Origin: Methanoregula sp.
Lineage (GTDB): Archaea; Halobacteriota; Methanomicrobia; Methanomicrobiales; Methanospirillaceae
Direction: 5' to 3'
NCBI GenBank assembly: GCA_030694985.1
Contig: JAUYTV010000045.1
Location: forward strand, 1-64,000
Length of the DNA: 64,000 bases
In this document: piece by piece, positions 1 to 64,000 of the stretch
Position numbering within the stretch: the stretch's first letter is position 1
Layout: each line of letters opens with the position of its first letter
Program-made: the position numbers and the translations under genes
The notes under the pieces: generated by a model
Database searches by the model: none
Seen by the model: only the letters and a program-made list of their open reading frames with translations
Told to the model about the DNA's origin: nothing

Positions 1-218
1 CTAACCTGATCCAAAGCGAGATCGTCTTGCCAATTGAGCCTAATTGCGCACATTTGACCTTCCGACGTTATTTTTTTGAATCCGGGCTCGCAGGAAAGAG
101 ATAAAAATGAATTTACATCCAATTGCCCTGAATTCCGCACATCTCCCGATCCCGGGTAAGACATACCCCGGATTGAAAACGCTAAAATGACCTCCATTTG
201 CCGAAAGGAGCCCGATTT
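1..218. repeat. Direct repeat, copy 1 (cut by window edge)
   Basis: This stretch is repeated almost unchanged at 335-552, an offset of 334 bases. Both copies run from ctaacctgatccaaagcgag to a shared end at cccgattt or gccgattt. They differ by scattered substitutions and by a short variable patch after tccgggctc. Copy 1 starts at the first base of the window, so the true left end is not visible. No open frame is conserved between the copies, so the repeat is probably non-coding. Its function is unknown; it could be the remnant of a duplicated intergenic segment or part of a longer array upstream. Confidence 0.9.
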
Positions 219-334
219 AAAATATCGCATCACTCCCGTAAGTCACATCCCCAAAAGAGTTTTGCCATCGACGTTGACCATCGGAACCCGGAGGGGGGAC
301 TCCCAAAACAGGGGTTCCTTTCGTTTTGCCTGCT

Positions 335-552
335 CTAACCTGATCCAAAGCGAGATCGTCTTGCCAATTGAGCCTAATTGCGCACATTTGACCCTCCGAC
401 GTTATTTTTTTGAATCCGGGCTCACATCGATGAGATAAAAATGAATTTACATCCATTTTCCCTGAATTCCGCACTTATCCCGATCCCAGGTAAGACATAC
501 TCCGGATTGAAAACGCTAAAATGACCTCCATTTGCTGAAAAGAGGCCGATTT
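335..552. repeat. Direct repeat, copy 2
   Basis: Second copy of the 218-base repeat at 1-218. The 116 bases between the copies are unique. Immediately after this copy the similarity stops at the gccgattt end. The short ORFs of the track in this area (187-438 plus, 217-474 minus) cross the repeat boundaries and show no recognisable protein, so I do not call them genes. Confidence 0.9.
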
Positions 553-1504
553 GAAAGACGAGTTCCGGTCCCTTTTCGATACTCCTGAGAAATATCAGCA
601 CTGACGGAGACTACCCGGGAAAATGTGGAAATTTTGGGTTCATGAAGGGTTTGAAGGGTTCGTGGCGGGTTTGGCGGATTTATGTCGGGTCCTTGGGGGG
701 AAATAGTGAGGTCATGTGTTTTTTCATTAGACTGCTGACAAGCGCTGGTGGCTGCCCGTCAGATGATTTATACTGTACGTATATCTCTTAAGAAGACGGG
801 GAAGTTTATCGCCATAGACATTTCTTGGCAGTTTCATACAGCCATCAGTTCTTCTTTTAACCTGGTGCAGTCTGAGAAAACGGAGTCGATCCTTTGTTTT
901 GAAATGGCAGGATACTGCATCATGAACCATTTCATTGTGTTCTTTAAAACGTATCAGCTTGAGTGAATATCGACTACTGTAATGATCGTGGCTCGTAACC
1001 ACCTTACGGTGATTTTTCAATAATAAAAAAAATTACAGTGTCCTTGTATTTCGTCATTGATAATCCACATCTTTTCATACATATTCAATAGTTATGTTCA
1101 TCAACTTTTCAGTTGACAAAGAAATGTGTGCGGGGTAACTTAAAAAAATCTGGATGAATTCTGTGTCATTCCGGTACTCTGTGCTCCTTTGTTTGTAATG
1201 CGATTGTACACTCAAATTTAATTGATATTCTCATTGCAGTGCTTACTGTTGCTGTTTACTTTAGCTGATGAAAATGGCGGTCGTGAAACCGGTTTACCCA
1301 AAAACTTAAAGAGCCAATCGCGGATCCTGGCAGAATATAAGAAAACATGTCCAAAACTATCAAACACTTCGATTTTTAATTTACAAATCTGCCCGAATAC
1401 CAGATAACCGGCTCAATGCAGAAAAAATTTAATTTAAAACCAAAGAACGCTAAATAACAATATACATCTAATAAAATTACTACCGACATTTTACGGTGAA
1501 ACCA
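553..1504. other. Non-coding stretch upstream of the vWA triad
   Basis: No convincing gene is visible here. Bases 636-700 carry regularly spaced G-tracts (GGG at 636, 647, 656, 667 and 687, then six G at 695-700). From about 1021 the sequence becomes strongly A/T-rich, ending in an A/T-rich block at 1430-1480 that probably holds the promoter of the vWA-phosphatase-kinase operon. The ORFs at 727-1020 (minus), 748-966 and 1222-1407 overlap or lack family features and are treated as chance frames. Confidence 0.6.
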
Positions 1505-2182
1505 ATGAGTGACAACATTATCCTTCCCGACCAGCAGCCACTGGGTGCGGTGACTTTTGCAGAGAACCCGGAGCCGCGGTGCCCCTGTCTCTTATTGCTC
1601 GATACATCCGGATCGATGGCGGGACAACCCATTGCCGAACTCAATGCCGGGATCCGTGAATTTTACAATGAGTTGCAGACCGACTCGCTTGCAATCAAAC
1701 GTGTTGAGGTTGCCTTGCTCTCGTTTGGTCCGGTCAGACTCATCTCTGAGTTCAATACAGCAGAATGTTTCTTTGATCCAGAGCTCAAGGCTGACGGTGA
1801 CACACCTATGGGTGAAGCAATACAAAAAGGAATCGAACTCATAAAAACCCGAAAAGAACAATACCGGGCTAACGGCATCTCATTCTATCGGCCCTGGATC
1901 TTTCTTATCACTGATGGTGCACCAACTGATGCATGGCAGACTGCCGCTGCAATGGTCCGGGAAGGTGAGGATACAAAATCGTTTGCGTTCTTTGCTATCG
2001 GGGTCCACAAGGCAGACATGAAGATCTTAAAACAGATATCAGTACGGGATCCGGTAAAACTTCAGGGTTTGAAATTCCGCGAATTTTTCCAGTGGCTCTC
2101 AAACTCAATGAAATCAGCTTCGCGGAGCAATCCCGGTGACCGGATCATGCTCTCTCCACCTCTTGGCTGGAGTGAGATATGA
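1505..2182 (+). CDS. vWA-domain protein, YegL/TerY-like
   Basis: A single von Willebrand factor A domain of about 225 residues, expected to be cytosolic because no signal or membrane segment is visible. The metal-ion-dependent adhesion site is intact: DTSGS near residue 33, a Thr in the GDTPMGEAI stretch, and the Asp of LITDGAPTD. The ORF track starts nine bases earlier at a GTG, but GGTGA at 1495-1499 sits five bases ahead of the ATG at 1505 and fits a Shine-Dalgarno site, so I chose the ATG. The stop overlaps the next gene by ATGA. In Ter-type stress systems this protein is part of a vWA / PP2C / kinase triad; the same order (YegL, YegK, YegI homologues) is seen here. Its substrate or partner is unknown. 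Confidence 0.9.
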   Translation: MSDNIILPDQQPLGAVTFAENPEPRCPCLLLLDTSGSMAGQPIAELNAGIREFYNELQTDSLAIKRVEVALLSFGPVRLISEFNTAECFFDPELKADGDTPMGEAIQKGIELIKTRKEQYRANGISFYRPWIFLITDGAPTDAWQTAAAMVREGEDTKSFAFFAIGVHKADMKILKQISVRDPVKLQGLKFREFFQWLSNSMKSASRSNPGDRIMLSPPLGWSEI

Positions 2183-2943
2183 GATGGAAGTTTACTTGCA
2201 CATCTGTTACCGGAAAAGCACACACCGATCACGGAGAGAGCGGGCAGGATTTCTGCAGGGCTGGTACAATCCTGCTCTCGGATTCGGAATTTTTTATCGG
2301 GATTGCCGCTGATGGCGCTGGCAGCACAACGGACGGGGGGCGTGGGGCAGAAATTGCGAGTGGCACGCTTTATACCAAAATCATTGACGCAGTGCGAAAT
2401 ACTGGCGATTTATCGAGCATCACTGATGAGGATGTCAGGAACTGGATCACTGCGTCGCGCGAAGCGATCGTTGCTGATTCACAGGAAAGCAAGAAGCGGT
2501 TGAGAGAGTATGCCTGTACGATCCTCGGCTCGGTAGCCGGAAAAGATCGTGCGATTTTTTTCCAGATCGGTGATGGCGCTATCGTAACAGGTTCCGGTTC
2601 GGAGTACAATACAATTTTCTGGCCGGAACAGGGAGAATACGCCAACACTACGTTTTTTATCACGGATGAACAGTATCTCGATCATCTTAATGTACACCAT
2701 GCAGAATCACCAGACGAGATCGCGTTATTCACTGACGGCCTGCAAAACCTTGTCCTCTCGTTTGCGCAAAAAAAAGCCCATCCCGGTTTTTTTAAGCCGC
2801 TCTTTGAAGCTCTGAAAAAGAACCCGGTGGATGATTTCTCTGTTTTTTCTGCACAACTTAATCATTTTCTTTCCCGTGACGATATCACAGCGAGAAGCGA
2901 CGATGACAAAACACTCGTCCTTGCTCTGCGCATGACAGGTTGA
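2179..2943 (+). CDS. PP2C-type protein phosphatase, YegK/PphC-like
   Basis: Metal-dependent serine/threonine phosphatase of the PPM/PP2C superfamily, 254 residues, compact and without membrane segments. The usual acidic metal ligands are present: GQDF near residue 22, AADGAG at about 43-48, QIGDGA near 126, FTDGLQ in the late region and DDDKT near the C-terminus. It is translationally coupled to the vWA gene by ATGA and followed five bases later by the kinase gene. In this arrangement it probably opposes the kinase encoded next door. The target phosphoprotein cannot be read from the sequence. Confidence 0.9.
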   Translation: MRWKFTCTSVTGKAHTDHGESGQDFCRAGTILLSDSEFFIGIAADGAGSTTDGGRGAEIASGTLYTKIIDAVRNTGDLSSITDEDVRNWITASREAIVADSQESKKRLREYACTILGSVAGKDRAIFFQIGDGAIVTGSGSEYNTIFWPEQGEYANTTFFITDEQYLDHLNVHHAESPDEIALFTDGLQNLVLSFAQKKAHPGFFKPLFEALKKNPVDDFSVFSAQLNHFLSRDDITARSDDDKTLVLALRMTG

Positions 2944-2947
2944 TTTT

Positions 2948-4966
2948 ATGGCGTCTGTTCCCCTCAAACCATTTTTAGATAGTTCCGGCACAAGGATCCT
3001 GCTCGGAAAAAAGATCGGGAGCGGAGGAGAAGGGGATGTGTATGAGATCCTTCCTCTGCACCAGAACCTTGTTGCCAAGATCTATCATAAACCGCTTGAA
3101 GCGCACAAGCAGGAGAAATTACTCTTAATGGTGAGAGGGTGCAATGACGAGCTCAAGAGCATTTCGGCATGGCCAACCGAGGTCCTCCGTGCCCGCGAAG
3201 GGGGTCCGGTTGTAGGCTTTCTCATGCCAAAAATCAGCGATTACGAACCGGTGCACAAAGTGTACGGGCCAACGCATCGGAAAGAACACTTCCCCCACGC
3301 GGACTGGCGGTTTCTGGTGCGCACAGCAAAAAACCTCGCAGCCGCATTTTTCGTAATTCACAAATTCGGGTACGTGATTGGCGATGTCAACGAGGGAAAC
3401 ATACTTGTCAACAATGAAGCCTGTGTCCGGCTGATCGACTGCGACTCGTTCCAGGTCCGGACAAACAAACGACTCTATTACTGTGAAGTTGGCGTAGCCC
3501 AGTTCACCCCGCCCGAGATCCAGAACTCGAAAAATTTTAAGATGGAGCGAACGGCAAACCATGACAATTTCGGGCTTTCTATCCTGTTTTTTCAGCTTCT
3601 CTTCTTTGGAAGGCATCCCTTCTCGGGCGTTTACGGTGGAAAAGAGGATATGCCGCTCGATAAGGCCATTGCCGAATTCCGGTTTGCATATGGTAAAAAT
3701 TCCCCGCTAAAATCCATCTCTCCTCCGCCAAACTCTGTGGGGCTTTCCGTTGTCCCCCATGATGTGGCCGGGCTTTTTGAGCGCGCTTTTTCTGAGACGG
3801 GAGCTAGTTATTCCGGCCGTCCCATTGCCGGGGACTGGTGGGACGCATTTGAATCCCTTGAAAAACGGATGAGACGGTGCAGTGCAGACTCCGTTCACAG
3901 TTACTATTCAGGACTTGCGACATGCCCGTGGTGCAGGCTCGAAGAAAGTTCCGGTCTCTTACTCTTCTTAAGCGCAGACCGGATCACAAAAATTGATCTC
4001 CATCGTGAGTGGCTGAAAGTAGAAGCAATCGCATCTCCGGGACCGATTCCACATATCAGCCTTGGAACATTCATCCCTCATCTTGCGCCGCTTGCTCCTG
4101 ATATTAAACGATCCCTTGACTTCAGGAGTTTCCGCCAGATTGCCGGCATAGCAATAATTGCAGGATGCGTGGTGATGGCACTGGGTGAGATGATAACTGA
4201 CTATCTCATGCTCCTGCCGGTTGTCATTGTTGTGATGGCACTGTTCCTGTATCCGGGCGAAGCTGCTGACGAGAAGAAAAAAAGATTGGGAAATCTTACC
4301 AGCGCCCGGTATATGTGGGATTTGTGGAACAAAAAGTGGATAGCCGAAGCGGGTGATTCAGCATTTATCACCCAGCTGAATCAGCTGCGGGATCTTAAGA
4401 GAAAATATGAAAGTATTGATCGGGAATACAGGACAAGCCTCCTCTCTTTAGAGAGAACGATGAAAGAGCGGCAGCTAAAAAAATTCCTTGAGCACTGCAG
4501 CATAAACACCTGTACATTACCACGGCTCAATACCGGACTGAAAAATATCTTAAAGTCTTTGGGGATCGAGACTGCTGCTGATATCACCCGGAATCAGTTA
4601 CTCGGCATTCCCCAGCTTGACAACACCCTCACTAACGAACTCATCGCATGGCGGGACAAAATGGAGAGGAATTTCCTCTTCGATCCTACACAAGGAATCG
4701 ATCGATCCGATCTCCAGACTCTAATCCATAAGTACCAGCCGATGATAAAACCCGTAGAGCGGGATCTTTTAACCGGGACTTTGAAGTTGCACAGGATTCA
4801 GGAAAATATCTTAAAGAAACGGATCACACTAAGGCCCGCTGTTGAAAAGCGGGCACGGGAACTCGCACAGGCAGAAGCGGATTTCGAAATTTTTTACCAT
4901 ACCCCGGAAGAATTGATCAAGCAGGAGATTGTCGGGATTTTTCATCCAGGAAAATATTCCCGGTAA
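2948..4966 (+). CDS. Protein kinase with zinc ribbon, TM hairpin and HhH tail (YegI-like)
   Basis: A 672-residue eukaryote-like kinase. Visible motifs are a glycine loop GSGGEGDVYE (24-33), the ATP lysine in VAKIYHK (Lys44), a catalytic loop GDVNEGN (145-151) in place of the common HRDLKxxN, and DCDSF (164-168) in place of DFG. PPE at 188-190 matches the activation-segment end. A Cys-rich patch (Cys310, CPWC 325-328) looks like a zinc ribbon. Two hydrophobic helices follow (about 397-434), then a helical/coiled region and a helix-hairpin-helix-like segment (about 526-570). This architecture is that of the YegI-type kinases of the TerY-P triad. Asp146, Asn151 and Asp164 are retained, so activity is plausible despite the non-standard HRD motif. 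Confidence 0.9.
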   Translation: MASVPLKPFLDSSGTRILLGKKIGSGGEGDVYEILPLHQNLVAKIYHKPLEAHKQEKLLLMVRGCNDELKSISAWPTEVLRAREGGPVVGFLMPKISDYEPVHKVYGPTHRKEHFPHADWRFLVRTAKNLAAAFFVIHKFGYVIGDVNEGNILVNNEACVRLIDCDSFQVRTNKRLYYCEVGVAQFTPPEIQNSKNFKMERTANHDNFGLSILFFQLLFFGRHPFSGVYGGKEDMPLDKAIAEFRFAYGKNSPLKSISPPPNSVGLSVVPHDVAGLFERAFSETGASYSGRPIAGDWWDAFESLEKRMRRCSADSVHSYYSGLATCPWCRLEESSGLLLFLSADRITKIDLHREWLKVEAIASPGPIPHISLGTFIPHLAPLAPDIKRSLDFRSFRQIAGIAIIAGCVVMALGEMITDYLMLLPVVIVVMALFLYPGEAADEKKKRLGNLTSARYMWDLWNKKWIAEAGDSAFITQLNQLRDLKRKYESIDREYRTSLLSLERTMKERQLKKFLEHCSINTCTLPRLNTGLKNILKSLGIETAADITRNQLLGIPQLDNTLTNELIAWRDKMERNFLFDPTQGIDRSDLQTLIHKYQPMIKPVERDLLTGTLKLHRIQENILKKRITLRPAVEKRARELAQAEADFEIFYHTPEELIKQEIVGIFHPGKYSR

Positions 4967-4988
4967 GAGAACACAATTATCAATGGAA

Positions 4989-5001
4989 TTTTTTTTTTTT
5001 T
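4989..5001 (+). terminator. Oligo-T run after the kinase gene
   Basis: Thirteen consecutive T residues begin 23 bases after the kinase stop codon. Archaeal RNA polymerase commonly ends at such runs without a hairpin, so this is a likely end of the triad transcript. Confidence 0.6.
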
Positions 5002-5199
5002 GCTTTGCATGAGAGAGTATACTGGGGATGATGGCTGAGACGGATAAAAGTAATTAATGCGGTTAAGATATTTTAAAGTCGGCCAGATCGTTTGATTCCC
5101 ACATCCTTCTGATGATACAACCGGTAATTTTCGTAACCAGATATCCCGGAAAATAAAAACGATATTCTTTTTAAGTCATATATCGACAATTACTATGCC

Positions 5200-5216
5200 A
5201 TGCTATATCATAGCAT
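5200..5216 (+). promoter_or_regulatory. Dyad operator candidate, site 1 (TGCTA-N5-TAGCA)
   Basis: A perfect dyad, ATGCTAT-atc-ATAGCAT, whose core is TGCTA-N5-TAGCA (5201-5215). It lies 12 bases ahead of the binding-protein start codon. A TATA-like tcatatatc at 5176-5184 places the expected transcription start inside the dyad, which is the position of a repressor site. The same core with identical spacing occurs at 9998-10012, and two one-mismatch copies abut at 10148-10177. Confidence 0.65.
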
Positions 5217-5228
5217 AGGGGATTTGAA

Positions 5229-6557
5229 ATGAAATACCAGGTTCTCTTCATCGCGGTTCTGCTTGTCATGGCCGCACTCATCGCCGGCTGTACCCAGCCG
5301 GCAGCTACGCAGCAGACAACGACGGCATCTCAAGGGATAATCAAAATCGGTGTTATCGTATCACAGACCGGCCCGGCAAGCAATGTGGGCAATAACATGT
5401 GGCAATCGGCCCAGGTTGCAGCCGATAAGATCAATGCTGCGGGTGGAGTAGCCTTAAAAGACGGAACAAACGCCCAGATCAAGCTGATCGTTGGGGATGA
5501 CGAATCCACACAAGCGGGTGGCCAGAAAGCGGCAACCAAGCTTATCACTGATGACAAAGTAGACATCCTTGTCGGAGGGTATTCCAGCGCAGTTACTTCC
5601 TCGTATCAGCAGACCATTGCGGAGTATAAGATACCTTACATCGTCACTGGCGCATCGAGCCCTATCATCACTCACCGTACCGACATCGATACAAGTTACA
5701 TCTTCCACCACTGCCCGACCACTGATACCTACGGCCAGTACACTACGACCTTCATAGATCAGGTTATCCGGTCAGCGATTACAAAGAAGTATGGTTTTGC
5801 CGCTGACCGCCCGCTCCGGCTCGCGCTCCTGTACCAGGATACCGCTTTTGGTAAGGGTGTTCAGACTGCAGTGAACAATACCATCACAAAGGAGAAGCTC
5901 AATATCCAGCTCGTCTCGCAGCAGAGTTTCAAAATGGGCGAGAGCGATTTCCGGACCCCGTTAACCGTAATCAAGGCGACAAACCCGGATGCAGTCTACA
6001 TAGCGGCATTCCCTAATGAAGGCGCTCCAATCATCACACAGGCACGCCGGGATATCGGACTGAATACGATATTTTTAAATGTAGAAAACAATGACAATGC
6101 CCAATTCTACAAAGACCTCGGTCAGTACGGAGATGGGGCTATTATCGAGAGCCGGTTCTCGCCCTATACTGCACCGGCCGGTGCAGTTGCAGATGCCCAG
6201 AACGCATTTAAGCAGGCATACTTTACACGGTTTGGCACATACCCGGACATGATGGGTGCGTCTACCTATGAGGGAGTGTACATTGCTGCAAAAGCTATCG
6301 GGAATGCGGGAACCACCGATAAGGCAACTGTCAGGCTGGCACTCGTAAACCTGAAGATGCCACAAGTCATCGAGGCAATGAAGGACCAGACCATCTCGTT
6401 CTCACCGGACTTCCGGGAATCAACCTTTGACCTCTGGATGGAACAGCTATCGTTCAACCAGACCCTTGGTGAGACACGACCCACAATCGTCTGGCCGGAC
6501 AACCTCAAGACAACGGACTTTACCCTGCCTTCCTGGTACAAAGCCGGAAGCGCTTGA
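5229..6557 (+). CDS. HAAT-type ABC transporter substrate-binding lipoprotein
   Basis: Periplasmic-binding-protein-like component (LivJ/LivK-type, peripla_BP_6 fold) of a branched-chain amino acid or urea/amide family importer, 442 residues. It starts with a hydrophobic signal peptide ending in LIAGC (Cys21), a lipobox, so it should be anchored outside the membrane. Mature sequence begins with a Thr/Gln-rich linker, then IKIGVIVSQTGPAS, the typical first strand and ligand-binding loop of the family. Genes for two permeases follow; the ATPases lie on the opposite strand just beyond. The ligand cannot be assigned from sequence; the adjacent Na+ symporter under the same operator suggests a shared small-molecule substrate class, which is inference. 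Confidence 0.93.
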   Translation: MKYQVLFIAVLLVMAALIAGCTQPAATQQTTTASQGIIKIGVIVSQTGPASNVGNNMWQSAQVAADKINAAGGVALKDGTNAQIKLIVGDDESTQAGGQKAATKLITDDKVDILVGGYSSAVTSSYQQTIAEYKIPYIVTGASSPIITHRTDIDTSYIFHHCPTTDTYGQYTTTFIDQVIRSAITKKYGFAADRPLRLALLYQDTAFGKGVQTAVNNTITKEKLNIQLVSQQSFKMGESDFRTPLTVIKATNPDAVYIAAFPNEGAPIITQARRDIGLNTIFLNVENNDNAQFYKDLGQYGDGAIIESRFSPYTAPAGAVADAQNAFKQAYFTRFGTYPDMMGASTYEGVYIAAKAIGNAGTTDKATVRLALVNLKMPQVIEAMKDQTISFSPDFRESTFDLWMEQLSFNQTLGETRPTIVWPDNLKTTDFTLPSWYKAGSA

Positions 6558-6614
6558 AATCCGATACACTCCATTTTTATTACAGGCAGTATGATTTTAA
6601 GACAATAAAAAAAC

Positions 6615-7505
6615 ATGCGGGTGACAATGGACGACATTGGGATATTTTTACAGATCCTGTTCTGGGGACTGTATGCCGGCTGTATCTATATCCTGCTTGC
6701 CACCGGCCTTAACCTTATCTTTGGGGTCATGAAGATCGTAAACTTCGCGCACGGGGAGTTCCTGATGATCGGTGCTTACATCACCGCCACGATCTTTCTT
6801 TTAACCGGCATCAATCCCTATGTAATCCTTTTATTGTCCATGCTCGCCCTCATCGGAATCGGGGCAGTTGTCGAACGGCTTTGTTTCCGTCCGATCCTCG
6901 GCACCGGCAAACTCAACGAGATCTTCCTCTCCATCGGGCTCATCTATGTCTTTCAGAACGGGGCTGCAATGGTATGGGGTGATGCATGGCAAAGCGTAAA
7001 GAGCCCCTATGATGGTATCACAGTTCCTGTAGGTTCACTCAACGTCCCCATCGACTACATCATCATCATTGCGTTTACTGCTGCTATCCTCATTGCCCTG
7101 TTCATCTTCCTCAAAAAAACGAGGATTGGCATGGAGATGCGGGCAACAAGCCAGAACCGGAAAGGGGCTATGCTCATTGGTATCAATGTCGAACGGATAG
7201 ACGTCATCAGCTTTGGTATCGGATGCGCACTTGCGGCTGCTGCAGGGACGCTCTGGGTGGTGAGCGGACAGGTCTTTAACCCGTATATGGGATCGATTCC
7301 TGCAGTCAAGGCCTTTGCTATCATTATTCTCGGCGGGCTTGGCAGTATTCCGGGCGCTATCATTGGCGGGCTCTTAATGGGTATTGCCGAGAACAGCGCG
7401 GCATTCTATCTCGGCGGGGTATGGAAAGACGCGGTCTCGTTTATTATCCTCATTGTTGTACTCGTAGTACGGCCAACCGGATTATTCGGGGAGAAGGGGG
7501 AGTGA
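6615..7505 (+). CDS. livH: HAAT ABC transporter permease, LivH-type
   Basis: Inner-membrane permease of 296 residues with about eight hydrophobic segments and the family start GLNLIFGVMKIVNFAHGEF. The C-terminal half carries the GGLGSIPGAIIGGLLMG block typical of LivH and thought to contact the ATPase. An internal ATG at 6627 is an alternative start, but the GGTGA ahead of it leaves only two bases of spacing, so I kept 6615. The gene lies 57 bases after the binding protein and four bases ahead of livM, so the three are one transcription unit. Confidence 0.92.
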   Translation: MRVTMDDIGIFLQILFWGLYAGCIYILLATGLNLIFGVMKIVNFAHGEFLMIGAYITATIFLLTGINPYVILLLSMLALIGIGAVVERLCFRPILGTGKLNEIFLSIGLIYVFQNGAAMVWGDAWQSVKSPYDGITVPVGSLNVPIDYIIIIAFTAAILIALFIFLKKTRIGMEMRATSQNRKGAMLIGINVERIDVISFGIGCALAAAAGTLWVVSGQVFNPYMGSIPAVKAFAIIILGGLGSIPGAIIGGLLMGIAENSAAFYLGGVWKDAVSFIILIVVLVVRPTGLFGEKGE

Positions 7506-7509
7506 AAAT

Positions 7510-8499
7510 TTGAATTTCGGACGGGATAAACTGATAAAATACGGACTCGTTGCAACACTCGCCATTGCAGCAGCTTTCCCGTTCCTGTCTGACAGCATGT
7601 TCCTTTTGAACCTCCTTGTCCTGATGCTTATCTCCATCATCTTTGCATCGGCATGGAACCTTCTCGCATTCTCCGGGCAGGGTTCGCTCGGTCACGCCGC
7701 ATTCCTTGGAATTGGCGCATATGCTTCCACCCTGATTGCGATTCAGAGCGGGATTTCGCCGTTCATTACTATCTTTCTCGGGGCCACTGTTGCCGCGTTC
7801 ATAGGTGTCCTCATCGGGCTTACCTGCGTCCGGCTCAAAGAGTGGTTCCTTGCGATGGTGACATTCGGGTTTGCAATCATCGTCCAGGCACTGACTGTCA
7901 GCGTACTCGCCCCGATGACGGGGGGCTGGGATGGGATCGCATCGCCCCGGCTTGTAAGCCCGTCCATACCCGGATACCAGCTCATCGAATACTACGCAAT
8001 CCTTGTCATTACCATTGCATCTTTAATCGCAATCTGGTATATTATGAAGTCCCGTCTCGGGCTTGCATTCCTCGCGATCCGGGAGAACGAGTTAGAAGCC
8101 CGTGCTTCCGGAGTGGATCCTGTCCGATACCGGCTCATCGCATTTGCCATGAGTGCATACCTTGCCGGAGTTGCCGGGGCTTTGCAAATCCATCATATCG
8201 GTTACATTACACCGGAATTGTATGGTGTTGACAATTCGTTCTGGCCAATTACCTTTGTAATTCTTGGCGGTCTAGGCACCCTTGCAGGGCCGGTTATCGG
8301 GACGATTGTTCTTACCATCATCTGGGAGGGGTTAAAGGCAACCGGGCTCACTTTCGGGAGATACGTAATTGTCGGGTTCATTCTTATCCTCACGATCATC
8401 TTCCTCCCAAAGGGGCTTGTGAATTTGCCGGAACGGTTGCAGGTATGGTGGAGGGGACGTGGAAGGAAAGAGACTTTTGTGGAGCCTCAAAGGGAATAA
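7510..8499 (+). CDS. livM: HAAT ABC transporter permease, LivM-type
   Basis: Second permease of the importer, 329 residues, with the family block NLLAFSGQGSLGHAAFLGIGAYAST and later GGLGTLAGPVIG. The start is a TTG at 7510 preceded by GGGGGAGTGA, a strong ribosome site that overlaps the livH stop region. Only 16 bases separate its stop from the stop of livF on the other strand, so the two half-operons converge tail to tail. The C-terminus is basic and soluble (RGRGRKE). Confidence 0.92.
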   Translation: MNFGRDKLIKYGLVATLAIAAAFPFLSDSMFLLNLLVLMLISIIFASAWNLLAFSGQGSLGHAAFLGIGAYASTLIAIQSGISPFITIFLGATVAAFIGVLIGLTCVRLKEWFLAMVTFGFAIIVQALTVSVLAPMTGGWDGIASPRLVSPSIPGYQLIEYYAILVITIASLIAIWYIMKSRLGLAFLAIRENELEARASGVDPVRYRLIAFAMSAYLAGVAGALQIHHIGYITPELYGVDNSFWPITFVILGGLGTLAGPVIGTIVLTIIWEGLKATGLTFGRYVIVGFILILTIIFLPKGLVNLPERLQVWWRGRGRKETFVEPQRE

Positions 8500-8515
8500 A
8501 CACTGACTTGCGTCT

Positions 8516-9211
8516 TTAGAATCCGAGGTACGCCTTCTGGATGTGCGGATCGCGCTTGAGCTCCTTTGCCTTTCCCTCTTTAATTATCCTCCCGTTCTCA
8601 AGCACATACCCCCGGTGACACATATCGAGCGCGTGCCTGACGTTCTGCTCAAGCAGAAAAATTGTCATCCCTTCCCTGCCAAGCTGTTCGAGTGACCTGA
8701 AAACCTGTCCAACAAGAATGGGCGAGAGACCGGTTGAAGGTTCATCAAGGATTAGGAGCCGGGGTCGTGACATCAGTGCCCGGCCGATAGCAAGCATCTG
8801 CTGCTCACCGCCACTAAGCGTTCCGGCCATCTGGTTTTTTCGCTCCTGCAGGATTGGGAATAACTGGAAAATATGTGCAAGGGTCTTTTCTGTTTCATCT
8901 TGTCCAATCCTTCCAAGAAGGAGGTTCTCTTTGACCGGCATCTTAGAGAAGATCTCGCGTTTCTCCGGAACGAGTGCGAGCCCTTTTTTAAATAGATCGT
9001 AAGGGGTATGACCGAGGATATCTTCTCCTTCAAATACAATTGAGCCCGAGGCTTTCCGGTTAAGCCCTATGATGGTCTCGACTGTCGTTGTCTTGCCGGC
9101 ACCATTTGGTCCGATCAGAGTCACAAGTTCGCCTTTCTTAACGTGAAAACTCAGGTCCCAGACGACCTGCAGGTTCCCGTGAAAAACATTGAGGTCGGTC
9201 ACTGCGAGCAT
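8516..9211 (-). CDS. livF: HAAT ABC transporter ATPase, LivF-type
   Basis: Cytosolic ATPase of 231 residues. Walker A GPNGAGKTT, signature LSGGEQQM and Walker B LLILDEPSTGL are all canonical, and it ends with the short LivF-type tail. It is transcribed away from the symporter and follows livG after a 19-base gap. With livG it supplies the energy for the permeases encoded on the opposite strand; both units carry the same operator in their promoters. Confidence 0.93.
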   Translation of the reverse strand: MLAVTDLNVFHGNLQVVWDLSFHVKKGELVTLIGPNGAGKTTTVETIIGLNRKASGSIVFEGEDILGHTPYDLFKKGLALVPEKREIFSKMPVKENLLLGRIGQDETEKTLAHIFQLFPILQERKNQMAGTLSGGEQQMLAIGRALMSRPRLLILDEPSTGLSPILVGQVFRSLEQLGREGMTIFLLEQNVRHALDMCHRGYVLENGRIIKEGKAKELKRDPHIQKAYLGF

Positions 9212-9230
9212 GTTTTTTCCCTTTTTTTAG

Positions 9231-9947
9231 TTAAAACGCGTTGAAGTCACCAAGATATGTATCAATGACCTGCTGGTTATTCACAACCTCGTACGGTCGG
9301 CCGTCGGCGATCTTCTCGCCATGATCGAGTACTACGATGCGGTCAGAAACTCCCATAATGACACTCATGACGTGCTCGATAATAAGAATGGAAATTCCCT
9401 TGTTACGGATCTTCCGGATCAACTCCACGGCCTCTTTGCTCTCTTTTGGGTTGAGACCGGTGGTGAGTTCGTCAAGCAGCAGGAGTTTCGGGCGTGAAGC
9501 GAGCGCCCGGGCGAGCTGCAGTCGCTTGAGCTCAACGACATTTAAGTTACGGTTGAGGGTTTCGGCCTTCTCAAGGGGAAAGTTGACCTCATCAAGTATC
9601 AAAAGCGCCTGGGACTGTGCCTCTTTCATACCCGGCGCCGTGTCATTTCCAAAGAGCACCCCAATCATCACGCACTCTTTGGCGGTTAAGTCGGGAAATG
9701 ATTCAGCGATCTGAAACGTCTTTGCGATTCCCTTCCGGCATATCCGATCCGGTTTCATACCTGTAATGTCTTCACCACAGAATGATACCTTCCCGGATGT
9801 TGGAGGAGTGATACCGGATATAATGTTTAAGAGAGTTGTCTTTCCGGCACCGTTTGGTCCCACAAGACCTACGATCTGATCGTTTCCAATCTCAAGGTCT
9901 ACATTGTTCACTGCGGTTAGGCCACCGATCTGTTTGGTCACAGCCAA
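9231..9947 (-). CDS. livG: HAAT ABC transporter ATPase, LivG-type, with degenerate signature
   Basis: ATPase of 238 residues with intact Walker A (GPNGAGKTT) and Walker B (LLLLDELTTGL). The ABC signature, normally LSxGQ or LSGGE, reads LNVVELKRLQ here, so the second composite ATP site may be impaired. The start is uncertain. The track begins at TTG (9947), which removes the usual first strand. A stop lies only seven codons upstream, and the best ribosome site (GGGGG at 9973-9969) is nine bases ahead of an ATT codon at 9959, which would restore ILSLLAVTKQIGGL, the expected family start. An AUU start or a lost start codon are both possible. Confidence 0.88.
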   Translation of the reverse strand: MAVTKQIGGLTAVNNVDLEIGNDQIVGLVGPNGAGKTTLLNIISGITPPTSGKVSFCGEDITGMKPDRICRKGIAKTFQIAESFPDLTAKECVMIGVLFGNDTAPGMKEAQSQALLILDEVNFPLEKAETLNRNLNVVELKRLQLARALASRPKLLLLDELTTGLNPKESKEAVELIRKIRNKGISILIIEHVMSVIMGVSDRIVVLDHGEKIADGRPYEVVNNQQVIDTYLGDFNAF

Positions 9948-9997
9948 GAGACTTAGAATGTTTTAATACCCCCATCAGGTGCCGGTTTTTTTTACTG

Positions 9998-10012
9998 TGC
10001 TATAGTTTAGCA
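9998..10012. promoter_or_regulatory. Dyad operator candidate, site 2
   Basis: TGCTA-tagtt-TAGCA, identical in both half-sites and spacing to site 1 at 5201-5215. It lies about 50 bases upstream of livG on the minus strand. Read in that direction, an A/T-rich TATA-like block (complement of 10022-10036) precedes it by roughly 15-25 bases, again placing the dyad at the expected transcription start. Confidence 0.65.
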
Positions 10013-10147
10013 CGGAGGAGTATTAAACATATTTTAATGATGGATCACAGGTCCGGTTTTCTTTGAATCTGATTAACGTTGAGGAATTTTGGAGTTTATG
10101 AAAATGAATCGTATCATCCCTTACATTACACCGAACAATTTCGATTA

Positions 10148-10177
10148 TGTTATATGTTAGCATGCTACAAATTAACA
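10148..10177 (+). promoter_or_regulatory. Tandem dyad operator candidates, sites 3 and 4
   Basis: Two abutting 15-base sites, TGTTA-tatgt-TAGCA (10148-10162) and TGCTA-caaat-TAACA (10163-10177), each one mismatch from the core seen at sites 1 and 2. They end seven bases before the ATG of the 34-aa symporter accessory gene, so they sit over its start region. The direct abutment could allow cooperative binding. Confidence 0.55.
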
Positions 10178-10184
10178 TGGTACT

Positions 10185-10289
10185 ATGTTTGGATTACCAG
10201 ATATCACAATCCTGGTTTTTGGTGCGGTGACAATCATCGCTATTGCAGCGCTCGTTTACTGGGGACTGACTTTTAAGGGGCATGATTAA
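10185..10289 (+). CDS. Symporter small accessory protein, 34 aa
   Basis: Too short for the ORF track. The frame from ATG 10185 to TAA 10289 encodes MFGLPDITILVFGAVTIIAI and a further fourteen residues ending in GHD: one hydrophobic helix with a short polar tail. It directly precedes and slightly overlaps the SSS symporter frame. Small single-helix peptides of this kind are encoded ahead of SSS-family symporters in methanogens and are annotated as symporter small accessory proteins; that link is from general knowledge. It likely assists assembly or gating of the symporter in the membrane. Confidence 0.75.
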   Translation: MFGLPDITILVFGAVTIIAIAALVYWGLTFKGHD

Positions 10290-10290
10290 C

Positions 10291-11811
10291 ATGACCGATA
10301 TCATCACTATTGTTGTTATCGGCCTTTATTTCGTGGCCATGCTTGGTATAGGTGTCTGGGCATCGAAAAAGATCAAGAACACCGAGGACTACCTGCTTGC
10401 CGGGAGATCCCTTGGGTTCTGGATGTTTGTGCTCCTGATGATCGGCACTGTCTGCTCTGGTATGTCGCTTCTCGGTGTATCAGGTCTCGGATATAAAATG
10501 GGATGGCCGACCATGTGGGAACAGATCTTTGTCCCGCTCTCGATTGCGTTCTGTATCATATTTTTTGGCGTGAAACTCCACAATGTAGCTAAAACATCGG
10601 GATATATTACGGTACAGGATTATCTAGCTCATCGTTACGAGAGCCCTACCGCCATGAGGTCTCTTGCGGCAGTTGCCGGTATCATCGTCTCAATGATCTA
10701 TCTTGTCGGGCAGTACACGGCAATCGCGATTGTACTCATATGGCTTTTCCAGATCCCGCTCTGGCTGGCACTCGTAATTGCTATGGTAGTAACCATGGTA
10801 TACACAGCTATCGGGGGACTCTATGCAGTTGCATGGACCACGCTCATCCAGTCCATCATCCTTATTGGGGGGGTGCTCATCATGGCGCCCATCATCATCT
10901 TCTATGCCGGTGGTTTTACCCATGTCAATGAATTTATTGCATCAGTCAACCCGGCATTCGTACAGCCATGGATGCCAAGCGGTGCGTTTGCCATCCCGTA
11001 CATCTTCTCGTTTGCCATTCTCCTGATGGTCGGGCTTGCCTGCGCCCCGCATGTGATTAACAATGTGCTGGCAATAAAAGATGTCAAATATTTCAAGTGG
11101 GCACCCCTTATTGCCTTTATTATTTATCTCGTAACAATGGTACTGCTGAAATTCACCGGGTTTGCTGGGCTCACCATGGTCAAGCAGGGTGTATTCACTC
11201 TCCCAAGCGTTCCCAATGCCGGGGATTTTGTTATCCTTTATGGGATCCAGTATGCGTTGCCCATCATTGCGCTTTGGGCAGTCTTTGCCGTGATCGTACT
11301 TGCAGCAGTCATGTCAACAACCGACCGGCTGATGCTGACCATCGGTGCAATGTTCTCGTGGGATATTTATAAAAAAGTGCTAAAACCTGATGCAGATGAC
11401 AAGACCGTGCTCAGGCTATCACAGGTTGTTGTTGTACTATCAGCGGTAGGCTCGGTGCTCCTTGCCATCAGCCCGCCGGAGATGCTTGCCAGTCTCATCT
11501 GGATGGGAATCGGTGTCATGCTCGCTACATTTGCAGTCCCGCTCCTTGCCGGACTTTACTGGCGGGGTGCAACACGGCAAGGTGCCCTTGCTGCAATGTC
11601 GCTGGGATTGATATCATCGCTTCTCATCGGCTTTTTGAACTATTTCAAAACCATTGCAATGGGTATTGAATTTTTAAAAATCCCCATGCACTTCTCGTTC
11701 TATGCATTTGTTATTGCAATCCTTGCGATGATAATTGTCAGCCTGCTGACGAAAAAGACAGCAGAGAAAGTGCTCGATGAGACCCAGACCGGGTTTTATT
11801 TCTCAAAATAA
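10291..11811 (+). CDS. Sodium:solute symporter (SSS family)
   Basis: Integral membrane protein of about 506 residues with roughly 13 helices. It shows the SSS family layout: an N-terminal helix ending in GIGVWASKK, then TEDYLLAGRSLGFW, and later TAIGGLYAVAWTTLIQSIILI, the sodium-symporter signature region. The track starts at 10282, but AAGGGG at 10275-10280 is only one base from that ATG and ten from the ATG at 10291, so I prefer the latter. It would import a solute with Na+; the substrate (PutP- or PanF-like) is not evident. It shares its operator motif with the ABC transporter, suggesting joint control. Confidence 0.92.
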   Translation: MTDIITIVVIGLYFVAMLGIGVWASKKIKNTEDYLLAGRSLGFWMFVLLMIGTVCSGMSLLGVSGLGYKMGWPTMWEQIFVPLSIAFCIIFFGVKLHNVAKTSGYITVQDYLAHRYESPTAMRSLAAVAGIIVSMIYLVGQYTAIAIVLIWLFQIPLWLALVIAMVVTMVYTAIGGLYAVAWTTLIQSIILIGGVLIMAPIIIFYAGGFTHVNEFIASVNPAFVQPWMPSGAFAIPYIFSFAILLMVGLACAPHVINNVLAIKDVKYFKWAPLIAFIIYLVTMVLLKFTGFAGLTMVKQGVFTLPSVPNAGDFVILYGIQYALPIIALWAVFAVIVLAAVMSTTDRLMLTIGAMFSWDIYKKVLKPDADDKTVLRLSQVVVVLSAVGSVLLAISPPEMLASLIWMGIGVMLATFAVPLLAGLYWRGATRQGALAAMSLGLISSLLIGFLNYFKTIAMGIEFLKIPMHFSFYAFVIAILAMIIVSLLTKKTAEKVLDETQTGFYFSK

Positions 11812-11861
11812 TTTTTTGTGATTACAGCTTAAAGCCACCAAAAAATACCCGTGTATTTTTT

Positions 11862-12197
11862 TCACCTCTTCAGTTTGAGCACCCGCTCCGCGTTGCGGTG
11901 TGCGATATTCTCGATATCATTTGGGGTGAGGGGCAGGTGGGTTAAGAAATCAACTGCCACGGTGTTCAGCTCATCAGGCCAGTCCACTGAGAACAAAATA
12001 TTATCAACGCCGAGGGTGCCTGCCGTGCAGAGCAACGATTGCGTGGAGAAATTCCCGCTGGTCGTGACCAGCAGGTTATCCCGTATATACTCTGCCGGGG
12101 TCTTTTTGAATTTCTTTTCCTGCGTAAACAGGAGCAGGTGATTACTCAGTACTCGTAGTTGTGCTATCGTGCATTGCCAGAGTCCGATTTGATTCAT
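11862..12197 (-). pseudogene. C-terminal relic of a metal-dependent amidohydrolase
   Basis: Only the last ~95 residues of an amidohydrolase_2 (ACMSD / gamma-resorcylate decarboxylase-like) enzyme remain. The recognisable part is YIRDNLLVTTSGNF, then GVDNILFSVDWP, whose Asp corresponds to a metal/catalytic residue, and the NAERVLKL end. A full enzyme is about 300 residues; the N-terminal metal-binding HxH part is absent upstream. The first ~15 codons of the frame do not resemble the family. I read it as a truncated, non-functional remnant. Confidence 0.7.
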
Positions 12198-12460
12198 CCA
12201 TCAAGGGTTGTGAGTTTATAGTAGTGGCTTAAATTAAGGAATCATATCGAGTCTTTAAAACTATGCCTCATCAGCGTTTTTAAGTAAGTAAGAGGAATGA
12301 AAAAGTTTGCTTACATGCAGTCACTTGAACCGCGTTTCCCAGGCAAAACCCGACGAGGCGTAGTATCGACCTCCATCTGGGAGTGGGATTCATCATAATG
12401 CTGGGGTTTTTGGACGGCAGTCTACAATCAATAAGGTACATCTGCAATGAATTTACCCAC

Positions 12461-14266
12461 TCATTTTGCTGAAGCACTGAAAAATACGATGAGGAAATAG
12501 ACCAGAAGCAGCAGGGATACCAGAAAGAGGCCGTATCCCGAACCCCGGATCAGTTCCGGGTCTCCCGGGTACAATTGGATTTTATCCTCAAGATCCCGTT
12601 CAAATGCGGAGGCCCGCTCTTCTGGTAATACCCTGCAAGCAATTGGGGCAATACCGGCCATGGCAAGGAGTGGGAACGAAGCAGCGGGATTCCGGGCAAA
12701 CCATTCCAGTCCCCTGATGACCCGGTCCTGCGCCGAAGTTAGCCAAACCGCGAGCCGGGTAAGGGGAACGGTGCAGAACCAGATGAACCCGTTACCGCAG
12801 GAGCGGTACAGTTCCATGAATTCGGGGACATTCTTGTCCTTTGGCACAAACAGTTTCCTGGCAAGGAACAGGATTGCTGCTGCTGCGCCGATAACCAGTG
12901 CGGATTCTGCAAAGTGGGACAATCCGAACGCATGGTAATCGACCGGGTATGGTAAGATGGCGTAAAGGAGTGCCGGGTACAGACCATAAATAATACAGCA
13001 CGTAGCTGCGATGACCATTGCAATGAGCATCGGGAGCGGCGCTTCACGGGCCTCGATCCCGTCATTCTTTGCAAAGAATGCGTAGTAAGTGAGCTTGGCA
13101 AAGGAAAGGAGCGTGCCGACCGATCCGGCAATCAGGATAATCTCGAGGACCCCCAAATGCGCCTCTGCTGCCGATGAGATGATCATTCCCTTGCTGATGA
13201 ACCCGTTAAAGCCGGGTATGCCGGAGATTGCGGCAGCGGCGATTACGCAGGTTACGAGAGTGACAGGCATCTTCTTTGCCAGACCGCCCAGTTCTGACAA
13301 GTTGCTCCTGCCGGTCTGGGCGATCACGGCACCCATGCACATGAACAGGAGGGATTTGTAGAGGATATGGTTAAAGAGGTGCGCTATGCCCCCGTTGACG
13401 GCAAGGGCGGTACCGATGCCAATCGCGGCAACCATGTACCCCACCTGGCTCACGATATGGTAGGAGAGGAGTTTTCTGACATCGTTCTGGAGGAGGGCAA
13501 AGATCACCCCGTAGATGACCATCAGCCCACCCATGTAGGCAACTCCTTCTGCTCCGGGCGAGGTCCGGGCAAGCAGGTAGATGGCAGCCTTGGTGGTGAA
13601 GATACAGAGGATGACCGCCCCCGGGACAGTTGACCTTGGATAGGAGTCCGGCAGCCAGACATGGAGCGCGATAAAGGCGGCATTCACGCCAATCGCCACA
13701 AGGAGCAGCAGCAAGCTGAGGCCGGATTCGACCGGGCCCACGACAAAGCTGCCGGTCGCCGCCACGCTTATAACAATGGCCCCCAGCAGGCACCCCCCGC
13801 CAAAGATGTGCAGGAGAATGTACCGGAGCCCGGCATCCCGCGATACCGGTGTTGCGCCATACCAGATGAGCATGACCGAACTGACAGCAAGGAGTTCCCA
13901 GAACACAAAGAGCGTGAAGAAGTCCCCGGCAAAGACAATCCCTAGACCGCTGCCGATCTGAATCAGGGATGCAACCTGGTGACCGGCCCGTTCTTCGTCA
14001 CGGGCATAGATCAGGGCAAGGAGCCCGGCAAATGCAAAGATATAGCCGACGACAAGGCTTAAGGCATCGACATGGAGGAGGGAGGCAGTATACCCCTGGA
14101 GGACAGTGATGTTGCACTGCATCCCCGGCGCAAGCAGGAGGGTTACCCCGAGGGCCACAAGGGATACCGCAGGCACGTACAGCTTACGAATCTGTCCTTT
14201 GAGGAAAGGTACCAGGAGTGCTCCTGCGATGAGAATTAAAGCCGGGGGGATCATCACATCAGTCAT
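12461..14266 (-). CDS. Mrp/Mnh-type antiporter large subunit (third NuoL/M/N-like paralogue)
   Basis: Membrane protein of 601 residues with about 14-16 helices, the last gene of the ten-gene operon. It carries the proton-antiporter landmarks: a glutamate in FWELLAVSS (helix 5 type), a lysine in TTKAAIYLL (helix 7 type), HVWLPDSYP and LLSYHIVSQVGYM. It is longer than its two paralogues because of a ~130-residue C-terminal extension ending in a final helix. Mrp complexes normally have two such subunits (MrpA N-domain and MrpD); this operon has three. It overlaps its upstream neighbour by ATGA. The complex should exchange Na+ for H+ across the membrane; the individual role of this subunit is inferred. 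Confidence 0.9.
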   Translation of the reverse strand: MTDVMIPPALILIAGALLVPFLKGQIRKLYVPAVSLVALGVTLLLAPGMQCNITVLQGYTASLLHVDALSLVVGYIFAFAGLLALIYARDEERAGHQVASLIQIGSGLGIVFAGDFFTLFVFWELLAVSSVMLIWYGATPVSRDAGLRYILLHIFGGGCLLGAIVISVAATGSFVVGPVESGLSLLLLLVAIGVNAAFIALHVWLPDSYPRSTVPGAVILCIFTTKAAIYLLARTSPGAEGVAYMGGLMVIYGVIFALLQNDVRKLLSYHIVSQVGYMVAAIGIGTALAVNGGIAHLFNHILYKSLLFMCMGAVIAQTGRSNLSELGGLAKKMPVTLVTCVIAAAAISGIPGFNGFISKGMIISSAAEAHLGVLEIILIAGSVGTLLSFAKLTYYAFFAKNDGIEAREAPLPMLIAMVIAATCCIIYGLYPALLYAILPYPVDYHAFGLSHFAESALVIGAAAAILFLARKLFVPKDKNVPEFMELYRSCGNGFIWFCTVPLTRLAVWLTSAQDRVIRGLEWFARNPAASFPLLAMAGIAPIACRVLPEERASAFERDLEDKIQLYPGDPELIRGSGYGLFLVSLLLLVYFLIVFFSASAK

Positions 14267-15741
14267 GGCAGCACGCTCCCGGTGATAATCGCTTCTGCGA
14301 TCGTGACAAGGGTGAGAAATGGCCAGTCGGGAAAGAGGAAGAGGAGGACTGAGCAGATACCGGTGATGGTGAGCGGGATGAGCATGAATAGCGGGGCTTC
14401 ATGAACACCGGTATCAACATCGGGCTTCTCGAAAAAGGCGGTCGATATAATCGGGAAGAAATACAGGACGTTTAAGATCGAGCTCGAGAGGATGACTACT
14501 AAAAAGATGAGCTGGCCGGCCTCAATTGCGCCAAGGGCAAGATACCATTTGGTGATGATCCCGCAGACCGGGGGCAGACCGCAGATACCGATCGCACCGA
14601 TTGCAAACATCAGCATCGTTATGGGCATCTTCCGCCCTATCCCCTTCATCTCGCTGATATTTTCAATGCCCGTCATGACAATGATGGCCCCCGCAGAAAA
14701 GAATAGTGTGATCTTCATGAAGGCATGGAACGGAATATGGATAAGGGCAGCGATGATTCCCGAAGGAGTGAGCAGTGCCACACCGAGCAGGATGTACGAG
14801 AGCTGGCTGATCGTGGAGTACGCAAGCCGTTTCTTGAGATTGTCCTGCGTGAGCGCCATCATTGAAGCAACGATGATGGTAAAGGAGGCTATGCTGGCCA
14901 GCAACAGGCCAAGCCCGAGTGCTGAGACCATGTCGATTCCAAAGATGTAAAAGACCACCCGGGCGATCCCAAAGACGCCGGCCTTGACCACCGCTACCGC
15001 ATGGAGGAGAGCGCTGACCGGAGTAGGAGCTACCATTGCGCTTGGGAGCCACGAGTGGAGGGGGATCCATGCAGCCTTTGCAAAGCCGATGAGGAAGGTG
15101 ATGAACAGGATCATCATGAGGAGTGCAGAACCCTGCCCGGTCAGTATGCCGCCAGGTGCAAATGCTGTTCCACCGGTAAGGAAGTAGGTTAGGAGGACTG
15201 AAAAGAGGAAAAAAATACCAGCGGTGAGGAGATAGGCCAGGTATTTCCTGCCTGCCATCCGTGCCTCCTCTGACTCAGCGTGCACTACGAGCGGGTACGT
15301 GGAGAGGGTGAGGATCTCATAGAAGATGAACATGGTGAGCAGGTCGGCAGAGAACGCAACACCGAGTGCAGCAGAGATGGCTACCGAGAAGCAGAAGAAG
15401 TATCTCGTAAGGTTTTTGCCGTGGTGCGCCTGCATGTACCCGATAGAGTAAAAGGAGTTCAGCACCCAGAGGCTTGAGGACGTGAGGGCAAAGATGAGTG
15501 CGAACGCGTCGGCCCGGAACGAGATGGAGAGCCCGGGCAGGATCTGGAAAAGTGCCGCGTAGGGTTCCGCGCCCGAGAAAACGAGCGGGAGCATCGAGAG
15601 GACGCAGGCAAGAGTTGCAAAGGAGGCAAGGATGGTCCAACTCTCCCGGATCATCGGATGATTCCGGAAGATCAGGATCAGCACTGCGGCAACTGCCGGA
15701 ATGCAGATGGCAAGCACCGGTACAAACGAGATCTGGTCCAT
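14263..15741 (-). CDS. Mrp/Mnh-type antiporter large subunit (second paralogue)
   Basis: NuoL/M/N-like antiporter subunit, 492 residues from the chosen start, about 14 helices. Key residues are the glutamate in FYEILTLSTYP, HSWLPSAMVAPTPVSALLHAV, the lysine in AVVKAGVFG, and LAYSTISQLSYI. The track starts at 15774, which would overlap the preceding gene by 29 bases. MDQISFVPV at 15741 starts just before the first helix, lies five bases after the previous stop and has GGGGGT upstream, so I used it. Translationally coupled to its neighbours; part of the cation/proton exchange complex. Confidence 0.9.
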   Translation of the reverse strand: MDQISFVPVLAICIPAVAAVLILIFRNHPMIRESWTILASFATLACVLSMLPLVFSGAEPYAALFQILPGLSISFRADAFALIFALTSSSLWVLNSFYSIGYMQAHHGKNLTRYFFCFSVAISAALGVAFSADLLTMFIFYEILTLSTYPLVVHAESEEARMAGRKYLAYLLTAGIFFLFSVLLTYFLTGGTAFAPGGILTGQGSALLMMILFITFLIGFAKAAWIPLHSWLPSAMVAPTPVSALLHAVAVVKAGVFGIARVVFYIFGIDMVSALGLGLLLASIASFTIIVASMMALTQDNLKKRLAYSTISQLSYILLGVALLTPSGIIAALIHIPFHAFMKITLFFSAGAIIVMTGIENISEMKGIGRKMPITMLMFAIGAIGICGLPPVCGIITKWYLALGAIEAGQLIFLVVILSSSILNVLYFFPIISTAFFEKPDVDTGVHEAPLFMLIPLTITGICSVLLFLFPDWPFLTLVTIAEAIITGSVLP

Positions 15742-15745
15742 TGGA

Positions 15746-17242
15746 TCAGATACCCCCGAGAATGCCGGTAACAAAAGGCTCGATTACCTCAAGCGGGATG
15801 GAGACGAAGATGCCAAAGAGCACGCAGGCTGCCGCAAGGATCAGGATTGGAACGAGCATCCCTGCCGGGGGATCGCGGGCGGTGCTGACAACCTCTGCGC
15901 ACCTGGTGCCGGGATCCCTGAAGTACATGTATTCGATAACTTTCCAGAAGTAGATGGCCGTAAGGAGGCTGCTTGCAAGGATGACGAGGACGAAAATCCA
16001 CTGCCCGGACTCAAGCGCCCCAAGTGCGATAAACCATTTGCTCATAAACCCCGCAGTCGGGGGAATGCCGATCATTGAGGCTGCCGCAATAACAAACGCC
16101 GCAGCGGTCAGCGGCATGGTGCGGGCGATCCCCCTGAGGTCGTCAATCGACCGTATCCCGGAGGTGTAAATAAAGGCCCCGGCGATCATAAAGAGGCACC
16201 CTTTCATCACCGCATGATTCAGGATTTGAAGGATCCCCCCGGTCACTGCAAGGTTGTCAGCAATACCGATACCGAGCAGGATGTACCCCATCTGGCTCAC
16301 GCTCGAGTATGCAAGCATCCGCTTGAGATCGGTCTGGGCAATGGCAAGGACCGACCCTCCGATGATGGCAACTGCCGCTAACCAGCAGAATACCTCCATG
16401 ACGGGAATTTCGATGATGATGAAGGCTGGCGTGAAAACGGAAAACAGGATCCTGATGAGGGCATAGACCCCAATCTTGGAGACCACTGATGCGAGGAGGA
16501 CAGTGACAGCTGACGGGGAATACCGGTAAGCATCCGGGAGCCAGAGATGCAGGGGAAAGAGCGCTGTCTTGATGCTTAAACCTATGATGAAGAAGATAAA
16601 TGCCGACTGGATGACCGTTGACCCGTACAGGGGAGGGAGTAAGCGGGCGAGGTCAGCCATGTTCAGGGTGCCGGTAGCGATATACAGGTGGCCAATCCCT
16701 AGGAGGATGAAACAGGCAGAGACAGAGCCCATCACAAGGTAGGTGAAGCTGGAGACGAGGGATCGCTTCTCCCTGCCGAGCGCCACAAGGGCATAGGCTG
16801 CAAGCGATGAGATCTCAAGGAAGACATACAGGTTAAAGAGATCCCCTGTGACCGCAATACCACAGACCCCGGTGACAAGGAGGAGGAATACGGTGTAGAA
16901 TGCCGGGATCTTCTTCTCATCAATCTCTGAATGGATGCTCCTGTACGAGTACAGGCAGGTGAGTACGCACAGGAAGAGTATGACAACGAGGACAAAACCG
17001 TTCAGCTGGTCTATGACATACTCGATACCCCACGGGGGAAGCCAGTTGCCAAGGTTGTAGTGGAGCGGGCCGGTCTGCATCACCCTTGACAGGATCTGGA
17101 GCGAGATGCAGAACTGGATGAACGTAGTCGCCATTGCGATAGGAAAGCAGAGCCGGCGGTCTGCCCAACCGGCAAGGAGGGTGACAAATGCGCCGACGAG
17201 AGGGAGGACAACTACGAGGACCGGAAAGTGATCGATGATCAT
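15746..17242 (-). CDS. mnhD: Mrp/Mnh antiporter subunit D
   Basis: NuoN/MrpD-like subunit of 498 residues. It shows FLEISSLAAYALVALG with the conserved glutamate, KTALFPLHLWLPDAYRYSPSAVT with a conserved lysine and the helix-7 block, and LAYSSVSQMGYILLGIGI. Its position directly after mnhC and its overlap with mnhC (ATGA) match the C-D order of canonical mrp/mnh operons, which is why I give it the D name and leave the other two paralogues unnamed. Predicted to form a proton/Na+ path in the membrane complex. Confidence 0.92.
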   Translation of the reverse strand: MIIDHFPVLVVVLPLVGAFVTLLAGWADRRLCFPIAMATTFIQFCISLQILSRVMQTGPLHYNLGNWLPPWGIEYVIDQLNGFVLVVILFLCVLTCLYSYRSIHSEIDEKKIPAFYTVFLLLVTGVCGIAVTGDLFNLYVFLEISSLAAYALVALGREKRSLVSSFTYLVMGSVSACFILLGIGHLYIATGTLNMADLARLLPPLYGSTVIQSAFIFFIIGLSIKTALFPLHLWLPDAYRYSPSAVTVLLASVVSKIGVYALIRILFSVFTPAFIIIEIPVMEVFCWLAAVAIIGGSVLAIAQTDLKRMLAYSSVSQMGYILLGIGIADNLAVTGGILQILNHAVMKGCLFMIAGAFIYTSGIRSIDDLRGIARTMPLTAAAFVIAAASMIGIPPTAGFMSKWFIALGALESGQWIFVLVILASSLLTAIYFWKVIEYMYFRDPGTRCAEVVSTARDPPAGMLVPILILAAACVLFGIFVSIPLEVIEPFVTGILGGI

Positions 17243-17613
17243 TCTTTTGCCTCCATTGCGATGAGCTCGTCTTCTTCGATCGTGCCATAGGCTTCATATA
17301 TCCTGATCACCAGGGCAAGTCCCACTGCGGTAGTGCTGACTGCCACAACGATCGCAGTCAGGATGAGCACATGAGGGAGCGGGTTCACGTACACGGACGC
17401 AGGATCCGACGTGAGGATGGGTGCAGTCCCGCCAATAATGTCCGAGCTCGATATGTAGAAGAGGAAGATCGCAGTCTGGAAGATATTGAGTCCGATAATC
17501 TTCTTGATCAGGTTGCCTTTTGCGATCATCGCGTAGAGGCCGATGAGCATGATGATGACGGCCATGTAGTAGTTATACCGCAGGAAGAGCCCGGGCAGGA
17601 GCGTCTCGATCAT
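17239..17613 (-). CDS. mnhC: Mrp/Mnh antiporter subunit C (NuoK-like)
   Basis: Three-helix membrane protein of 124 residues related to NuoK. The middle block GLNIFQTAIFLFYI and the later DPLPHVLILTAIVV-type stretch (seen here as NPLPHVLILTAIVVAVSTTAVGLALVIRIYEAYG) are characteristic of MnhC. It overlaps mnhB upstream and mnhD downstream by ATGA. In the complex it lies between the B module and the D antiporter subunit. Confidence 0.93.
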   Translation of the reverse strand: MIETLLPGLFLRYNYYMAVIIMLIGLYAMIAKGNLIKKIIGLNIFQTAIFLFYISSSDIIGGTAPILTSDPASVYVNPLPHVLILTAIVVAVSTTAVGLALVIRIYEAYGTIEEDELIAMEAKE

Positions 17614-18038
17614 GCTGCCTCCTCATCCACAGCGATATCATAAAAGATGGAGGTCATGACCGCCATCACAGTAATCCCGATCCCGATCTCGACTGCCTCT
17701 GCCGCAAGACCACGGATCTCCGGGCCGGGGAGCGGCAGCGGGAGGAAGGAGTACCCTAAGAAGTTCCCGCCAAAGATGATGCAGAGGATCCCGATACCGG
17801 CATAGATGCTAAGCCCGGTTGCCGAGAACAGGACCGTGAATTTCTCCGAGATCCGTTTACGTGCATCGGTAATCCCGAATGCAATTCCGATAAGAATAAA
17901 CGAAGATGCGAATATCACGCCTCCCTGGAATCCGCCACCCGCACTGGATGCACCGTGAATGATCACGTAAAGGGCAAAAAGCTGGATGAACGGGACCACA
18001 AGCCTGCAAACGGTCCGGATCACCACGTCCTGCTTCAT
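17610..18038 (-). CDS. mnhB: Mrp/Mnh antiporter subunit B
   Basis: Four-helix membrane protein of 142 residues. The stretch ALYVIIHGASSAGGGFQGG is the diagnostic MnhB signature, followed by SFILIGIAFG. Overlaps the MbhE-like gene upstream and mnhC downstream by four bases each. Together with the two small genes upstream it replaces the C-terminal part of a full-length MrpA plus MrpB. Confidence 0.94.
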   Translation of the reverse strand: MKQDVVIRTVCRLVVPFIQLFALYVIIHGASSAGGGFQGGVIFASSFILIGIAFGITDARKRISEKFTVLFSATGLSIYAGIGILCIIFGGNFLGYSFLPLPLPGPEIRGLAAEAVEIGIGITVMAVMTSIFYDIAVDEEAA

Positions 18039-18310
18039 AACCGGCCACCCCGCCGCAGGAGGAGAAGGACTGCGACTCCGGCAGTGAAGATTACCGTGAG
18101 TTCCCCCAGGGTATCGTACCCCCGGTAATCTGCAAGAATGGCTGTTACCATGTTCTTTGTTGCCGTATCGTTATGGGCATCGCTGATGTACCGGTCCGCG
18201 ACATAATTGTAGGACGGTGCCATAGGATCGCCAAACGCCGGTATGTCACCTTCTGCCCAGAGGAGGAGCACTCCAATGAGCAGGACCGAGACAAGTGCCC
18301 AGATCTTCAA
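18035..18310 (-). CDS. MbhE-like subunit (MrpA C-terminal domain part 2)
   Basis: Small protein of 91 residues with an N-terminal helix, a loop with GDPMAPSYNYVADRYI, a segment NMVTAILADYRGYDTLGE, and a final helix. The ADYRGYDTLGE block is the hallmark of the MbhE/MrpA tail region that, in bacteria, is fused to MrpA. Here it is a free-standing gene, as in archaeal Mrp-Mbh operons. Coupled to both neighbours by ATGA. Confidence 0.88.
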   Translation of the reverse strand: MKIWALVSVLLIGVLLLWAEGDIPAFGDPMAPSYNYVADRYISDAHNDTATKNMVTAILADYRGYDTLGELTVIFTAGVAVLLLLRRGGRL

Positions 18311-18552
18311 TCTTTCGACCTCCGCGTGGTACGAGACAGCGCAGCAACAAAGAGGATGGTGGTGATACCTGCGCCGACTGCAGCCTCAGTGAAACTGACA
18401 TCGACTGCCTGCATCTCTGCCCACAGCACCGCCATGATCAGGGAATAAACCCCAAGAATCACGACCGCTGACAGGAGGTTTCGGACACTGATTGCCGCAA
18501 TGGCGCAGATGACCAGGAACAGGAACAGGGCAAAGTTGAACTCCCAGATCAT
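18307..18552 (-). CDS. MbhD-like (DUF4040) subunit
   Basis: Three-helix protein of about 81 residues. LLSAVVILGVYSLIMAVLWA and DVSFTEAAVGAGITTILFVAAL are typical of MbhD/DUF4040 proteins, the other half of the MrpA C-terminal domain. The track frame begins at 18576, but GGAGG lies seven bases before the ATG at 18552, and this ATG forms an ATGA overlap with mnhG, so it is the better start. Confidence 0.9.
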   Translation of the reverse strand: MIWEFNFALFLFLVICAIAAISVRNLLSAVVILGVYSLIMAVLWAEMQAVDVSFTEAAVGAGITTILFVAALSRTTRRSKD

Positions 18553-18866
18553 TGCCGGTCCTCCCCCGGTTTCCATGCATGGTATTTCAGGATGTGGGCA
18601 GCCCGCACTATGGCATGGGTTGCTGTCGGGCTCATGACATAGAGGAAGATAATGAGCATGAGAAGCTTGACTGCATCGAACGTGAACCCTTCGTAAACAA
18701 TAAGCCCCAGCAGGATCATTGCCTGCCCGAGCGTATCACACTTGCCCGAAGCATGGGCCCGGGTGTACAGATCGGGGAGTCTTATGAGGCCGATTGACCC
18801 AACGATCATAAAGAACAAGCCCATGGCGATCAGCATAACAGTCACCAGGGTAAAAAAGTCGATCAT
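18549..18866 (-). CDS. mnhG: Mrp/Mnh antiporter subunit G
   Basis: Three-helix protein of about 105 residues. GLIRLPDLYTRAHASGKCDTLG is the conserved MnhG/PhaG block, and SPTATHAIVRAAH matches its C-terminal end. The track begins at a GTG (18878), but the ATG at 18866 shares its A with the mnhF stop codon (TGATG) and has GGGGTG nine bases upstream, so I prefer it. Overlaps the DUF4040 gene by ATGA. Confidence 0.93.
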   Translation of the reverse strand: MIDFFTLVTVMLIAMGLFFMIVGSIGLIRLPDLYTRAHASGKCDTLGQAMILLGLIVYEGFTFDAVKLLMLIIFLYVMSPTATHAIVRAAHILKYHAWKPGEDRQ

Positions 18867-19129
18867 CAGCAGATGCACCCCTTCTCAAGGTACTTGGCTA
18901 TCGCGAGGGTTGCAAGGAAGTTGATCATTACGTAGACAAGGGCAATGTCTAAAAAGAGGTTCCTGCCGTAGATGTATCCGACAAGGACAAGCAGGAGGAT
19001 GATCTTCGTACCGATTATGTTGGCGGCAATGAGCCGGTTGCAGGCACCGGGCCCGACAATGACGCGGTAAAGGCAAAGGAAAAGCGTGCAGATGAGCACG
19101 AGGCCGGTTGCAGTGAACAGATCGATCAT
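18866..19129 (-). CDS. mnhF: Mrp/Mnh antiporter subunit F
   Basis: Three-helix protein of 87 residues. RVIVGPGACNRLIAANIIGTK corresponds to the conserved MnhF core (usually RxxxGPtxxDRxxAxDxxG); here the common Asp pair is replaced by Asn and Ala-Asn, which is a mild deviation. FLDIALVYVMINFLATLAIAKY is the usual last helix. It starts directly after the mnhE stop with no spacer. Confidence 0.92.
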   Translation of the reverse strand: MIDLFTATGLVLICTLFLCLYRVIVGPGACNRLIAANIIGTKIILLLVLVGYIYGRNLFLDIALVYVMINFLATLAIAKYLEKGCIC

Positions 19130-19627
19130 TTATGTCTCCTTAAATATCCGGTGCACTCGTTTCTCGATCGATCTCCCCTCGGTGAGATCCCGGGAGGCTT
19201 CAGAGGTGAGCGCATGGACGGTATAGGTGCTCCCGATAACGTCGACTGTTATAGTCCCGGGTGTGAGCGTCATGGAGTTGGCAAAGACCGTCCGTACAAT
19301 GTCATCGGAGAAAGGTGTCTCGAAAGTGATGACCTGCGGGTCGATAGGAAGGCTCGGGTGGAGAACCCGATAGGCAACATCGAGACCAGCGAGCCAGATC
19401 TCAATAAAGAGCCAGCCGCAGTAATGGATGAAATACAGAAATGTGAGGATCCCGCCGCGGACGGGTTTGGTAAAGAGGAGATCGTGGGAGAGTACGGCTA
19501 CGATCATGGCACAGGCAAGCCCGGCCACCAAATGAAAAGTATCGAAGTAGGCAGACAGCAGGATCCAGAAAAAAAACAAGATACCCGCTGTGACAATGAT
19601 ACTGATTATCCTCTCTTTTCCCTTCAT
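19130..19627 (-). CDS. mnhE: Mrp/Mnh antiporter subunit E
   Basis: First gene of the operon. The family region covers about 165 residues: two N-terminal helices, then GLDVAYRVLHPSLPIDP and NSMTLTPGTITVDV, which are the MnhE hallmarks. The track frame runs up to 19723, giving 32 extra residues. A TATA-like gtatatac at 19651-19658 (minus strand) predicts transcription starting near 19628, right at the ATG of 19627, so the message may be leaderless and the longer frame untranslated. MnhE is usually about 160-170 residues, which also favours the shorter form. Confidence 0.88.
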   Translation of the reverse strand: MKGKERIISIIVTAGILFFFWILLSAYFDTFHLVAGLACAMIVAVLSHDLLFTKPVRGGILTFLYFIHYCGWLFIEIWLAGLDVAYRVLHPSLPIDPQVITFETPFSDDIVRTVFANSMTLTPGTITVDVIGSTYTVHALTSEASRDLTEGRSIEKRVHRIFKET

Positions 19628-19650
19628 TTTTAAGAGCACCGGGATTTCTT

Positions 19651-19658
19651 GTATATAC
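19651..19658 (-). promoter_or_regulatory. TATA box candidate for the mnh operon
   Basis: The minus-strand sequence gtatatac lies about 24-31 bases upstream of the mnhE ATG at 19627. This is the usual archaeal TATA spacing for a transcript that starts at or next to the start codon. No other strong TATA-like element is seen close to the operon start. Confidence 0.45.
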
Positions 19659-19660
19659 TT

Positions 19661-20087
19661 GACCGGGGGTCTTAAGAATGTTAAGTTCTCCAGCGGGTTC
19701 CCCCAATCAATGACATTCTTCACATAACGGCCTCGTTACGGAAAAAATACCGGAAAACCCGCAGCATTTCAGCCAAGTTCTGTAAATGGTAATGCTTTAT
19801 TCCATGCAGCTCAGGATGCCCAGAGACATTATGGCTCTCCACTTATCATCCCGTGCGATCCTTGTGACCCGTCATTGACCTGCTCATGATTGCCCTGCCG
19901 GTATCTGCAGGTGCCAGGCCGATCAATCAATAATTGTCATATAACAAAAATCTTTGAAAAAAGGCGATGCCCCCCTCAGTATCTCGTTCTTCAGCAAAAT
20001 CACCATTCTTGTAACAGAAGATGGATCATTTCCCTGCCATATCACTTAAATACCGGAATGCCATGTATATTTTAAAAGGGCAATGAC
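19661..20087. other. Intergenic region between mnhE and the Usp gene
   Basis: About 430 bases between divergently transcribed genes. It should hold both promoters: the mnh TATA candidate on its left side and an A/T-rich gtatattttaaaagg block at about 20064-20079 next to the Usp start. I see no gene or repeat in the rest; the ORF at 19890-20075 has no family features. Confidence 0.5.
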
Positions 20088-20972
20088 ATGTTTGAAAAAG
20101 TACTTCTGACTACTGATTTTTCCCCAGACAGCCAGAGAATCCTTGGCTACGTGCGCGATATACCCGGCATCATAAAAGTTACCCTTCTCCACATAGTTGA
20201 AGCCTCCAACCCGCTGCAGCGGGAATTGGATCAGGGCCCACAGACAAAAAATCCCCAAAATCTCTTAGAAGAAAACCGGAAGGTGCTGGAGAAGGACGGG
20301 GTAGCAGCAGAACTCGCTGTCGAAACCATGGTAAAAACGATCACGCAGGGCGATTTACCGTTTTCGATTCTTGAGACTGCCGAAGCGGAGAATATATCGT
20401 TAATCATGATGGCAGCCCGAAGAGAGAGTACGGATACTACTTTCCTGACTGGCAGCGTATCAGCAAACGTTATCCGCAGTGCAAAAGTTCCCGTACTCCT
20501 CCTGAGGTTCTTGCCGGAATCCGGAGCCGTGGAGGATCACCGGAACCTTTTTTCCTGTGTACTGGTGCCGGTGGATTTCTCAAAACCCTCGGAACAGACC
20601 CTCGCACTGATAAAAGGCATTCCAGCCGCAGAGCGTGTCATCCTCCTGCATGTAGTGAATAACGGTAAATCAGATACTATGGACGCATCAGTACAGGCCG
20701 CAGTACAGGCAGCACGGGATAGACTGGAAATTATCCGGAACGATCTCGCAGCTTCCGGCATTACAGCAGAAGTCCGTGCATGTGCCGGATATGCCCCCGA
20801 TGAGATCAGTGCAACCGCTGAACGGGACAATGTCACGCTCATCCTGATGAGCCCGCATGGTGAAGGCTGGTCGCGAAATATCAGGACCCTCTTTATTGGT
20901 AGCACCACTAGTGCAGTTATCCGCAGGGTACACCGGCCGGTCCTTGTTACTGCCGGCGAAAAAACAGCGTAA
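20088..20972 (+). CDS. Tandem universal stress protein (two UspA domains)
   Basis: A 294-residue cytosolic protein made of two UspA folds. Domain 1 begins KVLLTTDFSPDS and ends with GSVSANVIRSAKVPVLLLR; domain 2 begins CVLVPVDFSKPSE and ends GSTTSAVIRRVHRPVLV. Both have the Asp after the first strand and a GS-type end that in ATP-binding Usp proteins contacts nucleotide; the usual GxxGx9G spacing is only partly kept in domain 1. It is monocistronic, between the antiporter operon and a K+ channel gene. A shortened relative of the second domain is found at 53244-53693. Confidence 0.92.
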   Translation: MFEKVLLTTDFSPDSQRILGYVRDIPGIIKVTLLHIVEASNPLQRELDQGPQTKNPQNLLEENRKVLEKDGVAAELAVETMVKTITQGDLPFSILETAEAENISLIMMAARRESTDTTFLTGSVSANVIRSAKVPVLLLRFLPESGAVEDHRNLFSCVLVPVDFSKPSEQTLALIKGIPAAERVILLHVVNNGKSDTMDASVQAAVQAARDRLEIIRNDLAASGITAEVRACAGYAPDEISATAERDNVTLILMSPHGEGWSRNIRTLFIGSTTSAVIRRVHRPVLVTAGEKTA

Positions 20973-21192
20973 CGGATCTGGTATGGCATCAAAAGCACGT
21001 CATCGCATCCCGGATGCATTCCCGCAATGATTAGCGCAGCTGCGGGAATGAAGAAAAAATGAATTGCACGGTCATATCCGGGAGCGATTAGGCGTTTTGC
21101 TTCCGTTACCGATCAGGGTACCCTCCAGACGGTTGAACGGATATATCCGTCACGCTTATGGGAATTTTGTCTGACCGTTTTCTAATGTGGCC

Positions 21193-22014
21193 TTACTGGA
21201 CGATAACAGACGCGTTTTTATCAAAGGGATTCTGCCGCATGGCAAGTGAGAATAAGAATGGGTAGTCATGCCTGAGGAACTGCATATGCCCGAGCCATTC
21301 GATTACTAAAAGACGGTACACCCGGTTGAAGTCTCCGGACAGGTGGGCATAATCAGCCGGGGGGAGATTGGTGAGACGCTCCCGTGCCATCATCTCATCG
21401 GTCAGGTGATACAGCGCCTGGATAAGAGGCGTGAAACTGTCATGTTCGAGCAGCCGGGGATTATGGAGCATGGAAAGGAGGAAAGCCTTATGGTCCATCA
21501 GGAAATGGTACAGGTCTTCTATAGGAACAGAACAACTGTCAAGGGTATAGGAATGCTTCTCAATAACTGACCGGGCACGGGCAAAGTCTGCATCAGACCA
21601 GTCTTGAGAAACGACAAGTGCTGACCGGATCTCATCAACTGACGGGTCATGTTCGCTTAATTTTTTTAAGATCTCAAGTCCGATCTCGGAAAAGAAGGAC
21701 CCGATGATCATGTTGAGTTTCTCAAGCCGGCTCTTGCGCTCCCGCTCCTCGATCACCGACTCGATCATATGTGCGGCAATACCAACAAAACAACCAACAC
21801 CGGTGATGATGATGAGCATGACAAGAACCTTGCCTGCGGGGGTAACCGGATGAATGTCTCCATACCCCACGGTTGCGATGGTCACGATCAGGAAATACAG
21901 CGCGTCAAGGTGGGAGAGCTGTTCAAAAATCTCAAGACCGATCATACCGACAATAACAACACAGATCAGGATGCTCAGGTACACCCGCATCCGCACGGAG
22001 AGGGAGAACTTCAT
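21193..22014 (-). CDS. Two-TM potassium channel with a long cytosolic domain
   Basis: K+ channel subunit of 273 residues. One helix (about 9-30), a pore loop with the selectivity filter TVGYGD (47-52) and a second helix (about 61-85) make a KcsA/MthK-like pore without a voltage sensor. The remaining ~185 residues are soluble and largely helical; they do not show the Rossmann glycine motif of an RCK/TrkA-N domain, so the gating module is unfamiliar to me. Single gene, next to a K+/H+-type antiporter transcribed the other way, which fits K+ homeostasis. Confidence 0.88.
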   Translation of the reverse strand: MKFSLSVRMRVYLSILICVVIVGMIGLEIFEQLSHLDALYFLIVTIATVGYGDIHPVTPAGKVLVMLIIITGVGCFVGIAAHMIESVIEERERKSRLEKLNMIIGSFFSEIGLEILKKLSEHDPSVDEIRSALVVSQDWSDADFARARSVIEKHSYTLDSCSVPIEDLYHFLMDHKAFLLSMLHNPRLLEHDSFTPLIQALYHLTDEMMARERLTNLPPADYAHLSGDFNRVYRLLVIEWLGHMQFLRHDYPFLFSLAMRQNPFDKNASVIVQ

Positions 22015-22237
22015 CAGTCATAGATCGCTTCCGGGAGTATATATTCCGTTGCCTTTCATTATCGTATTGATAGCAAAAAAGGATGACATCGCCGATCCCC
22101 CGATCCCCCGAAATTTGCTGATTGACGAAAATTTATCCCTTCTTCTATCACAATTATAGCTATTCTTTCATTACCTCACGTCCAAAAAAAAAATTGCCCC
22201 CCTTCTTGGGCCCTATGGTAAGAACAGAGGTTAAACG

Positions 22238-23725
22238 ATGATCCCCGCAATCGAATTCATCCTTGTTGGTGCTGCTGCCCTTATCATCATCAGTATCATT
22301 GCCAACAAGGTATCGGGAAGGCTTGGCGTCCCCGCACTGCTGATCTTCATTCTTGTGGGTATGCTGGCCGGTTCGGAAGGTCCGGGCGGGATTGTGTTCG
22401 ATAACCCCGCAATAGCCCAGTCAGTTGGTGTCCTTGCTCTTGCCCTTATCCTCTTCTCAGGAGGAATCGACACCCGTTGGTCGGAAGTGAGACCGGTTCT
22501 TTCCCGGGGCATCTGCCTTTCCACTGTGGGCGTACTTTTAACTGCTTTCGTAGTCAGTGTGGTTGCTGTGCTCCTGCTCGGCTTCACACCCATTGAGGGA
22601 TTCTTACTGGGAGCCATTGTCTCTTCTACGGATGCGGCAGCAGTATTTGCCACCCTCCGCTCCAGGCGTGCAAGCCTGAAAGGAGATATACGTCCCCTGC
22701 TGGAGTTCGAGTCGGCGAGCAACGATCCCATGGCGGTCTTTCTCACAATCGGGGCGATCATGCTTATCATGAATCCCGGATCCTCGATTATGACCCTCGT
22801 CCCCTTGTTCGTCCAGCAGATGGCGTTCGGCGGCATTGTCGGTTATGGTCTTGCGAAGGTCACGGTATGGCTGATCAATGCCCTGAAACTCGAGTATGAA
22901 GGGCTCTATGCCGTCATGACTCTTGCAATGGCCATTTTTATCTATGGGATTGCGGTACTCATTGGCGGCAACGGGTTCCTTGCTGTCTATATTGCCGGGT
23001 TGGTTATAGGAAACAGCGCGATCGTCCACAAGCGGAGCCTGATCCGGTTCCACGAAGGTATCGCATGGCTGATGCAGATCACCATGTTCCTTGCCCTGGG
23101 ACTCTTTGTGTTCCCTTCAGAGCTCCTCCCGGTGCTTGTACCTGGCCTGATTTTATCCCTGGTCCTCATCTTTATTGCCCGGCCACTGGCCGTGTATCTC
23201 TGCCTCATGCCGTGGAAGATGGGGAAAAACGAGAAGCTCATGGTCTCATGGGTCGGGCTTCGTGGGGCAGCGCCCATCGTGCTTGCCACCTTTCCCTATC
23301 TCGCGGGGATACCGCAGGCCCACCTCATCTTCAACCTGGTCTTCTTCATTGTTATCACATCAGCCCTGCTCCACGGGACCTCAATTCCTTTCATTGCACG
23401 GATAGCCGGACTGGCAGCTCCGCTCAAAGGCCGTTCCCGGTTCCACATGGAGTTCGATCCTGACGATGAATCAGGCAGCGAACTGCTTGAACTGGTAATC
23501 CCGCACCAATCGCCGGCCATCAAAAGGCAGATCGTGAACCTCGGCCTTCCTGCAGGCACCCTCATCATCCTTATTGGTAAGGGCCAGGATCAGTTCGTCC
23601 CCCGTGGAAGTACCGTACTTGAGGAGAACGACTCGCTCCTTATCCTTACTACCACAGACAAGGCAGATCATATACGGCAGATGATTCTTCCGGTCGCAGT
23701 TCCGGAACCTGAGGGTGAAAACTGA
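22238..23725 (+). CDS. CPA1-type K+(Na+)/H+ antiporter with TrkA-C domain
   Basis: A 495-residue antiporter with about 12 helices followed by a cytosolic TrkA-C domain (roughly 405-485). The ion-site region STDAAAVFATLRSRR and the paired EFESASNDPMAVFLT motif are the CPA1/NhaP2 landmarks; the ND pair is the proposed ion-binding site. The C-terminal domain, LPAGTLIILIGKGQDQFVPRG, is the nucleotide- or ligand-sensing RCK_C type. By resemblance to CvrA/NhaP2 it probably exports K+ or Na+ for H+. Stands alone, 131 bases before the NSS transporter. Confidence 0.93.
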   Translation: MIPAIEFILVGAAALIIISIIANKVSGRLGVPALLIFILVGMLAGSEGPGGIVFDNPAIAQSVGVLALALILFSGGIDTRWSEVRPVLSRGICLSTVGVLLTAFVVSVVAVLLLGFTPIEGFLLGAIVSSTDAAAVFATLRSRRASLKGDIRPLLEFESASNDPMAVFLTIGAIMLIMNPGSSIMTLVPLFVQQMAFGGIVGYGLAKVTVWLINALKLEYEGLYAVMTLAMAIFIYGIAVLIGGNGFLAVYIAGLVIGNSAIVHKRSLIRFHEGIAWLMQITMFLALGLFVFPSELLPVLVPGLILSLVLIFIARPLAVYLCLMPWKMGKNEKLMVSWVGLRGAAPIVLATFPYLAGIPQAHLIFNLVFFIVITSALLHGTSIPFIARIAGLAAPLKGRSRFHMEFDPDDESGSELLELVIPHQSPAIKRQIVNLGLPAGTLIILIGKGQDQFVPRGSTVLEENDSLLILTTTDKADHIRQMILPVAVPEPEGEN

Positions 23726-23800
23726 TCGGATTAAGTATTGCCTGTCCAGGACAGGACCGAATGGGAAATATCCTGTATTGCTTGCAGTACACTTTTTAAC

Positions 23801-23814
23801 TTTTCAATTGAAAA
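23801..23814. promoter_or_regulatory. 14-bp palindrome upstream of the NSS transporter
   Basis: TTTTCAATTGAAAA is a perfect palindrome 42 bases ahead of the transporter ATG. It directly follows a TATA-like ctttttaac, a position suited to a repressor. It is A/T-rich, so chance occurrence cannot be excluded. Confidence 0.35.
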
Positions 23815-23856
23815 AGAAAGAATGAAAATAACGGTAATTCAGGCAGGATAATTTCC

Positions 23857-25272
23857 ATGGAACGCTGGTCGTCAAATCTTGGATTTATACTCGCAACAGT
23901 AGGTGCAGCAGTAGGGATTGGCAATATCTGGCGTTTCTCCTCTTTAGTCGGAGAGAACGGCGGTGGAGCATTCCTTATCCCCTACCTCATCGCCGTCTTC
24001 ATTGTCGCGCTGCCCCTGATGATCCTTGAGATCACCATGGGGCGCCGGTTCCGCGGAACTGTCGTGAGTTCCTTTGCTGCACTCCGGCCAGAGTTCCGGA
24101 TCCTCGGGTGGCTTATCTGTGCGGTTGTCTTTCTCATCCTCAGCTATTATATTGTCATCACCGGCTGGACGCTCGCCTATGCCACGTTCTCTGCGCTTGG
24201 GACAACAACAACATTTGCCGCATTCACGGGCTCCTATATCCCGGTAATTTTTGGGATCATCGCCATCGTTCTGACCGGCATTGTTGTCTCGTTTGGGATC
24301 CAGAAGGGAATTGAACGCATTGCCATTACCCTCGTCCCGCTCATGATCGGCATTCTCATCCTAATGGCAGTTTTCTGTGCCACTCTATCAGGATTCTGGG
24401 ATGCCGTCTTGTTCATCTTCACTCCCGATTTCTCTGTCTTGTCCCGTCCGGATCTGTGGGTTGCCGCATTCGGGCAGGCGTTTTTTTCCCTCTCGGTTGG
24501 TGAGGGGATCCTGCTTACGTACGGCGCATACCTGTCAAAGGATGAGGACATTTTAAAATCAGCAACAATTATCACGGTTGCCGATACGGCCATCGCACTC
24601 CTGGCCGGTGTGATCATCTTTTCCATTGTATTTACCTTCGGTCTCGCCCCAACTGCCGGCACACAGCTGGCATTCACCACGCTTCCGCTCGCGTTCGCCC
24701 TCATGCCGGCCGGGTACTTTGTTGCAATCGCTTTCTTTGTCGTGCTTTTTGTTGCCGCCTTCACATCTGCGATCTCACTGCTCGAAGTCTGTGTTGCATC
24801 CGTACAGGAAACCTCAGGCTGGTCCCGCACAAAGACAGCTACAATCCTGACCGCGATTCTCCTGCTCGTGAGCCTTGGACCGGCACTGAGTTACAGTGCA
24901 GCACAGCTCTCCTTGTGGGGTATTCCTGTGCTCGATTTCATGGACGAAACGATCGGCACGCTCGGTCTCTATTTTACCGCGATCATAATCGCCGTAGCCT
25001 TCACCTGGTTCCTGCCTCCGAAGACTGACGGGGCTAAACCTGCAGCGGGTTCAGCCATAAAGCGGGCGGTCTTTTTCGTCTGCAAATACATTATTCCTGT
25101 GACCATGGTCATCCTCATCGTTTTGCATATGATTATGAGTTTCGATCCCACTGACGCTACCTACCTTATCGGTAAACGATATGTCCAGTCGTTCGTCCAG
25201 ATGGGGGGCGTCTTTATTACCATCGCCGGAATCTATATCATGTATCTCCTGATCAAAACCATCAGAAAATAA
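23857..25272 (+). CDS. Sodium-dependent transporter, NSS/SNF family
   Basis: A 471-residue LeuT-type transporter with about 11-12 helices. The first helix, ATVGAAVGIGNIWRFSSLVGENGGGAF, is the diagnostic NSS block with the unwound Na+/substrate site. FFSLSVGEGILLTYGAY is the helix-6 region. It should take up an amino acid or similar solute with Na+. It is followed by a rubredoxin-flavoprotein gene and a Na/Pi transporter gene, all on the same strand. C-terminal relics of relatives of these three genes surround the P-type ATPase near 50-53 kb. Confidence 0.94.
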   Translation: MERWSSNLGFILATVGAAVGIGNIWRFSSLVGENGGGAFLIPYLIAVFIVALPLMILEITMGRRFRGTVVSSFAALRPEFRILGWLICAVVFLILSYYIVITGWTLAYATFSALGTTTTFAAFTGSYIPVIFGIIAIVLTGIVVSFGIQKGIERIAITLVPLMIGILILMAVFCATLSGFWDAVLFIFTPDFSVLSRPDLWVAAFGQAFFSLSVGEGILLTYGAYLSKDEDILKSATIITVADTAIALLAGVIIFSIVFTFGLAPTAGTQLAFTTLPLAFALMPAGYFVAIAFFVVLFVAAFTSAISLLEVCVASVQETSGWSRTKTATILTAILLLVSLGPALSYSAAQLSLWGIPVLDFMDETIGTLGLYFTAIIIAVAFTWFLPPKTDGAKPAAGSAIKRAVFFVCKYIIPVTMVILIVLHMIMSFDPTDATYLIGKRYVQSFVQMGGVFITIAGIYIMYLLIKTIRK

Positions 25273-25451
25273 TCACCCGTAAATTCCTGGTACTCCTCGT
25301 GAAAAGCAGGGTCCGTGTTCGGGAAAAAATCCAAATCGTCAACAGAATTCTTAAACATTCATGGAAAATATTCGACCTGGCACTTAGCATACCTTTTTCG
25401 ATCTAAAGACAAAAACTGTATAAACCCGTTCGTACCGAGGAGATTACAACA

Positions 25452-26276
25452 ATGCCAATCACACAACATGACATTTCCCGTCCGGAAAAGAAGACCTCGT
25501 GGAGATGCGCTGTCTGCCATTTTATCTTTGAAGGCGAAAAACCGCCCAAAGGCTGCCCGGTCTGCCATAGCCCGTCTTCTGAATTTATCCTTGACGGGGC
25601 AAGGGAACCCCTTCGTTATGATGGGGGAAAATTTGATGTACTCATCATCAATGGCAGTACCCACCGGGCCGGCAACACCAGCTACATGGCCGATATTGCC
25701 GAAGCATATCTCCGTGAACGGGAGGTTAGCTGCCGCAGGTTCAACTTAAGCGAGCATGCTATTGATTATTGCTGGTGCTGTTATGCGGTGCGGGCAGAGT
25801 CCTGTACCTTCCCGTGCCGGAATAAAAACGACGATATGCCGGCTTTCCACCAGATGCTCGCACAGACAAAAGCCGTGATCATCGCCTCTCCTATCAACTG
25901 GAACGGCATGTCCGGAAGACTGAAGGTTTTTCTTGATCGTACCACCTGCATGGAGAACCTCTTCCACCTCGGAAAACATGGGCTTACTGAAGGGAAAGTG
26001 GCAGGTATCCTTGTCTGCGGCCATGAGGACGGCGCTATCAAAACCGCGATGGATATCTGGCTGAATTTCCAGCAGCTGGGATTTATCCTTGCGCCATTTG
26101 GCATCGCGTTCCGGACGCACGGTTCGCAGTTCAACAGCAGCACGGACCGTGAGTTCTTCCGGACCGATGAACTGATTGTCAGTCATACCAGGGGTATTGT
26201 CAACAACGTCATCGAGATTATGCAGCTCGATACCGAGGCAAAACTCAAAGGGAAGCTGGTGCCGGTCACGGAGTAA
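25452..26276 (+). CDS. Rubredoxin-like / NADPH-dependent FMN reductase fusion
   Basis: A 274-residue cytosolic flavoprotein. Residues about 18-45 form a rubredoxin-like knuckle pair, CAVC and CPVC, and residues from ~60 a flavodoxin-like FMN-binding domain beginning DVLIINGSTHRAGNTSYM. Between the first and second strands there is an extra Cys cluster, YCWCCYAVRAESCTFPC, which resembles but does not exactly match the CX2CX2CX4-7C cluster of iron-sulfur flavoproteins. SPINWNGMSGRLKVFLDR is the usual active-site and dimer loop. It likely moves electrons in an anaerobic detoxification or reductase role; the acceptor is unknown. Confidence 0.88.
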   Translation: MPITQHDISRPEKKTSWRCAVCHFIFEGEKPPKGCPVCHSPSSEFILDGAREPLRYDGGKFDVLIINGSTHRAGNTSYMADIAEAYLREREVSCRRFNLSEHAIDYCWCCYAVRAESCTFPCRNKNDDMPAFHQMLAQTKAVIIASPINWNGMSGRLKVFLDRTTCMENLFHLGKHGLTEGKVAGILVCGHEDGAIKTAMDIWLNFQQLGFILAPFGIAFRTHGSQFNSSTDREFFRTDELIVSHTRGIVNNVIEIMQLDTEAKLKGKLVPVTE

Positions 26277-26360
26277 GCCCACACCATCGTTTCCGATCCC
26301 GCAGGTATATCTGGGAGGGGTTCCCAGATTTAATATTAATCGGGGGAGCGTCGTGCATCC

Positions 26361-27947
26361 ATGGTCTCGTGGGAACTGGTCTTTGCAATAATTCCGGGTA
26401 TCATCCTCTTCCTGTACGGGATCGAGCAGTTCTCCCGCGAAGTCCAGCTCGCCGCTGGTGAATACCTGCGAAACATCATCCAGCGACTGACGCAGACACC
26501 CGTGCGTGGGACAGCAGTTGGCGCACTCGTTACAGCAGTTGTCCAGTCCAGCACCGCGACAACCGTCATCACAGTCGGGCTTGTGAACGCAGGCATCATC
26601 TCCTTTGCGGCATCACTTGGGATCATCTTTGGCGCAAACCTTGGTACCACGCTCACCTCCCAACTCGTAGCCCTGAACCTGACCGCTTTTGCCCCGATCT
26701 TCATTCTTATAGGATTCATAATCGGGATCATCCCGGGGAGGTTGCGGATCTTTGGCCGGCCGATCTTCTACTTCGGCCTTGTCTTTTTCTCCCTCTCGCT
26801 CATCTCCAGCGTGATGGCACCTTACCGCACCGATCCGCAGCTGATCGCACTCGTTGCCCTGATGGATACGGTCTTTTTACAGATCGCGTTTGGGTTTCTC
26901 ATCACCAATATCTTCCAGTCCAGCTCGGTGACGACCGGTCTTGTGGTCGTGATGTCCCAGAACGGACTCATCACGCCGGAAGTGGCAATTCCTATTCTTC
27001 TCGGCTCCAATCTCGGTACCCCGACAACATCCCTCCTCGTTGCCGCACGGATGAACACATCGGCAAAACGGGCAGCTGTTGCACATTTCCTTTTCAACTT
27101 CCTCGGGGTTCTTATGTTCCTGCCGATCCTCGGTATGTTCACAAACCTTGTTATATCACTTGGGGGGGATGCCGGCCAGCAGGTTGCAAACGCCCACCTG
27201 CTCTTCAACCTGACCTGCTGCATTGTTTTTCTGATCCTGATCACACCGTTCTCCCGGCTCGTGATGCGGGTTGTTCCCGGCAGAGAGGATGATGTGGTAT
27301 TTTTACCAAAACATCTCCGGCATCCCCTGCCTGCGTCCACTCCGGAGAGCATTGTCCTGATCGAGCAGGAGATCCAGAACCTTCTGAGCATGCCGGGCCG
27401 GCTGCTTGAGGAACTGGAGAGCATGGTTGCCGACCCGAAGAAGTATTCTCCTCAGGTGGGCCAGCTTCAGGATTATGCGAAGTACCTTGACGGACAGATC
27501 AACGAGTCCGCACTTGAACTATCAGGACGGAACCTTACACCGCAGGAGAGTGCCCGTGTTGCCGGCCTTGTCCGCATCTCCAAGCTCGGGCAGGTGCTTG
27601 CCGAGCAGACAGGAGAACTTGTGGAGATCACCCATGTAGTCCAGGAGAAAGGAATTGTTCTTTCCGAAGAATCAAAAGCTGCTGTGCAGCTCACCCTCAT
27701 CCCCTGCACAATGAATTTAAAAACCCTTGCAGACAACTTCCCAAAAATTAACGATTTGGTCAACAAGGCAATGCGTGAGCAGGATGATCTGCTCCGGAAT
27801 AATGTGACTGCCCAATACCGTGACTACCTGGATCGTTTCGCATCCCACAAAACACCCTCGGGAAGTGAGTTCTCCCGTATCCTCTTCCAGATCGAAGGGA
27901 TGACAGGAACGATAAGGGAGATCCGCAAGTCCACCCGGCTCTTGTGA
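26361..27947 (+). CDS. Na/Pi-cotransporter family protein with PhoU-like tail
   Basis: A 528-residue protein with two inverted transport repeats, each with the QSS motif: QSSTATTVITVGLVNAG and QSSSVTTGLVVVMSQNG. A soluble, helical PhoU-like domain fills the last ~200 residues. Such NptA/YjbB-type proteins move phosphate, usually outward or Na+-coupled. The last ~80 codons have a clear, broken counterpart at 50018-50270, upstream of the P-type ATPase. Confidence 0.92.
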   Translation: MVSWELVFAIIPGIILFLYGIEQFSREVQLAAGEYLRNIIQRLTQTPVRGTAVGALVTAVVQSSTATTVITVGLVNAGIISFAASLGIIFGANLGTTLTSQLVALNLTAFAPIFILIGFIIGIIPGRLRIFGRPIFYFGLVFFSLSLISSVMAPYRTDPQLIALVALMDTVFLQIAFGFLITNIFQSSSVTTGLVVVMSQNGLITPEVAIPILLGSNLGTPTTSLLVAARMNTSAKRAAVAHFLFNFLGVLMFLPILGMFTNLVISLGGDAGQQVANAHLLFNLTCCIVFLILITPFSRLVMRVVPGREDDVVFLPKHLRHPLPASTPESIVLIEQEIQNLLSMPGRLLEELESMVADPKKYSPQVGQLQDYAKYLDGQINESALELSGRNLTPQESARVAGLVRISKLGQVLAEQTGELVEITHVVQEKGIVLSEESKAAVQLTLIPCTMNLKTLADNFPKINDLVNKAMREQDDLLRNNVTAQYRDYLDRFASHKTPSGSEFSRILFQIEGMTGTIREIRKSTRLL

Positions 27948-28319
27948 ACTGTTCTGGTAAATGCTTTAAACCCTGTAATACTGTTTTTTACCAGGTTAAC
28001 AGCCTCCATGTGAGGATTTGGATCCTCGCAGGTAACGTCTCTCTTTTGTTGCAGATGTCAAGGATTTTCCTGGCATCACCCTGCTCATACTCAACATTGT
28101 ATTATCGGCTTCTGGCAGCCTTTTTGGGTCTGGATGGGGTAGGCCAAGTGGCAAAACCGCCGAGGTTTAATGGCCTTATACAGGATTCAGGAGAAAGACA
28201 ATTCTGCCGTATTTTGATAATTTTCCCGCTGATTTCGCTAAACAGCCAACCTTTTTCCCTTTATCCCATTTGCGATACATGCAATTCTTTATTGCAGGGG
28301 ATAGCCAAATTAACAGGTA
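27948..28319. other. Intergenic region with a conserved promoter-like box
   Basis: No gene is evident; the long track frame 27944-28522 crosses into the DedA gene in another frame. Bases 27959-27983 (aaatgctttaaaccctgtaa and five more) match 50285-50309 at 21 of 25 positions, and both include a TATA-like gctttaaa or gctttata. An inverted repeat CTGGTAAA (27954-27961) / TTTACCAG (27987-27994) brackets the box. In the second location the box lies at promoter distance from the P-type ATPase start; here the next gene starts over 300 bases away, leaving room for a long leader or a small RNA. Confidence 0.45.
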
Positions 28320-28988
28320 ATGGATCCCCTGTTTGCCTTTATCGACTTCGTTATCCATTTCGATCATTACCTTCCGGGTATTATCGAAAGCTATGGCTTC
28401 TGGACCTACCTGATTCTTTTTGCCATCATTTTTCTCGAGACGGGTTTTGTCATCATGCCATATCTCCCGGGAGATTCACTTCTGTTTGTTGCCGGGGCCC
28501 TTGCCGGGGCCGGATATCTTAATGTCGAGATCCTCATCATCAGTCTTTTTATCGCAGCCGTTCTGGGAGATACGGTGAACTACTGGATCGGTAATTCGGT
28601 CGGTATGAAGGTACTTGAACGAAAGTGCAGTTTTGTCAAGAAAGAACATTTGGAGCTAACTCGTGACTATTTCCAGAAATACGGGGGACTGACCATTGTT
28701 ATTGCCAGGTTCGTACCTTTTATCCGGACATTCGCACCGTTCCTTGCCGGAGTAGGAAAAATGGATTACCGCTGGTTCATTACGTATAATGTCGCCGGTG
28801 CCGCCATATGGGTCCTCTCCTTCATCCTTGCCGGCTACTTCCTTGGCAGCATGCCGATTGTGCAGGACAATTTCAGTTTAATCATCTACGCTATCATCGG
28901 GATCTCGCTCCTTGCCGTAGGTTCTATCATCTACAATATCCTGCGGGGAACCTGCATGATTGATTCTGATAAAAAAGAGTCATCGTGA
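28320..28988 (+). CDS. DedA-family membrane protein
   Basis: A 222-residue SNARE-associated/DedA protein with about five to six hydrophobic segments. Family landmarks are the acidic entry ETGFVIMPYLPGDSLLFVAG and the RFVPFIRTFAPFLAGVGKM block with its conserved arginines. DedA proteins are linked to lipid carrier recycling and proton-motive-force-dependent transport. It starts at an ATG 372 bases beyond the Na/Pi gene and is followed by an eight-T run. Confidence 0.93.
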   Translation: MDPLFAFIDFVIHFDHYLPGIIESYGFWTYLILFAIIFLETGFVIMPYLPGDSLLFVAGALAGAGYLNVEILIISLFIAAVLGDTVNYWIGNSVGMKVLERKCSFVKKEHLELTRDYFQKYGGLTIVIARFVPFIRTFAPFLAGVGKMDYRWFITYNVAGAAIWVLSFILAGYFLGSMPIVQDNFSLIIYAIIGISLLAVGSIIYNILRGTCMIDSDKKESS

Positions 28989-29002
28989 GATGGCTGGCCC
29001 CA

Positions 29003-29010
29003 TTTTTTTT
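29003..29010 (+). terminator. Oligo-T run after the DedA gene
   Basis: Eight T residues 15 bases after the DedA stop, without a clear hairpin, in the position of an archaeal transcription end. Confidence 0.45.
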
Positions 29011-29112
29011 AGTTACGCTCCAGCCAACATTTACGTAATGGCAGTTGGGATACTTCCCGGATATTGACACAACCAATTACTATTTGAATTCCCCCTGCAT
29101 AGGGTACAGATT

Positions 29113-29997
29113 ATGAAATGGAAACGCGACTGGGGTCTAACTGCCAGGGTCTGGTTTACAGGGCTGCTGCTCTTACTCCTGTACCTGGTGTTCATGACCA
29201 TACTCCTGGCTTTCGGGGTCGGGTACTGGGTCATCATTCTCCTTGCCGTGGGGATGGGACTGATCCAGTATTTCTTCTCAGACAGAATCGTGCTCTGGTC
29301 TACCAAGGCCAGGATCATTGAAGAATCTGAGTATCCCGGGTTACACCGGATGGTTGAAAAACTCTGCAAACAAGCAGAACTTCAAAAACCACGGATCGCC
29401 ATCATGCCAAGTCCGGTACCGAACGCATTTGCGACCGGCAGGAGCCCAAAGCATGCAGTTGTTGCCTGCACTGACTCATTAATGCGGCTCCTGAACCAGG
29501 ACGAGCTTGAAGCCGTTCTCGCTCACGAACTCGCACACGTCAAAAACCGTGACATCCTGACCATGACGCTTGCCAGTTTCATTGCGATGATCGCATCGAT
29601 GATCATGCAGAGTTTCTTTTTCTCGGCGCTCTTTGGCGGCAACAACCGGGAGAGTGGGGGGGCATGGATTATTGTGTGGATTGTCGCGATTGTCGTCTAC
29701 GCTGTAAGTACGCTCCTGATTCTCGCCCTCTCGAGGTACAGGGAGTTCGCTGCGGACCGGGGCAGTGCCCAGATCACAGGAAATCCCCGGGCACTCATCT
29801 CTGCCCTGACCAAGATCAACGGGCGCATCGATGTCCTTCCGGCAGATGTAAAAGAACGGGTTGAAGGTGCCAATGCATTCTATATTATTCCGGCCCTCTC
29901 TGGCAATGCTGTCATGGAACTCCTGTCCACCCACCCCCCGCTCGAGAAACGGATCGCCAATCTCCAGAAAGTCGAAACCGAACTCAGGGGATACTGA
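29113..29997 (+). CDS. htpX: Membrane zinc metalloprotease HtpX (M48B)
   Basis: A 294-residue membrane protease. Two helices lie near the N-terminus, the zinc motif HELAH is at about 138-142 within AVLAHELAHVKNRDILT, two more helices follow, and the third zinc ligand is the Glu in YREFAADRGS. IMPSPVPNAFATGRSPKHA is the conserved HtpX stretch. Length and layout are normal. HtpX removes damaged membrane proteins; the gene stands alone among membrane-transport genes. Confidence 0.95.
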   Translation: MKWKRDWGLTARVWFTGLLLLLLYLVFMTILLAFGVGYWVIILLAVGMGLIQYFFSDRIVLWSTKARIIEESEYPGLHRMVEKLCKQAELQKPRIAIMPSPVPNAFATGRSPKHAVVACTDSLMRLLNQDELEAVLAHELAHVKNRDILTMTLASFIAMIASMIMQSFFFSALFGGNNRESGGAWIIVWIVAIVVYAVSTLLILALSRYREFAADRGSAQITGNPRALISALTKINGRIDVLPADVKERVEGANAFYIIPALSGNAVMELLSTHPPLEKRIANLQKVETELRGY

Positions 29998-30148
29998 TCT
30001 CCTTTTTATTGCGCGGGTTCCGATGGTCAATTTTCCATCCGTGTGATTGTAAAATGGTAATGACACTGGTGTTATTCATTGACTCATACATACGGACAGA
30101 AGATAATTATGGATCCCACGTAAACAATTGTGAAACCGTGGCTGGAAC

Positions 30149-30709
30149 GTGGAAAATGTGACCGGAAAAAATCTTTTTATTTCCATCATCCTGATAGTAC
30201 TCGTCTTTGCAGGCGCGTGTACTGAGAATACGGCCCCGGTCCAGCTGGCAGAGCAACGAAGCCTGGCCCCACCCGGCCAGCCACTGGTTGCTATCGGAGA
30301 GATCATTGGTGTCGGCCAGCTGGGAGGCGTGCTCGTCTCTGGCACAATTGATACCATCACCTTTAAAGTCGGTCTTGCACAGGGCGAAAAATCCATCAAC
30401 ATGGAGAATGTCACCATCATCTACGGAGATGCGATCCGGACAGAGACACTTGTTCCGGTTGAAGGATACCGCGGATCTCCCCCGCAGGGTGCATGGGGTA
30501 TCATCGAAGTAAAAAATGAGATTGGCAATCCCAACAACCGGCTTGATGACAATGAACAGTTCATCATCCAGATTAATCCCAAAGCCCCTCTTGTACCCAG
30601 GCAGCTGATCACCATCGCGGTTCAACCGCCCTTTGGAAAATCTCTCATCCTGCGCCGGATTGCCCCTTCAACCATCATGGCAGAGAACAATATTCTGACA
30701 ATTGTCTGA
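30149..30709 (+). CDS. Predicted lipoprotein with an archaellin/pilin-like domain
   Basis: A 186-residue exported protein. The N-terminal hydrophobic stretch ends in FAGAC, a plausible lipobox, so lipid anchoring outside the cell is likely. The rest has features like the beta-domain of archaellins: GVLVSGTIDTITFKVGLAQG, then MENVTIIYGD, and a later PRQLITIAVQPP strand. It lacks a class III signal site, so it is not itself a filament subunit of the usual type. The start is a GTG at 30149; a second in-frame GTG at 30158 is possible. Stands alone between htpX and the CorC-like gene. Function not assigned. Confidence 0.7.
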   Translation: MENVTGKNLFISIILIVLVFAGACTENTAPVQLAEQRSLAPPGQPLVAIGEIIGVGQLGGVLVSGTIDTITFKVGLAQGEKSINMENVTIIYGDAIRTETLVPVEGYRGSPPQGAWGIIEVKNEIGNPNNRLDDNEQFIIQINPKAPLVPRQLITIAVQPPFGKSLILRRIAPSTIMAENNILTIV

Positions 30710-30821
30710 TTCAAAACCAGATTCTTTTCGTTATTTTCTTTTTTTAAAAAAAACTACCGGATACAGCGGCACCTTTACGGATATATCTATAAATTATCTC
30801 CCGGGAAAGGATACTTAAACA

Positions 30822-32132
30822 ATGTCTTATCTTCTGGAAATTCTTATCATCCTTATCCTGATTGCCCTCAACGGCCTCTTTGCCCTGTCGGAATTTGCCA
30901 TTGTCTCGGCCAGGAAATCACGGCTCCAGCAGCAGGCAGACGAAGGGGATAATCGGGCAGCTGTGGCACTCAGCCTTGCTGATGAACCAACATCGTTCCT
31001 CTCGACCATCCAGATCGGGATCACCCTTGTCGGCATCCTTGCTGGTGCATACGGAGGCGCCACCCTTGCCGGACAGCTCGCGCCATCGTTCTCGGTATAC
31101 CCGGTACTGGCACCGTACGCAGAAGTGCTCAGCATTACGCTAATCGTGCTTGTTATCACCTACCTGACCTTGATCTTCGGGGAACTCGTTCCAAAACGGA
31201 TTGCGCTCAACAATCCAGAAGCTATCGCATCTGTTGTTGCCCAGCCCATGCGGTCCCTTTCTGTTATCGCGTCGCCGCTCGTCTTCATCCTCAGCCGCTC
31301 AACTGAGGCAGTGCTCCGGATCCTGCGGGTCCGGAAAGGAGAGGAGCTCCCGATCACAGAAGAAGAGATTAAGATTATGATCGAGGAAGGAACCGAAGCC
31401 GGTGTATTCAAGAAGTCCGAACTGAGCATGGTTGAAGGTGTTTTTGACCTTGATAACCGCCATGTTGATTCCGTCATGACGCACCGCTCTAATCTTGTCG
31501 CTCTGGACCTGAATGATACAGATGAAGAGAATCTAAGGAAAATGACCGTGAGTGGCCGCTCGAATTTTCCGGTATATGAAGGAGATCTCGATAATATTGT
31601 CGGCATGGTCTCAGTAAAGGACGCTCTGGCAAGGATGGTGGATGGAGGAAAACCTGATATCAGGGCCTCAGTGACAAAACCACTCTTTGCTCCTGAATCC
31701 ATTACGGTCTTAAAGCTGCTCGAATCATTTAAGGGAACCGGCTTGCATTCCGCTCTGGTCACGGATGAGTACGGCAGTATCCGGGGCATCATTTCCCTGC
31801 ATGATGTCCTTGAAGCGATCGTAGGCAATGTCCGGACTCTCGGAGAACCGGTGGATTTGCCGGTTGTGGTGCGGGAGGATGGTTCGTGGCTGATCAACGG
31901 GGATACAACGATTGAAGACCTCAAGGACGTCCTTATGGTGGATTCCTTTTTGGAAGAAGAACAGGGACATTATCGTACCATTGCAGGTCTTATCATGTTT
32001 CTCATGGGAAAGATCCCACAAACGGGTGCTTTCTTTGAAACCGGAGGACTGCGGTATGAGGTCGTGGATATGGATGGCAATCGGATCGACAAAGTGCTGG
32101 TTACACGGATTATGCCCAAAAATTCTGATTAA
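30822..32132 (+). CDS. CNNM/CorC-like (hemolysin-family) membrane protein with CBS pair
   Basis: A 436-residue protein in the order CNNM/DUF21 membrane domain (~1-195, with ALSEFAIVSARKSRL near the start), two CBS domains (~215-335, VDSVMTHRSNLVAL to SLHDVLEAIVGN), and a CorC_HlyC transporter-associated domain (~350-430, DGSWLINGDTTIEDL). This is the full standard layout. Members are linked to Mg2+ or Co2+ export and Na+ tolerance. It follows a T-run and precedes a 1.1-kb gene-free stretch. Confidence 0.94.
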   Translation: MSYLLEILIILILIALNGLFALSEFAIVSARKSRLQQQADEGDNRAAVALSLADEPTSFLSTIQIGITLVGILAGAYGGATLAGQLAPSFSVYPVLAPYAEVLSITLIVLVITYLTLIFGELVPKRIALNNPEAIASVVAQPMRSLSVIASPLVFILSRSTEAVLRILRVRKGEELPITEEEIKIMIEEGTEAGVFKKSELSMVEGVFDLDNRHVDSVMTHRSNLVALDLNDTDEENLRKMTVSGRSNFPVYEGDLDNIVGMVSVKDALARMVDGGKPDIRASVTKPLFAPESITVLKLLESFKGTGLHSALVTDEYGSIRGIISLHDVLEAIVGNVRTLGEPVDLPVVVREDGSWLINGDTTIEDLKDVLMVDSFLEEEQGHYRTIAGLIMFLMGKIPQTGAFFETGGLRYEVVDMDGNRIDKVLVTRIMPKNSD

Positions 32133-33251
32133 ACTACCCTGACCCGAGTGTTAAATACCCTACCGGCAGGAAACTTGGGCAGTATAAATGATTCATTCGG
32201 AGGTTGGGGGAAAAAACCACGCATACAATGAGTATTTACATTGAAGAAGATTTTTTGTAACATGGCAACTAACGATGAAAAAAACTCTTAAATTTTGAGA
32301 TGTTTACTTATAGGCCAGGAGAAATACTCTGTAAAAAAATTTCATCGTATAGGGACCGTGAGAAATATCTTGGTAAAATCTAAAGCATTAAAAAAAAGAG
32401 GTTCTTCGTCATTTACTATGGGTTGACAAAGAAGACTAAATGCTATTTTGAATGGGTTAGATTATAAAGACAGGGGCTAATGCTCCTATATCTCCTGAAC
32501 ACGATGAACGCCGCCGCCCCCAGTCGGGGCGCCCCCGCGGCGCTTTTAATGAGTAAATGTTAAACCGCATTGCCCCGCCGTACCTAAAGAGAGACCATGA
32601 GGCGGGGAACCCTCACATTTATTTTTGAACTGTATCTTACCCACACAAAAAGTCGGCGAGCCAAAAAAAATTGAATATTTTCCTCGGATATGTAAATATC
32701 TGTTGAAAAATACCGTTCTTCTCCTGCCTTGTTTGCCAAAACCAGCACGTCAGAAAATGAATGTCATATTCGCTTTCCAGCAGCCTTTTTTTGCTCTATT
32801 GGGCCAAACGAGGTGAAAAAAATCGCATCAGTTTAAGACCTTTGGCGACCAATAGCAGAGGGATATACCTACAGCATTTTGACATTTGTGGCGATTTTTT
32901 TCCGTATTTTCCACATGACCCTAAACGGACGGTTTTTCGGAGTTTTCTGGTACAGACCGTACTGTCGGAGAGAGAAAAGAAGCCTGAAATGGACGTATCC
33001 ATGTTAAGCCTCCACCATGAATAGCAAGAATGATAACCTATAAGAAATAACGATTGTGATTTGAATACAAAGTGCCCGTTAAAAAAAGTGCCCTCCGCTA
33101 AAAAGGTGTGGCATATTTCTACAGAAATGCTGCTTTCTTCGGGAAAATGATTGAAAACCGGAATTATGCCAGGATATTGGCAAGCGGTTTTTTTCAAGTA
33201 TCCAGATGATTGCCTCAAGTCGTATTACCCATATTGATCAGGAATGATGTT
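32133..33251. other. 1.1-kb gene-free region with structured GC-rich islands
   Basis: An A/T-rich stretch with two GC-rich islands. The first is the hairpin repeat at 32502-32546. The second is a 7-bp inverted repeat, CCCCGCC ... GGCGGGG, spanning about 32573-32607. GC-rich islands in A/T-rich flanks can mark structured RNA in archaea. The ORFs at 32625-32816, 32761-33024 and 32796-33218 overlap on both strands and show no family features, so I leave them out. Confidence 0.5.
32502..32546 (-). repeat. GC-rich hairpin repeat, copy A
   Basis: Read on the minus strand, this contains cgccgcgggggcgccc, then gggggcg and ttcatcg. The same series, cgccgcgggggcgccc / gggggcg / tttatcg, is found on the plus strand at 62332-62371. 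It can fold as CGCCCC-cagtc-GGGGCG inside an outer CGCCGC/GCGGCG pair, with TTTT following on the plus strand. This may be a dispersed intergenic palindrome family or a terminator-like structure. Confidence 0.65.
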
Positions 33252-34097
33252 ATGATTACCGAATTCATCACCACGTATTACATCGATCCCATCCGGTATG
33301 GCCAGCCCTATAATGTTGTAGACACCCTGACGTATGCAATTATTCTCATTGCTGCGGTGTTTCTTATCTACCGCTGGTTTAACCGCACCGGCTTTCCATT
33401 GGACGGGAAGTTTGTCCTTGCCACAGTTCCATTCATCATTTTTGGCGGACTCCTGCGGGTGGTTGAAGACACCGGATTCATTACATCCGATCTTCATTTT
33501 CTCCTCATCACACCGCTGATTTTTTTTGTAATGTTCTTTTTTACAATCGCGGCATTGTTCATTTCACGGACCCTTGAACGAGCCAAAATAATCACTTCGT
33601 ATCAGATTATGTATGCCGGTATCGGGACGGTGAGTTGTCTTATCGCTGCCACATTCCTGACGTGGTTCGGGCTTACGTACACACAGATATCGGTCAGTAT
33701 CCTTCTCACTATCCTTGCACTTGCCATTGTCACTTCTGGTGCAGTCTGGGGATTCATGCGGTACGTTCTAAAATGGGAATATGCAAGTGATCCGCTGTAT
33801 TGTGTCCTTATCTTCGGCCAGATGCTGGATGCAAGCGCCACGAGTTATGGTATCGATCTGCATTCCATTGTCTACACAGAATCGCATGTTGTTGGGGGAG
33901 CCCTTATCGCATGGACCGGAACGGCATTTTCGATGTTCCCACTGAAACTTGCAGTTTTGTTTCCCGCTGTATACATCCTACAGCATTACCGGAAGGAAGC
34001 TCAACCGGTCCTCTGGCACCTGATCCTGCTTGCCATGATCATTGTGGGATTTGGACCGGGTGTGAGGGGGATGATCAGGATGGTATTGTTTATCTGA
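33252..34097 (+). CDS. DUF63 family membrane protein
   Basis: An archaeal integral membrane protein of about 281 residues with eight or so helices. YNVVDTLTYAIILIAAVFLIYRW and GGLLRVVEDTGF are typical of DUF63, as is the late DASATSYGIDLH. The track start at 33210 is a TTG; the ATG at 33252 has AGGAA upstream and starts with the usual short charged region, so I prefer it. The family has no established function. Confidence 0.88.
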   Translation: MITEFITTYYIDPIRYGQPYNVVDTLTYAIILIAAVFLIYRWFNRTGFPLDGKFVLATVPFIIFGGLLRVVEDTGFITSDLHFLLITPLIFFVMFFFTIAALFISRTLERAKIITSYQIMYAGIGTVSCLIAATFLTWFGLTYTQISVSILLTILALAIVTSGAVWGFMRYVLKWEYASDPLYCVLIFGQMLDASATSYGIDLHSIVYTESHVVGGALIAWTGTAFSMFPLKLAVLFPAVYILQHYRKEAQPVLWHLILLAMIIVGFGPGVRGMIRMVLFI

Positions 34098-34251
34098 CAT
34101 CCCCCGTAAGTTTGGGAAATGACAGACTATCACGATGTGCTGGAAGCGAACAGAACACTGTTGTGCATTTCCATTCACCGTTTGGGGATTTTTGGAGTAC
34201 CCCTGTTTTTTAATGAACACATAGTCTGGTGAAACAAAAAAGGTACTGTCA

Positions 34252-34344
34252 TGAGTGATATTCTTATTCTGATAGCACTTCTTGCGTGCATTGTATTCAT
34301 CGTTTCAGGAAAGGCAAAGAAATATGCAAAAAGTATCGGATAGA
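34252..34344 (+). CDS. Candidate 30-aa single-helix membrane peptide
   Basis: An ORF too short for the track: MSDILILIALLACIVFIVSG followed by KAKKYAKSIG and TAG. One hydrophobic helix and a strongly basic tail make a plausible membrane peptide. AGGTA lies about seven bases upstream of the ATG. It sits between the DUF63 gene and the archaeosortase relic. No family recognised; could be a chance ORF. Confidence 0.4.
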
Positions 34345-34380
34345 TACTCATCGTCGTTAATCTCCTGATTAGAAGTCCCC

Positions 34381-35027
34381 GTGTATCTTACTTTTGGTAA
34401 TTTTCTTTACATGGCGATTGCAGTTTTGCCTGTGCCGTTTCTAGCAATCACTATCCTGCATCTCATTTCAGACAATCCGATGGCCTTACAGATGTCAAAC
34501 GCAGGCGCTTTCGCCACACTCATCTAAATTCCATTTGCTTTTGTTCCATTGTATCATGATACCCTCATATATGGGGTTGTCCAGCAGGTAGTCTGGCTGC
34601 TCCATGTCACCAGCCATGACGCCCGGCGTGAAGGATGCAATATCATCATGCAGAACGGGTTTTCGATCGAGATAATTCCTAAATGTACTGGCATAATGGC
34701 GATGGCGATTTTGCTTGGGGGTTGCAACCGGGGTACGAGATTTCTCGTTTATACAGGGAATTAACACAATCCTCATCATTGTCCCTACCATTTAAATTCT
34801 TAATATCCTCTGAGTTCCCGGCATTATTATCACATGGTCAGACCCGTGGTTTGCTATCCTCCCGGACCCCACAGGCACGATAAAATTTAGTCTTGGTTAT
34901 GCCAGTTTTTTTCTGGGAGCATAATGAGTTCTCTGAAAAACTTTTACTCGTGGTGCTGGTAATCATAACCTTATGGCTTTTTTTTGGATCGTCCCGCTGC
35001 CCGCTGAATTCGCCTGCGATCTGGTGA
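34381..35027 (+). pseudogene. Archaeosortase/exosortase-family relic
   Basis: One reading frame, from about 34381, encodes membrane segments (FLYMAIAVLPVPFLAITILH), then a stop, then IPFAFVPLYHDT, and NGFSIEIIPKCTGIMAMAIL. The CTG triad in this hydrophobic setting is the catalytic-Cys motif of archaeosortases. After a frameshift near 34760 the sequence continues ILNIL, a TGA where the essential Arg is expected, then VPGIII and later IKFSLGYASFFLGA. Stops and at least one frameshift make this a dead gene. The assignment rests on motif memory, not a search. Confidence 0.55.
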
Positions 35028-35129
35028 CAATCTGCAGTTTTTAATTCTTACGGAATTTCTGTATGCGGATAGAACCATTCTTCCATCGGCAATCCTTTAT
35101 CTTAACAGTAGTAATTTTTAAATTTAATT

Positions 35130-35351
35130 ATGAAATGTCCGGCACACGGTATTGACCTGCTCATGGGTGATCGATTGACTGTACACATCGACTACTGCCC
35201 CAAGTGCCGTGGGATCTGGTTTGCGAACGGCAAACTCGACAAACTACTTAAAAGTTCCACAACAGAGCCTGATAAAACAAAACAGAACCGACTGAGTAAA
35301 GAAGACAATGTTGGCAGGATTGGTGGATTCCTGATTGAAACTTTCAATTGA
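35130..35351 (+). CDS. Small zf-TFIIB-type zinc-finger protein
   Basis: A 73-residue protein with a CPAHG pair near residue 3 and CPKCRGIWF near residue 23, the pattern of the zf-TFIIB single-zinc domain. GIWFANGKLDKLLK is the conserved helix after the knuckle. The basic tail ends in GGFLIETFN. Such proteins are widespread and poorly understood. Stands alone, followed by a seven-T stretch at about 35361. Confidence 0.8.
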   Translation: MKCPAHGIDLLMGDRLTVHIDYCPKCRGIWFANGKLDKLLKSSTTEPDKTKQNRLSKEDNVGRIGGFLIETFN

Positions 35352-35469
35352 TTGCACGAATATTTTTTTAAATTTCACTAAGAGAAATACTCATCTAAAA
35401 CACACACCTCTCTCCCTCGCGATCATATAATCCGGCCTCAACAGACTACACAAAAAGAACGTATGCCCG

Positions 35470-37011
35470 ATGAATTCACTCAGCCCATCCCCAAAACTTT
35501 CAAAAGATGAGGTTGAGCAGGGATTATCCAATATTATTTTCGATGGGATTACCACCCACACCTTTGTCACCCTGACCAGTGGTATCTTCCTTATTGCATT
35601 TGCTCTTGAACTTGGGGCACCAAATATTGTGATCGGTCTTCTTGCGGCAATCCCACCGCTTGCCGAGCTGGTGCAAATCCCGGCTGTAGGACTTATTGAG
35701 AAATTCCGGAACCGGCGTTTCATCACGATTGTAACATCAGTCATGTCACGCGGGCTCTGGATTATAATAGCCGTCATTCCATTCCTGTTCTCTCAGCAGA
35801 TTGGGATTTATTGCCTCATCTGTTTCCTGTTCCTGTACTCATGTATCTCATCTGTCAAGCACTGCTGCTGGAAATCATGGATGAAAGATCTCATTCCGGA
35901 TGAGATTCTTGGCTTGTTCTTCTCGCGCAGGATGGCACTTTCGTTTGCGCTTGCAACGGTACTCAGCCTGTGTGCCAGTTTCTTTCTCAATATCTGGCAG
36001 AGCGACAGTCTGCGGACGCCGGTTTATGGCTACTCGTTCATTTTTCTTGCCGGAAGCCTTATCGGTCTTGCAGGAACCTACTTCCTGATCAAAACACCCG
36101 AGCCACGGATGATAACAACCCCCGGTATTCCGCTCAGGCAACGGTTAACGGAATGGTATTCGGATACAAATTTCAGGAACCTGATTATTTTTTTGAGTCT
36201 CTGGAGCTTTGCAGTCAATCTTGCCGCACCTTTCATGACCGTGTACCTGTTAACACGCTTATCGCTTGACATTACCATCGTCATCCTCTTGTCTATTGTG
36301 AGCCAGATATGCAGCATCATGTCATTCCCCCTCTGGGGTTCAATAACCGACCGGTTCAGCAACAAGTCCGTGCTCAGCATAGCCGGCCCCCTGTTCCTGC
36401 TCTGTTTCCTTGCACTGACATTTACTAACCTGCCTGAACCCCACGCAGTGACATTTCCGCTTCTGCTCATCATCCATATCATCATGGGGGTTTCTACAGC
36501 TGGCGTTACCCTTGCTGCCGGAAACATCGGCCTGAAACTGGCACCGAAAGGATCTGCTACTTCCTATCTTGCGGGTATCAGTATATTCACAGCACTGGCT
36601 GCCGGGATATCACCGATCATCGGGGGATATTTTGTCGATCACCTTGCCGAATGCGAATTATCTTGGAACCTGACCTGGCGGAGTCCTAACCTCCAGATCA
36701 CTATCCCGACCCTCCATCTCCAGCACTGGGATTTTTTCTTTGTCTTTGCATTCCTGATCGGTCTGTATTCTATCCACCGTCTCTCGTATGTTCAGGAACA
36801 GGGAGAAGTTGATGAGCCAATCTTCATCCCCTCCCTTATTGCCTATGGTAGGGACATGCGGAACTTCTCAACTGCCGGCGGAATCAGGAATCTTCTGCGG
36901 TTCCCCATGAATGACATTGATATTCAGTCCGACAATAATGCTTTGCAGTGCCGTCTGGGCCAGAATCTGCAAGAAGTCGCAGATGATGACAGGAAAACGG
37001 GTAAACGGTAA
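35470..37011 (+). CDS. Major facilitator superfamily transporter
   Basis: A 513-residue membrane protein with about 12 helices. The block KFRNRRFITIVTSV between helices 2 and 3 fits the MFS cytosolic loop, and WGSITDRFSNKSVL near the middle is the second-half equivalent (GxxxDRxxxK). The substrate is not evident. The C-terminal ~80 residues are soluble. Stands alone upstream of the receiver-kinase gene. Confidence 0.85.
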   Translation: MNSLSPSPKLSKDEVEQGLSNIIFDGITTHTFVTLTSGIFLIAFALELGAPNIVIGLLAAIPPLAELVQIPAVGLIEKFRNRRFITIVTSVMSRGLWIIIAVIPFLFSQQIGIYCLICFLFLYSCISSVKHCCWKSWMKDLIPDEILGLFFSRRMALSFALATVLSLCASFFLNIWQSDSLRTPVYGYSFIFLAGSLIGLAGTYFLIKTPEPRMITTPGIPLRQRLTEWYSDTNFRNLIIFLSLWSFAVNLAAPFMTVYLLTRLSLDITIVILLSIVSQICSIMSFPLWGSITDRFSNKSVLSIAGPLFLLCFLALTFTNLPEPHAVTFPLLLIIHIIMGVSTAGVTLAAGNIGLKLAPKGSATSYLAGISIFTALAAGISPIIGGYFVDHLAECELSWNLTWRSPNLQITIPTLHLQHWDFFFVFAFLIGLYSIHRLSYVQEQGEVDEPIFIPSLIAYGRDMRNFSTAGGIRNLLRFPMNDIDIQSDNNALQCRLGQNLQEVADDDRKTGKR

Positions 37012-37138
37012 GTTCCGGTGGATTTCTTTAATATAGTTCTGAAAATTTCCGTGGTTTTTTACCGGGATGGACATAAGGGATTATATAGTGCCATGTTTTA
37101 TACCCATTGAGCAAAATGCCATGTGACAACTGATTGAA

Positions 37139-38680
37139 ATGGTTTTACTGATGTCAGTAATTTATGTCGATGACGGACCAGATCTCCTGGACATCGGCAA
37201 ATTGTTACTCGAGCGGTCCGGTTTTTTTTCTGTAACTACGGCACAGTGCGCACCGGATGCAATCCGGTCACTTGAACAGGGAAGATTTGATGCAATCATC
37301 TCTGATTACCAGATGCCTGGCATGAACGGGATCCAGTTCCTTACTCATGTGCGATCACGCTTTGGATCGATTCCGTTCATTCTCTTCACCGGCAGGGGGT
37401 GTGAAGAGGTAGTTATCGAAGCCATTAATAACGGGGCTGATTTTTACCTTCAGAAAGGTGGAAATCCTCTCCCAATGTTTGCCGAACTCGCACAAAAAAT
37501 TAAGATAGCAGTTGAAAAGCAAAAAACGATAGTAAGCATCCATAAACAAACAATAGTTCTGGAAGAGCGGGTCAAGGAACTGAACTGCCTGTACCGTTTT
37601 GCTGAAGCCATCAATAAACCCGGTGTTCCTTTAGATGCGATGCTTCAGGACTGTGTCGATCTCCTGCCATCAGGGTACAACCATCCTGAGTACACCAACG
37701 TCAGGGTTGTCTACCTGGAAAAAGAGTACACAACAACCGGCTTTAAGAAATCCGTCTGGAACCAGAACGCTCCTATAATACTAAATGGCGAGTGCGTGGG
37801 CACTGTTGAGGTCTCATACACCGGGGAATGGGCAGACCGGACAAAAGAACCATTCCTTGCAGAAGAAAATTCTTTCCTCAATGGTATTGTGCAGCTTCTA
37901 AAAAACTGTATAGCTCTGAAAATCGCCTCCGGACCTCTCAAAAAAATCGGCAGGAATCAGGAGATTGTAATTAGCGGGGGGATCTCCGGGCTTCCTGATC
38001 CCGGTCAGTTGTTGACAAGTGAGCGGACCCTGCGCCTTGCTGCTGAAAAAGATCTCCATGAATTACAGGAACAAAAAGAAATTCTGCTCAGTGAGATCCA
38101 GAACCGTGTCAAGAACAACCTGCGGGCGGTTCATAGACTGCTGGATCTTCAGTCCAAATATATACGGGACGAAAAGGTCTTAAAAGCACTTCATGAAAGC
38201 CAGAACAGGATAAGAGCTATGGCACTTGTCCATGAAATACTGTATCAGTCTCCCGAAATTACCAACATTGATCTCGATACGTATGTCAATACTCTGGCAA
38301 AAAACCTGTTTGAGTTTTACGGGATCAAAGAACAGAGAATCTCTTTACAGACCGATATCCCTGAAATTTTTTTAAATGTCAACTCGGCAATACCTGTCGG
38401 CCTTATTGTCAATGAACTGATGTCTAATTCTCTTAAACATGCATTTCCCAGTAAAAACAATGGTGAGATATTCATCAAAGTCCGGAAAAAGAATCATACA
38501 CTCTCTATGCTCTTCCGGGACACCGGAATTGGCATTCCAAAGGATCTGAACTGGCGCGATACAAAATCACTGGGATTACGGATGGTTTTTTCTCTTGTGG
38601 AACAGATGAAGGGTAATATCGGACTTGACCGCAGCAGGGGAACGGAATTTTCCATGGTGCTGGAGGAGAAGAAACCGTAA
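37139..38680 (+). CDS. Receiver-histidine kinase fusion with a histidine-less H-box
   Basis: A 513-residue cytosolic signalling protein. Residues 1-125 form a receiver domain (acidic pair Asp11-Asp12, phospho-acceptor Asp56 in SDYQMPGMNG, Lys106). A linker/sensor region follows (~145-300), then a HisKA_2-type dimerisation helix and HATPase. The H-box, usually HHRVKNN, reads QNRVKNN at 321-327: the phospho-acceptor His is Asn322. The ATPase motifs are intact (NELMSNSLKHAF 425-436, DTGIGIP 461-467, LGLRMV). The protein therefore probably cannot autophosphorylate in the normal way, and may be a phosphatase, a scaffold or an ATP-controlled switch. An ATG at 37151 is an alternative start. Confidence 0.88.
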   Translation: MVLLMSVIYVDDGPDLLDIGKLLLERSGFFSVTTAQCAPDAIRSLEQGRFDAIISDYQMPGMNGIQFLTHVRSRFGSIPFILFTGRGCEEVVIEAINNGADFYLQKGGNPLPMFAELAQKIKIAVEKQKTIVSIHKQTIVLEERVKELNCLYRFAEAINKPGVPLDAMLQDCVDLLPSGYNHPEYTNVRVVYLEKEYTTTGFKKSVWNQNAPIILNGECVGTVEVSYTGEWADRTKEPFLAEENSFLNGIVQLLKNCIALKIASGPLKKIGRNQEIVISGGISGLPDPGQLLTSERTLRLAAEKDLHELQEQKEILLSEIQNRVKNNLRAVHRLLDLQSKYIRDEKVLKALHESQNRIRAMALVHEILYQSPEITNIDLDTYVNTLAKNLFEFYGIKEQRISLQTDIPEIFLNVNSAIPVGLIVNELMSNSLKHAFPSKNNGEIFIKVRKKNHTLSMLFRDTGIGIPKDLNWRDTKSLGLRMVFSLVEQMKGNIGLDRSRGTEFSMVLEEKKP

Positions 38681-38995
38681 TTTTCTTGGGATCAATCCAA
38701 AAAACAGTAACGTTTACTATGAGCGTCCCTTGTCATAATAATTCCCGCCCAATCATTAGCCACATTCTAGACCCGTCCGACAGAAAATGGATTTAACATG
38801 ATTAATTATTAATAATAGCGGGGAATATTAAGTTATGATGTACCATCTTTTGGATCCCGGCACAATCAGACCTGGGCGGGTACATGTCGCAATGACTAAG
38901 CGGCAGCTTTTCTTCAGTAGATAATAATCTGGAAATTTTGTATCGTCAAATGACAGAACCTGCAAGAGGGTTCTGACTAAAATTTCAGGTGCATT
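38681..38995. other. Intergenic region after the receiver-kinase gene
   Basis: About 315 mostly A/T-rich bases. A short hairpin, AGAACC-N8-GGTTCT, lies at about 38955-38974, just ahead of the HEAT-repeat gene. No gene is seen. Confidence 0.4.
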
Positions 38996-39442
38996 ATGGG
39001 AATGATTTCGGATAAAATGGCTGATGAATGGGATAGTGCCCTCCCAAAAACGGATGGGATATACTGTCTCATCGAAAAAACAATGGAAAGCAGGAGTTCA
39101 AAAGTGCGGATCTGGGCAATCACAGCCCTCGGAAACAGCAAAGATCCCCGTGCAGTCAGGTCTTTAATTGACTGCTGCCAGGACCAGAACCCGGAGATCC
39201 GGCTTCGTGCAATTGAAGGATTGCAAAGCCTAAGAAGTGGTCGGGCAGTAAGTGTCCTTATCGACCGCCTCAGGGATAAGGAAGAACTGCCGGAAACCCG
39301 GCAGCGGGCCGCTGCTGCGCTGGCCACCATCAGAAGTTTTGGCGCGATTCGGGAACTGAATGAACGGCATGCAGATACTGAAGAAGATAGTGCGTTGCGC
39401 ATCTTCATCGGCAGTGAGCTGGACAGGGTGCACCAATGGTAA
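38996..39442 (+). CDS. HEAT-repeat (PBS-lyase-like) protein
   Basis: A 148-residue all-helical protein with about three HEAT-like repeats. Recurrent blocks are SSKVRIWAITALGNSKDPRA, NPEIRLRAIEGLQSLRSGRA and ETRQRAAAALATIRSFGA. Such small solenoids serve as protein-binding scaffolds. The minus-strand ORF over the same bases (38977-39471) lacks a pattern and is taken as a shadow. It lies 172 bases ahead of pycB; no specific partner is evident. Confidence 0.85.
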   Translation: MGMISDKMADEWDSALPKTDGIYCLIEKTMESRSSKVRIWAITALGNSKDPRAVRSLIDCCQDQNPEIRLRAIEGLQSLRSGRAVSVLIDRLRDKEELPETRQRAAAALATIRSFGAIRELNERHADTEEDSALRIFIGSELDRVHQW

Positions 39443-39613
39443 GCACTGGTGTCATTACGGCACCAGTTCATTCTTTTTTAAGATCGGGTTCTCCACTCAA
39501 AAACGCATGTACAGTCGCGTTTCAGCAATGGACTCGAAAGAGCAATGAGACCCGCGATGATTTATGTGTGGTTCAACCGATCGAATTTCTGAATGTCCCA
39601 AAGAGGTTGACCT

Positions 39614-41353
39614 GTGTACACTAAACATCCTCACAAAATCAGCATCACGGATACAACACTCCGCGATGCTCACCAGTCACTCATGGCAACCCGACTCCGT
39701 ACAGAGGATATGCTCCCCCTTGCACGGGAACTTGACACATGTGGTTTTTTTTCTGTTGAAGCATGGGGAGGCGCCACTTTCGATACCTGCATACGATTCT
39801 TAAATGACGATCCCTGGGATCGTCTCCGATCCCTCAAGGCCGAGCTGAAACAGACACCTATCCAGATGCTCCTCCGTGGACAGAACCTTGTCGGGTACCG
39901 TCATTACCCGGACGACGTTGTCGACAAATTCGTTACAACGGCTCATAACAGTGGTGTGGATATATTCCGGGTCTTTGACGCCCTGAATGATATCCGCAAC
40001 ATGACGCAGTCGATGAAACAGATAAAAAATGTCGGCGCCCACCTACAGGGCACCATATCCTACACAACGAGCCCGGTACACAACACAAAAACATTCATCG
40101 AGATGGCAGGGGAACTCTACTCGCACGATTGTGATTCCATCTGCATCAAGGATATGGCCGGGCTCATCATGCCAAACGCCACACAGGATCTGATTACCGG
40201 CATTAAAAAAGCAGTAGATGTAAAGATCAGCCTGCACAGCCATTGCACGAGCGGGATTGCTCCCCTGAGTTACCAGGCTGCGATCGATGCCGGTGTTGAT
40301 ATTCTTGATACCGCAATGTCGCCGTTCTCAATGGGTACATCCCAACCGCCGACAGAAAGTATTGTTGCATCACTCATGGGCACGCCGGGCGATACCGGCA
40401 TCGACCTGATTAAACTTCGTGCGGTCCGTAATACCTGCATGAATATCCGAAAAAAATATGCCGGTCTTATTAACCCGATATCAGAACGTGTTGACAGCGA
40501 TGTCCTCATCTACCAGCTTCCCGGAGGAATGATCTCAAATCTTGTATCCCAGTTGGCGGAACAAAATGCCCTCAACCGGATGGATGAAGTGCTTGCAGAA
40601 ATTCCAAGGGTTCGTAAAGAACTCGGATACCCTCCGCTTGTCACTCCCACCAGCCAGATTGTCGGCACACAGGCAGTTCTCAATGTCTTAGCTGGTGGAG
40701 AACGATACCGAACGGTGACACAGGAGGTCAGGGACTATGTCCATGGGCTCTACGGGAAACCCCCTGCGTTGGTCGACGAAGAGATCCGGAACCTGATCAT
40801 CGGTAATGATCCGGTGGTTACCGTCCGCCCGGCAGACCTGCTCGAACCCGCGTATGAAAAAATGAGAGGTAATGCAGAGAAGGCCGGGCTGATAAAAAAA
40901 GAGGAGGATGTGCTCACGTATATCCTCTACCCGGCCATTGCCCCTGCATTCCTCAAGGGGGAGAAAAAAGCCGAAGAGCTGCCGAAAAAAGAATCCCTTC
41001 CCAGTCAGTCGGGAGGGATTTCGGATCAGATGGAGGTGGAGGTGGATGGGGAGGTCTTCTCGGTCCGCATCGTATCTGTTGGCGGGAGCAAAGTTGTAGT
41101 GGCGGGAATCACACCACAAAAGATCCCACAAGGAGATGTTACCGGGGGCATTAAGAGCAACATGCAGGGTATGGTGCTCAAAGTCATGATCAGCAGGAAT
41201 GCTGCCGTAAAGAAGGGCGATACCCTGCTGGTTCTTGAAGCAATGAAGATGGAAAACCCGATCCACAGTCCCGTTGATGGGAAAGTCACTGAGATCTTTG
41301 TTGATACCGGAGATACGGTACAGAACGGTGATGTTCTGGTGGTGGTGCAATGA
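39614..41353 (+). CDS. pycB: Pyruvate carboxylase subunit B (carboxyltransferase plus biotin carrier)
   Basis: A 579-residue protein that transfers CO2 from biotin to pyruvate to make oxaloacetate, feeding the incomplete reductive TCA pathway of methanogens. The N-terminal HMGL-like TIM barrel begins ITDTTLRDAHQSL and carries the metal/active-site features; a PYC_OADA middle domain follows. The C-terminal biotinyl domain has LEAMKMENP with the biotin lysine. The start is a GTG with AGAGGTTGA upstream. The oxaloacetate-decarboxylase alpha family is similar, but the nearby pycA and the lack of membrane beta/gamma subunits favour pyruvate carboxylase. Confidence 0.95.
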   Translation: MYTKHPHKISITDTTLRDAHQSLMATRLRTEDMLPLARELDTCGFFSVEAWGGATFDTCIRFLNDDPWDRLRSLKAELKQTPIQMLLRGQNLVGYRHYPDDVVDKFVTTAHNSGVDIFRVFDALNDIRNMTQSMKQIKNVGAHLQGTISYTTSPVHNTKTFIEMAGELYSHDCDSICIKDMAGLIMPNATQDLITGIKKAVDVKISLHSHCTSGIAPLSYQAAIDAGVDILDTAMSPFSMGTSQPPTESIVASLMGTPGDTGIDLIKLRAVRNTCMNIRKKYAGLINPISERVDSDVLIYQLPGGMISNLVSQLAEQNALNRMDEVLAEIPRVRKELGYPPLVTPTSQIVGTQAVLNVLAGGERYRTVTQEVRDYVHGLYGKPPALVDEEIRNLIIGNDPVVTVRPADLLEPAYEKMRGNAEKAGLIKKEEDVLTYILYPAIAPAFLKGEKKAEELPKKESLPSQSGGISDQMEVEVDGEVFSVRIVSVGGSKVVVAGITPQKIPQGDVTGGIKSNMQGMVLKVMISRNAAVKKGDTLLVLEAMKMENPIHSPVDGKVTEIFVDTGDTVQNGDVLVVVQ

Positions 41354-41847
41354 TATCGCACATTAATTTACACAACGGTCCCGTAATGAGTGCGGCAATG
41401 AGGGCTCTTGAGACCGGAGAAGCCCATTATATCCTGATCTGGATCCCGGAAGCATCGGAGAACAAGCTGAAAAATCTTTTGGAAAAAGCATACTATGAAC
41501 GCTACACCCAAAAGAATGCGCATACTCATATTGTTGACTGGTATTTCACGACAGTCAATCACTTGCATTCCGGATATTTCGGGCCCCGTAATCTGGATAT
41601 TTCCAAAAAAAACCCGGAAGAAAAAATGACAATATCTCTTGTAGAGAGAGCCTTTGAGAACGGAAATTTCGAAGAGATAGGCACGATTATACCTGATACA
41701 CCCACTGGAGAAATGCGACAACGATTCGATGATGTTATGAAAAAGAGAGATTATCGTGAGAAAAATATTGCTGCTGGTCGTGTTTACGTTTCAGCGTTCA
41801 CCGATTTCATCGTATTTGTGAATAACATTCGTTCAGGGTCTATATGA
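41350..41847 (+). CDS. DUF6448-like protein inserted in the pyc cluster
   Basis: A 165-residue soluble protein that overlaps pycB by ATGA. It begins with HINLHNGPVMSAAMRALETG and includes HYILIWIPEASENKLKNLLE and a later IPDTPTGEMRQRFDDVMKK, which resemble DUF6448 proteins (in which a similar LDGPVVxAAxxALETGxV start is found). No function is known for the family. The translational coupling to pycB suggests a link to pyruvate carboxylase in this lineage, which is inference. Confidence 0.75.
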   Translation: MISHINLHNGPVMSAAMRALETGEAHYILIWIPEASENKLKNLLEKAYYERYTQKNAHTHIVDWYFTTVNHLHSGYFGPRNLDISKKNPEEKMTISLVERAFENGNFEEIGTIIPDTPTGEMRQRFDDVMKKRDYREKNIAAGRVYVSAFTDFIVFVNNIRSGSI

Positions 41848-42038
41848 GCGAAATAGAAAAACTCCTGATATCTGACCATGGAAGTACTCAGATACATATC
41901 AAGCGTATGGGATTACTCTGGGAAATGAATAAAACAATGAACCTGTTTGCAGATGAGAAAAATCAAAAATCATCGGAATGCGTTCCATCCGGACATTTAT
42001 ATGATGCGGATAGTCAGGGAGAACTGTATGAATCGTGA
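41844..42038 (+). CDS. Hypothetical 64-aa ORF coupled to the DUF6448 gene
   Basis: It begins with an ATGA overlap at the end of the DUF6448 gene and encodes a charged, soluble peptide (MSEIEKLLISDHGSTQIHIK...). No family recognised. It runs just ahead of a broken biotinyl domain, so it may itself be part of decayed sequence rather than a working gene. Confidence 0.35.
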   Translation: MSEIEKLLISDHGSTQIHIKRMGLLWEMNKTMNLFADEKNQKSSECVPSGHLYDADSQGELYES

Positions 42039-42069
42039 ATTGGCATTTGCTGCCGGACCGTGCCGGAGG

Positions 42070-42219
42070 GATTGTGAAGAAAAGAGAGACCCTGCTTGTT
42101 CTCAAATCAATGAAGATGGGAAACCCATTCCACAGTCAATGGATGACAAAGTCATCAAAATCTTTGTCGATACCGGTAATGCGGTCCGGAATGGTGATAT
42201 GATGCTGGAGATGAAATGA
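42070..42219 (+). pseudogene. Broken second biotinyl (BCCP) domain
   Basis: Frame 1 gives KRETLLVLKSMKMGNPFHS, matching KGDTLLVLEAMKMENPIHS at the end of pycB. A one-base deletion follows, after which the next frame gives DDKVIKIFVDTGNAVRNGD, matching GKVTEIFVDTGDTVQNGD in pycB. The two DNA segments align base for base apart from that deletion. The biotin lysine context (MKM) remains but the domain cannot be made whole. It lies directly against the pycA start codon, which overlaps its end. Confidence 0.85.
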
Positions 42220-43691
42220 AATATTTTGAAAAACTCCTGATTGCCAACCGGGGTGAGATTGCCATACGGGTGATGCGAGCCTGTCGCGAGCTCGATATCG
42301 AAACGGTTGCCATCTATTCTACTGCTGACAAGAACGCACTCCATGTAAAATATGCTGACGAGGCGTTCCATGTCGGAGAAGCCCACCCATCGAAGAGCTA
42401 CCTCAACATGGAGCGAATCATCGATATCGCCAGGAAAAGCGGTGCAGAGGCCGTGCATCCGGGGTACGGGTTCCTTGCAGAGAATTATAAATTTGCAAAA
42501 CTCTGCCTGGACGAGAACGTGACCTTTGTCGGACCGCGCTGGAAGACCATCAAGGCAATGGGGTCCAAGATCGGCAGTAAGCAGATAATGAGAGAGAGTG
42601 GGGTGCCGGTCATTCCGGGTACTGAAGGTGGCATCAAAGATCCTGAAGAGGCAAAGAAGATTGCGTCCGTTATCGGGTACCCGGTCATCGTCAAGGCGAG
42701 TGCCGGTGGCGGCGGTATCGGGATGCAAATCGTCAATGATGAGAAAGGGATGGAAGAGGCGATCTCCGCAAGCATGCGGATTGCCCAGTCTGCTTTTGGC
42801 GATGCCACGGTCTTTATCGAGAAATATCTCGTCAAACCCCGGCATATCGAGTTCCAGATCTTTGCTGATGAGCATGGCAATGCAGTCCACCTCTTCGAGC
42901 GCGAGTGCTCTATCCAGCGCCGGCATCAGAAACTGGTAGAAGAAGCACCCTGCACAATCATGACCCCCGATCTGCGCGAACGCATGGCAGATTCCGCCAT
43001 CAGGGTAGCAAAGGCATCGGACTACACCAACGCAGGAACTGTCGAGTTTCTCTACAGCAACGGGAACTATTACTTTATGGAGATGAACACCCGCCTCCAG
43101 GTTGAACATACGATCACGGAGTTCATCACTGGCGTGGACATTGTAAAACAACAACTGGCGATTGCCGCAGGTGAGCCCCTTTCCTTTGAACAAAAGGACC
43201 TCTCTATCCGGGGGCATGCCATCGAATGCCGGATCAATGCCGAAGATCCCCTCAACAACTTCGCAGCAGACCCCGGTAAGATCGTGCGGTACCGCTCTCC
43301 GGGCGGACCGGGCATCAGGATCGACAGCGGTATCCATATGGGCTATACCATATCCCCGGTTTACGACTCCATGATCTCGAAATTGTGTGCATGGGATCGC
43401 ACCCGTTATGACGCAATCAAGCGGATGCGCCGGGCCATCTCAGAGTATATTATCCTCGGAGTAAAGACCACCCTTCCACTTCACTATGCGATCATGAACA
43501 ACCAGCAGTATATAGATGGCAATACTCATACCCATTTCCTTGAGGAAGAACATATCTTTGACACTCTCGAACGCTATACACGTGATGAGGAGGCCCGGAT
43601 GCAGACTCTTGCAGGGTCGTTTGACCAGGGGAAAAAAGTCGCCGCGATCACAGCGGCGGTGAACACGTACCTGCAGCAGAAAAATGGCTGA
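42216..43691 (+). CDS. pycA: Pyruvate carboxylase subunit A (biotin carboxylase)
   Basis: A 491-residue ATP-grasp enzyme that carboxylates biotin on PycB using bicarbonate and ATP. Motifs are IANRGEIAIRVMRACRELDI at the start, the glycine-rich KASAGGGGIGMQIV loop at about 155-168, RECSIQRRHQKLVEEAP, and the metal/catalytic MEMNTRLQVEHTITE. Length is normal for an archaeal PycA or an AccC. Its ATG overlaps the end of the biotinyl relic. Pairing with pycB in the same strand favours pyruvate over acetyl-CoA carboxylase. Confidence 0.94.
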   Translation: MKYFEKLLIANRGEIAIRVMRACRELDIETVAIYSTADKNALHVKYADEAFHVGEAHPSKSYLNMERIIDIARKSGAEAVHPGYGFLAENYKFAKLCLDENVTFVGPRWKTIKAMGSKIGSKQIMRESGVPVIPGTEGGIKDPEEAKKIASVIGYPVIVKASAGGGGIGMQIVNDEKGMEEAISASMRIAQSAFGDATVFIEKYLVKPRHIEFQIFADEHGNAVHLFERECSIQRRHQKLVEEAPCTIMTPDLRERMADSAIRVAKASDYTNAGTVEFLYSNGNYYFMEMNTRLQVEHTITEFITGVDIVKQQLAIAAGEPLSFEQKDLSIRGHAIECRINAEDPLNNFAADPGKIVRYRSPGGPGIRIDSGIHMGYTISPVYDSMISKLCAWDRTRYDAIKRMRRAISEYIILGVKTTLPLHYAIMNNQQYIDGNTHTHFLEEEHIFDTLERYTRDEEARMQTLAGSFDQGKKVAAITAAVNTYLQQKNG

Positions 43692-43956
43692 TATCCAAGT
43701 GGAACTCTTACCAGAACTTTAACAGGTTTTACCTGGATCAAACCACTTTAATGCTGCGAGATTCTGCGGGGAGTTCAATGATTATCATATCTGAAAAATT
43801 ACCGGTTGACAAAAAAGACCCCGTAAACAATTTTTCAGTCACGTTAAAAAATACCCGGTAAAGAAAAGGATCTTAAATCATAAATTGAGTCAGGTTAATC
43901 CTCTCTGCACTCTTCAAAATGACACCCTTAACACATATACACGGAAGGAACCTCCC

Positions 43957-44772
43957 GTGATTGAATATTTCACTGCATTTCTGATATCGATTGGGATTGG
44001 CATTATTGCTGCCATCATCGGGCTTGGGGGAGGTTTTCTGTTTGTCCCCACCCTCACCCTCATCTTCGGCCTTGATACAAAGACAGCAATTGGCACGAGC
44101 CTTGCGATCATGGTCTTTTCATCAATATCAGCCTCATTCTGGTACCGGAAGCAGGGATTGATCCTCTTAAAAGTGGCACTGATCCTTATCATTCCCAGCA
44201 TGCTCACCTCCATGGCAGGTTCCTACCTCACCACGCTCGTCGATGCCCGGATCCTGGTAACCATATTCTGTCTCATGCTCACCCTGATCTCGCTCGAGAT
44301 GCTTTTTCCGTGGTTCCGGTTCCTAACAGAAATACGGTTTGGGCCTTCTTTTGTGCTGTCGGCGAGCGTGCCACAACAGGGCACTCAGCCAGTCAGCCGT
44401 ATCTGGTATTCCCACCTTATTTTCTGGGGCGCAGTTGGAGGTCTCCTCAGTGGGGTAACAGGAACAAGCGGTGGAGCGGTCTTCGTGCCGGCTCTCGCCA
44501 CAGCAGGTATCCCCATGCATTACGCCATTGCCACATCAATGTTTACGATCATCATCGTCGCATTAACCGGGGCTACAGCGAATGCTGCGTTCGGCCAGAT
44601 CGCGTGGCCCTTTGTTGCAATATATGGAGCCGGGGCTGCATTAGGCGCATTCATCGGGACCCAGATCGCCCCCCGTATTAAAGAGGCCCAGATCAAGAAG
44701 ATATTCAGTATCCTTCTCCTGTGCGTTGCTGCCCTTATGTTCCAGCAGAAAGTCCTGATAAGTTTATGGTGA
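43957..44772 (+). CDS. TauE/SafE-family anion exporter
   Basis: A membrane protein of about 271 residues with eight or so helices. The repeated blocks GIIAAIIGLGGGFLFVPTLT and GLLSGVTGTSGGAVFVPALA are the two halves of the DUF81/TauE fold. The track begins at a TTG (43885), but the GTG at 43957 has AGGAA upstream and starts just before the first helix. Members export sulfite, sulfoacetate or related anions; the substrate is not known here. Confidence 0.88.
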   Translation: MIEYFTAFLISIGIGIIAAIIGLGGGFLFVPTLTLIFGLDTKTAIGTSLAIMVFSSISASFWYRKQGLILLKVALILIIPSMLTSMAGSYLTTLVDARILVTIFCLMLTLISLEMLFPWFRFLTEIRFGPSFVLSASVPQQGTQPVSRIWYSHLIFWGAVGGLLSGVTGTSGGAVFVPALATAGIPMHYAIATSMFTIIIVALTGATANAAFGQIAWPFVAIYGAGAALGAFIGTQIAPRIKEAQIKKIFSILLLCVAALMFQQKVLISLW

Positions 44773-45078
44773 TCGTTTCAGAAAATGGTGCATTTGGCAC
44801 CCGTAAGACATATCCCAAAAATTTTTTAGATTAAAAAAGTGAATGAAGTTGCTGCAGTTGGGGCCCGGTTTATCAATTTTTTCGTAACTTTGGTGTAATA
44901 TATTTCACAGAGATTTGGTTTTATTATAAGAATAAAACTATGCGAATAAATAATTCTTTAAAAAAAAACATAAAACCTCTGTTTTTCATAGATATCAATA
45001 TGTATCACCTCAGGTCAACGATATAATTATGAACTCTGAGATGGTGAGTGCATCCGGACAGTTCAATTGGAAGTGGTT

Positions 45079-46371
45079 ATGACCAAAGAATCGCTGTACT
45101 TGCGGCTCGACTACGAGCCCAAAAAAAGTGATCTCATCTGCCGGTGGTATATCGAGCCGGCAGAAGGCATGTCACTGGATGAAGCGGCAGAGAATACCGT
45201 AACGGAAAGTTCGATTGGAACCTGGACCGAGATCAAAACGGCAAAAAAATATACCCAGCGGCTTGCTGCAAAGGTCTTCAGGATTGATGAAAAGACCGGA
45301 ATTGTCGATACTGCATATCCGGTCGAAGCGTATGATCCTTATGACATTTCGTGTATTCTCGCATCGATTGCCGGTAATATTTTCGGGATGAAGTGCGTAA
45401 ACAACCTGCGCCTGATGGATGTCAGGCTGCCAAAAGAGATTGTCAAAGCACATAAAGGACCTGAATTCGGGATTAAAGGGATCAGGAAACTGGTGAATGT
45501 TACGGATCGCCCCCTCATTGGAACAATCATAAAACCAAAGATGGGGTTAAACACCAGGGATCACGCAGATCAGGCGTACGATGCGTGGGTTGGCGGCGTG
45601 GACATTGTCAAGGATGATGAAAATCTCACGGGCCAGAAGTTCAACCCGTTCTACAAGAGGGTAAAAGAGACATTAAAAAAACGGGACCGGGCCGAACAAA
45701 AGACCGGTGAGCGCAAGATGTACATGGCCAACGTGACTGCCGCAACAACGGACGAGATCATAAAAAGAGCCGAGTACGTGCAGGAACAGGGAGGAGAATA
45801 TGTCATGATCGATGTGTGCATTGTCGGATGGCCGACACTCCAGACCCTGCGGGAACACAACGAGGATCTCGGGCTGGTGCTGCACGCCCACCGGGCAATG
45901 CATGCTGCATACACGCGGAACGAGAAGCACGGGATCTCGATGCTGGTCCTCTCCAAGTTCCTTCGGCTGTGCGGTCTTGACCAGCTGCATATCGGATCCA
46001 TGGTAGGCAAAATGGTCGATGCCGGCCCGCAGTCCGTGCTCCGCAGCAGGGACGCACTGGTCAGCGAAGATGTCCCCGCCGATGATTTTGCCGTGGGACA
46101 GAAATGGTACGGGAAAAAAACCGTCTTTCCCGTGGCATCCGGGGGTCTCCACCCGGGACACCTGCCGTACATTGTAAAAGCGTTTGGGAATGATGTAATC
46201 ATCCAGATGGGTGGAGGAATTCACGGTCATCCTCAAGGTACGGTATCTGGCGCAAAAGCAGCACGCGACATGCTTGATGCCGTTATCAAAGGCGTTGCGC
46301 CCCGCAAATACAAGAGCCGTGAACTCCAGCAGGCTATCGAAACCTGGGGCATAATTGAAGATCCAAGGTGA
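45079..46371 (+). CDS. rbcL: Form III ribulose-1,5-bisphosphate carboxylase
   Basis: A 430-residue archaeal RuBisCO. The active-site set is complete: ESSIGTWTE, IAGN, the first catalytic Lys in IIKPKMGL, the carbamylated Lys with its acidic pair in VDIVKDDEN, HAHRAMH, loop 6 GSMVGKM, VASGG, and MGGGIHGHP. The sequence style (VDIVKDDENLTGQKFNPF) is that of methanogen form III enzymes. The track begins at a TTG; the ATG at 45079 gives the usual N-terminus. No phosphoribulokinase, AMP phosphorylase or ribose-bisphosphate isomerase is in the window, so either the nucleotide-salvage or reductive hexulose-phosphate role is possible. The next gene is purC, 44 bases on. Confidence 0.95.
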   Translation: MTKESLYLRLDYEPKKSDLICRWYIEPAEGMSLDEAAENTVTESSIGTWTEIKTAKKYTQRLAAKVFRIDEKTGIVDTAYPVEAYDPYDISCILASIAGNIFGMKCVNNLRLMDVRLPKEIVKAHKGPEFGIKGIRKLVNVTDRPLIGTIIKPKMGLNTRDHADQAYDAWVGGVDIVKDDENLTGQKFNPFYKRVKETLKKRDRAEQKTGERKMYMANVTAATTDEIIKRAEYVQEQGGEYVMIDVCIVGWPTLQTLREHNEDLGLVLHAHRAMHAAYTRNEKHGISMLVLSKFLRLCGLDQLHIGSMVGKMVDAGPQSVLRSRDALVSEDVPADDFAVGQKWYGKKTVFPVASGGLHPGHLPYIVKAFGNDVIIQMGGGIHGHPQGTVSGAKAARDMLDAVIKGVAPRKYKSRELQQAIETWGIIEDPR

Positions 46372-46415
46372 AAATACAATATAACATACCAATGTTTCCA
46401 CGAAGAGAGAGTAAC

Positions 46416-47120
46416 ATGAAACAGCAAAAACTACTGCAATCCGGCAAGGTAAAATCAGTGTACAGAACGGATACACCGGGACAATTAATCATAGAGTTCC
46501 GTGATGATATTACTGCTTTTGATGGCGGTAAAAAGGACGTACTGGCAGACAAAGGACGTTTCAATGCAGAGGTCTCCGCGTTTTTCTTCGAGTATCTTGA
46601 AAAATATGGGGTTAAAACCCATTTCGTGAAGATGCTGGATGAAAAAAGGATGGTGGTGCGTGACCTTCAGATGATACCCCTTGAAGTTATTGTCAGAAAT
46701 TTTGCAGCTGGGTCACTGGTTCGCAATTACCCTTTCAAAGAAGGGACAAAACTCAACCCGCCAATTGTCGTGATCGATTACAAAGACGATTCACGCCATG
46801 ATCCCATGCTTAACGATGAAATCATTGGGGCGCTCGGGCTTGCAACTCCCGCAGAACTCAAAAAGATTAAAAAAATCGCCCTTGAAGTCAACAGCCATCT
46901 TGTACGGTTCCTTGCTGAACTGGATATTACCCTTGTTGACTTCAAACTGGAGTTCGGCAGAGGGGGAAAAACGATCTATGTCGGGGATGAGATCAGTATG
47001 GATTCAATGCGACTCTGGGATAAAACGACCGGTGAATCGCTCGACAAGGATGTTTACCGGTTCGACAAAGGGGATGTCATTGCAACCTATAACCGGGTCT
47101 CAAGACGAATATGCACATGA
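46416..47120 (+). CDS. purC: SAICAR synthetase (purine biosynthesis)
   Basis: A 235-residue enzyme that joins aspartate to CAIR in the de novo purine pathway. It starts KLLQSGKVKSVYRTD, the family nucleotide-site block, and carries FRDDITAFDGGK, EVIVRNFAAGS and GDEISMDSMRLWD. The track starts at 46368; the ATG at 46416 has GAAGAGAG upstream and gives the standard N-terminus. It directly follows the RuBisCO gene and is probably co-transcribed, joining purine synthesis with a nucleotide-linked RuBisCO. An eight-T run follows. Confidence 0.95.
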   Translation: MKQQKLLQSGKVKSVYRTDTPGQLIIEFRDDITAFDGGKKDVLADKGRFNAEVSAFFFEYLEKYGVKTHFVKMLDEKRMVVRDLQMIPLEVIVRNFAAGSLVRNYPFKEGTKLNPPIVVIDYKDDSRHDPMLNDEIIGALGLATPAELKKIKKIALEVNSHLVRFLAELDITLVDFKLEFGRGGKTIYVGDEISMDSMRLWDKTTGESLDKDVYRFDKGDVIATYNRVSRRICT

Positions 47121-47195
47121 GAGGAATCGGTATTAACGTGCAAGAGAAAACGTGTGCCTGTAAGAAAATTACTCGTCCAACCCCCCATACCACCA

Positions 47196-47203
47196 TTTTT
47201 TTT
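47196..47203 (+). terminator. Oligo-T run after purC
   Basis: Eight T residues 75 bases after the purC stop; probable end of the RuBisCO-purC transcript. Confidence 0.4.
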
Positions 47204-47263
47204 AATTGCCGGTTATCAGATTGGGAGAGAAAATTTTACCATCATAGGGGAATAAGTTCAATC

Positions 47264-47428
47264 ATGCCAGCGATAATCACCCTGGTAGCCGTAATAATAT
47301 TCTTCATTACAATTCTTCTCTCCATGATCTATTTCATTTTGCAAAACGAAAGGAGTTATGATGGCTGCGATCGTGCTGAGTGCAATTGTTGTTATCGATA
47401 TCCTGACACTTGCAATTCTTTTGCATGA
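47264..47428 (+). CDS. Candidate 54-aa single-helix peptide
   Basis: MPAIITLVAVIIFFITILLS continues into a Cys-rich polar tail (CDRAECNCC). One clear membrane helix is predicted. Its 3' half overlaps a second tiny ORF with a better ribosome site, so the Cys-rich tail may be an out-of-frame artefact of that gene. No family recognised. Confidence 0.35.
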   Translation: MPAIITLVAVIIFFITILLSMIYFILQNERSYDGCDRAECNCCYRYPDTCNSFA

Positions 47429-47444
47429 CACCATTGTCGATTAA
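47361..47444 (+). CDS. Candidate 27-aa single-helix peptide with strong ribosome site
   Basis: AAAGGAG ends five bases before the ATG at 47361, one of the best Shine-Dalgarno matches in the window. The frame reads MAAIVLSAIVVIDILTLAIL then LHDTIVD and a stop: a single hydrophobic helix with an acidic end. It lies 109 bases ahead of the CPA2 antiporter gene. It may be a small accessory subunit, by analogy with tiny helices near other transporters, but no family is recognised. Confidence 0.45.
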   Translation: MAAIVLSAIVVIDILTLAILLHDTIVD

Positions 47445-47553
47445 AATACATGTGATTCATAAAGCAGGACATGCCATTCCTAGTGTTCGCCCGGATTCAC
47501 GCACCTGTCCAGCATGATGATGAACACGTGATCTCCTGTAAGAGGCACCCTTA

Positions 47554-49569
47554 ATGATCGCTACGTACATCCTTGACATCGTCATCGTTCTTGCCCTTGC
47601 CATACTTGTAATTACCATTGGCACCCGCTTAAAGATCCCCGGGGTAGTTGGTTTCCTTCTCACTGGTGTTGTTGTCGGACCCTATGGTCTCGGACTTGTC
47701 AAGGATGCCCAGATGGTCGAAGTACTTGCAGAGATCGGCATCATTTTTTTGCTGTTTACCATCGGGATGCAATTCTCGTTCAAGACCTTGTTTGAGATGA
47801 AAAAGATCGTGCTTATCGCCGGGACAATGCAAGTCGTCCTGACTATCCTTGCTGTCTATGCAATCATGTACTTCTTTGGAACCCCAGCTGGCATTGCACT
47901 GTTTTTCGGGTTTCTGATCTGCCATAGCAGTACTACGATCACCTTAAAAATATTCCAGGAACGCGCTGAAGTCAACACCCCGTATGCACGGTCTACATTA
48001 GGGATATCGCTCTACCAGGACATCATGACCGTTCCCATGCTCATTGCCCTTCCCATCCTTGCCGGACGTGAAGCCGATCTCACCGGGGCGATGCTCAATC
48101 TTGGAGTCACACTCGTTCTTCTTCTTGTCGTCGTTCTTGCCATGGCAGTCTGGGTTCTCCCAAAAATAATGACCCATGTTGCCGTTATGCGGAACTCTGA
48201 AATTTTTCTGCTGAGTATCATCCTGATCTGCTTTGTCATTACCTACATATCTTCAAGTCTTGGTCTGTCTCTGGCACTGGGTGCGTTCCTTGCCGGTCTT
48301 ACGCTCTCGGAGTCTGATTATTTCCACCAGGCGTTTGCAAGTATCATCCCTTTCCGGGATATCTTCACAAGTTTCTTTTTCATTTCCGTGGGCATGTTGC
48401 TCAACTTCTGGTTCGTAATGCAAAATCCTGTCATGATTATTATTCTCGTAATCGGCATCCTCTTCCTCAAGGCAGTCATTGCTGCTGGAAGCACGCTGCT
48501 TATCGGCCAGTCCCTGCGAACATCATTACTTGCCGGCCTCGCACTCTGTAATATCGGGGAATTTGCGTTCGTGCTTTCGGTTCCCGGGAAGGAGTATGGA
48601 TTTTTTACCGAGACTACTGACCAGTTCTTCCTAGCTGTGGCTGTGATTACAATGGCTCTGACGCCGTTCATCATTAATGCCGGTCCGCAGATAGCCGATC
48701 GGATCTGCCGGCTGCCCCTTGGAGACCGGTTAAAGGCAGGGTGCAGCCCCCAGAATGAAGGGAAAAATGAAAAACTGCCTCTTTCAGATCACGTGATCAT
48801 TGTCGGATATGGGCTCAATGGCAGGCATCTTGCAAAGGTGGCCGCGATCGGTAAGATCCCCTATATGATCATTGACATGAACCCGGATACTGTTGACCAG
48901 GAACAAAAGAAAGGTGAACCGATATTTTTTGGCGATGCCACCAATGAATCGATCCTGTCCCATGCGGGTATCGAACAAGCCCGTATCATGGTAATTGCCA
49001 TCAACGACCCGTTCTCGACACGGGCGATTACCCGGATTGCCCGCTCGATGAATCCGAATCTGCACCTGATAGTCCGCACCCAGTTTGTCCCTGAAGTAAA
49101 AGTTCTCCGCGAACTGGGAGCAGACGATGTGATACCAGAAGAGTTCGAAACCTCCGTTGAGATCTTTTCACGGGTACTGAAAAAATACCTGATCCCAAAA
49201 GGAACGATAGAACAGTTTATCAGGGATATCCGTTTGGATACGTACAAGGTATTGCGGAGTCATTCTGAACCTTCTGCTGACATATCAAATCTCAAACTCA
49301 ATATCCCTGATGCGGATGTTACTGCCCTCAAAGTGTCCCCTGAATCGTCAGTTATCGGAAAGAACCTTTCTGCTATCAATGTCCGGAAAGAATATGCAGT
49401 TTCAATTCTTGCGATACGGAGAAACGGGGAGGTTTTTGTCAACCCTTCCGGAGAAATGGATCTCAAACCAGAAGACGAGTTGATCGTGATCGGTGTGCCG
49501 GATGCCATAAATAGGTTGTCCCTGCTATTACATCCCGAGGAAATTCCGGAGCAATCCCCTCCCGTATAA
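47554..49569 (+). CDS. CPA2-type cation:proton antiporter with RCK (TrkA-N/TrkA-C) domains
   Basis: A 671-residue KefB/KefC-like exchanger. About 12 helices (1-385) include GVVGFLLTGVVVGPYGLG and GFLICHSSTTITLKIF. A TrkA-N Rossmann domain starts VIIVGYGLNGRHLAKVAA (~412-428) and has the GDATNESIL segment; a TrkA-C domain covers ~575-655. The nucleotide-sensing pair indicates gated K+ or Na+ efflux for H+. Stands after two tiny membrane ORFs. Confidence 0.94.
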   Translation: MIATYILDIVIVLALAILVITIGTRLKIPGVVGFLLTGVVVGPYGLGLVKDAQMVEVLAEIGIIFLLFTIGMQFSFKTLFEMKKIVLIAGTMQVVLTILAVYAIMYFFGTPAGIALFFGFLICHSSTTITLKIFQERAEVNTPYARSTLGISLYQDIMTVPMLIALPILAGREADLTGAMLNLGVTLVLLLVVVLAMAVWVLPKIMTHVAVMRNSEIFLLSIILICFVITYISSSLGLSLALGAFLAGLTLSESDYFHQAFASIIPFRDIFTSFFFISVGMLLNFWFVMQNPVMIIILVIGILFLKAVIAAGSTLLIGQSLRTSLLAGLALCNIGEFAFVLSVPGKEYGFFTETTDQFFLAVAVITMALTPFIINAGPQIADRICRLPLGDRLKAGCSPQNEGKNEKLPLSDHVIIVGYGLNGRHLAKVAAIGKIPYMIIDMNPDTVDQEQKKGEPIFFGDATNESILSHAGIEQARIMVIAINDPFSTRAITRIARSMNPNLHLIVRTQFVPEVKVLRELGADDVIPEEFETSVEIFSRVLKKYLIPKGTIEQFIRDIRLDTYKVLRSHSEPSADISNLKLNIPDADVTALKVSPESSVIGKNLSAINVRKEYAVSILAIRRNGEVFVNPSGEMDLKPEDELIVIGVPDAINRLSLLLHPEEIPEQSPPV

Positions 49570-50017
49570 GAGAATTCATCTCGTCCATTGAGGATTCTTT
49601 CCCAATAAAGGGATTTCTTAGATCCGGAGATCTCAACAGGGCTTTAAGCATAAATATCCCGGTTCACATCACTGATCAGGGGTTATACAGCATGTCTTGC
49701 GTCATCCGGTATATCTTTTAAAAAAAAGGTGCAGGGTAAAAGGAGAAATTCTCAATCGGTTTTTTGCCCGGTAAACAAGCCAGCATCTTTTGCACTATCT
49801 TACGGTGTTGCAGAGATGATCGCACTATCCCCGGTTTCAATCCGGGTCTCGCCGCTAAGACCGGTCAGCACTTTTTACCCCGCCAGATTGCCAGAACGAG
49901 AAGATTATACCATTTTGCAGGTTAATTTTCCGTGGCGTAGGTCCGGCAGGCGATGATCGGTTTTTAATATTGAGTGCGGTAATGGAAATATTAAGGAGAT
50001 GCAACACATGGTTGGGC
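49570..50017. other. Intergenic region upstream of the Na/Pi relic
   Basis: No gene can be supported. The plus frame at 49729-49956 (FALSYGVAEMIALSPVSIRV...) has some protein-like composition but no family match that I recognise and no obvious start site. It may be older decayed coding sequence. A seven-to-eight base A-run occurs at about 49721. Confidence 0.4.
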
Positions 50018-50300
50018 AGCGTTCCCTGCACAATGGACATTAAAAACGCTTTTTTAACAATTTCCCGACAATAAGCGATCCGGTTAACGAGGCGATGTGA
50101 GAGCAGAAGAACCTGCTCTGGGAAACAGCAACTGCCCAGTACCGTCATTATCTTGACCGGTTCGCCCCGGATAAAACCCATTCCGGCAATATTTTTCCCC
50201 GTATACCCGTCAATATTGAGAAGAAGGCAGCAACAAGACAGGAGATCCGAAAATCCACTCGCCTCATCAGATCATGCTTGTGCGGGAAATGCTTTATACC
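50018..50300 (+). pseudogene. Relic of a Na/Pi-cotransporter C-terminus plus conserved promoter box
   Basis: Translated in the matching frames, this reads NNFPTISDPVNEAM, a stop, EQKNLLWETATAQYRHYLDRF, later EIRKSTRLI. The live gene at 26361-27947 ends DNFPKINDLVNKAMREQDDL, TAQYRDYLDRF and EIRKSTRLL. Stops and indels show it is dead. The similarity continues beyond the live stop codon: 50285-50309 matches 27959-27983 at 21 of 25 bases and contains the TATA-like gctttata located at promoter distance from the P-type ATPase. Confidence 0.85.
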
Positions 50301-50327
50301 CGGCAATACAGGTTAAATTGAGACTCT

Positions 50328-52841
50328 ATGGATCTTCCCAAAGCCCCCCAGGCGCTTTCTTACGAAGAAGTCAAAAACCTGCTCGCAACCGGGCCGGACG
50401 GCCTTTCGGACGCTGAAGTACAGGTCCGGATCAGGACGTTTGGAAAGAATACCCTCAAAGAAGAAAAGACCAGCCGGTTTGTCATCTTCCTGCGCCAGTT
50501 CAAAAGCATCCTTGTCTATATCCTCATCGCAGCTGCTATCATCTCGCTTCTCGTGTCTGATGTCAAGGACTTTTTTATCATACTCATCATCATCGGGGTC
50601 AACAGCATCATCGGGTTCTGGCAGGAGGTAAAAGCCGAAGCATCGCTTGACGCGCTCAAAAAACTGACCGGCAGCAAGGTCAAAGTCATCCGCAATGGCA
50701 CCGAACGCATCATCCCATCTGAAGAACTGGTCCCTGGTGACAGTGTTTCTCTCACTGAAGGAGATATTGTCACTGCCGACATAAGGCTTTATGAGACATC
50801 GGCACTCACGGTCGATGAATCCTCACTTACAGGGGAATCGCTGCCGGTTCTTAAGGATCATACTGCTGTAGTGGCAAAAGACGCGCCCCCTTATGAGCTT
50901 AAAAACAGCCTGCTCTCGGGAACATCGGTTGTACGCGGATACGGGAAAGGCTACGTAGTGGCTACTGGCAAGAAAACTTATTTTGCGGGTATTGCCGCGC
51001 TCGCGCAGGAGCGGTCTCCTGACAGCCCGTTTACAAAAGCGATCGCTCATTTTTCAAAACGGTATATCCTTCTCCTCATCGGTATCTTCACACTTGTCGG
51101 GATCGTGGCGTTCCTGCAGGGCCGGCCACCCGGAGAGATCGCGTATCTTCTGGTTGCCCAGATGGTCTCTGCGGTGCCAGAGGGCCTGCCCATTGTCGTT
51201 ACGATCATCATGGTGGTCGGGGCACTCGCACTCTCGAAAAGAAAGACCCTGGTGCGCTACCTCCCGGCAGTTGAGACCCTTGGAAGCGCAACGGTCATTG
51301 CTTCAGACAAGACCGGGACAATCACGGAGGGTCTCTTAACCGTTCACGATGTCTATGCACTTGACCGCGAGGCGCTCGAAATGACAGCAGCCCTCTGCAA
51401 CGAGGCACGGGGCACGACTGGCGATCCCATTGATGTTGCGCTGGCAACATGGGTCGGTAATTACGATACGGTGCGAAAACGCAATCCCCGGAGCTGGGTA
51501 TTCCCGTTCGATACCACCCGGCGGCTCATGGCTACAGCAAATATCGTGGGCAACGAGAAGCGGTTCTATGTCAAGGGCGCATACGAAGAACTCAAAAAAT
51601 TTGCCGATAATGCCAGCACACTTAACGATCTCGAACTCCAGATCGATACGATGGCCGGACGAGGGCTCCGGGTGCTGGCATTCGGTGCCGGGCAGTGGCT
51701 TTCTGAGGACCCCGCTGAATGGAGATTTACGATTGTCGGCATTGTCGGGTTCATCGATCCCCCCAAGGAGAGTGCAGCAGAGGCTGTGCGTATTGCGCAG
51801 AAGGCTGGCATCCGCGTCCTGATGATCACCGGCGACCACCCGCTGACGGCCCGGGAGGTTGCCCGTTCCGTCCATATCTGGAAGGAGGGCGACGGGCTCC
51901 TCACCGGGCCGGAGCTCGTGACCATGAGCGATGATGCCCTGGCAGCGGCATTGGAAAAGACCACCGTACTGGCCCGGATCCTTCCCGAACACAAGCACCG
52001 GATCGTGAAGGTATTGCAGGCACACGGGGAGATTGTCACGGTAACCGGTGACGGGGTAAACGATGTACCGGCGCTCCGTGCCGCAGACCTCGGCATTGCC
52101 ATGGGCTCGGGCTCTGAAGCTGCCAAGAGCGCGGCCAAGATGGTGATCGTGGACAACAACCTGTCCGTTATCGTAGACGCAATCCGGAACGCCCGGGTGA
52201 TCGTTGACAACATAAGAAAGGTGATCTACTACCTGGTTTCAACATCGATATCTGAGATTGTGCTCATCAGCACAACAGTTTTTATCGGGCTGCCCCTTCC
52301 GCTCCTGCCGATCCAGATCCTCTGGATCAACCTGGTTACAGATGGGGTGCAGGACAAGACATTTCCTTTCATAAAGGAGGAGGGGGATGTCATGAAACGT
52401 CCCCCCAAGAATCCAGCAAAACAATTTTTTGATGGCAGGCAGATGCGCCGTATCATGACGTTTGGACTGGTCATGGGGGGCCTTGGAGCGGTCCTGTTCT
52501 GGTATCTCCTCGGGCAATACCCGTATGAGCTTGCGGTCTCGATTATGTTTACATCCTTTGTCTGTTTCCAGTGGTGCAACGGGCTCCAGGCCCAGCAGGA
52601 GCACGAACCGTTCCTGCGGGACATACGAAAGAGCATCTCGATCAACCCGTATATTCTCTACGGGATCGGGATTGGTATTATGCTACAGTTGGTTGCCATT
52701 TATGCAGTCCCGCAAATCTTCGGTATAGTTCCGCTGGCCTTCGAACACTGGGGGTATGTTGCCCTGCTCTCGTTTGCGGCATTCGTGATTGTCGAGGCGA
52801 TCAAATGGCTGGAGTACAAGGAGAACCACCCTCAAACATGA
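50328..52841 (+). CDS. P2-type cation-transporting ATPase
   Basis: An 837-residue P-type pump. The layout is N-terminal cation_ATPase_N, actuator loop TVDESSLTGESLP, helix 4 VSAVPEGLP, phosphorylation site DKTGTITEG, and hinge TVTGDGVNDVPALRAADLGIAMG; four to six C-terminal helices follow with LWINLVTDG. PEGLP and NLVTDG fit the Ca2+/Na+ (P2A-like) class, though the helix-6 sequence after it, VQDKTFPFIKEEGD, departs from SERCA. The ion is uncertain. The upstream promoter box derives from, or is shared with, the region behind the live Na/Pi gene. Confidence 0.93.
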   Translation: MDLPKAPQALSYEEVKNLLATGPDGLSDAEVQVRIRTFGKNTLKEEKTSRFVIFLRQFKSILVYILIAAAIISLLVSDVKDFFIILIIIGVNSIIGFWQEVKAEASLDALKKLTGSKVKVIRNGTERIIPSEELVPGDSVSLTEGDIVTADIRLYETSALTVDESSLTGESLPVLKDHTAVVAKDAPPYELKNSLLSGTSVVRGYGKGYVVATGKKTYFAGIAALAQERSPDSPFTKAIAHFSKRYILLLIGIFTLVGIVAFLQGRPPGEIAYLLVAQMVSAVPEGLPIVVTIIMVVGALALSKRKTLVRYLPAVETLGSATVIASDKTGTITEGLLTVHDVYALDREALEMTAALCNEARGTTGDPIDVALATWVGNYDTVRKRNPRSWVFPFDTTRRLMATANIVGNEKRFYVKGAYEELKKFADNASTLNDLELQIDTMAGRGLRVLAFGAGQWLSEDPAEWRFTIVGIVGFIDPPKESAAEAVRIAQKAGIRVLMITGDHPLTAREVARSVHIWKEGDGLLTGPELVTMSDDALAAALEKTTVLARILPEHKHRIVKVLQAHGEIVTVTGDGVNDVPALRAADLGIAMGSGSEAAKSAAKMVIVDNNLSVIVDAIRNARVIVDNIRKVIYYLVSTSISEIVLISTTVFIGLPLPLLPIQILWINLVTDGVQDKTFPFIKEEGDVMKRPPKNPAKQFFDGRQMRRIMTFGLVMGGLGAVLFWYLLGQYPYELAVSIMFTSFVCFQWCNGLQAQQEHEPFLRDIRKSISINPYILYGIGIGIMLQLVAIYAVPQIFGIVPLAFEHWGYVALLSFAAFVIVEAIKWLEYKENHPQT

Positions 52842-52857
52842 GAGAAAAAAAAGAGAA

Positions 52858-52983
52858 GGACCGGGTCAGGAACGATGAGCTGATGGTCTGCCATACCGGG
52901 ACGTTGTCAACAACGTGATCGAAATGATGCAGCTCGGTATTGAGGAAAAACTGAAAGGAAAACTGGTGCCGGTCATGGAGTAA
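52858..52983 (+). pseudogene. Relic of a rubredoxin-flavoprotein C-terminus
   Basis: The frame NDELMVCHT, then a one-base shift, then VVNNVIEMMQLGIEEKLKGK and LVPVME, corresponds to the last 36 residues of the live gene at 25452-26276 (DELIVSHTRGIVNNVIEIMQ...LKGKLVPVTE). About three quarters of residues agree. Only the C-terminus is present, starting 17 bases after the ATPase stop. It is clearly a broken paralogue fragment. Confidence 0.85.
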
Positions 52984-53004
52984 ACGATAATTGCAGGAAA
53001 ATGA

Positions 53005-53220
53005 TGAACGTATTATACCAGTATCAAGACACCGGATAGTATCCATGGAACTCTGGTCATCACCATCGGTGTGCACCTCATTTCTGGCGTCGGGATACCC
53101 GATGCCACGAATATTTTCGGGTCTCGCTACCTGAATACGTGGCTCCGGACGGGTAGAGATGCAATATTTATTATCGGAATTTTTGCCATCATCAACCTTA
53201 TGAGGGTAATATGCAGATGA
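53005..53220 (+). pseudogene. Relic of an NSS transporter C-terminus
   Basis: An uninterrupted frame up to the TGA at 53218 reads LVITIGVHLISGVGIPDATN, IFGSRYLNTWLRTG and IFIIGIFAIINLMRVICR. It aligns with the last helix region of the live NSS gene at 23857-25272 (MVILIVLHMIM..., DATYLIGKRYVQSFVQMGG, YIMYLLIKTIRK). Similarity is lower than for the other two relics, so the source may have been a diverged paralogue. No upstream part of the gene remains. Confidence 0.7.
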
Positions 53221-53243
53221 GCCACTGAAAGATGGCAGTTCCT

Positions 53244-53693
53244 TTATTCTTCTCTTCTGGTTTTTTGACCAGTCCGCAGGACCAGAACCGGTTTTTTCGC
53301 CCTGCGGGTTACAGTAAAAGTTGTGCTTCCCAGGATCAGCGTGCGCAGCCAGTCGGTGCCATGAGCATTCATTGCAATAAGGGACACATCATCGTCTTCT
53401 GCTTCGGACAGTATCATTTCTGTCGGATCTCCGACAAAGACCCTTGAGATTGCTGAAATACCGGCATTGGCAAGGTCCTGCCGGAGTGCTTCAATCAGTT
53501 CCGATTTCTCTTCAACGCTTTTGTCGATCTCTTCTTTAGTTTCTACACGACTGGCGACATTGAGTAGTATAACTTTTTTTAACCCTTCAATTGTTTTTAG
53601 AAAGGAGCTTACCGGCCGTTCTTCTCCACCGGTTTTCCACCATCCGTCTTTTTTTTTTAAATTGTCTGGCGTTTTGTCGAATTCATCCGACAA
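53244..53693 (-). CDS. Shortened universal stress protein (possibly decaying)
   Basis: A 149-residue frame whose C-terminal ~115 residues match a Usp domain: KKVILLNVASRVETKEE, then AGISAISRVFVGDPTEMIL, and LILGSTTFTVTRRAKKPVLV. The first strand and its ATP-site Asp (normally KILVPTDFS) are missing; instead the N-terminus is a polar, Lys-rich stretch (SDEFDKTPDNLKKKDGWW) with a long A-run. It is closest to domain 2 of the tandem Usp at 20088-20972. It may be an N-terminally truncated remnant or a Usp that no longer binds ATP. Confidence 0.6.
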   Translation of the reverse strand: MSDEFDKTPDNLKKKDGWWKTGGEERPVSSFLKTIEGLKKVILLNVASRVETKEEIDKSVEEKSELIEALRQDLANAGISAISRVFVGDPTEMILSEAEDDDVSLIAMNAHGTDWLRTLILGSTTFTVTRRAKKPVLVLRTGQKTRREE

Positions 53694-53901
53694 ATAGGTT
53701 TACTGGAACGGACTGTCGCTTCTGGCGTTTTTTATTGTTGCGGTGATTAAGAAGGGTGAGTAATGCTTTTAGTATTGAAAATTCTGACAATGAAAATCTG
53801 ATTACTTTTTTTTAAAAGTAAATCACGACTGTAAAACGTTGTTCTGACCGATCAATTCAGCCTTATTAAAAGAGATTAAAACCGTGCCTTCATATCCGTT
53901 C

Positions 53902-54273
53902 TCAGAGAAGTTGGCGCCGGCGGAACGTCCAGAGGATAATCGATGCGCTGATGAAGACAAGGAAAAAAGTAAATCGCAAAAGAATTGCCTGGGATACTGC
54001 AATTCCCTGTGGGGAGACAAGAAAACCGCCAACCAGGAAGAGAATGGTAACGATGCAGACCGTGGGAATTGCATAGATTCTCTCCGACCAGTATGACAGG
54101 ACCAGAGGAATGAAATAGAGAAGCCAGACCGGTTCTCCCAGCGGAGTAATGGTATCGACCAGGTAGACTGCAAGGAGAACCACAGCGGCAATGATAACGA
54201 TACCGGGATCCGATGAAAGGGAGTTGAGTACCTTTGTCATCGGGGATTGGTTATGGTGCCTGGCGGGTGACAT
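53902..54273 (-). CDS. Orphan four-helix membrane protein, sensor-domain-like
   Basis: About 123 residues with four hydrophobic helices: GIVIIAAVVLLAVYLVDTIT, EPVWLLYFIPLVLSYW, AIPTVCIVTILFLVGG and LLRFTFFLVFISASIILWTF. This layout resembles the membrane sensor module found at the N-terminus of many methanogen histidine kinases, but here the protein ends in WTFRRRQLL with no kinase. The start at 54273 is supported by GGAG six bases upstream; the track frame extends to 54363. It could be a truncated kinase or a free-standing membrane protein. Confidence 0.6.
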   Translation of the reverse strand: MSPARHHNQSPMTKVLNSLSSDPGIVIIAAVVLLAVYLVDTITPLGEPVWLLYFIPLVLSYWSERIYAIPTVCIVTILFLVGGFLVSPQGIAVSQAILLRFTFFLVFISASIILWTFRRRQLL

Positions 54274-54476
54274 GTACTTCTCCATCTTTTTTACGGGAGC
54301 GATCTTCTTGCAATATGCTACAGTATTCAGGTGTACGTTGAAAATTCTTGCGTTCTTTCCCATGGTTGGCGAGAAAGCCCCGTGTTGAAAAATCCCGGGA
54401 TAATGGGGCCGGCAGATTTGCCCGGGTGAGGGATGATGGAAAACCCTGTACGGGTCGCAGCGATAATCACCGGGTC

Positions 54477-55814
54477 TTAGGTAATTTTGAGCCGCTGCCC
54501 GTTTCTCATCAGGTGCACATCGTTGTCCAGCGTATACCCAAGCTCGCTGGCAAAGTCTGCGTAACCGGCAGTCATTTTCATGTCTGCGTGGGCAGGGATG
54601 ATGTGCCGGGGCTGGAGCATCTGGAGAAACTCGTAGTGATCTTCACGGTACGCGTGGCCGCTCACGTGCAAATCGTCAAATATGCGGGCACCGGCCATCC
54701 TGAGTTGCTGCTCGATTACGTACCGGTTCCCGATGTTCATCGGGTTTGGGATGATATTTGCTGAGAAGAGTACCTTGTCACCCTTAGCCAGTTGATACGG
54801 GGTATCGCCTTGTGCAAGCCGGGTCAGGATCGATCCGGGCTCGCCCTGGTGGCCGGTGACAATCGGCAGGAACTGCTCCTTTCCCTCCTTCATCATTCGC
54901 CGCATCATCCGGTCAACGGTTCTCCGGTTCCCGTACACGCTTGCCGTCTCAGGGAATGAAACCAGTTTCATCTGTTCTGCGGTAACGGAGTATTTCTCCA
55001 TAGATCGCCCGAGAAAGATCGGCTTCCTGCCGATCTCGTGGGCGCATTCCGCAATGGTCTTTACCCGGGAGATGTGGGACGAGAACGTAGATACTACGAT
55101 CGCATTCTTGTCGTCTTCGAAACTGGTGATAACGTCCCGCACGAGATCGCGTGCGATCCGCTCGCTGGGGCACCGGCCCGGGCGGTGGATATACGTGCTC
55201 TCCACGATGAGAGCCAGCACCCCTTCCTTGCCGAGCTGTCGGAAGCGGGCAAAGTCCGGAGGCTGGCCGATGACCGGTGACCGGTCGAACTTGAAGTCAC
55301 ATGCATAGACGATCGCACCATGAGGGGTGTGAAGCACAGGTGTCACGGTATCGATGATCGAATGCTGTGTGCGGACAAACTCCAGAATAAGGTTTGGAGA
55401 AAGCGTGTACCGCTGCCCGGCAGGGAGAGCGAAGAGCTTGTTCTTGGCATCGAATTTCTTCTCTCCTGCGATCTGCTGGCGGATAAGTTCAGTTGCATAC
55501 GGGGTTGCGATGATGGGCGCATTGTACCGGTGTGCAAGTTTCGGGATGGCACCGATATGGTCCAGGTGCCCGTGTGAACATACGATGGCCTTGACGGTAC
55601 CTTCAACCTTTTGCAGCACGGTGTCGTCCGGGATCGCCTTGATACTGATCAGGTCAAGGGAATGCATCTCGTCAACTTCCACGTCTTCGTGGATCATCAG
55701 CTGATCGAGGCGGAGCCCCATGTCAAAGATGACAATTTCCTTTCCGCAGCGAACGGCAGTCATGTTCCGCCCGACTTCGTCGTATCCGCCCACGGTAATA
55801 ATTTCTATTTCCAT
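54477..55814 (-). CDS. rnj: Archaeal RNase J (beta-CASP metallo-beta-lactamase nuclease)
   Basis: A 445-residue 5'-3' exoribonuclease. The metallo-beta-lactamase motifs are GYDEVGRNM at the start, HGHLDHIGAIP (motif 2), a His/Asp pair region ending in ACDFKFDRSP, and the beta-CASP insert with VSTFSSHISRVKT and GHQGEPGS. The C-terminal HVSGHAYREDHYEFL and IPAHAD are the remaining ligands. It lacks the bacterial C-terminal domain, as expected for archaeal RNase J. The protein acts on mRNA and rRNA ends in the cytosol. Stands alone. Confidence 0.95.
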   Translation of the reverse strand: MEIEIITVGGYDEVGRNMTAVRCGKEIVIFDMGLRLDQLMIHEDVEVDEMHSLDLISIKAIPDDTVLQKVEGTVKAIVCSHGHLDHIGAIPKLAHRYNAPIIATPYATELIRQQIAGEKKFDAKNKLFALPAGQRYTLSPNLILEFVRTQHSIIDTVTPVLHTPHGAIVYACDFKFDRSPVIGQPPDFARFRQLGKEGVLALIVESTYIHRPGRCPSERIARDLVRDVITSFEDDKNAIVVSTFSSHISRVKTIAECAHEIGRKPIFLGRSMEKYSVTAEQMKLVSFPETASVYGNRRTVDRMMRRMMKEGKEQFLPIVTGHQGEPGSILTRLAQGDTPYQLAKGDKVLFSANIIPNPMNIGNRYVIEQQLRMAGARIFDDLHVSGHAYREDHYEFLQMLQPRHIIPAHADMKMTAGYADFASELGYTLDNDVHLMRNGQRLKIT

Positions 55815-56836
55815 TGTGTGTTATGTCTCCTGGATTTTTGTTTTGCCGGGTATTTTTGGCAGGAATTTTTTTCCTGATCTGGGATTGTATCACCGTATTT
55901 TTTAGTGACACTGCACATATCAGCCGGATAAACTGCCGGCTCAATTTCCCTATGTTATTCCAAAGAGGACGTCCTTTGGTTACCCCTTCTCGACATATCG
56001 GCGAAATTCCCTTAACAAATCGTCCGGGTAATTACCCGCAGCGGTTAAAGGGATCTGGGGCCTTCACCACGTGATCGTGGATCATCGGGACCCCGCACGG
56101 ATATCACTTATTGCGATGCCGTTTTTTCAATGACAATTCTGTCATCGTCCGTATGATTCCTGCACTATAATTTCCCACGCAGGCCATTCCGTCATGCTAT
56201 TATTGCCGGAATTGTGTCTAAACTAAATAGCGGCGCAAGCTCATCAACCTTTGTCTTCCGGCAGACTGTGTGTCGGTAACCTTTTTTCACGATCAAATCC
56301 CGTGAACGCGGACATTTTTATTCGCAGATTACCATCTGGTTTCATGGGGAGCCAGGCCATTAACGGATACTCCTGTTTTTTTAATCGCCCTGCCAAAAAA
56401 AAAGTTCTCATATTTGCATTACGGCAAGGACCGGGAGGCCCGGATGGAGTGAACTATGTGGCAAAAAAAGCCACGGTTTAAAGGCCCGTGGCAGGCTATA
56501 GGCGAGGGCGTTTCCGTCCGCTTCCTGACATTCGGGGCAATAATCAGGTGTATTTTTTACTGGATCCAAATCGGGGAGATTTACGGGGTTTTCCGGTCTG
56601 CACTAAAAACATGCTACCCAGTCGTGTCATTATTCACCCCCCGTTTACCATTCCTGACATGCAAAAATTGAAAACAAACATAAAGGGTTTAAAGGGTGAG
56701 CCCCAAAGGGAAGATTACTGAGTGGTGCACTTAGTTACAATCAATTTCTGTTAATACTTAAATCCGGAAATTTTTCGCACCGCTCGACCCCTGCCCTCTG
56801 ACGGGCAGAGCACAACCCCAGAACCGAGGTGAAGCA
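55815..56836. other. 1-kb intergenic region upstream of the aminomutase cluster
   Basis: No gene is supported. Notable elements are alternative hairpins at 56458-56492, a TATA-like atacttaaat at about 56752-56761, a 6-bp hairpin CTGCCC-N6-GGGCAG at 56791-56808, and the ribosome site GAGGTGA at 56826-56832. The last three fit a promoter and leader for the aminomutase operon. The short ORFs of the track in this stretch overlap each other and show no family features. Confidence 0.5.
56458..56492 (+). promoter_or_regulatory. Two mutually exclusive hairpins sharing one arm
   Basis: GTGGC (56458-56462) pairs with GCCAC (56470-56474) across seven A-rich bases. The same GCCACGG (56470-56476) pairs with CCGTGGC (56486-56492). 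Only one can form at a time, as in attenuators. The distance to the next start codon (345 bases) and the upstream location relative to the likely TATA box make a role in the aminomutase operon uncertain. Confidence 0.3.
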
Positions 56837-57961
56837 ATGAATACAAAGTACGTTACATCAATTTCAGAGCTCGACAACCTTGTCGGGCTCGCCCCAAAAG
56901 CGAGGGAGATGATGGAGACGGTTACCGAACTGTTCCCGTTCCGCTCCAACGAGTATTATCTCTCGCTTATCGACTGGAAAGACGGGCATGATCCGATCAA
57001 AAGGATTGTTATTCCCGATTCTCGTGAACTTAACACCGGGGGATCTGCTGATCCGTCGTGTGAAAAAGATTATACCAAAAAACCCGGCCTGCAGCACAAA
57101 TATAACCAGACCGGCCTTTTACTCCTCACTGATGTCTGCGGCGGTATCTGCCGCTTCTGTTTCCGGAAACGCCTGTTCATGTCCTGTGAACGCGAGACCG
57201 TAAAAGACGTTTCTGATAATATCGAGTATATCCGTGAGCACAAGGAGATAACAAATGTCCTGTTGACCGGAGGCGACCCGCTCACGCTCGAAACCCGACA
57301 GCTCGAATCAGTCTTGCGACAACTTCGTGAGATCGAGCATGTCAACATCATCCGTATCGGCAGCAAGATGCTCGCCTACAATCCCTACCGGATTCTCAAT
57401 GACCAGAACCTTCTCTACATCCTCTCCCGCTATAGCACGCCGGAGAAGCGCATCTACCTGATGGCGCATTTCAACCATCCCCGCGAACTGACCGACGTGT
57501 CGAGAGAGGCAGCAGAAGCACTCCGTAAGGCCGGGGTGATGGTGGTCAGCCAGACCCCCATCCTGAAAGGGATCAATGATGACCACGAGACCCTGACCAC
57601 ACTCTTCCGCCAGCTCTCCTTTGCCGGCATCTCGCCGTATTATGTCTTCCAGTGCCGACCGACGACTGGTAACCAGTTCTTCCAGGTCCCGGTCGAGCAG
57701 TCCTACGAAGTCTTACAGAAATCCTGGCAAGCGTGTTCCGGGCTTGCAAAACGGGCACGGTTCGTTATGTCCCATGCGACCGGCAAAATTGAGATGGTGG
57801 GAAAGACCGCTGAACACGTTTTCATGCGGTACCATCAGGCTGCGGATTCTGCAAACATCGGGAAGTTCATGGTCTTTAAGAGCAACCCGGTGGCCCGGTG
57901 GTTCGATGATTACCGCCACGCACTGACGGACTTCGAGCCGAAAAAGTTCTGGATGCTATAA
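56837..57961 (+). CDS. KamA-family radical SAM aminomutase, divergent paralogue
   Basis: A 374-residue enzyme of the lysine 2,3-aminomutase family. The radical SAM cysteines are Cys101, Cys105 and Cys108 in CGGICRFC. LLTGGDPL, the PLP-type lysine in SHATGKIEM (Lys317) and GIND (Asp248) are seen. The usual DAPGGGGK loop of lysine aminomutases is shortened to SHATGK, and the Asp that contacts the substrate amino group is Ser312. The C-terminal Cys cluster of AblA is absent. It may act on a different amino acid or have another role. An excellent GAGGTGA ribosome site precedes it, and the true ablA follows 15 bases later. Confidence 0.88.
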   Translation: MNTKYVTSISELDNLVGLAPKAREMMETVTELFPFRSNEYYLSLIDWKDGHDPIKRIVIPDSRELNTGGSADPSCEKDYTKKPGLQHKYNQTGLLLLTDVCGGICRFCFRKRLFMSCERETVKDVSDNIEYIREHKEITNVLLTGGDPLTLETRQLESVLRQLREIEHVNIIRIGSKMLAYNPYRILNDQNLLYILSRYSTPEKRIYLMAHFNHPRELTDVSREAAEALRKAGVMVVSQTPILKGINDDHETLTTLFRQLSFAGISPYYVFQCRPTTGNQFFQVPVEQSYEVLQKSWQACSGLAKRARFVMSHATGKIEMVGKTAEHVFMRYHQAADSANIGKFMVFKSNPVARWFDDYRHALTDFEPKKFWML

Positions 57962-57975
57962 GGGGCTTTTAAGAT

Positions 57976-59436
57976 ATGACAAAAGCCTCTGACGCACCAC
58001 AACGAGCCCGGCAGAACGATCCAACGGATGAACAAACGTATTCGTTCTTACACCTGAGCGGGCAGGTGAAAAATACCGTAAAAGACCTTGTGTCTATCTT
58101 AAAAGGACACATCCAGGGCGCAGAGACCCGTGGCGATCCGGCACTGCTCCAGAAGGCGCAGGAGCCGGAGAATGCCCCGGAGTACTGGAAAGACTGGCGC
58201 TGGCAGGTCCGGCACCGGGTTAAGGATATCGATACGTTCCAGCAGATTCTCGGCATAAAATTTTCACCTCACGAGCAGTTACAACTCAAAAAGACGATCG
58301 AGAAGTTCCCGCTCAGCATCACTCCCTACTACCTCTCGCTCATCGATGTGAACGATTACAAAAACGATCCGATCTTCAGGCAGGCATTCCCTTCCCCCAA
58401 GGAACTGATTGTGGAAACGTACGAGCTTGCAGACCCGCTGGCAGAAGACAAAGACAGCCCGTGCGACTGCATCACCCACCGCTATCCGGACCGGGTCCTC
58501 TTTTTAGTCAGCAATACCTGCGCCATGTACTGCCGGCACTGCACCCGGAAACGTAAAGTCGGTGACGTGGATTCGATCCCGGACCGGGCAAAAATCCTTG
58601 ACGGAATTGATTACATCCGGAACAACCCGCAGATCCGGGATGTCCTCCTATCCGGAGGAGATCCGTTCATGCTCAGCGACGATTATCTTGATTGGATCTT
58701 AACCGAGCTCCGTGCCATCCCGCATGTTGAAGTGATTCGCATCGGGACACGGGTGCCAGTCGTCCTGCCATTCCGGATCACGGATGAACTTGTCGCGGTC
58801 TTAAAAAAGCATCACCCGCTCTGGATCAACATGCAGTTCAACCATCCCAAGGAGATGACCGAATCAGCCCGGGCAGCCATCGCAAAACTCGCTGATGCCG
58901 GCATCCCGCTCGGCAACCAGTCAGTCCTCCTTGCGGGCATCAACGACTGCCCTCGGATCATGAAAGAGCTCGTCCACCAGCTCGTGAAAAACCGCGTCCG
59001 CCCGTACTATCTTTACCAGTGCGATCTCTCAGAGGGCATCAGCCACTTCCGCACGCCTATATCAAAAGGCATCGAGATCATGGAGAACCTGATCGGTCAT
59101 ACGAGCGGGTTCGCCGTTCCACGGTACGTGGTCGATGCACCGGGCGGCGGGGGCAAGATCCCGGTCTTTCCCAACTACCTGATGACCTGGTCGGTGCACA
59201 AAGTTGTGCTCCGCAATTACGAGGGAATGATCTGCACGTACCAGGAGCCGGCAAATTATGATCGCATCTTTTGCAATGGTGATTGTGTTGCCTGCAAGCT
59301 CCAGCTGAACATTGATCGCGCTGATGAGTCAAAGGTAGTCGGTGTTGCAAAACTGCTCGCCGATTACGATAAAACCACGACCCTGATCCCGGAGAACAAC
59401 GACAGGATCGAACGGAGGAACGATGACTCAGGGTGA
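57976..59436 (+). CDS. ablA: Lysine 2,3-aminomutase
   Basis: A 486-residue enzyme that converts lysine to beta-lysine, the first step to the osmolyte N-epsilon-acetyl-beta-lysine. The radical SAM cluster is C182, C186, C189 (CAMYCRHC); PLP binds at Lys394 in DAPGGGGK; substrate-site aspartates Asp324 (GIND) and Asp387 are present. A C-terminal Cys set, FCNGDCVAC, matches the zinc site of clostridial aminomutase. The N-terminus is about 60-70 residues longer than the clostridial enzyme. It overlaps ablB by 14 bases and is normally induced by salt. Confidence 0.95.
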
Positions 59437-60289
59437 CATGGTCCTGCACCGGGGAGGAAGCACTATCCAGCATGGCCATTTCAACAACCGGGTCTATGTC
59501 ATGAAACTGGCCCAGTCCGAGATCCATGACATCATCCGGTACGCCGACGATCTCGCCCATAAGGAAAGATATACCAAGATCTTTGTCAAGGTCCCGGAAT
59601 CGTCAGTGGAGATATTTGCGAACTCCGGGTATATCTCGGAAGCCATGGTCCCGTTCTTCTTCTATGGGAAAGAGCCGGCAGTGTTCATGGCTAAATACAC
59701 CGATCCGAAACGAAAGGAGGTCACGGACGCCGCAATAATTGCGGATACGCTCTCGGCAGCACTCTCAGTAGCATTCGGGCATGCTGGTGAAAGATCCGCA
59801 CACGAACTGCCGGATGGATTCTCGCTCATGCATGCCCATGCGGGAGATGCACAGGATATCGCAGCATTATACCGCACGACCTTCAAAACCTACCCATTTC
59901 CCATTGTGGATCCGGATTATATCCGGGAATCGATGAAGGGGCAGATACGGTATTTCGTTATCAGAAGGTCCCATCTGCTGGCAGCGGTAGCGTCCTGCGA
60001 GATCGATGCAGAGAACGGGAACGTTGAGGTGACGGATTTTGCCACGGCCCCGCTCTTCCAGGGAAGGGGTTTTGCCGGAATCCTGCTCCATGCAATGGAG
60101 ACAGAGCTGAAAAAAGAGGGGATATTGCTGGCATACACTATCGCCCGGGCGGGTTTCGGTCCGATCAATGCAGTATTTGCCGGAGCTGGATACCAGTTCG
60201 GGGGACTGCTCCCAAATAATACCAACATCTGTGGATCGATGGAGAGCATGAACGTCTGGCACAAGAAACTGGACGGTGGGAAGTCATGA
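59423..60289 (+). CDS. ablB: Beta-lysine N6-acetyltransferase
   Basis: A 288-residue GNAT enzyme that acetylates beta-lysine to make the compatible solute. The N-terminal half is the AblB-specific domain ([19 protein letters not shown]); the C-terminal half is the GNAT fold with the acetyl-CoA loop [15 protein letters not shown] and the late [20 protein letters not shown]. The start overlaps the ablA end, so the two are co-translated. Together they complete osmolyte synthesis. Confidence 0.95.
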
Positions 60290-60332
60290 ACCGGGGTGCC
60301 GCTGAAAAAACGCAGCGTGGGGACATTTCCTG

Positions 60333-61367
60333 ATGGATCACGGTTTTTTGTATGCAGCCGTTACGGTTGCAGCTGGACTGGTATTAGCCGGTGTTGCGCA
60401 TGTCATCATCCAGTGGTTGAAGAAAAAGGCAGAAACAACAGACACGTTGATGGATGATATCATCCTTATGGCCGTGGGAACTCCCCTCGTTGTTGCTATC
60501 CTTGCCCTGTCGGTCTATATTGCCCTGACACAGTTTGATATTGTTCCCGAATCGATGGGCTGGCTCATCACTGACCAGGTAATCAATGCGGTCTTCATCC
60601 TGTTCGGGGCATGGATTGCCTCAGTCTTCTCCTATAATCTCATACGGACCTACGGCACACTCGTTGCAGAAAAAACCGAGACGGATCTCGATGACCGGCT
60701 CATGCCGATCCTGGAGATTGCGGCACGATACCTGATCTGGTTTGTGGCATTTCTCCTGATCCTCGCCAACTTCAGGATCGATATCACCCCTCTGCTCGCT
60801 GGAGCAGGGATCGGTGCCCTTGCTCTTGCCCTTGCTGCGCAGGATATCCTGAGCAACTTCTTAGGTGGGGCAATCATTACAATGGACAAGCCATTCAAGG
60901 TCGGCGACCGGGTCAAGATCGATACGTTCTTTGGAGACGTGATGAGTATTGGCCCCCGAAGTACACGGATCAGGACACTGGACAACCAGATCGTAACCAT
61001 CCCGAACGTGAAAGTCACCTCAAGCGTGGTCATCAATTACGCAATGCCGGATTATTCCCTGAAAGTCCGGATCCCGTTCTCGGTTGCCTATGGGTCCGAT
61101 ATGGATAAGGTAAAAGAGATCCTGCTCGCCATTGCCCACGAGGCAGCAAAAAAAACATCCTGGGTCATAACCGATCCTGCCCCATCGGCGTATTTTCTTG
61201 AATTCGGGGAATCGGGTCTCAACGGGCAACTCATCCTCTGGACGAACAATTACGATAACATATGGGATGTCCAGGATTATGTGAACAGCCGCATTGCCCA
61301 AAGGTTTGCTGAGGAGAAGATCGAGATACCGTTCCGGCAGGTGGATGTGAGGCTGAGAACACCATGA
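60333..61367 (+). CDS. Small-conductance mechanosensitive channel (MscS family)
   Basis: A 344-residue membrane channel with about four to five helices, a pore helix region GIGALALALAAQDILSNFLGG and the MscS beta-domain starting ITMDKPFKVGDRVKIDTFFG. It ends with a C-terminal alpha/beta domain and no extra regulators. It releases solutes on hypo-osmotic shock, a logical partner of the osmolyte genes directly upstream. It overlaps the next gene by ATGA. Confidence 0.95.
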   Translation: MDHGFLYAAVTVAAGLVLAGVAHVIIQWLKKKAETTDTLMDDIILMAVGTPLVVAILALSVYIALTQFDIVPESMGWLITDQVINAVFILFGAWIASVFSYNLIRTYGTLVAEKTETDLDDRLMPILEIAARYLIWFVAFLLILANFRIDITPLLAGAGIGALALALAAQDILSNFLGGAIITMDKPFKVGDRVKIDTFFGDVMSIGPRSTRIRTLDNQIVTIPNVKVTSSVVINYAMPDYSLKVRIPFSVAYGSDMDKVKEILLAIAHEAAKKTSWVITDPAPSAYFLEFGESGLNGQLILWTNNYDNIWDVQDYVNSRIAQRFAEEKIEIPFRQVDVRLRTP

Positions 61368-62239
61368 GCCTGCTGATGATCGACATGCTGACTTTCGGGA
61401 TACTCGTGTGGATCACGATCGTTCTCCTCATCATTGTGGCAGGCAGTGAACTCTTCACGATGATGATCGAAGAACAGATCCGCTATCTCCGCCTGATCAT
61501 CCATTACGCGCCGTTACCCGCGACCGTCAGCATCCCGTCCCGGCCCGAACCGGTTGCCCGCTATGTATCATGGGCGCTGGGAGAAAACCGGAATCCGGTG
61601 AGATGTGTGCATATACGTTTTACTGGCAGGTGTCGGTACGGAAAGAGCGGGCGTTGGATGGATATGGGGGGTGAGGCTTTTTTCTCTGTTGCCATACCGG
61701 GTTTTGTCTGGCGTGCAACCACTACCTACGCTCCCGGCATCTGGCTCAAAACATTCGATTATTACGTTGATAGCAAAGCGGGTATGAATCTCAACCTGTT
61801 CTCCCTCTTCCCGCTGGATAACGCACACGATGATGCGATCAAAACCCCCTCACTCTTCCGGTACCTTGCCTGCACGCCCCTGTTTCCCATGATTCACGGT
61901 CAGGCCGGATTCATCTCCTGGGAAAATATTGATGACTCGACTTCTAAAGCAATTATTTCAGATAAGGGTCGGTCTGTTGAAGCCCTTGCCCGTTTCAACG
62001 GTAGGGGATGGATCGAAAGTATAGACATGCACGACAAGACGAATCCGGAGACCGGTAAGCCGTTAAACGGTCATTTTGCCACCCGGTTCTCCTCCTATAC
62101 CCAAGTGGAAGGTTACTGGATACCGATGCAGGTTGACTCAGACATGATTCTTCCGGACGGGGAATATGTCACTGCAGAATATTCAATTACGGAAATCGAA
62201 TTCGATACGGCGATGATAACAAAACGGAGCGTGACCTGA
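61364..62239 (+). CDS. Membrane-anchored protein of the DUF6544/DUF6920 type
   Basis: A 291-residue protein with one N-terminal helix (about 5-35) and a soluble domain. RFTGRCRYGKSGRWMDMGGE, PGFVWRATTTYAPG and SLFRYLACTPLFPM resemble the core of this uncharacterised family (usually a GxFxxG..W, GFxWxA and RYLxExxWxP order). Function unknown. Its ATGA overlap with the mechanosensitive channel gene indicates co-translation and hence a role linked to osmotic release, which is inference. Confidence 0.75.
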   Translation: MSLLMIDMLTFGILVWITIVLLIIVAGSELFTMMIEEQIRYLRLIIHYAPLPATVSIPSRPEPVARYVSWALGENRNPVRCVHIRFTGRCRYGKSGRWMDMGGEAFFSVAIPGFVWRATTTYAPGIWLKTFDYYVDSKAGMNLNLFSLFPLDNAHDDAIKTPSLFRYLACTPLFPMIHGQAGFISWENIDDSTSKAIISDKGRSVEALARFNGRGWIESIDMHDKTNPETGKPLNGHFATRFSSYTQVEGYWIPMQVDSDMILPDGEYVTAEYSITEIEFDTAMITKRSVT

Positions 62240-62757
62240 ATGGATCCGTCTCCGGATGTCCCGCTCCCCTTTCGGATCGTCGCACTGATGCAGGAGCGGA
62301 ACCGTCTTTTAGCACTTTTGTGTCAGTGATCCGCCGCGGGGGCGCCCTATCGGGGGCGTCGGGGTTTATCGCATCGGGAGCATGAAGGTAACCCTCCTTA
62401 TAATTCCTTATGGTGATTATTTTCATGAGAAATCATTCGGCAAGCTCTGCCCCTCAGGGTTTTTTCCCCCGAAGCTGTGACACCCCTGATTGCGATGGTG
62501 ACGTATTAACGGTAACCCCATTCATCCTATCACAATATGTCTATATCCTCCAAACGGGGGATAGGAGGCACAAGAGGGCTGCGTTAAATTTTATGACAAC
62601 CGGTTTGAGCACGAGAATAAGCAAACAACGGGGAAATGAGCAACCAAACCGTTAGTTCTTCTGGTTGACCGGTGCCAGTTTCTAAAACCCCCCCGACCTG
62701 CTTTCCACATATCTTTTAATAATCCCCTGTATATACCACAAGTAGGACTGGCAGGAT
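62240..62757. other. Intergenic region with the second GC hairpin repeat
   Basis: About 520 bases without a supported gene. Copy B of the GC-rich repeat lies at 62332-62371. A TATA-like atatcttttaataa block at about 62708-62721 precedes the NTPase gene. The track ORF 62410-62655 has no family features. Confidence 0.5.
62332..62371 (+). repeat. GC-rich hairpin repeat, copy B
   Basis: Begins cgccgcgggggcgccc, identical for 16 bases to copy A (32502-32546, opposite strand), then gggggcg and tttatcg with a few differences. Both copies are intergenic. In this orientation the element follows the channel-DUF gene pair, so it might stabilise or end that transcript. Confidence 0.65.
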
Positions 62758-63795
62758 ATGGTAAGTGATGAGAATTCAGATGGCGTGTCCACCGTTATCG
62801 GTTATGAACGGGAATTAAAGGAGATAACCGAAGCTGTCGAACGGTCCGGTTCCGGTGCACCGTCCCATATTGCCATCGTTGCAGAACCGATGAGTGGCCG
62901 TACGACGTTCGTTACCGAGATCCGGCGTCTCTACGGCGACCGGGTGCATTATATATCCCTGAATTTTGTCATACGTAAATCAGACCTTCCGGATGTCTCG
63001 TGCATGAATGAAGATATCATCCTGATTGACAATTGCCAGTTCTTAACAACGAGAGTTATAGGAGGATTTGAGGTTCTTGATACGTTCCTGCGCACACAGA
63101 TCACATCTAAAAAGATCTTCATCACGACTTGGAACACCCACAACTGGAAGTACCTCTCCTCAGTTATGAACATTGACGCATATTTCCCCACGATTGTCGC
63201 TCTGAACAGGATGGATACACCATTAATCAAGCAGTTGATCATGACGCGACACAAGACCGGTGAGATCCGGTTTGCAGACGAGGGAACCGCTGAGCGTTCG
63301 ATGTTTTTTTCCGTGATTCACCGCTCTGTGCCCCTGCCGTTTATTAAAACTGAAATTTCAGTCCCCTGGATAAAACTGAATTTTACGGTGATGCTTCATA
63401 AACTTCCCCGGAAAAAACGCGTACAGATATCGCTTGAAGACATCATTTTTGAAAAGATCAACCGGATAGCACAGGGAAATCCCGGTGTTGCCATCCTGCT
63501 CTGGGACAGGAGCCTGAAAGATAATGCAATATCATTGAGTGCAATCACCGAGAATGCATACTCCATCTCCCTTGACTCGAACGAATCATTCATTCTTTCT
63601 ATCGTCCTGTCTATGGGATCCCGGCATGCGAAGGATCTATCCGTTATTGCCGGTTCCGAGATGAATATCGAACGGGTGCTCTACCGTCTTGTACAGCAGG
63701 GCCTTATCCGGGAGGATGCAGGGTATTACCGTATCGAACCCTTTGCCCTTGGCCCGGTAACGGATTATCTTAAGAAAACCCGGAGGTTGTGGTAA
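62758..63795 (+). CDS. P-loop NTPase with Walker A Lys-to-Arg change
   Basis: A 345-residue STAND/AAA-like protein. The Walker A position reads AEPMSGRTT (42-50) with Arg48 in place of the invariant Lys; Walker B is EDIILIDN (85-92). A sensor-like region follows, ending in a C-terminal winged-helix segment (ERVLYRLVQQGLIREDAGYYRIEP). Such archaeal ATPases often act as regulators, but the Arg makes ATP hydrolysis uncertain. The next gene starts two bases after the stop, suggesting a functional pair with that membrane protein. Confidence 0.75.
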   Translation: MVSDENSDGVSTVIGYERELKEITEAVERSGSGAPSHIAIVAEPMSGRTTFVTEIRRLYGDRVHYISLNFVIRKSDLPDVSCMNEDIILIDNCQFLTTRVIGGFEVLDTFLRTQITSKKIFITTWNTHNWKYLSSVMNIDAYFPTIVALNRMDTPLIKQLIMTRHKTGEIRFADEGTAERSMFFSVIHRSVPLPFIKTEISVPWIKLNFTVMLHKLPRKKRVQISLEDIIFEKINRIAQGNPGVAILLWDRSLKDNAISLSAITENAYSISLDSNESFILSIVLSMGSRHAKDLSVIAGSEMNIERVLYRLVQQGLIREDAGYYRIEPFALGPVTDYLKKTRRLW

Positions 63796-63797
63796 CC

Positions 63798-64000
63798 ATG
63801 GCCGATACCCTTCTTTCCAATGTTACCGCGAATGTTGCCGCCGATGTCACGGTGCAACTCCCGATAAAAACCATCGATGCAAACCTAGTACTGTACATCG
63901 TCTTTGTCATCGTCATCGCCTACGTCCTTTCCTACCTGCTCAGTTTCATCCTCGTCCATGTCTCTGAGCGGATCGGCTGGTACCGTACATCGGTCACGAT
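63798..64000 (+). CDS. Membrane protein, 5' part only (cut by window edge)
   Basis: The frame from ATG 63798 encodes MADTLLSNVTANVAADVTVQ, then a hydrophobic helix NLVLYIVFVIVIAYVLSYLL and VHVSERIGWYR before the window ends. It starts two bases after the NTPase stop, with GGAGGTTGTGG upstream. The start resembles the N-terminal helix of mechanosensitive-channel-type proteins, but too little is visible to decide. Confidence 0.6.
   Translation, partial: MADTLLSNVTANVAADVTVQLPIKTIDANLVLYIVFVIVIAYVLSYLLSFILVHVSERIGWYRTSVT

Follow-up and report, generated by a model that had tools for sequence, protein, structure and literature searches.

Few pseudo-histidine-kinases have been described, and most of what is known of them comes from one or two bacterial models. 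In Caulobacter, DivL, which carries a tyrosine in place of the acceptor histidine, senses DivK~P with neither kinase nor phosphatase activity (PMC4211667), while RdmS and MsmS of Methanosarcina, MA_type 2 kinases with no H-box, bind and hydrolyse ATP without autophosphorylating (PMC11784639). In the receiver-controlled kinase LvrB, a coiled coil forms once the receiver (REC) domain is phosphorylated, and the CA domains are released (PMC13269768). Here we describe a compact, soluble-looking and clade-conserved archaeal protein, a probable pseudokinase, in which the acceptor is the sole catalytic element lost. Its close paralogues with an intact HH are ready controls, making it possible to test what a REC-controlled kinase module is capable of without phosphohistidine.

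The gene lies in a window of 64,000 nucleotides (the whole stretch of DNA analysed) from a genome whose closest relatives are Methanomicrobiales MAGs (HGW-Methanomicrobiales-3 and Methanoregula sp.); the host is accordingly a methanogen resembling Methanoregula. The ORF opens with ATG, and its features are collected in Table 1. Pfam matches comprised Response_reg (aa 7-109), HisKA_2 (aa 319-394; 84.6 bits against a cut-off of 22.3) and HATPase_c (aa 419-510; 44.3 bits against 26.4). A Pfam search of the GAF-like region (aa ~140-262) matched no family; the region forms an alpha/beta unit in the AlphaFold2 model and, among the modules compared, was joined to REC and HisKA_2 only in the pseudokinase orthologue group. 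The model had a mean pLDDT of 76 and a pTM of 0.44, with unreliable domain orientation, and served for secondary structure and fold matching. A Foldseek search with it returned the HisKA_2/HWE kinase EL346 as the top match and the REC-controlled kinase LvrB (8VC9) as the second, the latter with a poor superposition rmsd.

Table 1. Coordinates of the pseudokinase gene, its domains and key residues, and the upstream transporter gene in the window.
Feature	Position	Strand	Evidence
H-less pseudo-histidine-kinase gene, REC - GAF-like - HisKA_2 - HATPase, 513 aa	37139-38680	+	ORF, Pfam, six orthologues
Receiver (REC), aa 5-120; D11, D56, T84 and K106 present	37151-37498	+	Pfam; invariant in orthologues; CheY-like fold in model (Foldseek)
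REC D56 codon	37304-37306	+	Invariant in aligned orthologues
GAF-like sensory/linker region, aa 140-262	37556-37924	+	AlphaFold2 secondary structure
HisKA_2 dimerisation/H-box region, aa 312-394; helix hairpin 288-341 / 345-370 in model	38072-38320	+	Pfam, AlphaFold2 model
E319, three residues ahead of the acceptor position (E-x-x-N/Q)	38093-38095	+	Invariant in orthologues; at least 90% conserved in alignment with paralogues
N322 (AAC), position of the phospho-acceptor; paralogues have His here and the other five orthologues have Q	38102-38104	+	Paralogue comparison, EL346 alignment
H332, clade-specific invariant His, 10 residues downstream of N322	38132-38134	+	Paralogue comparison
HATPase_c (CA) domain, aa 395-511	38321-38671	+	Pfam; boxes conserved in orthologues
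Intact ATP boxes: N-box; G1; G2	38411-38446; 38519-38539; 38567-38581	+	Alignment of orthologues and paralogues
MFS_1 transporter gene directly upstream of the pseudokinase, co-directional, 127 bp gap	35470-37011	+	Pfam; same neighbour in orthologue loci

The H-box of the pseudokinase reads L-L-S-E319-I-Q321-N322-R-V-K-N-N, with codons CAG AAC at 38099-38104. EL346 (PDB 4R39/4R3A), the closest solved kinase by sequence, has EVQ-H-RVKNH aligned with EIQ-N-RVKNN; since its histidine stands opposite N322, position 322 corresponds to the acceptor, the second of the two usual histidines. Replacement of the first histidine by Q321 was rejected as the loss that matters because EL346 likewise has Q there, and by alignment N322 is the decisive change in the H-box. 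The earlier note had read this H-box as QNRVKNN for HHRVKNN beside an intact receiver Asp56 and intact ATP-binding motifs. Both observations are borne out: six of six orthologues are without either histidine, while REC residues D11, D56, T84 and K106 and the ATP site (N-box N425/E426/N430/K433, G1 D461/G463/G465, G2 S477-L-G-L) are intact, with no variation across the five orthologues aligned. The rest of the H-box is also largely retained, with no change at E319, K325, N326 or N327 in any of the six orthologues and a single one at R323 (serine in G186). Judged by sequence the protein belongs to HisKA_2, yet it does not fit the functional definition of that family, which requires an acceptor histidine; it should not be called a histidine kinase, and an annotation of the gene as such would be wrong.

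We assessed how widespread this substitution is among 232 genomes of the order. These yielded six full-length orthologues (61-68% identity), all in Methanomicrobiales and spanning two genera, and the next-best matches were modules of other kinases at 45-55% identity. The acceptor motif is EIQN in the window, EVQQ in G166 (independently found as L031) and EVRQ in G136, G134, G159 and G186, such that the acceptor is Q in five orthologues and N in one. HH was kept in 44 of the 45 other HisKA_2 modules compared, and an acceptor change in six of six orthologues against one of 45 related modules exceeds what chance would give. The exception with HN, L138 (G167:C1:940015-940686), is an atypical HisKA_2 module with an EIHNRVNSN H-box and IALIYEK for MALVHEK, possibly, from its sequence, a second independent loss of the histidine. 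Motif counts across the 232 genomes gave a similar picture: ExxH[RS]VKNN occurred about 520 times and ExxQ[RS]VKNN six times (five orthologues and one truncated ORF), and ExxN[RS]VKNN was found once, in the window gene. A scan of the phylum (392 genomes) for the ExxQ/K form recovered the same genes and one chance frame only. Neither the ExxQRVKNN match in G183 (L196), a truncated ORF of 94 aa, nor EFYQRVKNN in G373 (L199), a chance frame of 30 aa, was accepted as a member. In a maximum-likelihood tree the six H-less proteins formed one clade (support 100/100) on a stem of 0.64, followed by much shorter branches, and the sequences thereby place the loss of the acceptor histidine once, in the ancestor of this clade. 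Whether Q or N came first is ambiguous from the codons, because the first-branching window genome has AAC at codon 322 and the other orthologues have CAG.

The gene neighbourhood is shared among most of these loci. An MFS gene lies directly upstream of the kinase gene in five of the six orthologue loci, with a remnant in the sixth. In G166, G136, G134 and G159 the transporter is 75-80% identical and sits about 75-120 bp ahead of the kinase; in G186 (L144:4474-4818) an internal deletion has reduced the MFS gene to its two ends beside an intact pseudokinase gene. In G184 the two genes also stand together, and the contig ends inside the kinase gene. G161 (L167:5980-6340) holds a natural loss, a broken pseudokinase downstream of an intact MFS gene, with an in-frame stop in the receiver, a frameshift and a missing kinase part. 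The pair is linked yet separable: G190 and G164 have the MFS gene alone and G186 has the kinase alone, which weakens the idea of the MFS gene as an obligate partner. The patchy presence of the kinase, broken in G161 and absent beside the MFS gene in G190 and G164, implies a dispensable function. No adjacent response regulator or partner kinase gene was found beside the pseudokinase. Besides these linkages, the associated transporters constitute a subgroup (L146-L154 and the window) of 75-82% identity in 10 genomes, in which the C-terminal tail FIxSLIAYGKDMRNFSTAGGIRN is conserved in seven aligned members; with more distant MFS relatives the alignment stops at about residue 481-495. A gene for a small HEAT-repeat protein (38996-39442) lies between the pseudokinase gene and genes for pyruvate/oxaloacetate carboxylase subunits (39614-41353 and 42216-43691), and a similar HEAT protein gene was located upstream of the MFS gene in G190 (L165:1177-1641). 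In relatives, an opposite-strand gene for a DUF5698/DUF2179 membrane protein adjoins the MFS gene (L140:4603-5202 (-), L166:928-1506 (-)); the window showed no such conserved neighbour.

Clade-specific changes were scored in the six orthologues against 42 paralogues. At sites conserved in 41-42 of the 42 paralogues, the H-less clade has lost H321 and H322 and carries Q329 to R/H, S333 to D/R, D471 to N and L482 to M; N474, conserved in 36 of 42, has become D. By helical geometry, positions 322, 329 and 333 (0, +7 and +11) would share one face of helix 1, that of the acceptor. Remodelling in the H-less clade has affected the exposed acceptor stripe on helix 1 (322, 329, 333) and positions in or next to the ATP lid (471, 474, 482).

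Given the broken copy in G161, we considered whether the gene is decaying, or whether the missing histidine reflects one codon miscalled in sequencing or assembly, but this is extremely improbable in view of six intact orthologues and a dN/dS of about 0.14 for the gene (0.13-0.20 in pairwise comparisons wherever dS was unsaturated). Within the H-box, dN/dS was about 0.02-0.15 in most pairs (0.29 for G159/G186, on few changes), and the kinase module was the most conserved part, with about 60% invariant positions in HisKA_2 and HATPase against 48% in REC and 39% in the GAF-like region. The low dN/dS and the high conservation of HisKA_2 and HATPase indicate that the module was kept after the histidine was lost. 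A pseudogene was thus ruled out for the window gene on dN/dS and conservation, and a sequencing error or lone mutation on the six orthologues with the same loss. The earlier note had advised inspecting orthologues for the substitution; none has a histidine at the acceptor, which clears the AAC codon of sequencing error, and its description of a dead phosphotransfer site with receiver and ATP site intact applies throughout the orthologue group, under purifying selection since the loss; the phosphatase or allosteric scaffold that the note suggested would be possible specific roles. At the sequence level, purifying selection has maintained the receiver residues and the ATP boxes together with the remainder of the HisKA_2 motif. 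Alternatively, the phospho-acceptor could have moved, with autophosphorylation elsewhere, most obviously on H332, or on a Tyr, Ser or Thr. H332 lies on the same helix, 10 residues on from the lost histidine, and is invariant in the six orthologues and absent from the 42 paralogues, and the ATP site is intact. However, position 332 is hydrophobic (I/A/V/L) in 39 of 42 paralogues, so H332 is probably packed and not exposed, and not an obvious new acceptor; in a helical geometry calculation it also falls off the acceptor face, by about 80 degrees and about 15 Å along the helix from the acceptor site. Moreover, the reported Tyr autophosphorylation of RdmS was withdrawn as an artefact (PMC11784639), and we regard a relocated acceptor as improbable.

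A further use for intact N, G1 and G2 boxes would be as a kinase in trans, which binds ATP and phosphorylates the histidine of another kinase in a heterodimer, or another protein. A non-self substrate has been proposed for methanogen kinases without an H-box (PMC11784639), and heterodimers of paralogous kinases, one of them a pseudokinase, have been reported for ChrS/HrrS. The host genome, however, has only one other ExxHRVKNN module (L020), which at 33% identity would be a poor heterodimer partner, and paralogue-conserved residues in or near the ATP lid have changed (D471N, L482M), making this reading more improbable still. The H-box might instead have become a dedicated response-regulator phosphatase, in which E319-x-x-Q/N322 and N326 position a water molecule against a phospho-Asp, either of the protein's own REC or of a stand-alone receiver; the host has one of the latter (G000:C53:8297, 166 aa) whose receiver is 68% identical. 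This is unlikely, albeit the main rival reading: position 322 holds only an amide in the six orthologues (five Q, one N) with E319 invariant, the HisKA_2 residue at +4 (N326) is retained, and known water-positioning motifs include ExxN in CheX, DxxxQ in CheZ/NarX and a T/N residue in HisKA (PMC3510030). Yet E319 is near-invariant in normal HisKA_2 kinases too and so does not create a new motif; a single base change is enough to turn His into Gln or Asn, which together with shared ancestry makes the all-amide pattern weak evidence; and in CrdS an N to Q change at the phosphatase residue abolished activity (PMC3510030). PhyP was rejected as a precedent for an H-less phosphatase, as it keeps its histidine and showed no phosphatase activity. 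The fuller scenario, in which a REC-controlled HisKA_2 kinase was turned into a phospho-Asp phosphatase by exchange of its histidine for an amide and a re-facing of its docking stripe, acting on its own receiver or on a stand-alone one near the transporter, is rather doubtful.

The explanation that we consider probable, without great confidence, is a REC-controlled pseudo-histidine-kinase whose output is the docking of a response regulator or partner kinase. Another cellular kinase would phosphorylate REC D56, and this phosphorylation, by analogy with LvrB-type kinases, may rearrange the DHp/CA part. ATP or ADP occupancy would set the conformation, with ATP serving as a structural or conformational ligand. 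Because the acceptor site cannot carry a phosphohistidine, the output would be binding and not phosphotransfer, with the remodelled face of helix 1 as the putative docking surface for a response regulator or partner kinase, on which the protein might act as an amide-based phosphatase. Regulation tied to the neighbouring MFS transporter would be a likely client.

Several known systems share parts of this arrangement. EL346 (PDB 4R39, 4R3A) is the best match to the kinase module in both sequence and structure, its H-box aligning residue by residue, but it has an acceptor histidine and autophosphorylates where the window protein has N. RdmS and MsmS, compared here by their features, are also methanogen kinase-like proteins without an acceptor histidine; they lack the whole H-box, whereas the window protein keeps the HisKA_2 motif except for its histidines and has a REC. 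PhyT (PhyP) of Sphingomonas (PMC5898713) is a degenerate kinase with a regulatory role in the same broad HisKA_2/HWE H-box family, yet it is a mirror image, having kept its histidine and lost its ATPase. Like the window protein, LvrB of Leptospira (PDB 8VC9; PMC13269768) has an N-terminal REC linked by helices to C-terminal DHp and CA domains; unlike it, LvrB autophosphorylates and phosphorylates LvrC, while the window protein is without the acceptor histidine and has a GAF-like region inserted before the kinase module. DivL (PMC4211667) has likewise replaced its acceptor histidine, conserved the loss and kept the fold, and serves as a model of how a response regulator can be sensed in the absence of chemistry, although it is of HisKA type with Tyr and weak ATP binding, in contrast to the HisKA_2 type, the Q/N of the clade, the canonical ATP boxes and the protein's own REC here. 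The related literature examined contained no account of REC control combined with HisKA_2, a Q/N acceptor and an intact ATP site. By analogy, the protein would work most like a DivL-type pseudokinase built on an LvrB-type, REC-controlled chassis.
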